DNA from: an uncultured Erysipelotrichaceae bacterium
GTDB lineage: Bacteria > Bacillota_I > Bacilli_A > RFN20 > CAG-826
Assembly (NCBI GenBank): GCA_902797795.1
Contig: CADBUF010000046.1
Coordinates: 1-42,158, forward strand
Direction of reading: 5' to 3'
DNA: 42,158 nt
Shown: positions 1-42,158 of the stretch, in pieces
How positions within the stretch are numbered: the stretch's first letter is position 1
Layout: each line of letters opens with the position of its first letter
Notes under the pieces: model-generated
What the model was told of the DNA's origin: nothing
Seen by the model: the letters and a program-made list of their open reading frames with translations, nothing else
The model's database searches: none
Translations under genes and position numbers: made by a program

Positions 1-1665
<1,665 letters not shown>

Positions 1666-1666
<1 letters not shown>

Positions 1667-2691
1667 TAATGTGAACCTCCTTTGTCGTTAAAGTATTTTT
1701 CTAATTCTTCTGATAGATATTCCAAAGCAGAAAGTGCTTTGTCATAGTCCATTCTTTTTGGTCCCACTAAAGTGATTGTATTTTCACTATCAGGACCGAT
1801 TTTAATTTTGGCAGTTACAAGGGCAATATCTGGATTTCCTTCAATATCACCAATGGAAACTGCGGTTTCTTTATCATCTTTGATTTGATAATCAGCTTTT
1901 CTAAGTAGAGAAGCATCATCAAGTAATTTCATTACTCTCATGAGAGCTTCTGAATCATTTTTAAATTCTGGGTGATTGAATAATTCTTCTTTTCCATAAA
2001 GTGATAATCGATCACCAGCGAATCTAAGAAGTGATTCTAAGATTGCTTGATACACCACATCGTGAGAGACAATATAATCTGAGAGAATTGGCTTAAGGGT
2101 TTCCATCTTTTCCACTAGTCCATCAATTGGAGTACCTTTAAGTCTAGCGTTAAGAAGTTCAACACATTTCACCACTTCGTCAGGTTTGATATTCTCTTCG
2201 AGAATGAATGTCTTGTTCTCCACATATCCTTGGTCAGTAACAAACACTGCGGTAATTGTGTTTTCATTAATCGGGATAAGTTGAACGCTCGCTAAGTGTT
2301 CGGCCTTTTCTTCCGGACCCATAACGACACTCACCAAGTTCGTCATGTGCGAGATAATCTCACAACTTCTTTTAATAACTTCTTCAACCGATTGCACTTT
2401 GGAATCGAGAACAGATTGTAGCGAATAACGGAGACTATCGCTTAGATTTTTATCACGTAGGTGCTTGCAATAATATTCATATCCTTTTGAAGAAGGAACG
2501 CGCCCAGCGCTTGTGTGAGGTTTTTCAAGATACCCCATCTTTTCTAAGGCGGACATCTCATTTCTAATAGTGGCACTACTGTATTGGAACCCATATTCTT
2601 CAATTAATGTCTGACTTCCAACAGGTTCAGCAGTCTTAACGAAATGATCGACGATTAATTTGAGAATCATTTCACTACGAGTAAGTGACAT
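1666..2691 (-). CDS. hrcA: Heat-inducible transcription repressor HrcA
   Basis: Winged-helix repressor that binds CIRCE and shuts off the class I heat-shock operon; its activity is classically modulated by GroE. The product has 341 residues, the usual family length. It has an N-terminal helix-turn-helix (EPVGSQTL, SSATIRNEMSALEKMGYLEKPHTSAGRVPS, split here only by description) and a C-terminal regulatory domain. An in-frame GTG at 2718 would add nine residues but lies inside a CIRCE half-site. The ATG at 2691 gives the family-typical start MSLTRSEMIL and has a GGAGG 11 nt upstream, so it was chosen. First gene of the operon and autoregulated by the two operators in front of it. Confidence 0.96.
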
Positions 2692-2711
2692 ATCCTTTCT
2701 TGCCTCCTTTT

Positions 2712-2738
2712 TTAGCACTCGTTAACCTCAAGTGCTAT
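2712..2738 (-). promoter_or_regulatory. CIRCE operator 1 (proximal to hrcA)
   Basis: On the plus strand TTAGCACTC, nine bases, then AAGTGCTAT. Consensus is TTAGCACTC-N9-GAGTGCTAA, so there are two mismatches in the second half. It lies around the expected transcription start, where bound HrcA would block initiation or elongation. Confidence 0.93.
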
Positions 2739-2742
2739 TTCT

Positions 2743-2770
2743 ATTATATGCTTTGTGTTAGCACTGTCAA
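2743..2770 (-). promoter_or_regulatory. Promoter of hrcA-grpE-dnaK
   Basis: Vegetative-type promoter on the minus strand: perfect -35 TTGACA (2770-2765), 16 bp spacer, perfect -10 TATAAT (2748-2743). The two CIRCE elements flank the -10 box. Leader of about 45 nt with a good ribosome site. Confidence 0.9.
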
Positions 2771-2784
2771 CACATAAGTGCTAA
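2758..2784 (-). promoter_or_regulatory. CIRCE operator 2 (covers the -35 box)
   Basis: On the plus strand TTAGCACTG, nine bases, then AAGTGCTAA. Each half has one mismatch to the consensus. It overlaps the -35 hexamer of the hrcA promoter, so HrcA bound here should exclude RNA polymerase. Confidence 0.93.
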
Positions 2785-2821
2785 TTTTTTATATTTACTA
2801 TGTAAAAATATTTGAAATTAT

Positions 2822-2846
2822 GAAAAAATCACCTTTTCAGGCGATT
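2822..2846 (-). terminator. Rho-independent terminator after hemW
   Basis: Minus-strand hairpin AATCGCC / GGTGATT (one G-U pair) with a six-base loop, followed by a run of T. The stem includes the last codons and stop of hemW. It separates the hemW operon from the heat-shock promoter. Confidence 0.8.
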
Positions 2847-3940
2847 AAATCAAGAGTAATTTTATCAAGAATCATCATCCCTTCAAAGGTCGGAATGAGA
2901 TGATTTTTAACTATTTTTAGGTGACCGCTATCAATGTATCCGTCAATTATTTGCTGCTTCTCTTTATATAAATCTTTTTTAAATAATCGGTGATATTTTT
3001 CTAAATCAAGTCCTTCAATCGTTCTTAAATTCAACATGATTTGATAGATTTCTAAATCTTTTAATTTCACCACTTCTTTTTCTTGCGCGTTTGTTCCTTT
3101 TAAATACATAGATAAGTTAGTTGTATTCTTATAACGCACGTCATTTACGTAACCTGAAGCACCTAGTCCAACACCATAATAAGGCTCATTTCTCCAATAT
3201 GTTAAGTTGTGAAGGCTTTCTTTATTTGGTTTGCACCAATTCGATACTTCGTAGTGTATAAATCCTTCTTTTTTAAGTAGGGAGTCCACTATCCTATAAG
3301 CTTCGTAGGAGAATTCATCGCTTGGAGGAGTGATCTTGTTTATATGAAATACAGTGTGTTCATGCACTGTTAAAGAATAGCAAGAAACATGGGTTGGATT
3401 TAAAGATAAGATATTTAGAATATCTTTTTGAAGCATTTTAATCGAGACATTAGGGAGTCCAAGCATTAAGTCAAAGTTAATATTATTAATTCCATTTAAT
3501 TCAAGTAACTCTTTAGCTTTTTTAACATCAGAAAAAGTGTGATGGCGATTAATGTCTTTAAGGATTCTATCATCTGTTGATTCCACACCTATTGACACTC
3601 TATTGACCCCATATTCTTTCATCATCTTAATTTTATTAACAGATAATGACTCTGGATTTGCTTCAATCGTATATTCTTTAGCTTTTTTTGAATATGGGTC
3701 CACTATTTGAAGCAGTTTCAAAAACAAGTCATCTTCTAACGATGTTGGTGTTCCTCCACCGATATAGATGGTTAATAAATCATGATTTGTTACTGTCTCA
3801 GTTAATTCTTTTTCTAAAGCCTCTAGATAAGTAGAAGCGATATTACGAAAATACTGCAACTTAGTAAAGTCACAGTAATCGCATATTGATTCACAAAAAG
3901 GGATGTGGATATATAAAGAATTTATATTATTCTTCGTCAT
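2837..3940 (-). CDS. hemW: Radical SAM protein HemW (heme chaperone / coproporphyrinogen-oxidase-like)
   Basis: Radical SAM enzyme of the HemN/HemW family, 367 residues. The [4Fe-4S] motif CxxxCxxC is at C16, C20, C23 followed by DF. HemN has a fourth Cys there, so HemW is preferred. Other motifs: GGGTPTSL, IEANPESL, RVSIGVES, and the C-terminal HemW-type segment around NYWRNEPYYGVGLGASGYV. HemW homologues bind heme and are thought to deliver it rather than decarboxylate coproporphyrinogen; no other heme gene is in the window. Its ATG overlaps the end of the preceding small membrane-protein gene by 14 nt. hemW next to hrcA is a classic Firmicutes neighbourhood. Confidence 0.92.
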   Translation of the reverse strand: MTKNNINSLYIHIPFCESICDYCDFTKLQYFRNIASTYLEALEKELTETVTNHDLLTIYIGGGTPTSLEDDLFLKLLQIVDPYSKKAKEYTIEANPESLSVNKIKMMKEYGVNRVSIGVESTDDRILKDINRHHTFSDVKKAKELLELNGINNINFDLMLGLPNVSIKMLQKDILNILSLNPTHVSCYSLTVHEHTVFHINKITPPSDEFSYEAYRIVDSLLKKEGFIHYEVSNWCKPNKESLHNLTYWRNEPYYGVGLGASGYVNDVRYKNTTNLSMYLKGTNAQEKEVVKLKDLEIYQIMLNLRTIEGLDLEKYHRLFKKDLYKEKQQIIDGYIDSGHLKIVKNHLIPTFEGMMILDKITLDLIA

Positions 3941-4148
3941 CCTTATATTGTTCTACCTTTTTAGCTACTTCTTCATCTTCAATTGGTTTTAAATAACGTT
4001 CCAATTCTTCATGAACAATTTGCTCTTCTGTTGGTTTGTCATCACGTCTTAAACGTGGTTTCAAATATAGATAGATTAAGAAGGCTATTAAAGCAATCGC
4101 AACCACGACACCAAGAACAACAAGGAAGATAATTAATCCATCAGACAT
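3927..4148 (-). CDS. Small single-pass membrane protein, unknown
   Basis: 73 residues: a short N-terminal segment, one strong hydrophobic helix (about residues 5-28), a basic stop-transfer stretch (KPRLRR), then a charged, mostly acidic cytoplasmic tail (about 37-73). The positive residues after the helix predict the tail inside the cell. No family recognised. It lies 10 nt after the Fic-like gene and overlaps hemW by 14 nt, so the three are probably one operon. The tail contains EEQIVHEELER (residues 41-51), resembling EEIVHEEER in the neighbouring Fic-like protein. Real gene because of tight packing, length and the typical membrane-anchor layout. Confidence 0.72.
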   Translation of the reverse strand: MSDGLIIFLVVLGVVVAIALIAFLIYLYLKPRLRRDDKPTEEQIVHEELERYLKPIEDEEVAKKVEQYKDDEE

Positions 4149-4158
4149 AATACATTTC

Positions 4159-5640
4159 TCACTTTCTATCTACAGGTGTGTAGACAAACTTTTTACCAGC
4201 TTTCATTTTCTTATAATAACCATATTCTACAAGTTTTTCCATAGAAGTTCTTGCAGTTTCATAAACACATTTAGTGGCTTTCTTGTATTGTTCTAATGTA
4301 TAGAACATTCCAAGAGTGCAATGTCTAGCGTAGAAATACGCTTGATCTTTTTTTAACCTAACATCTAGTTCTAATAGATGTCTTTCAAGTCTAGCTGCTG
4401 TCTTTTCATCGAGTTCAGGAGGAATATAAGAGACCGCTAAACCCAAAGGTTTTTCTTCAATTTTAACTTCTTCAACCTGTGGTTTTGGTTTTTCCTCTAC
4501 TACTGGAGCAGGAGCGGGAACTTCTCTAATAATCTCACGAATTACTTCTTTAACTACGACCGGTTCACTAGAAGGGGCTTTTTCAACTTTTTGCTCGCTA
4601 ATTCTCTCTTCTTCATGAACTATTTCTTCTTTGATTGGTTCATCGATTTGAGGTTCATCTAACTGAAAGAAATCATTTTTAATGATTTGCGTTGAATATT
4701 CTGCAACGCTATCAAGCATTCTATCAATCAAACGATCAAAACCATCAAGAGCAAATGTTAAGAAATAAGTTAAGTCAGAAGTCATTTGTACTTCATAAAA
4801 TTTCTTATTCATCTCTACCGCATTTTCATTGAGCAAAGATTCTAATGGTAAATATGCAGCAAATTCATTTAAACGTTCATGAGCGAGCACGCTCTTAGCA
4901 AATAAAGCCGCTATTTCATCGTTATAATCCTTAAATGGCTTAACAAATTCTATATAATAGAATGTCACAAGCGCCTTATTAAGCGGGCTTAGATTACTTT
5001 TTGCAATAAAAGCGAAAAGGTTATCCATCATTTGTTGTACCAAAACATGAGGAGCGCTCTTATAGACGCGGGCAACAAGGCTATGATTTATTGAATCGTC
5101 AATATCAAAATCTCTATAAAAATAGGTTAATTCTTGATTCCCACTCACTAAGCTATAAAGTTCTGCTAAAAAATCCATATCAAGAGCGTTAACATATTTA
5201 CTTTCAATAAATTTAAGTGCATCTAAATAGTTGGAGAGGTCACTAACATTTCGATTTCCATGAATTATAGAACGAATATTCTCTTCATCACTGACTAGAT
5301 TCTTTTTAACCGCAATGTTTTGTAAACATTTAATGTAATTTGACATCTCAAAATATTGAGCGTCACCATTTACTCTATCTAATTTACGATACTCGTCTAA
5401 AAGACGAATTAACTTAGTTTCTGAATTATTAGCTTTGTTTGCGATTGTTGGACATAAACAAATTCTAAGTGGGTTCTTATCGATTCCTTTTAAGGTAAGA
5501 TAATGATAAAAGGATGAACGATAAGATAAAATCTTATCCCACACACCATCAATCACAGAAATTTTAAGTTCTTTGCTAACTTCATTTTTGGTTGCGTAAT
5601 AGTTTTCGGTAAAACGCATCGCGAGATCATTATTTGACAT
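4159..5640 (-). CDS. Fic-fold protein with degenerate active site, linker and C-terminal winged helix
   Basis: 493 residues. Residues about 100-310 follow the Fic/DOC fold: an N(x)LDALKFIE-type helix, TYFYRDFDID where active proteins have G.YR, YKSAPHVLVQQMMDNLFAF, then TFYYIEFVKPFKDYNDEIAALF at 226-247, written here only to show the alignment with the Fic signature HPFxDGNGRxxR. The catalytic His is Lys234, the GNGR portion is Y-N-D-E, and the last Arg is Ala245; PF and Asp238 remain. The following SDLTYFLTFALDGF matches the Fic C-terminal helix. Residues about 325-400 are an acidic, Pro-rich linker. Residues about 400-493 look like the winged helix often following Fic domains. AMPylation is unlikely; a binding or DNA-linked role is inference. 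First gene of the operon with a membrane protein and hemW, between lepA and hrcA. Confidence 0.62.
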   Translation of the reverse strand: MSNNDLAMRFTENYYATKNEVSKELKISVIDGVWDKILSYRSSFYHYLTLKGIDKNPLRICLCPTIANKANNSETKLIRLLDEYRKLDRVNGDAQYFEMSNYIKCLQNIAVKKNLVSDEENIRSIIHGNRNVSDLSNYLDALKFIESKYVNALDMDFLAELYSLVSGNQELTYFYRDFDIDDSINHSLVARVYKSAPHVLVQQMMDNLFAFIAKSNLSPLNKALVTFYYIEFVKPFKDYNDEIAALFAKSVLAHERLNEFAAYLPLESLLNENAVEMNKKFYEVQMTSDLTYFLTFALDGFDRLIDRMLDSVAEYSTQIIKNDFFQLDEPQIDEPIKEEIVHEEERISEQKVEKAPSSEPVVVKEVIREIIREVPAPAPVVEEKPKPQVEEVKIEEKPLGLAVSYIPPELDEKTAARLERHLLELDVRLKKDQAYFYARHCTLGMFYTLEQYKKATKCVYETARTSMEKLVEYGYYKKMKAGKKFVYTPVDRK

Positions 5641-5661
5641 AAAAAGTTACCTCTTGAAAAC

Positions 5662-5690
5662 ATTATATTTCACTATAACTTGTTTTACAA
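5662..5690 (-). promoter_or_regulatory. Promoter of the Fic-like/membrane protein/hemW operon
   Basis: Minus strand -35 TTGTAA (5690-5685), 17 bp spacer, -10 TATAAT (5667-5662). The ATG at 5640 is 21 nt after the -10 and is preceded by an AGAGGT ribosome site. Confidence 0.7.
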
Positions 5691-5732
5691 GAGACAAACC
5701 AAAAAACTACTAATTTATTACCAATTTATTTA

Positions 5733-7547
5733 CTATTCTTCTTCGTCGTCTATAGATAATATAGACATGAATGCTTCTTGTGGAACTTCAACAGAGCCAA
5801 CCTTTTTCATGCGCTTCTTTCCTTCTTTTTGTTTTTCAAGAAGCTTCTTCTTACGTGAAATATCACCGCCATAACATTTGGCTAAGACATCTTTTCTTAC
5901 TGCTTTAACGTCAACTCTAGCAATGATTTTTCCACCAATTGCGGCCTGAATAGGAATTTCAAATTGTTGACGAGGAATAACTGTTTTTATTCTGCGAATA
6001 ATTCCTAGTCCTCTATTATATGCATGTGGACGATAGACAATACTACTTAAAGCATCAACCACTGTGCCATTAAGCATAACATCCATCTTAATTAAATCGT
6101 TTGGTCGATATGAAGATGGTTCATAATCAAAAGAAGCATATCCTTTGGTAAAGCTTTTTAATTTATCAAAGAAATTGTACACAATTTCAGATAAAGGCAT
6201 ATCATAAACAAGAATCATCCTTGTATCATCGAAATATTGAAGATCTAAATAGATTCCTCTTTTATCTTGGCAGAGTTCCATAATTGGACCAACATATTCT
6301 TTTGGAGTCATGATACTCGCCTTAACATATGGTTCTTCAATTGATTTGATTCTTGATGAATCTGGAAGTTTAGAAGGGTTATCAATAGACAACATTTCCC
6401 CACTAGTGAGATATACATGATAGATAACAGATGGGGCAGTAAGAATAAGATCAATGTTATATTCCCTTTCAAGTCTTTCTTGAATGACATCCATGTGTAA
6501 AAGGCCTAAGAAACCGCATCTAAAACCAAAGCCTAAAGCTTGAGATGTTTCAGGAACAAACTGCAAAGAAGCGTCGTTTAGAGATAACTTCTCTAAGGCC
6601 TCTTTTAAGTCTTGATAATCATCACTATCGACTGGATATAATCCACAATAAACCATTGGGTTTATGTCACGATATCCAGGGAGAGCGTGTTTTGCAGGAT
6701 TATCAAATAACGTTACCGTGTCACCAGGACGGACATCTTTGATGTCTTTAATCTGAGCACATACATAACCAACTTGTCCACATTTAAGTTCTTTCAACTT
6801 AATTTCATCAGGGGTTCTAATCCCAAGTTCGGTTACAACATAGTCTTTATTTGATTGCATCAATTTGATGTGATCTCCAACCGCGACTTTGCCTTCTTTA
6901 ATACGAACCATGATGACTACACCACGATATGAATCGTAAAAGCTATCAAAGATAAGTGCTTGTAAAGGAGATGATTCCTCACCACTAGGAGCAGGGATGT
7001 TTTTAACAATAGCTTCTAATAACTCATGGACATGGAAACCAGTTTTAGCAGAAACTTCTACTGCTTCTGTTGCTGGGATACCAATGCGCTTTTCGATTTC
7101 CTCGCGCGCCCATTCAGGCATTGCGCTAGGCAAATCAACTTTGTTGATTACAGGAAGAATCTCTAAGTTGTTATCAATGGCTAAATAGACATTTGCTAAT
7201 GTTTGAGCCTCTACTCCTTGAGTAGCGTCCACAACCAAAACTGCTCCTTCGCACGCTGCGAGGGAACGCGACACTTCATAAGTGAAGTCGACATGCCCCG
7301 GGGTGTCGATTAAGTTAAAAATATAAGTGTGTCCATCATCGCTTTTGTAGGATAATGTAACTGCGTTTAGTTTAATGGTAATTCCTCTCTCTCTTTCAAG
7401 ATCCATAGAATCAAGAATTTGATCCTTCATTTCTCTTTCAGAGATGGCGCCTGTCAATTCTAAAATACGATCCGCAAGTGTGCTCTTGCCATGATCGATA
7501 TGGGCAATGATTGAGAAGTTACGAGTGTATATTTGTTCGAAATCCAT
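5733..7547 (-). CDS. lepA: Elongation factor 4 (LepA), back-translocating GTPase
   Basis: Ribosome-binding translational GTPase related to EF-G. 604 residues, as usual for the family. Motifs: G1 AHIDHGKST (15-23), switch I RERGITIK (52-59), G3 DTPGH (81-85), G4 NKVD (135-138), and the LepA-specific C-terminal domain with [15 protein letters not shown] and a Lys/Arg-rich end ([23 protein letters not shown] region). The start at 7547 matches the family N-terminus ([11 protein letters not shown] follows directly), yet no Shine-Dalgarno sequence precedes it. A perfect TATAAT lies 11 nt upstream, so the mRNA may have almost no leader. It starts 26 nt after the helicase gene but probably has its own promoter. 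Confidence 0.97.
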
Positions 7548-7558
7548 AAACTTAGTGA

Positions 7559-7588
7559 ATTATAACATTAATGTTAAACTTTGAAAAA
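7559..7588 (-). promoter_or_regulatory. Promoter of lepA with palindrome in the spacer; near-leaderless
   Basis: Minus strand -10 TATAAT at 7564-7559, only 11 nt before the lepA ATG. A weak -35 (TTTTCA-like) is about 17 bp upstream, inside the end of the helicase gene. A perfect 12-bp palindrome AACATTAATGTT (7564-7575) occupies the spacer and touches the -10. No ribosome site is visible. Confidence 0.5.
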
Positions 7589-9916
7589 CTTTTGTAGACT
7601 CTCTTTGATATCGTTTTCATTATAAACAACTTCATATCTATCCCATTCTTTCTTAAAAAGAATACGATATTCATTCCACATATATCTTTCATCAATTAAT
7701 AATGCAGCCCCTTTATCATCTTCGCTTCTAATGAGTCTACCAACGGCCTGCATAACTTTATTCATGCCTGGGAAAGTATAGGCGTAATTAAAGCCTTTAA
7801 CATCAGTGTTACTATAGTAATCAACGATTTTATTGCTTTCAAAATTGAGTTTTGGAAGACCGATTCCCACAATTGCGACTCCTATAAGATAGTCACCAAC
7901 TAAATCGATTCCTTCTCCAAAAGCCCCGCCGATAATAGCAAGGCCGACTGTAGATCTATTTTTGTTTTCTTTGAAGTGTTTAATAAATTCGGCACGATTT
8001 TTCTCGCTCATATCACGATTTTGAACAAATAAATCAACATCTTCAGGGAAAGAAATTACTTTTAGTAAGTTGTCTAAATATTCATAGCTTGGAAGATAAA
8101 TGAAATAGTTTCCTTTTTTCACCGACACAAAAGAGACGAGCATATTAGCGACTTCTTGATAGGATTTGTCTCTATTTTTATATCTTGTAGAAATCTTTGG
8201 AGCGATTAAAAGTTTAAGGTTTTCCTTTGGAAATGGAGAATCCAAAACGAGATTTGGACTCTTTTCAACATCACCACCAAGGGTGTCTATATAATATGAA
8301 ATTGGAGATAAGGTTGCAGAAAAAAGCGTCGTTGAATTGACCTTGCTCATCGTAGAGGCTAAAAACCTTGAAGGGTCTAGACAGAAAAATTTAATCTTCA
8401 AGTCACTTTTTTGTTTATTAACATAGACTAAAAATCTATCAGAGAGCATTTCCGATATCTTTATAAAGCGGTTAACATCAATGTAAAAGTTAGTGAGTTC
8501 TTTACTGATATCTTTATTATTTTCTTTAGAAACTTCCTGATATTTATTGATGAATCGGTTAATTGCGTTATATCCATCTTCTTTAAAATCGGTAACTTCA
8601 CTTTCTCCTTCTTCAAATTCATCAATATACGAGAGGAAAACATTATTAATCTTTGCTAAAGCAGTCTTAATTTTACGATTAGGAATCTTTGATTGAACTT
8701 TTTTAGCTTTTAAAAATGATTCATAGCTTAACTCTGCAGAATACATGCTTTTTGACCTGTCTACAAGGTTATGAGCTTCATCGACAAGAATTATATAGTT
8801 TGATGAATTTTCGTCAAAATAACGCTTCATATAAGCGGTTGGATCAAAAACATAGTTATAGTCACATATCACCACATCGCAGAATAGACTTAAGTCCAAT
8901 TCTAATTCAAAAGGACAGACCATATGTTTATTAGCAATATGGGCAATCGTGTCGTAATCAAAATCGTCATAACGAATGATTGATTCTTTAATGACGTTTT
9001 TAATCTTGTTGTAATAGCCTTTAGTGTAAGGACATTCATCAGGATTACAGTTCTTTTCTTTAGTGAAACACATCTTTTCTTTAGAAGTGATGATGATATC
9101 ACTCATCGATAGTCCATTTTCTTTAAGAATTTTTAAAGCATGATGAGCGTTTTCTTTACCAGTCGCTTTAGCGGTCAAATAAAAGATTTTGCTATCCTTA
9201 TTTTCAGTGAAATATTTAATTGCAGGATAGATACAAGACATAGTCTTTCCTATCCCTGTAGGAGCTTCAATAAAGAGTTTTTCTTTGTTTTTTATTGCTC
9301 CATAAACGTATTTAACAAGTTCCTTTTGTCCCTTGCGGTATTTTGTAAATGGAAACTCAAGAGTTTCAACGCTCTTATTTCTCTCTTCGTTGAGTCTTAT
9401 AATTACTTGGTAAAATTCCAAATACTGATTTAACAAATCATAGATATCGTTTTCTAAATCAATAGTGAGAAACATATATTCATCAATAAATTTCTCACTT
9501 TCCTTGCCTTGCCTAATATAGGTAAGTCTTATTCCTATATGATCCAAAGATAAAGCATGAGCAAACATATAGGCATAGCACTTTGCTTGTCCTAAATGCC
9601 ATTGTAGATTCTCATCTCTAAATTCCTTGAGATCAATAACCGTGGTTTTGATTTCATCAATGATATAATCTTTTGAACTCTTTTTGATGATACCGTCCGC
9701 TCTTCCTTGAATGGTGATTTCAACATCATCAATCACAAACGATTGCTTTAATGGATATTCGGAAATGTAATTCTTGTTTTGACTAGATTGATAAACAGTG
9801 TGAAGTCTAGAACCTTCTGTTTGCGAACTACGATTAAAAACACGATTATCAATATCGCCTTTTCTTAAAAGAAAGTCCACGAGTTGGTGGACACTTAATT
9901 CAATTCTTTCTCTCAT
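7574..9916 (-). CDS. RecB/Cas4-like nuclease fused to XPD/DinG-type iron-sulfur helicase
   Basis: 780 residues. The N-terminal 180 residues form a PD-(D/E)XK nuclease: D74 (GRADG), D87-E88-x-K90 (IIDEIK) and the Q110-xxx-Y114 motif of RecB/Cas4 nucleases. The remainder is a superfamily 2 DNA helicase of the DinG/XPD class (COG1199-like): Walker A APTGIGKT (218-225), four Cys that can hold a [4Fe-4S] cluster (C283, C290, C295, C334), DEAH box VDEAH (378-382), and the C-terminal motif region FGEGIDLVGDYL and GRLIRSEDDKGA. It probably acts in DNA repair, unwinding 5'-3' with linked cleavage; polarity is inferred from the family. One nt after fmt with no ribosome site, hence probably coupled to it. 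Confidence 0.87.
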   Translation of the reverse strand: MRERIELSVHQLVDFLLRKGDIDNRVFNRSSQTEGSRLHTVYQSSQNKNYISEYPLKQSFVIDDVEITIQGRADGIIKKSSKDYIIDEIKTTVIDLKEFRDENLQWHLGQAKCYAYMFAHALSLDHIGIRLTYIRQGKESEKFIDEYMFLTIDLENDIYDLLNQYLEFYQVIIRLNEERNKSVETLEFPFTKYRKGQKELVKYVYGAIKNKEKLFIEAPTGIGKTMSCIYPAIKYFTENKDSKIFYLTAKATGKENAHHALKILKENGLSMSDIIITSKEKMCFTKEKNCNPDECPYTKGYYNKIKNVIKESIIRYDDFDYDTIAHIANKHMVCPFELELDLSLFCDVVICDYNYVFDPTAYMKRYFDENSSNYIILVDEAHNLVDRSKSMYSAELSYESFLKAKKVQSKIPNRKIKTALAKINNVFLSYIDEFEEGESEVTDFKEDGYNAINRFINKYQEVSKENNKDISKELTNFYIDVNRFIKISEMLSDRFLVYVNKQKSDLKIKFFCLDPSRFLASTMSKVNSTTLFSATLSPISYYIDTLGGDVEKSPNLVLDSPFPKENLKLLIAPKISTRYKNRDKSYQEVANMLVSFVSVKKGNYFIYLPSYEYLDNLLKVISFPEDVDLFVQNRDMSEKNRAEFIKHFKENKNRSTVGLAIIGGAFGEGIDLVGDYLIGVAIVGIGLPKLNFESNKIVDYYSNTDVKGFNYAYTFPGMNKVMQAVGRLIRSEDDKGAALLIDERYMWNEYRILFKKEWDRYEVVYNENDIKESLQKFFKV

Positions 9917-9917
9917 G

Positions 9918-10856
9918 TTATTTCAACACACAATTTAAGAGGTTTTGATTACCATTCACAAACGATTTATAGTCCATGCGATTTTTGCCTTCTTTTTGAA
10001 GTTCAAGAAGAGCGATAATTCCATCTTTAACTTGTAGGTGTAGGCCGTTTTTATCAGCTTTAACGATTTCTCCAACCTCGCCAATAACATCAGACGAATT
10101 AACCTTCGCTTTATAGATTTTGAGTTTTAACTCATTAAGATATAAATACGCTCCAGGAACATCACTAAGAGCACGTATTTGGCCAATAATTTCTTCTTTG
10201 CTTTTATTTAGATCAATTTTTTCTTCTTCTGGTTTTATAGATGGAGCAAAGGTCACTAGACTCTCATCTTGTGGTTCGCCAGGTAATTTTCCTTGAACGT
10301 ATAAAGGAAGAGCCCTCATAGATAAAGATAGAGCTGCTTCACCCATCTTTTTAAATAGAGAAGTTGAATTATCATTCTCATCAATTAACACTTCTTCTTT
10401 AGCGTACATCTCTCCGGCGTCCATCTCTTTAACCATTTTCATAAGAGTCATACCAGTAACTTTTTCATTATTTAATAATGCATATTGTATTGGAGCGGCT
10501 CCACGATATTTTGGAAGTAAACTTCCATGAAGATTTAAACATCCTAAAGATGGGATATCTAATAATCCTTGAGGAACGATTTGACCATACGCTAAAGTGA
10601 GAATCAAATCAGGTTTTAATTCATTGACGAATTCGTACTCTTTACGAATTTTCATAGGTTGATAAACTGGAATATTATATTTTTGGGCAATAACCTTAGT
10701 TGGGACTGGAGTTAAAACTTTTTTACGACCAGTAGGACGGTCAGGTTGAGCAATAAGAGCGACAATCTGATATCCGTTTAAAACAAGCCCCTCAAGCACC
10801 CTTGCGGAGATTTCTGGCGTTCCCATAAAAATTATTCTTGTCTTCTTAATATCCAT
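9918..10856 (-). CDS. fmt: Methionyl-tRNA formyltransferase
   Basis: Formylates initiator Met-tRNA using 10-formyltetrahydrofolate. 312 residues, normal length. Catalytic residues N108, H110 and D146 are present (CLNLHGSLLPKYRG and KEMDAG contexts), as is the SLLPKYRGAAPIQ signature; a C-terminal OB-like tRNA-binding domain follows. Head of an fmt-helicase unit. Start at 10856 gives the family-typical short lead before IIFMGTPE. A formylated initiator tRNA is relevant here because several genes look leaderless. Confidence 0.96.
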   Translation of the reverse strand: MDIKKTRIIFMGTPEISARVLEGLVLNGYQIVALIAQPDRPTGRKKVLTPVPTKVIAQKYNIPVYQPMKIRKEYEFVNELKPDLILTLAYGQIVPQGLLDIPSLGCLNLHGSLLPKYRGAAPIQYALLNNEKVTGMTLMKMVKEMDAGEMYAKEEVLIDENDNSTSLFKKMGEAALSLSMRALPLYVQGKLPGEPQDESLVTFAPSIKPEEEKIDLNKSKEEIIGQIRALSDVPGAYLYLNELKLKIYKAKVNSSDVIGEVGEIVKADKNGLHLQVKDGIIALLELQKEGKNRMDYKSFVNGNQNLLNCVLK

Positions 10857-10879
10857 ATATCTTTGATATACCGTAAAAT

Positions 10880-10908
10880 ATTATACTTTGATTTCGTTTC
10901 TATCACAA
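10880..10908 (-). promoter_or_regulatory. Promoter of fmt
   Basis: Minus strand -35 TTGTGA (10908-10903), 17 bp spacer, -10 TATAAT (10885-10880). Leader to the ATG about 17 nt, no clear Shine-Dalgarno. Faces the yfcE promoter in the same 79-bp divergent gap. Confidence 0.72.
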
Positions 10909-10913
10909 AACAA

Positions 10914-10927
10914 ATAATATATATTAT
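10914..10927 (+). promoter_or_regulatory. Palindrome with -10 box of the yfcE-like gene; leaderless layout
   Basis: A perfect 14-bp palindrome ATAATATATATTAT. Its right arm contains TATTAT (10922-10927), a possible -10 box 8 nt before the ATG at 10936. No ribosome site precedes the ATG and no good -35 was found, so the promoter call is weaker than for ftsK or rsmF. Confidence 0.4.
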
Positions 10928-10935
10928 AAGTAATT

Positions 10936-11394
10936 ATGAAATTCTTAGTGGTCTCTGATAGTCACGGAAACGATGAAATCTTACAAGATTTATATTCCCA
11001 ATACCCAAACATGGACTATTATTTGCACGCTGGAGATAGTCAATCTTCTTCGATGGTTATTTACCCGTTTGATTCAGTATATGGAAACTGTGATTTCTAT
11101 GATTTTGATCGATGTCGAAGAATTAAAACTCCTTTAGGAGATGTATTTATGAAGCACTTCCCAACCCTTAATTCTATTGAGGCTAAAGGTGTTAAATTTT
11201 TCATTCATGGACACACTCATAGATATAGCCTAAAAGAAGAAGACGGAATCATAATTATTTGTCCGGGGTCTATTTCTATTCCAAGAGATGGAACAATCGG
11301 AACTTATGTCATTATGGACATAGACGAAAAAGAAGCGGAGATTAATGTTTATGAGTTAAACTCAAAAAACATTCTCACCTCCATAAAAATATAG
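10936..11394 (+). CDS. YfcE/MJ0936-type metallophosphoesterase
   Basis: 152-residue calcineurin-like phosphodiesterase of the small YfcE/YsnB group. Metal ligands: D8 and H10 (SDSHG), D33 (AGD), N52 (GNCD at 51-54), and the C-terminal HGHTHR. The middle motif, usually THGH, reads MKHFP: the first His, a metal ligand, is kept but the second is lost. Substrate unknown; family members hydrolyse phosphodiesters in vitro. Starts 8 nt after a -10-like box without a ribosome site. A 34-nt gap leads to the acyl-AMP ligase gene, so they may be cotranscribed. Confidence 0.88.
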   Translation: MKFLVVSDSHGNDEILQDLYSQYPNMDYYLHAGDSQSSSMVIYPFDSVYGNCDFYDFDRCRRIKTPLGDVFMKHFPTLNSIEAKGVKFFIHGHTHRYSLKEEDGIIIICPGSISIPRDGTIGTYVIMDIDEKEAEINVYELNSKNILTSIKI

Positions 11395-11428
11395 TAAGAT
11401 TAGAAATTGGAAAGTAGGTCTACATTAT

Positions 11429-13426
11429 ATGTATCCTGAATATAAAAAGGTCAAAGAGAAATGCGCAGAAGCTAATCTGCTCAAGAGTACTTCAAGGACC
11501 ATGGAAGACATTTTTGTCTTGTCCACAAAAAGAAATGAGAAGAGAATCGCTGTCACTTATATCAACGCAAAAGGCAAAAAGAAAAAATATAAATATTCTT
11601 TGTTTAGAAAACACGCCTTTGAAATCGCTTCAATCTTATCAAATTTCATGATTCAAAAACCCAAAAATGTTCCAATCGTTTTAAAAGCTGCAAACGGACC
11701 ACACTGGGGAGAAATATTCTGGGCTATCTTAATGAGTGGATATAAGCCACTATTAATTAATGCTCGTACTTCAAAAGAAGGAACAGATAATCTTATCGCT
11801 CAAGGAAAGGCTATTGCCATCATTACTGATGACAACTTTGAATATGATGTTCCAAAGTTTTCTTTGAAAGATATTTTAGAAGAGCAACATACTTATGATT
11901 TTGCCCCAAACTGGGAAAACGAAGTAATCTTCTGCTCAAGTGGAACTACTGGTAATGTCAAACTTATGGTCTTTAACGGAGAAAATCTCTGCAATCAAAT
12001 TGAAGCCGCTTTAGACTTCCAAGAAACAAGCAAAGACCTATTATATCCAAAATCAATGGGAGAACTAAAAGTTCTCGCAATGATTCCTTTTCATCATATC
12101 TTTGGCTTTATTGCTACTTTCTTATGGTATTTCTATTTCGGTGCGAACTTTGTTTTTGTCCGCTCATTAGCCCCATCTGAAGTTCAATCTGTCTCACAAA
12201 AATTCAAAGTTACTCACGTTTTCTCTGTCCCACTATTCTGGGATTCCTTGGCCCAAGGTTTAGAGAGAAAGTTAGCCTTAGAAAGCGAATCTAAAAGAGG
12301 ATATATCGACAAATTAATCGGATATAACACCGGTAAAATTTCTCGTGAAGAAGCTGGTCCATATAAGACAGTTCAAAACGTCATTCAAAAGAAATTATTA
12401 GGAAATCATGTCCGCTTCTGTATTTCTGGAGGTGGATATCTTGATAGCAAGACCCAAACCACAATTAACGGTATCGGTTATCCATTGTATAATGGATACG
12501 GAATGACCGAAATCGGCATTACTTCCGTTGAACTATCTCCTCAAGTTGAGATGAGATTAAAGGGTAGTATCGGTATTCCTTTCCATGGAGTGAATTATAA
12601 AATTAAGCCAAATGGAAAAGGTAAAAACACTGGTGAATTATTCGTTAAAAGTGGCATTACTCATGTAAGAGAAATCATTGGTGGAGTTGAAAAGTCCGTC
12701 ACCTTAGATGAAGAGGGATATTTCGCAACTGGTGATATCGCTGAAGTTGACGCTACAAATAGATATTATTTGAAGGGTCGTATTAAAGACATCATCATCA
12801 ATTCTGATGGTGAAAATATCTTCCCTGATGAACTTGAGATTTATTTCAAAGGTGTGAAAAACGTTTTGAACGTTTGTGTTCTTGGAATTGACCAAAAAGG
12901 TTCTAAAAATCAAAAGGTAGTCTGCGCTGTTGAAATTAATAACAGTATCTCCGAATCAGAAATTGAAACTCTTAAAGAAGAGATGAAGAAAATTGGACAA
13001 GACTTACCAAAAGGAACAAAGATCACTGATTTCTATTTCTGTAGAAAGAAACTTCCGGTTGCTAATAACATGAAAGTCAAACGTTTCGTTGTTAAAGAAG
13101 CAATTGAATCGTTCTCTGACGATTACATTTCTTTCGATTTTAAGAAAGAAAAGAAGAACAAAAAAGTTTTCTCAGAAGAAGTCAAAACTAAAGTTCTTGA
13201 ACCAATGAGAGCAATCTTCTCTAAGATTTTAATCTTACCTCAATTCAAAATCGATGATGATGGTCACTGGATTAATGATTTAGGCGGAGACTCTATGAGT
13301 TATGTCGAACTTCTCACCACTGTTCAAGATTCATTTAAAGTGACAATCCCAGAAGAACTATATGGCAAATTGGCAACCGTCAATGATTTCACTGAAGAAG
13401 TTGCCAAACTCTTAAAGATAAAATAA
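11429..13426 (+). CDS. Acyl-AMP ligase (AMP-binding, class I adenylate-forming) fused to an acyl/peptidyl carrier protein domain
   Basis: 665 residues. Residues about 20-560 are an ANL-superfamily adenylating enzyme: P-loop SSGTTGNVK (170-178), PFHHIFGF (220-227), YNGYGMTE (354-361), ATGD (433-436), GRIKDIIINSDGENIFP (450-466) and a candidate catalytic Lys near 549 (NNMKVKR). Residues about 585-665 are a carrier domain with the phosphopantetheine serine in GGDS (S622) followed by a typical acidic helix. The enzyme should activate a carboxylic acid as acyl-AMP and load it on its own carrier arm; a fatty acid is the best guess. No condensation, reductase or thioesterase domain, so the acyl group must be taken by another protein. 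AAGTAGGT, nine nt before the ATG, serves as ribosome site. Confidence 0.85.
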   Translation: MYPEYKKVKEKCAEANLLKSTSRTMEDIFVLSTKRNEKRIAVTYINAKGKKKKYKYSLFRKHAFEIASILSNFMIQKPKNVPIVLKAANGPHWGEIFWAILMSGYKPLLINARTSKEGTDNLIAQGKAIAIITDDNFEYDVPKFSLKDILEEQHTYDFAPNWENEVIFCSSGTTGNVKLMVFNGENLCNQIEAALDFQETSKDLLYPKSMGELKVLAMIPFHHIFGFIATFLWYFYFGANFVFVRSLAPSEVQSVSQKFKVTHVFSVPLFWDSLAQGLERKLALESESKRGYIDKLIGYNTGKISREEAGPYKTVQNVIQKKLLGNHVRFCISGGGYLDSKTQTTINGIGYPLYNGYGMTEIGITSVELSPQVEMRLKGSIGIPFHGVNYKIKPNGKGKNTGELFVKSGITHVREIIGGVEKSVTLDEEGYFATGDIAEVDATNRYYLKGRIKDIIINSDGENIFPDELEIYFKGVKNVLNVCVLGIDQKGSKNQKVVCAVEINNSISESEIETLKEEMKKIGQDLPKGTKITDFYFCRKKLPVANNMKVKRFVVKEAIESFSDDYISFDFKKEKKNKKVFSEEVKTKVLEPMRAIFSKILILPQFKIDDDGHWINDLGGDSMSYVELLTTVQDSFKVTIPEELYGKLATVNDFTEEVAKLLKIK

Positions 13427-13439
13427 TAACAAATTATAT

Positions 13440-13468
13440 TTGCATTATTTGTAACTATTTAGTATCAT
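13440..13468 (+). promoter_or_regulatory. Promoter of rpsT
   Basis: -35 TTGCAT (13440-13445), 17 bp spacer, -10 TATCAT (13463-13468). Leader about 25 nt with an AGAAGGAA ribosome site before the ATG at 13500. Confidence 0.65.
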
Positions 13469-13499
13469 TATCGCTGACGCAAAAAAGAAGGAATTAAAT

Positions 13500-13763
13500 A
13501 TGGCAAACATCAAATCACAAATCAAACGTAATCGTACAAACGAAGAAGCTAGAGAAAGAAACAAAGCTGCCAAAAGTGCTATTCGTACTTCCATGAAGAA
13601 AGTAAGAGTTGCAGTTGAAGCTAAAGATTTAGCCAAAGCTGAAGCTGCTTTAGTTGCTGCTTTCAGATTAATTGACAAATCAGTTTCTGATGGTGTCCAA
13701 CACAAAAATACCGCTTCTAGACAAAAGGGCGAATTACAAAGATTAGTCAATTCTTTAAAATAA
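13500..13763 (+). CDS. rpsT: 30S ribosomal protein S20
   Basis: 87 residues, basic, mostly helical, binds 16S rRNA early in 30S assembly. The N-terminus MANIKSQIKRNRTNEEARERN and the Lys/Arg/Ala-rich helices are typical; NTASRQKGELQRLVNSL closes the protein. Own promoter and good ribosome site. It is convergent with holA: stops are two nt apart. Its terminator appears to lie inside holA. The long reading frame opposite it is a shadow of this gene. Confidence 0.97.
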   Translation: MANIKSQIKRNRTNEEARERNKAAKSAIRTSMKKVRVAVEAKDLAKAEAALVAAFRLIDKSVSDGVQHKNTASRQKGELQRLVNSLK

Positions 13764-13765
13764 TC

Positions 13766-14743
13766 TTATTGCGTTTTAAATTTTAACAAAAACAATTCAA
13801 AAGCATAATAGCGGTCCACAAGACCGCTTTTTATGTCTAAATCTAATTGATATAAGTCGTTTAAGGTGTTATGAATTGTGCTATCGGAAATACGATAAAC
13901 GTATTTAGAAAGAATATACACTCTTCCTGGTTTGATTTTTAATTCACTAGCAATATCTTCTGGAGAAGTTTTCTTTTTCACTAAATAAGAGATCTCATTT
14001 AATAGTCTAAATTGATTGGCTAATTGACTGATAAGAGTTTCAGGACGTGCACCACTGATTTTTAAATCTTTTAATAGCTTAACTGCTTCAGCGTTATTAC
14101 CTTCTAATATTAAATTGAAGATTAAGAAAGTATTGTCCTCTAAAGGACGGGCTACCATTTTGGTCACATCTTTATAACGAATATGGTCAGTATATAAAGT
14201 TAATGTTTGCATAGCGTTAATAAATAAACCAACATCACCATTGGTGCGGCTAGCAAGTTCTAATAAAGCATCGCGGTCAATCTTGATTCCTTTTTTATCA
14301 ACATAGGTTCTAACATATTCGTTCCAACCCTTTTCATCAGGATCGGCAATTTGAACGATTTTAGCGTGCTCTTTAAGCGCTTTAAATAAATCACTTTTTT
14401 CATCGACCTCTGAAGATGTGACAGAAAGAATAAATAAACTTTCTTCAAGGCCACCACTATTAACGAAATTTAAAAGCTCATCAAAATTTTGATCTGCATC
14501 AATTTTGTTCTTTGGTTTTGGTTTGAGTAGAAAATAACAATTTTCTAAAGACACAACTTTCTTCTCGTAACCCAAAGCAACATATTGGCATTCATCAAGC
14601 GCGTCTTGAACAAGGAAATTATTGCCGTCTAATTTAATAAAGTTCAAATCATCTGGCTTTTCATCACCGAGAAAAGAAGCTCCGATTTTTTTGATCTGTG
14701 ACTTTACTGTTGGACCTTGATTACCGTAGATAAAATAAATCAT
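13766..14743 (-). CDS. holA: DNA polymerase III subunit delta
   Basis: Clamp-loader subunit that opens the beta ring. 325 residues with the HolA layout: an N-terminal AAA+-like domain without a functional Walker A (MIYFIYGNQGPTVKSQIKK), ELASRTNGDVGLFINAMQTL in the middle, and the C-terminal collar domain (LANQFRLLNEI, GRVYILSKY). Position next to rpsT and comEC is conserved in Firmicutes. The ATG has no clear ribosome site; TATAAT is 9 nt upstream. Its last ~70 bp overlap the antisense 3' end expected for rpsT mRNA. Confidence 0.93.
   Translation of the reverse strand: MIYFIYGNQGPTVKSQIKKIGASFLGDEKPDDLNFIKLDGNNFLVQDALDECQYVALGYEKKVVSLENCYFLLKPKPKNKIDADQNFDELLNFVNSGGLEESLFILSVTSSEVDEKSDLFKALKEHAKIVQIADPDEKGWNEYVRTYVDKKGIKIDRDALLELASRTNGDVGLFINAMQTLTLYTDHIRYKDVTKMVARPLEDNTFLIFNLILEGNNAEAVKLLKDLKISGARPETLISQLANQFRLLNEISYLVKKKTSPEDIASELKIKPGRVYILSKYVYRISDSTIHNTLNDLYQLDLDIKSGLVDRYYAFELFLLKFKTQ
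13810..13832 (+). terminator. Rho-independent terminator of rpsT, embedded antisense in holA
   Basis: Plus-strand perfect stem AGCGGTC / GACCGCT (13810-13816, 13822-13828) with loop CACAA and then TTTT. On the minus strand no T-run follows, so it works only for rpsT. It lies 47 nt after the rpsT stop, wholly within the 3' coding end of holA. Confidence 0.85.
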
Positions 14744-14752
14744 TTCTCTTAT

Positions 14753-14783
14753 ATTATAATCTTTTTGGCAGTTATGCTGTCAA
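14753..14783 (-). promoter_or_regulatory. Promoter of holA, near-leaderless
   Basis: Minus strand perfect -35 TTGACA (14783-14778). TATAAT at 14758-14753 gives a 19 bp spacer; the overlapping ATTATA at 14760-14755 gives 17 bp. Only 9-11 nt separate the -10 from the holA ATG. The -35 sits in an inverted repeat. Confidence 0.6.
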
Positions 14784-14787
14784 AAAG
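14761..14787. repeat. Inverted repeat between comEC and holA
   Basis: CTTTTTGGCAG, five bases, CTGTCAAAAAG: an 11-bp stem with one G-T pair. Neither strand has a T-run directly after the stem, so it does not look like an intrinsic terminator. It includes the comEC stop codon and the holA -35 box, which makes an operator or mRNA 3'-end stabiliser plausible. Confidence 0.6.
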
Positions 14788-16777
14788 TTATTGTGCTTTC
14801 ATAATCGGTACGTCTAATAGAGACATTATATTTATATAAAATTGCAATAACCTCATTATGAGGATGTCCATAGTAATTGTTTTTACCGCAACTAATAATT
14901 GCTACTTTAGGTTTTAAAAAATTGACAAACACATCAGATGTTGAAGTATTTGAGCCATGATGTCCGACTTTTAAAATGTCACAAGGAATATATTTGTAGT
15001 CTTTCATGATTGCTTCTTCAATCTTTTTAGGGGCATCTCCCATAACTAAATAATCATATTTATCAACATGGAATCCAAGCACCAGTGAGCGGTCATTATC
15101 CTCATCCCACAGCGAAGAATAATTATTATAATTATTAATCGTGATGTTATTAATGGTTAACGGGAAATCTTGGTAACTAGAAACGTATCTATTAACTTTG
15201 AAATTACTCACCAACGAAGTTAAGGCTCCTGAATGATCAAAATCATCATGAGTAGTAATTACCAAATCAAGCTTATATATTTGTCGCTTTTTAAAAAATG
15301 GAATAAGTACATCAGTAGCGACGTCTTTATTTTTTAAACCACCAGTGTCAATTAATATCGCAGTGTTTTTGTAGTGAATTAATGTTGAGTCTCCTTGACC
15401 TACATTTATAAAACTTACATACGATTTTAATCCTTGAAATGGAACTAAATAATATAAAAGAAGAACACTGAAAGATAATATCGAAATTCTACTAATTGGT
15501 TTTAATCGTATTGAAAGAAAATATAATAGTCCAAGGTATAATAATTCGTAAATTAATATCCCCACTTCACTAATCGAGCCAGTATAAATATAAACGCCAT
15601 AATTGTTAATTGCTTTTAAAGAATTAAACATCACGTTCCCATATGTTGATATAAAACCATATATTGGTATTTTCATTAATCCTAAAATCGCTAATAAAAA
15701 TAAGAAAATATATAAAGGTGTAAATAATAACTGTATAGGAAGTGCAAACAAAGATATCTCTGAATAATATTTGATGCTAAAAGGAATAAAGAACCCCATT
15801 ACCGCTAATAGCAAAAATAATGACGACTTCCATTTTTTTGAGAAATGGAAAGAACCTCTTATATATAAAAATATAAGTGGGATGAAATAGGATAAGATAA
15901 ATCCATCTTGCCTAGCTAAATTTGGATCAATGAATAGAAAGGCAATCGCGCTAAAAGAAGTGATTTCTAAATACGAGAATTTTCGCTTTAGAGGGTAATT
16001 ATTGATCCACCTCACTATTTTTAAAGCAAAGAATTTAATGACAATGAATTTAGGAAAAGATAAAACGAATAACGGAGAAAGCAAAAAGACAGCAAATAGA
16101 TGAGCGTATCTCTCATTTTTAATTAATAGTAAGAGCAATTTAAAGACTAAAAGATAAATAAATGAGAGGTAGATTCCGCTACTAGAAACTAGACGCATTA
16201 AATGCATCTCTCTTCCTAAGTCAGTGAATTCACTACTTTTGCTCTCTCCAAATAGCAATGAGCTAATTACTGATCCGGTGTTTTCATCAAATTTTGACAG
16301 GAATTCTTTCTTGAATTTATGAAGCTTAATCGGATTTTCACTTTTAACCTCTATTGACTTATATTTCAATTCATAATAAATCCCTTTTCGATTCAAATAA
16401 TCTTTAAAATCAAATTCTGATTCCAAAGTGGCAAAATCAAGCTCTTTCTTCTCTCCACTAATTAAAAGAACATCACCAATTTCATGACTATGATTTGGTT
16501 CATAGATATACATTTTCTCTAGCGATGAAGAAAAGACGTAATAATTATCTTTAACTTCAACCACCATTCCTTGATAACTTTCTTTATTAAAATCAAATCT
16601 TATGTAGGAAAGGCCAACACCACTCAAGATGAAAATGGACGATAATAGTAAAACCTTTTTCTTAAAGCGAAAAAAGACAAAGATTAATAGAAGAATTAAC
16701 TCAATTATTCCAACAATGAATGAATATCTAATATTTATCCCAATAAATAATGATAAGAATAAAATTAGAACAATCAC
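14780..16777 (-). CDS. comEC: ComEC/Rec2-type DNA uptake channel protein
   Basis: Polytopic inner-membrane protein that passes single-stranded DNA into the cytoplasm in competence. 665 residues: hydrophobic N-terminus, an extracytoplasmic OB-like segment (about 70-140), a long multi-helix Competence domain (about 175-460), and a C-terminal metallo-beta-lactamase-like domain with VGQGDST, the ligands in TTHDDFDHSG and VGHHGSNTS. Begins with GTG overlapping the comEA stop (GTGA), so it is translationally coupled. Complete and apparently intact, suggesting that DNA uptake may be functional. comEB, often between comEA and comEC, is absent. Confidence 0.93.
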   Translation of the reverse strand: MIVLILFLSLFIGINIRYSFIVGIIELILLLIFVFFRFKKKVLLLSSIFILSGVGLSYIRFDFNKESYQGMVVEVKDNYYVFSSSLEKMYIYEPNHSHEIGDVLLISGEKKELDFATLESEFDFKDYLNRKGIYYELKYKSIEVKSENPIKLHKFKKEFLSKFDENTGSVISSLLFGESKSSEFTDLGREMHLMRLVSSSGIYLSFIYLLVFKLLLLLIKNERYAHLFAVFLLSPLFVLSFPKFIVIKFFALKIVRWINNYPLKRKFSYLEITSFSAIAFLFIDPNLARQDGFILSYFIPLIFLYIRGSFHFSKKWKSSLFLLLAVMGFFIPFSIKYYSEISLFALPIQLLFTPLYIFLFLLAILGLMKIPIYGFISTYGNVMFNSLKAINNYGVYIYTGSISEVGILIYELLYLGLLYFLSIRLKPISRISILSFSVLLLYYLVPFQGLKSYVSFINVGQGDSTLIHYKNTAILIDTGGLKNKDVATDVLIPFFKKRQIYKLDLVITTHDDFDHSGALTSLVSNFKVNRYVSSYQDFPLTINNITINNYNNYSSLWDEDNDRSLVLGFHVDKYDYLVMGDAPKKIEEAIMKDYKYIPCDILKVGHHGSNTSTSDVFVNFLKPKVAIISCGKNNYYGHPHNEVIAILYKYNVSIRRTDYESTITF

Positions 16778-17310
16778 GCGTGTAGAATTACATAATTACG
16801 TATTTTTCGATAAGTAGCATTACCGATGCCATAAACTTCCATTAATTGCTCTAAAGACGAAAATAAGCCGTGTTCTGTCCTATGAGTAACAATGGAATTA
16901 GCAATTGTTGAAGTAATGCCGTTAACAGTCGCTAATGTCTCAGCGGTATCATTGTTGACATTAGCCTTTTCAACTTCACTCATATTGCATAAATCAGTAG
17001 AGTCGTATTTAGAAGCGATGTAATAAGTCATCCCATTTGTTAATAGAGTGCTCTCATAAAAGGCTCTCTCGTCTGCATTATTAGTTAATCCGCCAGCAGT
17101 ATTAATGAGATCACCCATCGTTGCTCCTTGATTCATCGTATATTTACCAGCGATGAATATTTCTCCTTCAATGGAGACTGAAAATGTGTTTGTGGCAACT
17201 TCCGTTACCTGAGCGTCAGTCGAAGTAATGCCAATATTTGGATCAAGAACCAAAAAGGCCGCAACAACCGCTATTGTGACAACGATAACGCCAATAAGAA
17301 CTTTAATCAT
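16774..17310 (-). CDS. comEA: ComEA-like DNA receptor
   Basis: Membrane-anchored double-stranded DNA-binding receptor for transformation. 178 residues: N-terminal transmembrane anchor (about 3-23), linker, SLBB domain (about 42-100) and tandem helix-hairpin-helix DNA-binding domain (about 115-175: VNNDTAETLATVNGI, VYGIGNATYRKI). Strong GAGGAGG ribosome site. Overlaps comEC by four bases. The pair supports natural competence or DNA scavenging. Confidence 0.93.
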   Translation of the reverse strand: MIKVLIGVIVVTIAVVAAFLVLDPNIGITSTDAQVTEVATNTFSVSIEGEIFIAGKYTMNQGATMGDLINTAGGLTNNADERAFYESTLLTNGMTYYIASKYDSTDLCNMSEVEKANVNNDTAETLATVNGITSTIANSIVTHRTEHGLFSSLEQLMEVYGIGNATYRKIRNYVILHA

Positions 17311-17361
17311 AATTCTTATACCTCCTCACTTATTTAATAGTGGCTATCCTCAAAATTTTTT

Positions 17362-17391
17362 AAAAAAAATGAAGATACTTTCGTACCTTCA
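17362..17391 (-). terminator. Terminator of greA
   Basis: Minus-strand nine-pair stem TGAAGGTAC / GTATCTTCA (one G-U) closed by a GAAA tetraloop and followed by eight T. Clear intrinsic terminator 30 nt after the greA stop; it also insulates comEA. Confidence 0.92.
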
Positions 17392-17421
17392 CTATTTTTA
17401 TAAACTTTTAATTTATATAAA

Positions 17422-17901
17422 TTAAGCGCCGATTTTTACAATTTCAACTTTGTAATTTTTCTTTGCTTTGACTTCGACAACTTCGCCAACAGCTTTACCG
17501 ATTAAAGCTTCGCCAAGAGGACAGACATTAGAGATCTTATTGCTGAATGGATTGCTCTCAACTGTACCGACAATCATGTATTTGCCTTCTTTACCAGTTT
17601 CTAAGAATCTAACCGTGACAGTTGAACCTAAAGCAACTTTTCCTTCTTTTCTTTTTGAACCTTTTTCATCATCGATTAATTCGAAGTTAGAAAGAATATC
17701 TTCAATTTCTTTAATACGACCTTCAACTTCAGCTTGTCTATTTCTTGCTGCATCATAGTCGGCGTTTTCACTCAAGTCACCTTGAGCACGAGCTTCTGCT
17801 AATTGTTTTTTGACGTCTTCACGAGCGTCATCGATTAAATATCTAAGTTCTTTTTCAAGAGCTTCTTTACCAGCTTTAGTTAATTTGATTTTATCTGCCA
17901 T
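17422..17901 (-). CDS. greA: Transcription elongation factor GreA
   Basis: Rescues backtracked RNA polymerase by stimulating transcript cleavage. 159 residues: N-terminal antiparallel coiled coil with the acidic tip residues D42 and E45 (GDLSENADY), and the C-terminal FKBP-like domain (VTVRFLETGKEGKYMIVG, LGEALIGKAVGE). Monocistronic: promoter upstream and strong terminator downstream. AGAGGTG ribosome site before the ATG. Confidence 0.97.
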   Translation of the reverse strand: MADKIKLTKAGKEALEKELRYLIDDAREDVKKQLAEARAQGDLSENADYDAARNRQAEVEGRIKEIEDILSNFELIDDEKGSKRKEGKVALGSTVTVRFLETGKEGKYMIVGTVESNPFSNKISNVCPLGEALIGKAVGEVVEVKAKKNYKVEIVKIGA

Positions 17902-17927
17902 AATTACACCTCTAATTAATGTCGAAC

Positions 17928-17960
17928 GTTATTATACCAATAACGAACCGCATATTCCAA
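17928..17960 (-). promoter_or_regulatory. Promoter of greA
   Basis: Minus strand TATAAT in the region 17936-17931 with a TTGGAA-like -35 about 18 bp further upstream. A leader of roughly 25 nt carries a ribosome site. Shares the divergent gap with the chromate-transporter genes. Confidence 0.55.
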
Positions 17961-17998
17961 TAATTATTTTGTGGATTTAATTATATTACTCAATCTTA

Positions 17999-18004
17999 TA
18001 TAAT
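17999..18004 (+). promoter_or_regulatory. -10 box of the chromate-transporter pair, near-leaderless
   Basis: TATAAT 9 nt before the ATG at 18014. No ribosome site and only a weak -35. An in-frame GTG at 18008 would lie 3 nt after the -10, upstream of any normal transcription start, which argues for the ATG. Confidence 0.45.
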
Positions 18005-18013
18005 TGAGTGGCG

Positions 18014-18598
18014 ATGAAGAAAGATAATTACTTTATTAGACTATTAACTTTGTTTCTTACCTTCCTAAAGGTTGGGGCTTTCACTTTCGGTGGAGGCTAC
18101 GCGATGATTCCAATCATTGAAAATGAAGTTACTAGAAAAAGAAAATGGATTAGCGAAATTGAAATTCTTGATATCATCGCAATTAGTGAAACAACTCCAG
18201 GTCCAATTGCTGTTAATACAGCAACATATGTTGGTTACAAAGTCGGTGGTATCTGGGGAAGCATAATAGCAACATTAGGGTTATCAATTCCATCTTTTGT
18301 CATTATTTTTATCATATCCTACTTCTATAAAGACTTTATGCAGTCTCAAGTAATTCAAGCGGCGTTCAAGGGGCTAAAGATCGGGGTTATTATATTGTTG
18401 CTTAACGCAGTTATTAAACTAAGTAAAGGCTTTAAAATTAACCTCATTGGCGTTATCTTGTTCGCTACTTCCTTAGCGGTCTCTTTAGGTTTATCAATCG
18501 CAGGAATTAATTTCAAATATACATCTCTTTGCCTAATTTTATTAGGCATCATCGTTGGACTCACTATTACAACATTAAGTAGAAAGGAGAGAAAATAA
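18014..18598 (+). CDS. Chromate transporter family (CHR) half protein A
   Basis: 194 residues from the ATG, about half the length of full ChrA. Carries the CHR signature FTFGGGYAMIPIIENE near the N-terminus and SETTPGPIAVNTATYVGYKVGG, followed by several hydrophobic helices. Short CHR proteins come as adjacent pairs that act together; chromate efflux is proven only for some members and the substrate in an anaerobe-like genome may be another anion. Stop is directly followed by the ATG of the partner gene, whose ribosome site (AAAGGAG) is in this gene's end. Confidence 0.88.
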   Translation: MKKDNYFIRLLTLFLTFLKVGAFTFGGGYAMIPIIENEVTRKRKWISEIEILDIIAISETTPGPIAVNTATYVGYKVGGIWGSIIATLGLSIPSFVIIFIISYFYKDFMQSQVIQAAFKGLKIGVIILLLNAVIKLSKGFKINLIGVILFATSLAVSLGLSIAGINFKYTSLCLILLGIIVGLTITTLSRKERK

Positions 18599-19174
18599 AT
18601 GATTTTCTTTGAACTTTTCTACACCTTCTTCTTAATTGGTCTATTCACTTTCGGTGGAGGCTATGCGATGATTCCGATAATTCAAGAACAAGTCGTTAGT
18701 AAAGGATGGATCACATCTGAATCACTAACCGATTTTATTGCAATTAGTGAAGCCACTCCTGGCCCATTTGCCTTAAATATTTCTACTTTTGTTGGCTCTT
18801 CTGTTGGAGGAGCTTTTGGAGCGGTATGCGCCACAATAGGTGTTATTCTTCCTTCCCTCATCATCATTATCATCATCGCGATGATCATGAAGAAATTCAT
18901 CACTAATCGCTATGTCCAAGGTGCGCTTAATGGGGTTAAGCCTATTGTCTTGGCCTTAATCTTAGCAACTGCGATTGTTTTATTTATTAAAGTTATCTTC
19001 TTTGGTGGTCGCTCTTTAAGCGGTGAATTTAACTTTGATCGCAAGAGTTTTGTTTTACTCATCACTTTGCTTATGTTCATAATTATCTTTAAAAAGATAA
19101 ATAAAAAGAGCATTAACCCAATATTATTACTAGGATTAAGTGCCCTTATGGGAATAATTGTGTTTACGATTTAA
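18599..19174 (+). CDS. Chromate transporter family (CHR) half protein B
   Basis: 191 residues, paralogous to the preceding protein: FTFGGGYAMIPIIQEQ and SEATPGPFALNISTFVGSSVGG sit at matching positions, with further membrane helices to the C-terminus. Zero-nt spacing implies a two-subunit membrane transporter. Its stop overlaps that of the convergent DUF1292 gene by three bases. A six-pair hairpin at 19175-19191 followed by GTTTT may be its terminator, inside the opposing gene. Confidence 0.88.
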   Translation: MIFFELFYTFFLIGLFTFGGGYAMIPIIQEQVVSKGWITSESLTDFIAISEATPGPFALNISTFVGSSVGGAFGAVCATIGVILPSLIIIIIIAMIMKKFITNRYVQGALNGVKPIVLALILATAIVLFIKVIFFGGRSLSGEFNFDRKSFVLLITLLMFIIIFKKINKKSINPILLLGLSALMGIIVFTI

Positions 19175-19437
19175 TTCTCTTCACTAGAGAAGTTTTCATC
19201 ATTGAAGGCGTTAAATACTTCTTCAACTTCTTCATATTCTTCTTCGCTTTCAATTTCTAAAAGTTCACCATTATCGTTATATTCCATCGCGATAACCTCA
19301 TCTGGGTTATCTTTTTCATATAAGAAGACGTATTTTTTCTTTCTTTCTGGATGTTCATAGGTGAAAAGAATTTCCATTACTCTTTCATTGCCATCTTCAT
19401 CCATAATAGTAATTTGTTTTTCGTCCATTAATTCCAT
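19171..19437 (-). CDS. DUF1292 family protein (YrzB-like)
   Basis: 88 residues, strongly acidic, of the DUF1292 family found next to ruvX in Firmicutes. Function unknown. Core: ITIMDEDGNERVMEILFTYEH and KYVFLYEKDN, then a Glu-rich tail. Three nt after the ruvX stop with an AAAGGA ribosome site. The first ATG was chosen over the one three codons later because of better spacing to that site. Confidence 0.85.
   Translation of the reverse strand: MELMDEKQITIMDEDGNERVMEILFTYEHPERKKKYVFLYEKDNPDEVIAMEYNDNGELLEIESEEEYEEVEEVFNAFNDENFSSEEN
19175..19195 (+). terminator. Possible terminator of the chromate-transporter pair
   Basis: TTCTCT, five bases, AGAGAA, then GTTTT on the plus strand, immediately after the stop and inside the end of the DUF1292 gene. 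Short AT-rich stem and short T-run, so the call is tentative. Confidence 0.4.
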
Positions 19438-19440
19438 TTT

Positions 19441-19863
19441 TTATTTTCCTTTCGTTCTAATATAGAAATCTAATATTTCACACGCCGCTAAGCGGTCCAC
19501 TGTTTCTTTATGTTTACGCCCATTAACATTTAATTCATATAAAGTTTTATGAGCGGAAATACTCGTCATTCTTTCATCTTGAAGTTCAATTTTTAAAGTT
19601 GGATCTTCCTTAATTAAATCATCGAGAAATCTTCGAGATGAAGCCGCTCTAAATCCTTCGCTTCCATCCATATTTATTGGTAAACCAATAACAATATTTT
19701 TAATTCCGGTTTGGGCCACTACTTCATGAACACGTTTACGAGCTTGCGAATATGCTTCTTTTTGAAATCTAAATGTCTCTAAACCATGAACAAATCCTAA
19801 AGAATCACTTGTCGCAATTCCTAAAGTTACTGTCCCTAAATCTAGACCAATATATTTGTCCAT
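19441..19863 (-). CDS. ruvX: RuvX/YqgF family Holliday-junction resolvase-like nuclease
   Basis: 140-residue RNase H-fold nuclease implicated in 16S rRNA processing and Holliday junction resolution. Motifs: LDLGTVTLGIATSD with the first catalytic Asp, GLPINMDGS, LQDERMTS with the second acidic site, and the C-terminal AACEIL with DRLA. The ATG overlaps the alaS stop (TAATG) with AAAGGA upstream. alaS-ruvX-DUF1292 is a conserved Firmicutes string; ireB, usually between alaS and ruvX, is missing. Confidence 0.93.
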   Translation of the reverse strand: MDKYIGLDLGTVTLGIATSDSLGFVHGLETFRFQKEAYSQARKRVHEVVAQTGIKNIVIGLPINMDGSEGFRAASSRRFLDDLIKEDPTLKIELQDERMTSISAHKTLYELNVNGRKHKETVDRLAACEILDFYIRTKGK

Positions 19864-22457
19864 TATTGAAGTTTTCCTTTAACACTGTTAATTGCTTCTT
19901 CGATTTTAGATTTGTCTTTTCCAGCACCCATTGCAAAATCGGGTCTTCCGCCTCCGCTTCCACCTAAAATAGAAGCGACTTCTCTAACTAAATCTCCAGC
20001 TTTTAATGATGACAATGCACTACCATTTAAGCTACAAACGATAGATAAATCTCCACCAATTAAAACAATCACACTATTCTTATGAGAAACTTTGAGTTTA
20101 TCAACTAAGGTTGTAAGTGAATTACGATTACTATCTTTTAGATATTTAACGAGAATTTCATATTTGCCGTTATCAACAAATTCTTCATTAATTGAGTTGG
20201 CTTCACTATTAGCGAGTTTACTTGAAAGAGTGTCAACATTCTTCTTCAATTCATTTCTTTCGTTTATCAAAGCATTTAATCTCACTGATACTTCACTATA
20301 TGAGCCAGCACCAATGAGGTTTTTGGCTTGATTAAGAAGGTTTTCTCTCTTTTTGAGTAATTCATATGCCCCTAAAGAGGTTCTGGCCACAATACGTCTA
20401 ATTCCGCTAGCAACACTTTCTTCACTTTCGATAACAAAGACACCAATGTCTTGAGTGTTTTTTACGTGAGTACCGCCACAGAATTCCTTACTGACTTCAC
20501 CAAAGCATACAACTCTAACAACATCACCATATTTATCATCGAACAAAGCTTTGGCGCCAATCTTACGAGCGTCATCAATTGAAAGCACTTTGGTGTCTTC
20601 AGTAATTGCTTCACTAATCCATTGGTTGACTTTACGTTCAACTTCGGCTATTTCTTCTTCCTTCATTTTTTCAAAATGAGAGAAGTCAAAATGGATATAA
20701 TCGCTACAAACATAACTACCTTTTTGAGCAACATGAGATCCAAGAACTTCAGTTAATGCGCTTTGTAAAAGGTGAACAGATGAGTGATTTCTCATGATTA
20801 ATTTACGATTAAGTTCATCAATCTTAAGATGGACTTTGTCACCAATTTTAATTTCACCATATAAAACGCTGACATGGTGTAAGTGTTGTTTATTAGGGGC
20901 TTTATTAACTCCATTAACTCTTGCTTCCATTTCTTTATTAGAAATGACACCGATATCTGCAACTTGTCCACCGCTTTCCGCATAGAAGGGAGTTTCTTTA
21001 ACGATTAAGTCACCTTCTCCAGAAAGAGAATCAACTTTAACTCCATCAACAAATAGACCAATTACTTCACTATCACATTCGCTAATTTCATAATTAAATT
21101 TGCTTTCTTTAGTAAATTGCATCAAATCAATGGATTGCTTGTTCATTGATTGTAAATCTCCACGAGCGGCTCTCGCTCTTTCTTTTTGCTTATTCATTTC
21201 TTCGTTGAATTCTTTTACATCAACGGAGACACCGTTTTCTTCGCAAATCTCAAGAGTTAATTCTTTTGGGAATCCAAATGTATCATAAAGTTTAAACATA
21301 TCTTTTCCTGAAAGAACTTTTTTATCTTTAATGAGTTCGTTAAGAAGAGCTTCACCATTAGAAAGAGTCTTAATAAATTTCTCTTCTTCAGCGATGATTA
21401 ATTTCTTAACATATTCACTTTTAGAAGTTAAATATGGATAGAAATCTTTCATAATATCAACAACAATATCAACAAGTTGATATAAGAATGGTTTATTGAT
21501 TCCTAAAACACGTCCAAAACGTTCCGCTCTTCTAACAAGACGACGCAAGACATATCCTCTTCCTTCGTTAGAAAATACTTCTCCGTCCGCAGTAGCAAAA
21601 GTAACCGCTCTAATATGATCAGCAATGACTCTAAAAGCCATTTTGTTATCTTCATATTTTTTATTTGAAAGCTCTTGAACTTTTTCAATAATAGGCCAGA
21701 ATAAATCGGTTTCAAAGTTTGATTGAGTTCCTTGCATTACACACGCAAGTCTTTCTAAACCAGCTCCAGTATCAATGTTTTTACTAGGAAGCTCCTTATA
21801 TTCACTTCTTTTCTTACCACTGACCGCATTGAATTGAGAGAAAACAATATTCCAAATTTCGATATAGCGATCGTTTTCCATATCGTTTTTAAGTAGATCA
21901 ATACCAATATGTTTTGGATCATATTTTTCACCACGATCAAAATAAATTTCGGTATCTGGTCCACATGGTCCATCACCAATTTCCCAGAAATTTCCTTCTA
22001 ATGGAATGAGGTGATCTTCCTTAACCCCAGCGTTCATCCAACATTTTTTGGTCTCTAAATCATCTGGGAAATAAGTTATGTATAACTTCTCTGGGTCAAA
22101 AGCGAAATATTTGTCACTTGTCAGGAGTTCAAACGCCCAAGGAATGACTTCATTTCTAAAATAATCGCCAATCGAGAAATTACCAAGCATTTCAAAGAAT
22201 GTATGATGGCGGTCAGTTCTACCAACGTTTTCAATATCATTTGTACGAATGCTTTTTTGTGCATTAGTGATTCTTCTACTTGGTGGAACTTCACTTCCAT
22301 CAAAATATTTCTTTAACGCCGCAACACCAGCGTTAATCCAAAGTAAAGTAGGATCATTTTTTGGAATCAAAGAACTACCAGGTTCAATATGGTGTCCTTT
22401 GCTTTCAAAGAATTTGAGCCAAGTATTTCTAATTTCACTACCAGTCATCTTTTTCAT
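19863..22457 (-). CDS. alaS: Alanyl-tRNA synthetase
   Basis: 864 residues, class II synthetase. N-terminal catalytic domain (HHTFFEMLGNFSIGDYF, GPCGPDTEIYFD, DTGAGLERL), the editing domain with zinc-binding HSSVH and CGGTH motifs, and C-Ala domain ending in GGSGGGRPDFAMGAG. Needs alanine, ATP and tRNA-Ala; edits Ser/Gly-tRNA-Ala. Preceded by a GGAGG ribosome site and an alanine-type T-box leader, so expression should rise when uncharged tRNA-Ala accumulates. First gene of the alaS-ruvX-DUF1292 operon. Confidence 0.98.
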   Translation of the reverse strand: MKKMTGSEIRNTWLKFFESKGHHIEPGSSLIPKNDPTLLWINAGVAALKKYFDGSEVPPSRRITNAQKSIRTNDIENVGRTDRHHTFFEMLGNFSIGDYFRNEVIPWAFELLTSDKYFAFDPEKLYITYFPDDLETKKCWMNAGVKEDHLIPLEGNFWEIGDGPCGPDTEIYFDRGEKYDPKHIGIDLLKNDMENDRYIEIWNIVFSQFNAVSGKKRSEYKELPSKNIDTGAGLERLACVMQGTQSNFETDLFWPIIEKVQELSNKKYEDNKMAFRVIADHIRAVTFATADGEVFSNEGRGYVLRRLVRRAERFGRVLGINKPFLYQLVDIVVDIMKDFYPYLTSKSEYVKKLIIAEEEKFIKTLSNGEALLNELIKDKKVLSGKDMFKLYDTFGFPKELTLEICEENGVSVDVKEFNEEMNKQKERARAARGDLQSMNKQSIDLMQFTKESKFNYEISECDSEVIGLFVDGVKVDSLSGEGDLIVKETPFYAESGGQVADIGVISNKEMEARVNGVNKAPNKQHLHHVSVLYGEIKIGDKVHLKIDELNRKLIMRNHSSVHLLQSALTEVLGSHVAQKGSYVCSDYIHFDFSHFEKMKEEEIAEVERKVNQWISEAITEDTKVLSIDDARKIGAKALFDDKYGDVVRVVCFGEVSKEFCGGTHVKNTQDIGVFVIESEESVASGIRRIVARTSLGAYELLKKRENLLNQAKNLIGAGSYSEVSVRLNALINERNELKKNVDTLSSKLANSEANSINEEFVDNGKYEILVKYLKDSNRNSLTTLVDKLKVSHKNSVIVLIGGDLSIVCSLNGSALSSLKAGDLVREVASILGGSGGGRPDFAMGAGKDKSKIEEAINSVKGKLQ

Positions 22458-22475
22458 ATTTTTTCCTCCAAATAT

Positions 22476-22690
22476 AAGAAAACGTTCCTAATTAGGAACG
22501 AACATTGCCGCGATACCATCCTATTTCCTATCCATAATGGGATAGACTCTCTTTTGATAGTTATATCGTTAACTTAACGGTGGCATTACCCACATCGACA
22601 AGGAGTGGCCCATTTATTCACTACTACGTTATTCCAGCCTAGTAACGTTTCTCTATAAGTGAGTGAAATAAATTTCTTTCCTTCGCTAGC
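22476..22690 (-). promoter_or_regulatory. T-box riboswitch of alaS (specifier GCC, Ala)
   Basis: Minus-strand leader of about 230 nt. The T-box motif AGGATGGTATCGCGG is at 22522-22508 (consensus AGGGTGGNACCGCG). A terminator hairpin CGTTCC / GGAACG plus TTTTCTT is at 22500-22476. Stem I can be drawn: bottom AAGGA (22683-22679) with TCCTT (22604-22600), middle arm 22673-22662 with 22622-22612, apical arm ACGTTA / TAACGT around a loop with GCTGGAA. In the specifier loop between bottom and middle arms the 3' strand reads GGGCCAC, presenting GCC (22609-22607), an alanine codon followed by the expected purine. This holds for the 318-bp gap before alaS. Confidence 0.93.
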
Positions 22691-22693
22691 AAT

Positions 22694-22721
22694 ATTACAA
22701 TATTGTCTCTATTTTTATCAA
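22694..22721 (-). promoter_or_regulatory. Promoter of the alaS T-box transcript
   Basis: Minus strand -35 TTGATA (22721-22716), 16 bp spacer, -10 TGTAAT (22699-22694). Places the start just before T-box stem I. Confidence 0.6.
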
Positions 22722-22738
22722 TAACTATTTCTCTATTT

Positions 22739-22767
22739 ATAAAAAATCCGCTTATCTAAAGCGGAAT
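22739..22767 (-). terminator. Terminator of the flavodiiron operon
   Basis: Minus-strand perfect stem TCCGCTT / AAGCGGA with loop TAGAT, followed by TTTTTT, nine nt after the last gene's stop. Confidence 0.9.
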
Positions 22768-22775
22768 CTTTATCT

Positions 22776-23189
22776 CTATTTGACTAGCGAAGTAACGAAT
22801 TCTTTTAAGCGATTAAGGTCATCTTCGTTTGGTCGGCCCTTATTAAGTGATAACCAAGAGGCGACTGTATGATATTCCTTATCGCTAACAGGAATATTAA
22901 CTTTATCAGAGACTTTTTTAACAGCCTTAAGTGTGGATTTACCACTTGCCGCACTATTGACGTTAACTAAGAGTGAAATTTTCTCTTTATTCCTTATTAG
23001 GAATCGCTTAACTTCTTTATCGATTGTCGCAGCGTACATCGCATTCACAAGGAAAAGAATATCAACTTTTTCTTTTAAATCTTCATTCACTGTTAAATAA
23101 GGAACATCAATAGCTTCACTTACCGCTCTAGCAAGTTTAAAGGTGTTACCTTTTTTACTTTTGGTAAAATATCTAATCGCAACCTTCAT
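22776..23189 (-). CDS. Flavodoxin-like protein, short
   Basis: 137 residues with a flavodoxin-type start: MKVAIRYFTKSKKGNTFKLA, where SKKGNT stands for the FMN phosphate loop, followed by alternating strands and helices. Probably an FMN electron carrier. The aromatic FMN stacking residues are not clear, so cofactor binding is inferred. Last gene of the operon, three nt after the rubredoxin stop and before a strong terminator; likely an electron donor or accessory for the flavodiiron protein. Confidence 0.75.
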   Translation of the reverse strand: MKVAIRYFTKSKKGNTFKLARAVSEAIDVPYLTVNEDLKEKVDILFLVNAMYAATIDKEVKRFLIRNKEKISLLVNVNSAASGKSTLKAVKKVSDKVNIPVSDKEYHTVASWLSLNKGRPNEDDLNRLKEFVTSLVK

Positions 23190-23192
23190 ACA

Positions 23193-23348
23193 CTATTCTT
23201 TAACAAAAACTTCTTTTCCTTGGCCACACCATGGGCATAAATAGTCATCTGGCAAGTCTTCAAATTTGGTTCCTGGAGCAATTCCGTTATCTGGATCTCC
23301 AACTTCTTCGTCATAGACGAATCCACAAACAGTACAAACGTATTTCAT
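23193..23348 (-). CDS. Rubredoxin (stand-alone)
   Basis: 51 residues: [20 protein letters not shown] at the start, [18 protein letters not shown] later. Two CxxCG knuckles bind one Fe(Cys)4 centre, with the typical long spacing (30 residues between pairs). Small one-electron carrier. It lies 14 nt after the flavodiiron gene with an AAAGGA ribosome site and is too short to show as a long reading frame. It can pass electrons to the flavodiiron core alongside the rubredoxin domain fused to that protein. Confidence 0.95.
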
Positions 23349-23362
23349 AAAAGTGTCCTTTC

Positions 23363-25162
23363 TTATTTAATTTCTTCAAAATCAGCCGCTCCATGTTTAC
23401 AAAGTGGGCAAACAATATCTTCAGGAAGTTCATCGCCTTCATAAACATAGCCGCAAACCTTACAAACATAGCCTTTCTTCTTAGCGGTTTCTGGTTTTGG
23501 TTTAACATTCGCTTGATAATAATTATAAGTCATTGTCTCAACATTGTTGATGACCTTACTTTCAGTAACTGAACAAATAAACATTCCGTGTGTTCCAAGG
23601 TCAACATATTGATCAACCTTTAAGGAAATAACTGAATTAACATAATTAGTCAACACCGCTACTCCATTAGCGCTTCTAACAATTTCTTTGCCTTCAAATT
23701 TGTTCTTGTCTCTACCGGAAACAAAACCATATTCTTGGAAAACACTGAAAGGAGCTTCGATGTTTAAACAGTTGACGTTTAATACACCAGTCTTCTTTAC
23801 GATATCATGAGAGAAATTAAGCTTATTGATATTGACCGCTACTCTTAAAGGAGTGTCAGTTAATTGTGTGACTGTATTAACGATTAAGCCATTATCTTTA
23901 TCGCCATCTCTAGAGGTGACAACATATAAGCCATATCCGATTTTGAAAAGAGCCTTGGAATCAATTTCTGGTTTCTTTTCTTCTTCAATCTCTTTTTTGG
24001 CTTTATATTCTTCGCTTAATGCATCTGCTAAAGCTTTGATTTGTTCTTTGTTTTCTTCAGTAAGTGAAGATAAAATCTTCACAACTGGGCTTAAAATAGT
24101 AATATTTTTACTATTAGCAAGCTTTTCAGACATAATCTTAGCCGCTAATGGAGCCCATGTTCCGTTTTCAATTAAACCAATCTTTTTGTTTTGGAAATTT
24201 CTTTCCACTAAATGAGCAATAAAGGTATCCATAAATGGGAAGATACCGGCATTATATGTAGTTGTTGCTAAAACGATTTTGCCATATCTAAAGGCATCTT
24301 CAACACATTCCGCCATATCTTCACGTGCTAAGTCGTTGATTGCAACTTTAGGAGTGCCATTTTTCTTTAATTCTTCAGCGAGTAATTCCGCTGCCACTTT
24401 AGTGTGTCCATAAACAGAAGTATAGAAAATAGCGACACCTTCTGTTTCGGTTTTATAAGAACTCCAAATATCGTAAAGGTTCAAATAATAGCCTAAATCT
24501 TTATCAAGAATTGGTCCATGTAATGGACATATGATTTGAATATCTAAGGTAGCAGCTTTCTTTAATAAAGCTTGAACTTGAGTGCCATATTTACCAACAA
24601 TACCAATATAATATCTTCTTGCTTCGCACGCCCAATCTTCTTCAACATCTAAAGCACCAAACTTACCAAATCCATCAGCAGAGAATAAGACTTTATCACT
24701 TTCATCATAAGTGACCATAACTTCTGGCCAGTGCACCATAGGTGCAAAAACAAAATGAAGAATGTGTTTACCAAGATTTAATGTATCGCCTTCATTAACC
24801 ACCAATTTGTTTTTAATTTCTTCGTGGAAAAATTGCTCCATCATCTTAAATGTTTTGCTATTTCCAACAACAAAGACATCTGGATATTCCTTGACCAAAT
24901 TCATGATGTTAGCAGAGTGGTCTGGTTCCATATGTTGAACGATTAAATAATTTGGTTTTTTATTTCCTAAGACCTCTTTAACGTTTTTGAGCCATTCTTT
25001 AGTGAAATGTTGATCAACCGTATCCATAATGGCGATTAAATCATCAACAATGACATATGAGTTATACGCCATCCCGTTAGGGACAATATATTGTCCTTCA
25101 AACAAATCAACTTGGTGATCATTTACACCAACATAATAAATATCTTTTGTTATATTTTTCAT
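23363..25162 (-). CDS. Flavodiiron protein fused to flavin reductase and rubredoxin domains
   Basis: 599 residues, four domains. (1) Metallo-beta-lactamase-like diiron core (1-235) with all ligands: H77, E79, D81, H82, H144, D163, H215. (2) Flavodoxin domain (about 242-390; YTSVYGHTK loop). (3) Flavin reductase-like FMN domain (about 403-555). (4) C-terminal rubredoxin, residues 565-599, with CKVCG and CPLC at short spacing as in rubrerythrin. Reduces O2 to water and/or NO to N2O; the extra domains could pass electrons from NAD(P)H inside one chain. The ATG at 25162 gives the family start [15 protein letters not shown] and follows the flavodoxin stop by one nt; an upstream in-frame ATG at 25183 would overlap that gene and adds seven non-conserved residues. 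Confidence 0.93.
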
Positions 25163-25163
25163 A

Positions 25164-25670
25164 TTATTTTCCCATCCAAGCATCTAGCTTATCATCTATA
25201 TCGTTAACTTGACTTCCTTTGCAAGCAAACCCTTTCTTAAGGATTGCACCTTTTAAAGAACCTTTTAATTCTAATTCAGCCATCCCAAGAGCGCCCTCTT
25301 CATTAGTGGCGAAAGGATAAACAATTTTTCCTACCCAGTTGTGATCTTTAATAAAAGTAGCAACAACACGCGGATATGTTCTCCACCAGCAAGGGAACCC
25401 TAGATAAATTACATCATATTCATCTAATGATGATAATGGATGTAGGTATGGGACTCTTTCGTTATATTGGTCCTCAATTCTACTTCTTTTGACACATTCT
25501 TCATAAGAAAAAGGGTAAGGAATTTCTGGTTCTAGTTTAAAAAGAACTGCACCAGTTTTCTTTGCGATTTTTTCAGCGACAATTTCTGTAAATCCTTTTT
25601 TGATTACTTCCATTTCTCCATTAACACTATTCTCTCCGATGCGAGAGAAATAAACGACTAATGCCTTCAT
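25164..25670 (-). CDS. Flavodoxin (flavodoxin_4-type)
   Basis: 168 residues. FMN-binding loop region VVYFSRIGENSVNGE, then YDVIYLGFPCWWRTYPRV, the aromatic-rich segment that packs on FMN, and FATNEEGALG. Resembles small NAD(P)H-independent flavodoxins of the flavodoxin_4 group. First gene of the operon, one nt before the flavodiiron gene; probably an electron carrier in oxygen/NO reduction. GAGG ribosome site nine nt before the start. Confidence 0.88.
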   Translation of the reverse strand: MKALVVYFSRIGENSVNGEMEVIKKGFTEIVAEKIAKKTGAVLFKLEPEIPYPFSYEECVKRSRIEDQYNERVPYLHPLSSLDEYDVIYLGFPCWWRTYPRVVATFIKDHNWVGKIVYPFATNEEGALGMAELELKGSLKGAILKKGFACKGSQVNDIDDKLDAWMGK

Positions 25671-25705
25671 ATGGTATTACCTCACTGGTATTATCTCAAA
25701 TAAAC
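25671..25705 (-). promoter_or_regulatory. Probable promoter region of the flavodiiron operon with AATACCA repeats
   Basis: Minus strand extended -10 TGAGATAAT (about 25697-25689) without a good -35. AATACCA occurs twice, 14 nt apart, over the -10 and the ribosome site, and TACC-AGTGA-GGTA forms a small inverted repeat. Could be a regulator site; sequence alone does not decide. Confidence 0.35.
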
Positions 25706-25744
25706 AAAGTTTAAGAAATAGTTTTTCAAAAAAATATTAACGAT

Positions 25745-25750
25745 TAAAAT
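25745..25750 (+). promoter_or_regulatory. -10 box of the GNAT gene, leaderless layout
   Basis: TAAAAT 8 nt before the ATG at 25759, with a TTTTCA-like -35 about 16 bp upstream (25723-25728). No ribosome site. Confidence 0.4.
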
Positions 25751-25758
25751 TATAGTTG

Positions 25759-26301
25759 ATGAAAGCAATTAACTACAAAGACGATAAAAGAATTAGAAAA
25801 GATATTACACCACTATTTCTAACAGCTTTCCCAAAAGATGAGCGTCCACCAAAGCGTTATTTTTTCTCTTCTGGATTAAAGGAGTCAAATAATATCTATG
25901 CTTATTACGAGGATAACGATGAATTTATCGGCTTTAGTCAATTAACCTCTTATAAAGATATTATTTACATCTTCTTTTTAGCCATACAAGAAGCTAAAAG
26001 AGGGCAAGGATATGGATCAAAAATAATTTCAAAAATTAGAGAAGACAATAAGGACAAAGTATTGTTACTTTGTTATGAAGAAGTTGATGAGAAATATCCA
26101 GATTACGAATCTAGAAAAAGAAGAAAATCTTTTTATCAAAGAAATGGTTTTATGGATAACGGGGTCAAGACTAATGAATTTGGAGTAATATTTGAAACCG
26201 GATACATCGGTAATCACCAAGTCCCTTTTACTGATTATGTAGAGATTTTTGTCAAAGGATTTAGCGAATACGCTAGAGAGCATATAAAAGAAGTTAAATG
26301 A
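25759..26301 (+). CDS. GNAT-family N-acetyltransferase
   Basis: 180 residues with the acetyl-CoA binding motif EAKRGQGYGSKII (R/QxxGxG/A type, near residue 80) and the following strand KVLLLCYEEVD; KSFYQRNGFM near 125-135 is the typical GNAT C-terminal region. Substrate unknown. An in-frame TTG three bases upstream was rejected in favour of the ATG. Single-gene unit: divergent from the flavodiiron operon and convergent with mnmA across a shared terminator. Confidence 0.85.
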   Translation: MKAINYKDDKRIRKDITPLFLTAFPKDERPPKRYFFSSGLKESNNIYAYYEDNDEFIGFSQLTSYKDIIYIFFLAIQEAKRGQGYGSKIISKIREDNKDKVLLLCYEEVDEKYPDYESRKRRKSFYQRNGFMDNGVKTNEFGVIFETGYIGNHQVPFTDYVEIFVKGFSEYAREHIKEVK

Positions 26302-26312
26302 TTAAACTACAA

Positions 26313-26352
26313 TAAAAAAATAATGTACCGGAATTCACAGTACATTTTTTTA
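26313..26352. terminator. Bidirectional terminator between the GNAT gene and mnmA
   Basis: Run of A, then AATGTAC, loop of 11 bases, GTACATT and a run of T. Both strands read as stem plus T-run, so it can end both convergent transcripts. It includes the mnmA stop codon. Confidence 0.85.
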
Positions 26353-27480
26353 TAAATCAGTTCTTTTTCCCTTTAGGTAAGTCGATTCAATTAATCCACC
26401 ACCAAGACAAATGTTCTCGTCATATAAAACTGCTGCTTGTCCAGGAGTTACAGCTTTATATGGTTCATCAAAATCAAGTCTTATACGATCTTCATCAACA
26501 TAATGAATTGTGACTCCATTATCTTGCTGACGATATCTAAATTTTGCATAAATATGAGCGCCTTCTAGCGGTTTCTTACTTATGAAATTCAAATTAGTAA
26601 CATAGCAAGAATCAGAGTTTAATCTGTTAGATTCACTACCACTTGCGACGTATAAGATATTATTTTTTACATCCTTTTTAACAACGAACCAGCCTTTAGC
26701 TTCTTCATTTGCTATTCCACCAATTCCAAGACCACGTCTTTGACCAATTGTGTAATACATCACACCTTCATGAGTTCCAATCACTCTATTAGTGTCTATA
26801 TCAACGATGTTTCCTTTTTTAGAAGGAATATAATTTTTAAGGAATTCTTTGAAATTTCTCTCACCGATAAAACACACTCCGGTTGAGTCTTTCTTATCAG
26901 CGATTTCAAGGTCTAAATCATGAGCGATTTTTCTAACCTCTTTTTTATCGATATCACCTAGAGGAAATAAGGCACATTTTAATTGCTCTTGGGAGATTTG
27001 AGAAAGGAAATAAGTTTGGTCCTTATTCTTGTCAAATGATTTGCATAAATAAGCCAAATCATCCTTATCAATTCGCTTCGCGTAATGTCCCATAGCGATG
27101 AGTTCAAAGCCTTTGCTTTTGGCAAATTTTAAAAAAGCATCAAACTTAATGTATTTGTTGCAGAAAATGTCAGGATTTGGGGTTCTTCCAACTTCATATT
27201 CTCTTATTAAATAAGAGAAAACTTCATCCCAATATTCTTTGACAAAGTCGATTCTAAGTAATTCAATTCCAAGTTTTTTAGCAACTTTAACTGCGTCTTC
27301 ATAATCTGCCTCTTGAGGACATTGACTATTATTGATGTTTGGGTTTCCTAAATAATCATTATTCGCTAAAGAATCCCAGTTACGCATAAAGCAAGCTGTA
27401 ACATCATATCCATTTTGTTTCAATAGGTATGCCGCAACAGCGCTATCAACACCACCAGAAAGACCTAGAAGCACTTTCAT
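26350..27480 (-). CDS. mnmA: tRNA-specific 2-thiouridylase MnmA
   Basis: Thiolates U34 of Lys/Glu/Gln tRNAs. 376 residues: PP-loop ATP-pyrophosphatase motif GLSGGVDSAVAA (residues 5-16), FMRNWD, TPNPDIFCNKYIKF with the first catalytic Cys, DQTYFLSQ, and STGVCFIGERNF with the second catalytic Cys. Its ATG follows the dtd stop directly, with GAGG in the end of dtd. Third gene of the pdp-dtd-mnmA unit. Sulfur donor genes are not in the window. Confidence 0.96.
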   Translation of the reverse strand: MKVLLGLSGGVDSAVAAYLLKQNGYDVTACFMRNWDSLANNDYLGNPNINNSQCPQEADYEDAVKVAKKLGIELLRIDFVKEYWDEVFSYLIREYEVGRTPNPDIFCNKYIKFDAFLKFAKSKGFELIAMGHYAKRIDKDDLAYLCKSFDKNKDQTYFLSQISQEQLKCALFPLGDIDKKEVRKIAHDLDLEIADKKDSTGVCFIGERNFKEFLKNYIPSKKGNIVDIDTNRVIGTHEGVMYYTIGQRRGLGIGGIANEEAKGWFVVKKDVKNNILYVASGSESNRLNSDSCYVTNLNFISKKPLEGAHIYAKFRYRQQDNGVTIHYVDEDRIRLDFDEPYKAVTPGQAAVLYDENICLGGGLIESTYLKGKRTDL

Positions 27481-27933
27481 TTAAAATAAATCCTCACTAT
27501 TAAGTACCAAAGTAAATGGGCCATCATTAATGGAGTGGACTTTCATATCCGCTCCAAAAACACCGGTTTCAATATGTAATCCGCTTAAATGTGCAAGTTC
27601 TTCATTGAAATAATCATAAAGAGGCTCAGCTTCGTGTGGTCGCATAGCTTCAACAAAAGATGGTCTTCTACCGCCTTTAGTGTTCGCATATAAAGTGAAT
27701 TGACTAATTGAAAGAATTCCGCCTTTAACATCGAAAAGGGACAAATTAATTTGTCCGTGTTCATCAGGGAACACTCTTAGTTTTAAAATTTTGTCAGCCA
27801 TCTTAGTGACGATTTCTTTGTTATCTCCATCAGTGAAACCAACAAGTAAAAGGTAACCGTTAGAAATACTTCCAACGGTTTTGCCTAATATATCTACATG
27901 TGCTTCTTTAACGGTTTGTAGAATTATTTTCAT
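27481..27933 (-). CDS. dtd: D-aminoacyl-tRNA deacylase
   Basis: Removes D-amino acids (and glycine from tRNA-Ala) from mischarged tRNAs. 150 residues: SQFTLYANTKGGRRPSF with the active-site Thr/Ser region and the Gly-cisPro-type motif NDGPFTL near the C-terminus. Start overlaps the pdp stop by four bases (ATGA). Confidence 0.96.
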   Translation of the reverse strand: MKIILQTVKEAHVDILGKTVGSISNGYLLLVGFTDGDNKEIVTKMADKILKLRVFPDEHGQINLSLFDVKGGILSISQFTLYANTKGGRRPSFVEAMRPHEAEPLYDYFNEELAHLSGLHIETGVFGADMKVHSINDGPFTLVLNSEDLF

Positions 27934-29240
27934 TCTCTAATAATTTCTCTAATAACTGGAAGAATTTCAACCTCTTCATTAGTGAAAACATAAGCGTGTT
28001 TGATTTCTTCTAATACAGGTAAATATTCTTCTTCGCTTTTATTGGTGTAAACAGTGCATAAGAGATCACCTTTAGAAATTTTGGCACCAATCTTACGCGC
28101 AAGGACAATACCCGCACTCATATCGATGACATCATCAAGGGTTTCTCTACCAGCACCGAGTTTCATGGCGCTGACACCAATCTCAAGAGCGTTGATTTCT
28201 CTAATATATCCATCGAAATCACTTCTGATTTCAATGATGTTTTTGGAAACTTCAAATTTATCAGGATCCTTAATATAGGAAACATCTCCACCTTGAGCTT
28301 CCACCATTAAGCATAATTTTTTAAAGGCTTCACCATTTTCAATGACTTCATGGAGTTTTTCTCTAGCTTCATCAAGAGTGCTACAAACATGAGCTTGAAG
28401 AAGCATAATGCTACCAGAAGTATAACAGAGGTCCATTAAATCTTTTGGTCCCTTGCCATGTAAAGAGGCAATAGCTTCTTTAACTTCAAGGTTATTACCA
28501 ACAGCAAAACCTAAAGGTTCACTCATATCGCTTAATACAGCAACAGTATCTCTTCCTAATGAAGTGCCAATACCAACCATGGTTCTTGCTAATTCTCTAG
28601 CACTGTCCATGTTTTTCATAAAAGCGCCTTCACCAACGGTGACATCAAGAAGAATAGCGTCTGTACCACTAGCAAGTTTCTTACTCATAACGCTTGCTGC
28701 AATTAATGGAATTGATTCAACTGTTCCGGTAACATCTCTAAGCGCATATAACTTCTTATCAGCAGGGACTAAAGAAGATGTTTGTCCAATAATTGCTAAA
28801 CCGATCTTATTAACTTGATCAATCATCTCTTCTTTGGTTTTTGCAATTGACATATGAGGAATAGATTCTAATTTATCTAATGTTCCTCCAGTATGTCCTA
28901 AGCCTCTACCACTCATCTTAGCGAGTTTGCCTCCGGCAGCGGCCACCATTGGTCCGAGGACCAAGGATGTTTTATCTCCAACACCACCAGTAGAGTGTTT
29001 ATCAACTTTAATACCGCTAATTGCGGATAAGTCGATAACTTCTCCACTATGTTCCATATAATCAGTTAAAGTTGCAATTTCTCTTTTGGTCATTCCTTTG
29101 AAGAAAATTGCCATACACATTGCGCTAGATTGATAATCTGGAATCTCACCTTTGACATATCCATCAATCCAAAATTTAATTTCTTCATTACTTAATTCGT
29201 GTCCATCACGTTTCTTAATGATTAAATCGACCATTCTCAT
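27930..29240 (-). CDS. pdp: Pyrimidine-nucleoside phosphorylase
   Basis: Phosphorolysis of uridine, deoxyuridine and thymidine in salvage. 436 residues. Signatures: KHSTGGVGDKTSL (81-93) and SGRGLGHTGGTLDKLE (110-125), plus the C-terminal domain with GAGRETLDDVIDMSAGI. The long frame could begin 17 codons upstream, but that segment lies in the promoter gap; the ATG at 29240 gives the family start MRMVDLIIKKRDG and has GAGG 11 nt upstream. Divergent from the rRNA methyltransferase gene. Confidence 0.95.
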   Translation of the reverse strand: MRMVDLIIKKRDGHELSNEEIKFWIDGYVKGEIPDYQSSAMCMAIFFKGMTKREIATLTDYMEHSGEVIDLSAISGIKVDKHSTGGVGDKTSLVLGPMVAAAGGKLAKMSGRGLGHTGGTLDKLESIPHMSIAKTKEEMIDQVNKIGLAIIGQTSSLVPADKKLYALRDVTGTVESIPLIAASVMSKKLASGTDAILLDVTVGEGAFMKNMDSARELARTMVGIGTSLGRDTVAVLSDMSEPLGFAVGNNLEVKEAIASLHGKGPKDLMDLCYTSGSIMLLQAHVCSTLDEAREKLHEVIENGEAFKKLCLMVEAQGGDVSYIKDPDKFEVSKNIIEIRSDFDGYIREINALEIGVSAMKLGAGRETLDDVIDMSAGIVLARKIGAKISKGDLLCTVYTNKSEEEYLPVLEEIKHAYVFTNEEVEILPVIREIIRE

Positions 29241-29275
29241 ATGTAAAATACCTCGTATATATGTTATCACAAAAT

Positions 29276-29292
29276 AATGTATTTTATACATT
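29276..29292. repeat. Perfect inverted repeat between pdp and the rRNA methyltransferase gene
   Basis: AATGTAT-TTT-ATACATT, 7-bp perfect arms. It lies over the -35 region of the rsmF-side promoter and upstream of pdp. A dimeric regulator site for the divergent pair is possible. Confidence 0.5.
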
Positions 29293-29309
29293 TAATTTTC
29301 TAACTCATA

Positions 29310-29315
29310 TATAAT
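29310..29315 (+). promoter_or_regulatory. -10 box of the rRNA methyltransferase gene, leaderless layout
   Basis: Perfect TATAAT exactly 6 nt before the ATG at 29322. With normal spacing the transcript would begin on the A of the start codon. No ribosome site is present and the -35 is weak. Confidence 0.55.
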
Positions 29316-29321
29316 GTTTTC

Positions 29322-30605
29322 ATGGATTTTGTTGAGCATTTAAAAAAATCTCTTCCTTTAGAAGAAGTAGAAAAATTAGTGTCTTCATTAGAAGAAAAAG
29401 ACTGTCACGCAGTTTTACTTAACACAAATAAAATTAGTGATGATACTTTTAAAAAAGAATTTCCTAACGTTAAAGTTCATCCATACGTCTCTCATGCATA
29501 TTTATATGACAAGAACGAATATCAACTAGGAAAGCACATCTATCACGAGCTTGGTTATTATTATCTTCAAGAGCCAAGTGCGATGATAGTCTCTTCTTTG
29601 ATTAATTTCAAAGAAACCGATTTTGTCTTAGACTTATGTGCCGCTCCAGGCGGGAAAAGTGTTCAAGCATCATTAAAGATGAATGGAAAAGGTCTCATTA
29701 TCTCTAACGACATCTCCTCTTCAAGAGCGGGACTAATATCTAATAATATCGAAAGGTTAGGCCTTAAAAACATCATCATTACTAATAATGACTTCTCCAA
29801 GATTTACACAAAATTTTTAAACACCTTCGACAAAATTATTTTAGACGCCCCATGTTCTGGAAGTGGGATGTTTCGTAAGGGCGACATTTATAAAGAAGAT
29901 TGGTCAATAAACAAAGTTTATAAATACGCGGAAATACAAAAAGAATTAGTTTTAATGTGCTATAAGATGCTTAAACCAGGCGGGTTATTATCTTATTCCA
30001 CTTGTTCATATTCTAAAGAAGAAGATGAAGATGTTGTTTCTTATTTGTTAGATAACTCAAACGCATCCATTTCTCAAATATCTTTAAAAGATGGGTATAT
30101 CAACAAATTGTCTCCCTTAGGAATTAGATTAATGCCATCTCATTTTTTTGGAGAAGGACAATATATCTGCCATATCAATAAACCAGGAAATAGTAAAATA
30201 ACAACCTTTGTTAGTGAAAACAAATATAGCAAATATGTGGTTAATAGCTTTGCTCATTTTGATGTTAGAAAATATGGGGATTATCTTTTTGCTACTACGA
30301 GTGGATTTGACGTTAAAAACCTTCATGTTATCCGCTATGGGGTGAAGGTTGGAGAAATGAATAAAGATTATTTCAAATACGATCTTCATTACGCAAGAAG
30401 TCTCACCATTAAAGATGAATTACCATATGTTGAATTAAGTGAAGATGAGGTTAAAAAATATCTCGAAGGTAATCAATTAAATAAAACAAATAAAAACAAG
30501 GGTTACGTCCTTGTTTGTTATCAAAATAATGTTGTTGATCTAACTAAGACCGATGGAAATGTAGTTAAGAATCATTATCCAAAAGGTCTCAGGAAGAAAT
30601 TTTAG
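29322..30605 (+). CDS. rsmF: RsmB/RsmF (NOL1/NOP2/Sun) family rRNA m5C methyltransferase
   Basis: 427 residues. SAM motif DLCAAPGGKS (104-113), both catalytic cysteines C178 (DAPCSG) and C228 (YSTCSY), and a C-terminal RNA-binding extension of PUA/RsmF type. Methylates cytosine C5 in 16S rRNA; the exact site is not decidable (RsmF symbol is given by architecture). Likely leaderless. Its TAG stop abuts the stop of the convergent plsC with no base between, and a plsC terminator lies inside its last codons. Confidence 0.85.
   Translation: MDFVEHLKKSLPLEEVEKLVSSLEEKDCHAVLLNTNKISDDTFKKEFPNVKVHPYVSHAYLYDKNEYQLGKHIYHELGYYYLQEPSAMIVSSLINFKETDFVLDLCAAPGGKSVQASLKMNGKGLIISNDISSSRAGLISNNIERLGLKNIIITNNDFSKIYTKFLNTFDKIILDAPCSGSGMFRKGDIYKEDWSINKVYKYAEIQKELVLMCYKMLKPGGLLSYSTCSYSKEEDEDVVSYLLDNSNASISQISLKDGYINKLSPLGIRLMPSHFFGEGQYICHINKPGNSKITTFVSENKYSKYVVNSFAHFDVRKYGDYLFATTSGFDVKNLHVIRYGVKVGEMNKDYFKYDLHYARSLTIKDELPYVELSEDEVKKYLEGNQLNKTNKNKGYVLVCYQNNVVDLTKTDGNVVKNHYPKGLRKKF
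30485..30516 (-). terminator. Terminator of the ftsK-pulA-plsC operon, embedded antisense in rsmF
   Basis: Minus-strand eight-pair stem AAACAAGG / CCTTGTTT with a seven-base loop, followed by TTATTTGTTTTAT. Lies 90-120 nt past the plsC stop inside the rsmF coding region. The T-tract is interrupted, so moderate confidence. Confidence 0.55.
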
Positions 30606-31391
30606 TTACTTAATATTATTAAATTTATAATATTTATCGTTTAGCTCCAGCATACGCTTATGGTCAGTTGCTTTGACATTAAACGACAATTCTTTTTGAA
30701 TTTGTTTTTGAATTATAAGAGCGATTTCTTCAGTTGTTTTTCCTTCATATTCTTCAGGATAAATCGGCTTTAAAAATTTCAAATATGTAGGATATCTCTT
30801 ATACGAGTGATGGAAATTTAAAGTTCGAAATGTTCCATAATTAACAACTGGAAGTAGAGGTACCTTAGCCTTCATCGCCGCTCTAAAAGTGCCGTGATGG
30901 AAGGGAAGAAGTAGCTTCATTGGATCTTTGTTTCTGGTTCCTTCTGGATAAATAATCCAGTTACATTCTTTGTTTCTTAAAGAGTCTTGAACTTTCATCA
31001 TCACCTTAAGTTGTTGCTTTAAATCATCACGGTCTAAAAATAGACCATTGATTCCTGTAAATACTCTTCCCACTACTGGAATCTTTTTGATTTCAACTTT
31101 ACCAACGAATGTTGTTGGCTTATCAAAAACTTCAATTAATAAAAGTGGATCAACCGCTGCTAAATGATTAGAAAAAATGCAACATGTCTCTTGAGGAATA
31201 TTTTCTAATCCTTCAACTTTAAGATCAAATTTCAATAAACGATTAGCTTTTTTAATTAATTTACGAGTTCTTTTATATCTAATATCCAAAGGATATTTTT
31301 CTGGATGATTAGAATATTTAATAATCCAGGCAAAATAAGACCACACTAAGCGGGGAAGAATTAATAATAATGCTCTTAAAAAATGCCACAT
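30606..31391 (-). CDS. plsC: 1-acyl-sn-glycerol-3-phosphate acyltransferase
   Basis: Makes phosphatidic acid from lysophosphatidic acid. 261 residues: N-terminal hydrophobic helix (about 5-25), catalytic NHxxxxD motif (N75, H76, D81), the YPEGTR motif (148-153) for the phosphate, and PLLPVVNYG later. Starts one nt after pulA. Membrane associated. Acyl donor is likely acyl-ACP or acyl phosphate-derived; the acyl-AMP ligase-ACP fusion elsewhere in the window might feed the same pathway, which is inference. Confidence 0.92.
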   Translation of the reverse strand: MWHFLRALLLILPRLVWSYFAWIIKYSNHPEKYPLDIRYKRTRKLIKKANRLLKFDLKVEGLENIPQETCCIFSNHLAAVDPLLLIEVFDKPTTFVGKVEIKKIPVVGRVFTGINGLFLDRDDLKQQLKVMMKVQDSLRNKECNWIIYPEGTRNKDPMKLLLPFHHGTFRAAMKAKVPLLPVVNYGTFRTLNFHHSYKRYPTYLKFLKPIYPEEYEGKTTEEIALIIQKQIQKELSFNVKATDHKRMLELNDKYYKFNNIK

Positions 31392-31392
31392 A

Positions 31393-33453
31393 TTATTTCA
31401 CCACGACAACTAAAGACAATCCTGGAACCATGATGTTTTTAATAAGTTGATCCTTATCATTAACTAGGCCAGCAGTGCCAAAATATAATGAATAATAATC
31501 ATCCAATTCCATCGCTATTGTTTCTTCGGTTGGATTGATTAATAAAATATTAACGACGTTATTATCAAGAAGGAGAGCTTTATCTGTTATTTTCATAACG
31601 ACTAAGCCGTTATCCATATGGTTTACTTCGATTGAATCTTTTATATCTTCCACTGTATTGAATTTTTTATAATTAAGTTCTTTTCTTAATTTAATCAAAT
31701 CACTGATATAGTTGACGAGTTCTTTTCTTTCTTCAACAAGCTTCCAATCCATGTTATTGATTTTTGGAATGTTATAGGTGTTATCAAGTAGTTCTTTACT
31801 TAAGCCAATTTCTTGGCCCATATGAATGAAAGGGACACCTAAAGAAAGTATGGTAATCGCATTAGCGAGTTTTACTCTTTTAAGATTTGTTTCTAAAGAA
31901 TCATCAAAATATGAGAGTTTATCAAACAGAGTTTGATTATCATGACATTCAACATAGTTGATTGATTGATTCATTGAGGCGTAACGATTAGAAAGAGCGC
32001 ACCCAAAGAAAGCATCATCAATATCAAAGTAATTGTTGATATTGCCTAAGATAAAGCCAGGAGAATTGTGATCAAATGTTGAACCTTTAATCACATCTCT
32101 AAAGCGGTCATTGAAGAAACCCATCTCTGGAATTTTATGAGAGTTATCAGTGCTCGTTTTTTGTTCGGCCTTGAGCTCAACACCCATATTCCATCCTTCA
32201 CCATAAAGAAGTGCGTCAGGTTTAACTTCGTCACGTATTTTAACTATTTCTTTGCTGGTATCGATATCAATTAAGCCAAGAAGATCAAATCTAAAACCAT
32301 CAACATCAAAAACATCTAAGAAATAACGAATAGAATCACAAATGATTCTTCTAACCATTTTTCTTTCACTGGCGACATCATTTCCACATCCAGAAGCATT
32401 AGCCATCTTCTTTCCGCTTCTTCTAAAATAATAATAAGGGATATTCTTTTGAAAATCAGTGGTTATATAATCATATAAATGATTATAAACGACATCTAAT
32501 ACCACGCGGATATCCGCTTTATGTAGTTCGTTAATTAAAGTCTTAAATTCAATTAATCTTGCTAGACCATCTTCAGGATAATTAGAATATGATCCTTCTA
32601 AAGCAAAGAAAGAAATTGGGTTATATCCCCAGTTATATAAATCTGATGAGTAATCATCAACACCACCGAAATCAATGACTGGTAAAAGCTGAACATGGGT
32701 AATACCAAGTTTCTTTAAATAATCGACCTTTTCAAGAATTCCAAGATATTTACCACTATTGAAAATTTTAGGATCGCCTTCGGTAAAATCACGAATGTGA
32801 AGTTCATAAATTATCGCGTCACTTGCGCTATCAATCTTATTAGATGGTTTTATTTTCCCAAGGGCTTTAATTTCATTAATATCAATGACTATAGAGTATT
32901 CAGAATTCTCACTAACAGCCTTTCCATAAGGATCAAGAATTTGCTTCTGGATGCTATTTTGTGTGAGTACAAATACATATTTTTTGTTAAATAAGTCACC
33001 TTTAACATTTATATGGAAAACACCTTTTTCTCCACGTTTCATAGGGAGAAGGACAAAACTATTTCCTTTTTCAATTTTTAAAGATACTTTTTCACTTAAC
33101 GGAGACCATAACTTAAAAGAAGTTTCTTCTTTAGAATAAGAAATGCCAAGTTCTCCATCATAACCATATAATTCATCAAATTCCGGAGTAGCGACATAAC
33201 GATCCACCCTTAATATTGATTCGTCATCATCGTTAGTTTTAAAGCGATACGCTTTTCCTAAAAGAATTTGATTTTCACTAAATAAGATAAGTTTATGAAC
33301 CTCGTTATTATTTTTTTCACTTTCCTCTTTTAAAGGAAAAGAAACACCATCACCGGTTAAATAGAATTGTAATCCGCTTGGATCTTCGCTGACGTAATTA
33401 ACTTCGATGTGATGGGAATCTAATAAAAAGACACTAATTAATTGATTTTCCAT
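31393..33453 (-). CDS. pulA: Type I pullulanase (GH13)
   Basis: Hydrolyses alpha-1,6 bonds of pullulan, limit dextrin or glycogen. 686 residues with N-terminal beta-sandwich domains (about 1-200, including the CBM48-like SFKLWSPLSEKVSLKI), then the GH13 barrel: type I signature YNWGYNP (273-279), nucleophile D390 (GFRFDLLG), acid/base E419 (YGEGWN) and D505 (ECHDNQ). No signal peptide, so it is cytoplasmic and probably debranches stored glycogen or imported maltodextrin. Two nt after ftsK, without an obvious metabolic link to that gene. Confidence 0.94.
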   Translation of the reverse strand: MENQLISVFLLDSHHIEVNYVSEDPSGLQFYLTGDGVSFPLKEESEKNNNEVHKLILFSENQILLGKAYRFKTNDDDESILRVDRYVATPEFDELYGYDGELGISYSKEETSFKLWSPLSEKVSLKIEKGNSFVLLPMKRGEKGVFHINVKGDLFNKKYVFVLTQNSIQKQILDPYGKAVSENSEYSIVIDINEIKALGKIKPSNKIDSASDAIIYELHIRDFTEGDPKIFNSGKYLGILEKVDYLKKLGITHVQLLPVIDFGGVDDYSSDLYNWGYNPISFFALEGSYSNYPEDGLARLIEFKTLINELHKADIRVVLDVVYNHLYDYITTDFQKNIPYYYFRRSGKKMANASGCGNDVASERKMVRRIICDSIRYFLDVFDVDGFRFDLLGLIDIDTSKEIVKIRDEVKPDALLYGEGWNMGVELKAEQKTSTDNSHKIPEMGFFNDRFRDVIKGSTFDHNSPGFILGNINNYFDIDDAFFGCALSNRYASMNQSINYVECHDNQTLFDKLSYFDDSLETNLKRVKLANAITILSLGVPFIHMGQEIGLSKELLDNTYNIPKINNMDWKLVEERKELVNYISDLIKLRKELNYKKFNTVEDIKDSIEVNHMDNGLVVMKITDKALLLDNNVVNILLINPTEETIAMELDDYYSLYFGTAGLVNDKDQLIKNIMVPGLSLVVVVK

Positions 33454-33455
33454 AA

Positions 33456-36128
33456 TTACCCTATAAGTTCGTCACTAGTGACGATATCATCTCCATCGTA
33501 ATACTTATCATGGACTAAGACTCGACATCCTTTAGAGGAGCCGTCTTGAGTTAAAGCAACAACGCCTTCTTTTTGTAATCTTGAGAAGAAGCGTCCTGCA
33601 CGATTAAATCCAACTGAGCACTCTCTTTGAATTTTACTCATTGAAACGAATTCCTGAGTCATAACCCATTCTTTAATTGATTGATATTTATTTTCTTCCT
33701 CGATTGAGCTTTCTTTTTCAACTTCTCCAGGAGCTAAAACATTTTGAGCTGGCTCTTTAGAGTGGTCCACTAAATCGAGATAATTTTCATCATAATGAGT
33801 CTCATAATGTTCTTTTAAATAATTAACAATATGGACGATTTCTTTGTTTTGGATATAACATCCTTGTAAACGAACAACCCCACTTCTACTCACTAATGGT
33901 GATTGAACAAGCATATCGCCTTTACCTAAAAGTTTTTCTGCTCCACCTTCACCGATAATAGTCATAGAATCAGTATAGCTAGCGGTTGTTAAGGCAACGT
34001 GAGTTGGTAAGTTTCCTTTAATAACACCAGTAATAACATTAGTGGATGGTCTTTGAGTAGAAATGAGTAGATGAATGCCAGCACTTCTTGCTTTTTGAGC
34101 AATAGAAACAACCGGCTGAGAAATCTCTTTGCAGTTATCAACTAAATCAGCGTATTCATCAAGAATACATAAAATGTATGGAAGGGTTTCTTCTTTATTT
34201 TCTTTAGCCCATTCGTTGTAATCTTTAATACCACTTATTTCTGGATTAGTGGAGAATAATTCATATCTTCTTTCCATTTCTTCCACTAATTTTTGTAAAC
34301 AAACTTTTGCTTTTTCAGCTTCGCTAATAATTGGACATAATAGGTGTGGCATTTCACGATATTTAGTCATTTCCACTTTTTTAGGATCAACCAAGACAAT
34401 TCTTAAATCATCTGGAGACATTCTCATGATTAAAGTAGAGATGATAGAGTGAACATAAATAGATTTACCACTACCAGTAGTACCTGCTACGAGTAAATGT
34501 GGGAATTCAGTATAATCAGCGTAGATCACATTACCAGATATATCTTTACCAAAAGCCACCATCATTGGTTTCTTTTTAGCATCGGGAAGAGCGGTCACAA
34601 CATCTTTAAAACTAACTGTAGTAATTGCCGCGTTAGGTACTTCGAAACCAGAATAAGGTTCACCAGGAATAATCGCTGCAAATCTAGAAGTAACTCCGCC
34701 AAGTCTTAAAGAGATATCTTGTTCAATACGTTCCACGCTCTTAAGAGTGACATTTGGATCATATTCAATATTATAACGAGTAACACTTGGTCCAATTTTA
34801 TAGCCAATACATCTAGCACCAATTTTGAAATCAGAAAGGGTTTTATTAATCACAATCATTCTTTCAGAAGCAACCTTTTCATTTAATTCTTGAGCATCTT
34901 GAGTTTCATAGGTTGCCAAAATATCAGTGCTTGGCGGTATCCACACCACTCTTTGACGTGGTTTTTTCACTTCTGGAGCAGGAGTGACGTTCACTTCAGG
35001 AACAGGAGCACTATCAGTGGCAACTTCTATTCTTTCTTGGAAGATAGGTTGAGCAGTAACCAAAGATTCATTGATAACGTGTTCTTCTTTATTCTCTTCT
35101 TCAACAATTTCTTCAACTACTGGTCGAGATTCAATCAAGTTGACTTCTTCTTCCTCTTCAATAGGAGGTTCTTCTACATCAGTAGAAGGTTGTGGTTCAA
35201 CTTTGTTTTCAATTGGAGAAATGGAAGGTTGACCAAATTGTGAGAAAGGTGAATTGTTATTAAAAGATAATGGGGTAAATTCGCTATATTCGTTATGAAT
35301 GTGATTAATTGGTTTAGCGTTAAAGGAGTTATCTAAAGAAGGGGCAACTTGAGCAAAGCCACTATTTTGATTGATTAGTGGTCGATCATCACTTTCATAA
35401 CCAGGTTTAACTTCTACTGGTTCTGGCAACGATTCTTTTTCTTCTACTAAATCAAAGACTGGAGCCGGATTATCGATTTGTTCAATAGTTTCTGGTTCTT
35501 GATATTCTTCTTCTAGACCAAGATCTTCTTTCTTGATTTGAATTTTGACACCTTTTCTTTTCTTTTTAGAACGTAAAAGCAATAAACGTCCAACAAAGCA
35601 CATCACACCTAAGAACATAATAACGACCCCAAGGAAAAGAGTAATCGCATCGTTATTAGTGAGCCCGCCACAGAATACTCCGATTAGACCGCAAGATCTA
35701 ATTGAAGGATAAAAGACATTATAAATGCCTTTTTCTGAATAATATGTAGAGAGTTCGCTATTATATGTTCTTAAAACATTTCCAAAGGATAAATGTTCTA
35801 AATAAGAGCCACTATTTTTTGAAGAAATGTAGCTTAAAAAGAAAGTGAACGCAAATAAGATTAATATTGCGCCGATAACATATGTTTTATGACCAAATTT
35901 GAATTTGCGTCCTTTGATTAAACGATATAAACCAAAGAATAAAATTGATTCAGCAACTAGATAATAAGAAGCGCCAAATAAATAAACTGGTAAAAAAGAA
36001 AGAGTTCTTCCAACTTTACCAACATTTAACGTTAAGATAAGAGCAAAGAAAATAAGGAAAATACCTTTAACAATATTTTCAAATCTTGGTGAGACATTTT
36101 TAAGTCTATTTTCCTTTGAGTTCTCCAT
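33456..36128 (-). CDS. ftsK: DNA translocase FtsK/SpoIIIE
   Basis: Septal DNA pump for chromosome segregation. 890 residues: four to five N-terminal membrane helices (about 15-185), acidic Pro-rich linker (about 200-390), alpha domain, RecA-like motor with Walker A GTTGSGKS (549-556) and Walker B ILDEYAD (655-661), and a C-terminal winged-helix gamma domain (about 817-873) that reads oriented DNA sites. The frame could be extended to a GTG at 36149, but that codon lies upstream of the -10 box. The ATG at 36128 is exactly 6 nt after TATAAT and lacks a ribosome site: the clearest leaderless candidate here. Confidence 0.95.
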   Translation of the reverse strand: MENSKENRLKNVSPRFENIVKGIFLIFFALILTLNVGKVGRTLSFLPVYLFGASYYLVAESILFFGLYRLIKGRKFKFGHKTYVIGAILILFAFTFFLSYISSKNSGSYLEHLSFGNVLRTYNSELSTYYSEKGIYNVFYPSIRSCGLIGVFCGGLTNNDAITLFLGVVIMFLGVMCFVGRLLLLRSKKKRKGVKIQIKKEDLGLEEEYQEPETIEQIDNPAPVFDLVEEKESLPEPVEVKPGYESDDRPLINQNSGFAQVAPSLDNSFNAKPINHIHNEYSEFTPLSFNNNSPFSQFGQPSISPIENKVEPQPSTDVEEPPIEEEEEVNLIESRPVVEEIVEEENKEEHVINESLVTAQPIFQERIEVATDSAPVPEVNVTPAPEVKKPRQRVVWIPPSTDILATYETQDAQELNEKVASERMIVINKTLSDFKIGARCIGYKIGPSVTRYNIEYDPNVTLKSVERIEQDISLRLGGVTSRFAAIIPGEPYSGFEVPNAAITTVSFKDVVTALPDAKKKPMMVAFGKDISGNVIYADYTEFPHLLVAGTTGSGKSIYVHSIISTLIMRMSPDDLRIVLVDPKKVEMTKYREMPHLLCPIISEAEKAKVCLQKLVEEMERRYELFSTNPEISGIKDYNEWAKENKEETLPYILCILDEYADLVDNCKEISQPVVSIAQKARSAGIHLLISTQRPSTNVITGVIKGNLPTHVALTTASYTDSMTIIGEGGAEKLLGKGDMLVQSPLVSRSGVVRLQGCYIQNKEIVHIVNYLKEHYETHYDENYLDLVDHSKEPAQNVLAPGEVEKESSIEEENKYQSIKEWVMTQEFVSMSKIQRECSVGFNRAGRFFSRLQKEGVVALTQDGSSKGCRVLVHDKYYDGDDIVTSDELIG

Positions 36129-36134
36129 ATTAAA

Positions 36135-36163
36135 ATTATACGCACACACACGGGAAAAGACAA
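36135..36163 (-). promoter_or_regulatory. Promoter of ftsK, leaderless layout
   Basis: Minus strand -35 TTGTCT (36163-36158), 17 bp spacer, perfect -10 TATAAT (36140-36135), then six bases and the ATG at 36128. Predicted start of transcription is the A of ATG. Confidence 0.75.
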
Positions 36164-36165
36164 AG

Positions 36166-36192
36166 AAAAAAGCACAAATTAATGTGCTTTTT
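36166..36192 (-). terminator. Terminator of the RNase J gene
   Basis: Minus-strand stem AAAAAGCACA / TGTGCTTTTT with loop ATTAATT, continued by T-rich sequence. It begins in the last codons of the gene and is directly followed by the ftsK promoter. Confidence 0.85.
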
Positions 36193-37879
36193 ATTCTTCA
36201 ATCAAGATAATTGGTTCGATTAGCGGTTCGCGTCCGTTTTCCCTTCTAATGAACCAACGAACTCGATCTTTAATAGTGTTTTTGGTTTGCTCTAAATCTA
36301 ACCCTTTATTTAACGCTGCTGTAACTTCTTCAACATATATTTGCGTTATGGATTTTAATAAAGGCTCAGCTTCTTTAACGAAGACAAATCCACGCATTTG
36401 ACAATCAGGGCCAGCAACAATCTTTTTTCTAATAGTAGATACTGTAGAAGCAATAACAACTGTTCCATCAATTCCCATCTTTTGACGTGTTTCAATTAAG
36501 GCATCACTAATTTTAGTTACTCCTCTTCCATCAACTAGGATTGGAGAAATATCCACACCAGTAACTTCGTTTGGCAAAATAACTGGTCTTCTATTTTCTT
36601 CGAAAATAAGTTGCATTCCATTATCAAGGACAAAGACATTCATATGATTCAAACCAATACCTAAAGAAACTGCAAGTTTAGCGTTCTTCATAATTTGAAT
36701 ATAATGACCTCTGACCGGGAAATAATATTTAGGTTTAAACAAATTCAAAACGAATCGTAAATCATCTTCGCGAGCGTGCATGGCGGATAAGTTTTTGTTT
36801 TTGAGCCACACCACTTCACAACCAGTGCGATAAACCGAATCCATTGCTCTAGTACAAATAGTTTCAAAACTTGGACGAGGAATCGCTAGATTAATAAAGA
36901 TATCATCTGGTTCAATTTTAATTCTTTTATCAGCGTTATTATTCATCACTAAGGATGATATTTCTTTAAAAACATCATCGGTTTGACCAACCATAAGAAT
37001 CAATAAATCATTTTTTCTCACTCTTAAGAAGTCTTCTTTTCTGACAAAATCATTATCATTTAATGCCCCTGTACCAGTAGCGGCAATGATTTGCTTCATA
37101 ATGATATAGGTGTAATTATCATAGCAATAAATCTTTTTGCCATATTTTTTCGCTAAGCGAATTGCTTCTCTTAGTCGATACATATTTTGCCAATAGCAAG
37201 ATAAAAAGATACGTTTATTTAATTTAAAATATTTTTCAATTAAATCGTTAGATCGATGTTTAGGAGAACAATAACCCTTCTTATCAGCAGCTTTACTTTC
37301 TGCCATCAATAAAAGGGTAGGTTCTTTAGCGAGTTCGCTCGCCATCGCTAAATCAAATTGATAATTCGTTTCTTCAGTAGCGAAATTGATAATGAAATCA
37401 CCAGTAAAGATGATGTTACCTTGAGAAGTTGAAAAAGCGATGCCAAAACTATTAGCGGCGTTATGGCAAGTTTGGAACAATCTAATTCTATGTCCGTTTA
37501 TGACAATATCATCGCTTGGTTTAACAATTCTAAAATCATATTTGAGTTTTAGTTGATCGTTAATTGCTAATTGGCCTTCCATGATCGTCATCGTTGTTTG
37601 TGAACAAACAACAGGAGCAGGTGCATATTTATAGAAATGACGAATCGCACCGATGCTTTCATCATGTCCATGTGTAATGATATAAGCACAGATTCTATCT
37701 TTGTTTTTGATTAAATAATCAAAATTTGGGAGAAGAGAATCAACTCCAGGGATAGTTTTATCAGGTAAAGAAGCTCCAGCGTCAATGACAAAAATATCGT
37801 TATCGATTTCAATAACGTAGCAATCACGGCCGTCTTCATCAAGACCGCCCAAAGCAAATACCTTAATTTTTTCTGCCAT
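36191..37879 (-). CDS. RNase J family protein with degenerate active site (RNase J2-like)
   Basis: 562 residues, beta-lactamase/beta-CASP fold, family length. In RNase J1 the metal motif is HxHxDH plus three more ligands. Here H70, H72, H139 and D161 are kept, but the D-H pair reads E74-S75, and the last His (J1 position 390) is R390 in PVRGHY. Loss of these ligands is the pattern of RNase J2-type subunits, which bind J1 and have weak or no activity of their own. It presumably forms a complex with a catalytic RNase J encoded elsewhere. Good AAGGAG ribosome site; strong terminator after it. Assigning it to the J2 orthologue group is inference. Confidence 0.82.
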   Translation of the reverse strand: MAEKIKVFALGGLDEDGRDCYVIEIDNDIFVIDAGASLPDKTIPGVDSLLPNFDYLIKNKDRICAYIITHGHDESIGAIRHFYKYAPAPVVCSQTTMTIMEGQLAINDQLKLKYDFRIVKPSDDIVINGHRIRLFQTCHNAANSFGIAFSTSQGNIIFTGDFIINFATEETNYQFDLAMASELAKEPTLLLMAESKAADKKGYCSPKHRSNDLIEKYFKLNKRIFLSCYWQNMYRLREAIRLAKKYGKKIYCYDNYTYIIMKQIIAATGTGALNDNDFVRKEDFLRVRKNDLLILMVGQTDDVFKEISSLVMNNNADKRIKIEPDDIFINLAIPRPSFETICTRAMDSVYRTGCEVVWLKNKNLSAMHAREDDLRFVLNLFKPKYYFPVRGHYIQIMKNAKLAVSLGIGLNHMNVFVLDNGMQLIFEENRRPVILPNEVTGVDISPILVDGRGVTKISDALIETRQKMGIDGTVVIASTVSTIRKKIVAGPDCQMRGFVFVKEAEPLLKSITQIYVEEVTAALNKGLDLEQTKNTIKDRVRWFIRRENGREPLIEPIILIEE

Positions 37880-37957
37880 AATTCTCCTTAAATAGAAAAC
37901 ATTGCCTATCTAAATTTGATAGATATATTTTAACAAATAATTATATTCGTTAAAACA

Positions 37958-38299
37958 CTATTTAATATTTTTTGTAATAATAATGTCTACACCAGTATTT
38001 AATACGTTACTAATGGCGACATCACCAATATTTGTTGGAGCGTTAACTCCAGTTTTATTTATTTCTTCCATCACTTGGAAAATCATCCCTTTTGGGATTG
38101 CATTACTAGTTTTAACAGAGACTACACAGTTCTCTCTATTTTTAACCCTCATAAGCGATGTGATCATGCGTTTAGGATTGGTGACTTCGTTTTTTGCATA
38201 TTCCGCTCCACGAGGGCAAGAATTACCAGTTACGTTAAGCTCATCATCAATTTTGAGTCGGCATCCTCTAGGACAGACAATACAAGTAAATTCTTTCAT
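37958..38299 (-). CDS. DUF1667 family iron-sulfur-like protein
   Basis: 113 residues. N-terminal Cys set C6-xx-C9-xxx-C13 and C28 (CPRGC, SCPRG) suited to bind a metal or Fe-S centre, then the typical NPKRMITSLMRV segment. Always found beside GlpA-like and FAD/NAD oxidoreductase genes, as here, and probably the small electron-transfer subunit of that complex. Overlaps the preceding gene by one base (TAATG), with AAGGAG upstream. Confidence 0.92.
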   Translation of the reverse strand: MKEFTCIVCPRGCRLKIDDELNVTGNSCPRGAEYAKNEVTNPKRMITSLMRVKNRENCVVSVKTSNAIPKGMIFQVMEEINKTGVNAPTNIGDVAISNVLNTGVDIIITKNIK

Positions 38300-39552
38300 T
38301 ATTCTCTCTCCTTAATAGACACAACAATTTCATCTTTGACGTTAGTTAATTTCTCTTTACTAATTTTAATCATCACCATTTCACTAGGAATCAAAACTTG
38401 CTTATAAACTTTATGGACAAGTTCTTCTCCACTAGAGAAATTTACAAAAACATTTTGAATTGGCTTTCTTACTCTAAATTTGAAAGTAATATCATTATTT
38501 AAATCAGTCTCAATAAATTGAGGAATAACATAAGAAACACCATTTCCTGGTTTAACTTCGAGATGTTTTTGTTTATTTGATAGCCCTTTAATATAATTTG
38601 CAGCACCTCTACCGGCGTCTCTTCCTTCATCGGTAACAAAGTCAACTACGTCATGAACATGTAAACAGTTACCACAAGAAAATATACCCGGAATAGAAGT
38701 CATAAGTTGATCATTAACTTTTGCTCCACGAGTTGAACTCATGTCAGCGTGAAGCTTATCAAGTAGACTAACATAAGGCACTAAACCAACAGATAATAGA
38801 AGCGTATCACATTCAAATTCCATCTCTGTTCCAGGGATGAATTTCATCTTATCATCGACCGCTGCTAGGACTACTTTTTCTACCCTACCTTTCTTACCTT
38901 CCACTCTTAAAACTGAATGAGAAAGATATAGAGGAATGTTATAGTCATTTAAGCATTGGGCGATGTTTCTATTTAATCCGTTTGAATAAGGCATTATTTC
39001 ACTAACGCAAAGAACTTTTGCCCCTTCAAGAGTCATTCTTCTAGCCATGATGAGTCCAATATCACCACTGCCAAGAATGACAATGCGTTTTCCAACAAGG
39101 AATCCATGAATATTTAAATATTTTTGAGCAGTTCCAGCGGTGATGATACCACTACAGCGATCGCCCGCTAATTGAATAGCGCCAGGACCTCTTTCATAAC
39201 ATCCAGTAGCAAAAATGATCGCTTTGGCTTCAATAGTGACAACTCCATCATGCGCGTTACTATAAGTAACAAGACGATTCTCACTAACATCAAGGACCAA
39301 AGAATCAAGTTTATATTCAATTCCTAATTCATCAACTTGGTTTGCAAATCTAGATAAATATTCAGGACCAGTTAATTCTTCTTTAAATTCAGTTAATCCA
39401 AATCCATTATGGATGCATTGATTTAAAATACCACCTAAAACACTATCCTTTTCAAGGATAAGAATGTCATCAATTCCATTTTTCTTGGCCTCAATAGCAG
39501 CCGCCATACCAGCAGAACCGCCACCAATAATTACTAAATCACGCTTAATCAT
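38299..39552 (-). CDS. FAD/NAD(P)-dependent oxidoreductase of the GlpA-like module
   Basis: 417 residues. N-terminal FAD dinucleotide motif IIGGGSAGMAAA, then CYERGPGAIQLAGDRCSGI, the second (NAD) motif ILGSGDIGLIMA, and FSCGNCLHVHDVVDFV near the C-terminus with Cys residues characteristic for this subfamily. Likely transfers electrons between the GlpA-like subunit and NAD(P) or another acceptor. Start overlaps the upstream gene by four bases (ATGA). Resembles the GlpB-position subunit of anaerobic dehydrogenase modules described in Thermotoga and Clostridia. Confidence 0.9.
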   Translation of the reverse strand: MIKRDLVIIGGGSAGMAAAIEAKKNGIDDILILEKDSVLGGILNQCIHNGFGLTEFKEELTGPEYLSRFANQVDELGIEYKLDSLVLDVSENRLVTYSNAHDGVVTIEAKAIIFATGCYERGPGAIQLAGDRCSGIITAGTAQKYLNIHGFLVGKRIVILGSGDIGLIMARRMTLEGAKVLCVSEIMPYSNGLNRNIAQCLNDYNIPLYLSHSVLRVEGKKGRVEKVVLAAVDDKMKFIPGTEMEFECDTLLLSVGLVPYVSLLDKLHADMSSTRGAKVNDQLMTSIPGIFSCGNCLHVHDVVDFVTDEGRDAGRGAANYIKGLSNKQKHLEVKPGNGVSYVIPQFIETDLNNDITFKFRVRKPIQNVFVNFSSGEELVHKVYKQVLIPSEMVMIKISKEKLTNVKDEIVVSIKERE

Positions 39553-40982
39553 AATTTCTTCACCTCTTCTACGAGGATATTGGATTGATCTTTATCCCAT
39601 TTAATATCTAAAGGAGAAAGACCATAATGCTTAGCTAAAATCAAGGTGACTAAAGGGGAACAAAATCCGCCTTGACATTTACCAAATCCAGCGCGGCATC
39701 TTCTTTTAACACCCTTAACTGTTTTAGGAGGAACAGATCTAGATAAGAGTTCTTTAATTTCTCCTAATGATATCTTTTCACAACTACAAACGATTTTTCC
39801 AAATTCAGGATTTTTAGCGATTATTTCGTTTCTACTATGAACATCCATGTCATTTAAAACATGATATTTTTTAACACATGGATTATAGTTTTCTTTCTTT
39901 ACTAAGTTAAATAACTTAGAAATGAAATTTTCAAAGACATATTCTGCGATTGCAGGAGAAGAAACAAGCCCAGGTGATTCTATGCCAGCAACATTAATGA
40001 AAAATTTCGAGCTTTTTGCCGATTCAATAATAAAATCATGGCGTGTGGATGTTGGTCTATTTCCAGAAAAAACTCTAATAACTTGATTAAATGGAATATC
40101 AGGGACTAATTCTGTTGCTTGTCTTCTAATTTCGCTTAACGTATATGAATCAGTCGAAACATCATCGACATCATCATTAGGTTCACTACTAGGACCAACA
40201 ATGTAATTGTTACTACTAGTCATAGACACCAAAACACCTTTCCCTTTAATGCTAGGAAGTGGGAAAATTGTGTGATTCACTAAACCGACATCATAATGGT
40301 CTAAAACAAAATATTCACCTTTACGAGGAATAAGTTTCCAATCAATTTCTTCAATCATACTGGCAATTTTATCACTATATAAGCCAGCGGCGTTTATTAC
40401 TACTTTGCTTTGGTATTCTTCCTTATTGGTTTTAACTAAGAAATAATCACTATTATTTTTAATATCAATAACTTCTTCATTAAGATGAAGCTTTACCCCA
40501 TTATCAACCGCATTTTCAACACAGTGGACAACAAGATTGAATGGATCAATAACTCCGGCGGTAGGCGCTAAAAGAGCACCTTTAACCTCTTTAGAAATAT
40601 GAGGTTCCATTCTTAAAACTTCTTCTTTGGTTAATAACGAAGCAGGAACACCATTCTCCTTGCTTCTTTTCACTAAATCAGCAAGCATATTCATCTGTTC
40701 GTCATTAATCGCCACAGTTAAACTACCGACACGTTTAAAATGGACATCAAGTTCACGAGCAATGTCATCAAACATTTGATTACCACGAACATTGAGTTTG
40801 GCTTTTAAAGTGCCAGGAAGTGGATCATAGCCACTATGGATGATTGCGCTATTTGCGTTACTGGTAACATTACCAACATCATTCTCTTTGTCAAGAAGGA
40901 GAACAGATAATTGGTATTGAGATAACTTGCGGGCGATAAAAGAGCCAGTGACACCTGCGCCAATAATAAGTACATCTAACAT
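39549..40982 (-). CDS. GlpA-like FAD-dependent dehydrogenase with C-terminal BFD-type [2Fe-2S] domain
   Basis: 477 residues. DAO-fold FAD domain (GAGVTG at 8-13, SGYDPLPGTLKAKLNVRGN, NAAGLYSD) and a C-terminal BFD-like domain with C399-x-C401 and C436-xxxx-C441 (plus C429) for a [2Fe-2S] centre. Best guess is glycerol-3-phosphate oxidation without oxygen; related enzymes use other 2-hydroxy acids. No glycerol kinase or facilitator is in the window. First gene of three; TATAAT lies 8 nt before its ATG, no ribosome site. Confidence 0.87.
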   Translation of the reverse strand: MLDVLIIGAGVTGSFIARKLSQYQLSVLLLDKENDVGNVTSNANSAIIHSGYDPLPGTLKAKLNVRGNQMFDDIARELDVHFKRVGSLTVAINDEQMNMLADLVKRSKENGVPASLLTKEEVLRMEPHISKEVKGALLAPTAGVIDPFNLVVHCVENAVDNGVKLHLNEEVIDIKNNSDYFLVKTNKEEYQSKVVINAAGLYSDKIASMIEEIDWKLIPRKGEYFVLDHYDVGLVNHTIFPLPSIKGKGVLVSMTSSNNYIVGPSSEPNDDVDDVSTDSYTLSEIRRQATELVPDIPFNQVIRVFSGNRPTSTRHDFIIESAKSSKFFINVAGIESPGLVSSPAIAEYVFENFISKLFNLVKKENYNPCVKKYHVLNDMDVHSRNEIIAKNPEFGKIVCSCEKISLGEIKELLSRSVPPKTVKGVKRRCRAGFGKCQGGFCSPLVTLILAKHYGLSPLDIKWDKDQSNILVEEVKKL

Positions 40983-40990
40983 ATATCTTT

Positions 40991-40996
40991 ATTATA
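40991..40996 (-). promoter_or_regulatory. -10 box of the GlpA-like operon, leaderless layout
   Basis: TATAAT 8 nt before the ATG at 40982. It lies directly after the pnp terminator; the -35 position falls in the terminator stem and matches poorly. Confidence 0.45.
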
Positions 40997-40997
40997 A

Positions 40998-41023
40998 TAA
41001 AAACTCTCGAAAATTCGAGAGTT
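40998..41023 (-). terminator. Terminator of pnp
   Basis: Perfect ten-pair stem AACTCTCGAA / TTCGAGAGTT (41002-41023) with a two-base nominal loop, followed on the minus strand by TTT-A-TT. Lies 15 nt after the pnp stop. Confidence 0.85.
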
Positions 41024-41038
41024 ATTTATCAAAATGTT

Positions 41039-42158
41039 TTATTTTTTGAATTTACGTGGACCTTTGATTGATTTGTCAGGACGAGAATTATGTTCTAACT
41101 TTCTTCCTTCTTCTTGAGCAGGTTTTTCCATAAATTCTTTAGCGGAGACCTTCACTTTTCCGTGGTCATCAATTTCAATGACGCGGACTTTGAGTTTGTC
41201 ACCAACTTTACAAACATCGCTAGCCTTTGAGACATATCCCCAGCCTAAACGAGAGACATGGCATAAGCCTTCAACGTTTCCAAATAGATGGACGAATGCA
41301 CCATAGTCTTCAACTCTAGTAACTTCACCAACGAAATCTTCGCCAATCTTTGCTTCTCTAACGATATCAAGAATAATATTCTTGGCCTTGTTGATGACTT
41401 CTCTATCCATGTGGTATAAAGTCACTTGTCCATTGTCTTCGATGTCAATCTTCACATTGTCGCATTTAGCAATGATATCATTGATAACTTTTCCACCGGT
41501 ACCAATAACATCTCTAATCTTATCTACATCGATGAAGAATGTATCCATCTTAGGAGCGTATTTACCGACATCTTTACGTGGCTCAGCAATTGCTTGTTTC
41601 ATCACTTCACGGATTTTCGCTCTTGCTTCATGAGCTTGTGCTAAAGCTTCACGTAGAACTTCTTTAGTGACACCTTTAATTTTGATATCCATTTGAAGGG
41701 CAGTAATACCTTTTTCAGTACCAGCAACCTTGAAGTCCATATCACCGAAGTGATCTTCTAATCCTTGAATATCAGTAAGGATAGTATATGGATGTTTGCC
41801 GTCTAATGGTCCAGAGCTAATTAAGCCCATAGCGATACCACTAACGATACCTTTGATTGGAACACCAGCTGCCATAAGCGACATACAAGATGCACAGATA
41901 GAAGCTTGGGAAGATGAACCATTTGATTCTACAACTTCAGCAACTGTTCTAATGGTATATGGGAATTCTTCTGCGCTAGGGATAACGTAAGATAACGCTC
42001 TTTCACCCAATGCACCATGTCCGATTTCTCTTCTTCCTGGGGATCCCATTCTTCCAACTTCACCAACAGAATATGGTGGGAAGTTATAATGATGCATCCA
42101 GTGACGTGTTTCTTCATCGGTTAAGTTATCGATGATTTGTTCATCACTCTTAGCACCT
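41039..42158 (-). CDS. pnp: Polyribonucleotide nucleotidyltransferase (PNPase), C-terminal part; start outside window
   Basis: 3'-5' phosphorolytic exoribonuclease of RNA turnover. About 373 residues are visible, the frame being open to the window edge (GAKSDEQIIDNLTDEE before HHYNFPPYS). Contents: second RNase PH core with GEVGRMGSPGRREIGHGALGERAL region and KGIVSGIAMG, a KH domain (IRDVIGTGGKVINDII), and an S1 domain (VGEVTRVEDYGAFVHLFG). A short Lys/Arg-rich tail ends it. Own terminator downstream. Confidence 0.97.
   Translation of the reverse strand, partial: GAKSDEQIIDNLTDEETRHWMHHYNFPPYSVGEVGRMGSPGRREIGHGALGERALSYVIPSAEEFPYTIRTVAEVVESNGSSSQASICASCMSLMAAGVPIKGIVSGIAMGLISSGPLDGKHPYTILTDIQGLEDHFGDMDFKVAGTEKGITALQMDIKIKGVTKEVLREALAQAHEARAKIREVMKQAIAEPRKDVGKYAPKMDTFFIDVDKIRDVIGTGGKVINDIIAKCDNVKIDIEDNGQVTLYHMDREVINKAKNIILDIVREAKIGEDFVGEVTRVEDYGAFVHLFGNVEGLCHVSRLGWGYVSKASDVCKVGDKLKVRVIEIDDHGKVKVSAKEFMEKPAQEEGRKLEHNSRPDKSIKGPRKFKK

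Follow-up and report, generated by a model that had tools for sequence, protein, structure and literature searches.

To our knowledge, a terminus-binding system is known in only a few bacterial groups. In the MatP-matS system, several non-polar sites, each of them a palindrome, are spread around dif. RTP of Bacillus subtilis is a winged-helix protein. RTP and, in E. coli, Tus have sites at the terminus, and for each of the two proteins the gene's own promoter also contains a ter site (PMC10331603). Among proteins with a Fic fold, CbFic2 (8cil) binds DNA via its C-terminal winged helix-turn-helix (PMC10628234), and BepC and AvrB use the fold without standard catalysis (PMC7842960). A terminus role for a Fic-fold protein was not found in the open-access literature searched, a result that does not prove absence.

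The gene described here, X, was found in the window, which is the whole stretch of 42,158 nucleotides that was analysed. We estimate a probability of roughly 0.6 that, as sequence and predicted structure suggest, X encodes a Fic pseudoenzyme that binds sites at the replication terminus and marks or organises this region. CbFic2 and SoFic (3eqx) resemble X in combining a Fic core with a winged helix at the C-terminus, but both keep the catalytic Fic motif and are AMP transferases, whereas X has lost the motif and is tied to arrays of short repeats at the terminus. BepC and AvrB differ in being host-targeted effectors, and BepC keeps both the histidine and the GNGR loop; X, in contrast, is encoded at a fixed chromosomal locus and has a predicted DNA-binding domain.

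X lies at 4159..5640 on the minus strand, as do all window features given below, and encodes 493 amino acids; it was defined from the open reading frame call, homologues, an AlphaFold2 model and structure search. Residues 1-62 (5455..5640) form three helices and a beta hairpin that are tentatively helix-turn-helix-like; searched alone, this domain gave weak HTH matches only, with Z at most 3.4, and it is kept in the f25 and f32 relatives too. Residues 63-325 (4666..5454) make up a Fic core predicted with high confidence, residues 326-411 (4408..4665) an acidic, proline-rich linker that is disordered for the most part, and residues 412-493 (4162..4407) a C-terminal winged helix whose recognition helix, YETARTSM, is near-invariant among homologues. 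The AlphaFold2 model, built from 60 sequences, had a mean pLDDT of 84.7; most of the Fic core scored above 90, a loop around residue 185 being the exception. Fic proteins ranked first both with Foldseek (E about 1e-7) and with VIA-align (8cil, Z 25.0; 3eqx, Z 24.6; 4rgl, Z 24.4). The 3eqx alignment covered 272 residues at an rmsd of 3.8, and that of 8cil covered 321 residues at an rmsd of 11.3, spread across the linker-joined domains. Sequence comparison required a profile for the same result to become clear. The single X sequence fell below the Pfam Fic threshold (E=0.0035; 18.6 bits against a curated cut-off of 24), 44 of 60 relatives matched that model at E up to 1, and a PDB search with the single sequence returned 4rgl at E=1e-6; a 60-sequence profile gave clear Fic matches, with 4rgl at 3e-12 and 8cil at 1.5e-8. 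A Pfam scan of X up to E=10 returned Fic and Penicillinase_R only, with no homology to Tus, RTP or MatP.

These results bear out much of the first-pass annotation, which had proposed a Fic-fold pseudoenzyme (predicted fold with Z about 25, lysine in place of the catalytic histidine, no GNGR loop) with a C-terminal winged helix (residues 429-491, which resemble the CadC and Z-alpha domains at Z 9.4-9.6) and an acidic, proline-rich linker of about 80 residues (residues 324-406: 83 amino acids, 10 prolines, net charge -10). Three other leads were set aside. The NCBIfam model for the MG284/MPN403 C-terminus matched weakly in 2 of 60 relatives and was dropped because a genome search showed that family to be a different small protein and because the weak match sits in the helix before the linker. 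Matches to the homing endonuclease I-OnuI appeared in the single-sequence PDB search only and were gone with the profile, and matches of the profile to MICAL1 (E about 0.002) were read as helical similarity.

At residues 234-243 (4912..4941) X has K-P-F-K-D-Y-N-D-E-I in place of the H-P-F-x-D-G-N-G-R of active Fic proteins. Neither the catalytic histidine nor an intact Fic motif occurs in any of 113 X homologues: the histidine position is occupied by K in 86, R in 18, Q in 4, V in 3, Y in 1 and E in 1, and the GNGR loop has become mostly [YFH]-[NS]-[ED]-E. The replacements are themselves conserved (K/R-P-F, N/S-E/D-E and K249), and P235 is invariant in the alignment. Invariant residues are concentrated in the winged helix, especially in YETARTSM, and the core is also conserved. 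X belongs with Fic proteins by fold but, lacking the defining catalytic motif, is not classed here as a Fic enzyme, and AMP or phosphate transfer is predicted to be absent. Nor does it look like a Fic toxin-antitoxin module, given the lost motif and its position among lepA, a membrane protein gene and hemW. The hosts belong to uncultured Bacilli and are mainly MAGs from gut and rumen that bear the label Erysipelotrichaceae, Bacillales or Bacilli, and 50 of the 59 relatives searched match the X protein, a few of these matches being other Fic proteins. At one locus (L016, G017:C12) X is split near the C-terminus and the winged helix runs on in another frame, through a frameshift or an assembly error.

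X is preceded by lepA (5733..7547) and followed after 10 bp by a gene for a 73-aa single-helix membrane protein (3927..4148), which overlaps the start of hemW (2837..3940) by 14 bp. Nearly every one of the 80 loci with enough contig to show it keeps the order dinG-lepA-X-membrane gene-hemW-hrcA, and in most other sampled families of the class lepA and hemW are adjacent without X, so the placement described in the first-pass annotation stands. With the histidine missing from 113 of 113 homologues and the gene order held, X is a conserved family and not an isolated decayed copy. The first-pass annotation had further suggested a membrane-linked binder of DNA or RNA. Homologues of the membrane gene lie between lepA and hemW in four genomes that lack X (G039, G041, G045 and G046; loci L204, L205, L206 and L210), and for this reason the gene was rejected as a dedicated partner or tether and a membrane link of X is unsupported; nothing pointed to RNA. 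The DNA part of the suggestion fared better and has independent evidence in phased TTRGTA arrays at the promoter of X and at dif, which are consistent with DNA binding. Neither these cis-sites nor a connection to the terminus appeared in the first-pass annotation; both are new here and lie outside the span that it described.

X is preceded in the window by an array of three 11-bp phased units, TTGGTA/TTAGTA/TTGGTT (5697..5724; 28 bp), and arrays of this type also flank dif in another part of the genome. Six bp separate the array from the -35 of a promoter-like sequence, TTGTAA-N17-TATAAT (5662..5690), assigned to X by its similarity to the consensus. A palindrome, CTTGTAAAACAAG, lies over this -35 (5679..5691); 15 of 75 relatives share the type, and among relatives the outer bases are preserved and the middle varies (CTTGTTTTACAAG). 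In most loci the DNA between lepA and X is 70-140 bp long and bears T[TC][AG]GT units at 11-bp spacing. Pairs of units at exactly 11 bp numbered 74 in 76 lepA-X sequences against 0.22 expected from shuffles, 50 of the 76 sequences have two or three units in register under the strict pattern, and over 1.55 Mb of loci the triple pattern matched 77 times against 0 in the reversed sequence. Arrays upstream of X were seen in families f1, f2, f3, f5 and f32.

The same triple pattern was found in 30 of 41 genomes searched, far above a reversed-pattern control, and whole-genome strict triples sit near X and dif. Clustering at dif was judged from these pattern searches together with individual contigs. 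On a 251-kb contig of G007, from the same genus as the window, all six triple sites fall within 43 kb (147,968-190,641) and none elsewhere on the contig; dif (ACTTCGCATAATGTTTATTATGTTAACT) lies at 159,600, a point at which the GC skew changes sign from plus to minus and genes converge. In the window's own genome dif is at 25,887 on contig C71, with array sites at 14,285-43,934. As in G007 and the window's own genome, array sites cluster around dif, at the GC-skew flip, in G001, G006, G010 and G014, and this extends beyond the genus, to G024 from another genus, to G043 from family f3 (sites within 1.5 kb of dif) and to G038 from family f5 (sites across 34 kb). Of the 21 sites that the strict pattern finds in G001, G006, G007, G010 and G014, 20 are inside the dif cluster, and the corresponding binomial probability of about 2e-26 treats as independent sites that are syntenic and therefore non-independent. 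In the complete genome G285 (g41; 1,062 kb), dif is at 719 kb, X at 677 kb and dnaA at 204 kb; one good array only was found there, at dif, and the recognition helix is unchanged. The array sites are mostly intergenic, within operons near a stop codon or at convergent ends, and one is inside ispH. Their orientation around dif is mixed and non-polar: in G007 a minus site at -11.6 kb and a plus site at -0.1 kb are followed by minus, plus and three further minus sites.

Many genomes with X have, in the interval from dif to the array, elements like TTATCCACA or TTTTCCACA (near 159.5 kb on G007:C1 and near 25.8 kb on G000:C71), which look like DnaA boxes yet sit at the terminus. A replication origin at the array cluster, thinkable from the TTATCCACA elements, was rejected on three grounds: the skew at that place turns from plus to minus, a dif is found there, and dnaA is located elsewhere.

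The presence of X coincides with that of an array beside dif. Within the order, all 16 genomes with X and a readable flank have an array no more than 200 bp from dif, usually 130-170 bp from its start and on what we take, from the layout of E. coli dif, to be the XerD side, while none of nine genomes without X has one; the absence of X was confirmed in these with a winged-helix profile. The Fisher p of 5e-7 for this contrast is inflated because the split largely follows phylogeny, the families without X (f4, f6 and f8) falling outside the X-bearing clade in a lepA tree, and most of the contrast may be one event. The only clear independent co-loss is in G045, which is nested in f5 among relatives with X and from which X and arrays are both gone. 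An array in front of X was found neither in G285 nor in G058, which has arrays at dif.

Two further groups of relatives bear on the history of X. Six genomes of family f25, in the same class, have a relative of 282-311 aa that, compared by sequence only, keeps both ends and has little Fic core left. It directly follows lepA in five of them (in the sixth, lepA was unseen on the stretch examined), and hemW is within one gene downstream in all six. In five (L139, L140, L141, L143 and L144) an extra gene of about 220-270 aa lies between X and hemW, and all three of these genes that were tested have a Spo0A C-terminal domain. In f25, X is preceded by TTTGTCGAA-like boxes, which we take to resemble the Spo0A box; no arrays were found upstream of the short X, nor at dif in the f25 genomes (0 of 5). 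The second is G395 of family f32, a distant 648-kb genome using code 4, in which a 409-aa relative follows lepA and the motif position reads IIFEEGND. An array, TTAGTATTAAATTAGTA, stands in front of X, about 36 kb from the skew flip, and a clear dif was not found on the stretches examined. One other perfect copy occurs in the genome, upstream of rsmH; this site (L363, G395:C1:522906) is between rpmF and rsmH, upstream of a likely division and cell wall cluster. X probably arose before the f25, G395 and main lineages split, or moved between them.

It is quite likely, from the company that X and the arrays keep, that X itself binds the arrays. X would then be a Fic pseudoenzyme turned DNA-binding scaffold, in which TTRGTA units are recognised by the winged helix, perhaps aided by the helical domain at the N-terminus. 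A spacing of 11 bp is one helical turn and would place several X domains on one face of the DNA. The array in X's own promoter probably serves autoregulation, and those at and around dif, about 1.5 kb to 40 kb either side, would allow X to mark or organise the terminus or to assist events at dif. Against this reading speak the short f25 relatives, which lack arrays, G285 of g41, which has few arrays despite its unchanged recognition helix, and G058, with none in front of X. Such a system would resemble RTP-Ter and Tus-ter in where its sites lie, namely the terminus and the promoter of the gene for the binding protein; the RTP and Tus sites, however, are polar and of other sequence, whereas the arrays are phased direct repeats in mixed orientation. 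As in MatP-matS, several non-polar sites are spread around dif and confined to the terminus region; unlike matS, the arrays are built of an 11-bp direct repeat, one of them is fixed beside dif, and X is without MatP homology.

Other explanations have to be weighed against a terminus-binding X. The winged helix and the site just upstream of a promoter-like sequence would suit an ordinary transcription regulator of its own gene, the remaining arrays being a regulon that happens to be near the terminus. Autoregulation alone was rejected as a full explanation once arrays appeared around dif, and a regulon is rather unlikely: the other sites are near stop codons, at convergent ends and inside ispH, not mainly at promoters, and they keep to a region of about 43 kb around dif, with one always beside it. 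A structural or positional role is favoured because the sites are not promoter-bound as a rule. It is also conceivable, if unlikely, that another DNA-binding protein recognises the arrays and that X is one of its targets. The indirect route by which X is linked to the arrays leaves room for this, as do the f25 genomes with a short X and no arrays at dif, but genomes without X also lack the arrays, the loss in G045 being one such case, an array stands in front of X even in the distant G395, and the winged helix of X is conserved. A replication fork trap of the RTP/Tus type, stopping forks leaving the terminus, would agree with the location of the sites and with RTP being likewise a winged-helix protein. 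The site in the promoter of X recalls that of Tus and RTP (PMC10331603); a polar trap is nevertheless disfavoured, and we regard it as quite improbable, because the orientation of the arrays around dif is mixed.

The Fic core itself invites two further readings. AvrB is a Fic-fold protein without the motif (PMC7842960), and the old motif of X has been replaced by conserved residues rather than noise, as might be expected if X retained an enzymatic activity of a different chemistry. The f25 relatives, however, have lost most of the core and kept both ends, so the core is dispensable in that lineage, and there is little likelihood of such an activity. That X is a decaying former toxin without function might be thought of because Fic proteins are often parts of toxin-antitoxin systems and the motif is lost; conservation of full-length X across dozens of genera, at a fixed locus and with many invariant residues, makes this extremely improbable.

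In summary, X is most readily seen as a terminus-binding Fic pseudoenzyme, and we know of no system of the same composition. In a bolder form of this proposal, which is tentative and has somewhat less than an even chance of being right, a dead Fic scaffold would coat 11-bp iterons around dif and constitute a terminus system with no relation to Tus, RTP or MatP, one that ties the handling of the terminus (resolving dimers at dif, terminus cohesion, or positioning at the division site) to its own expression and replaces the known systems in a lineage of uncultured Bacilli. If X does bind the arrays, it would represent an independent, non-homologous solution to terminus binding and a case in which the fold of a post-translational-modification enzyme has been re-used as chromosome architecture, and it would suggest a testable function for other motif-broken Fic-fold proteins with winged helices.
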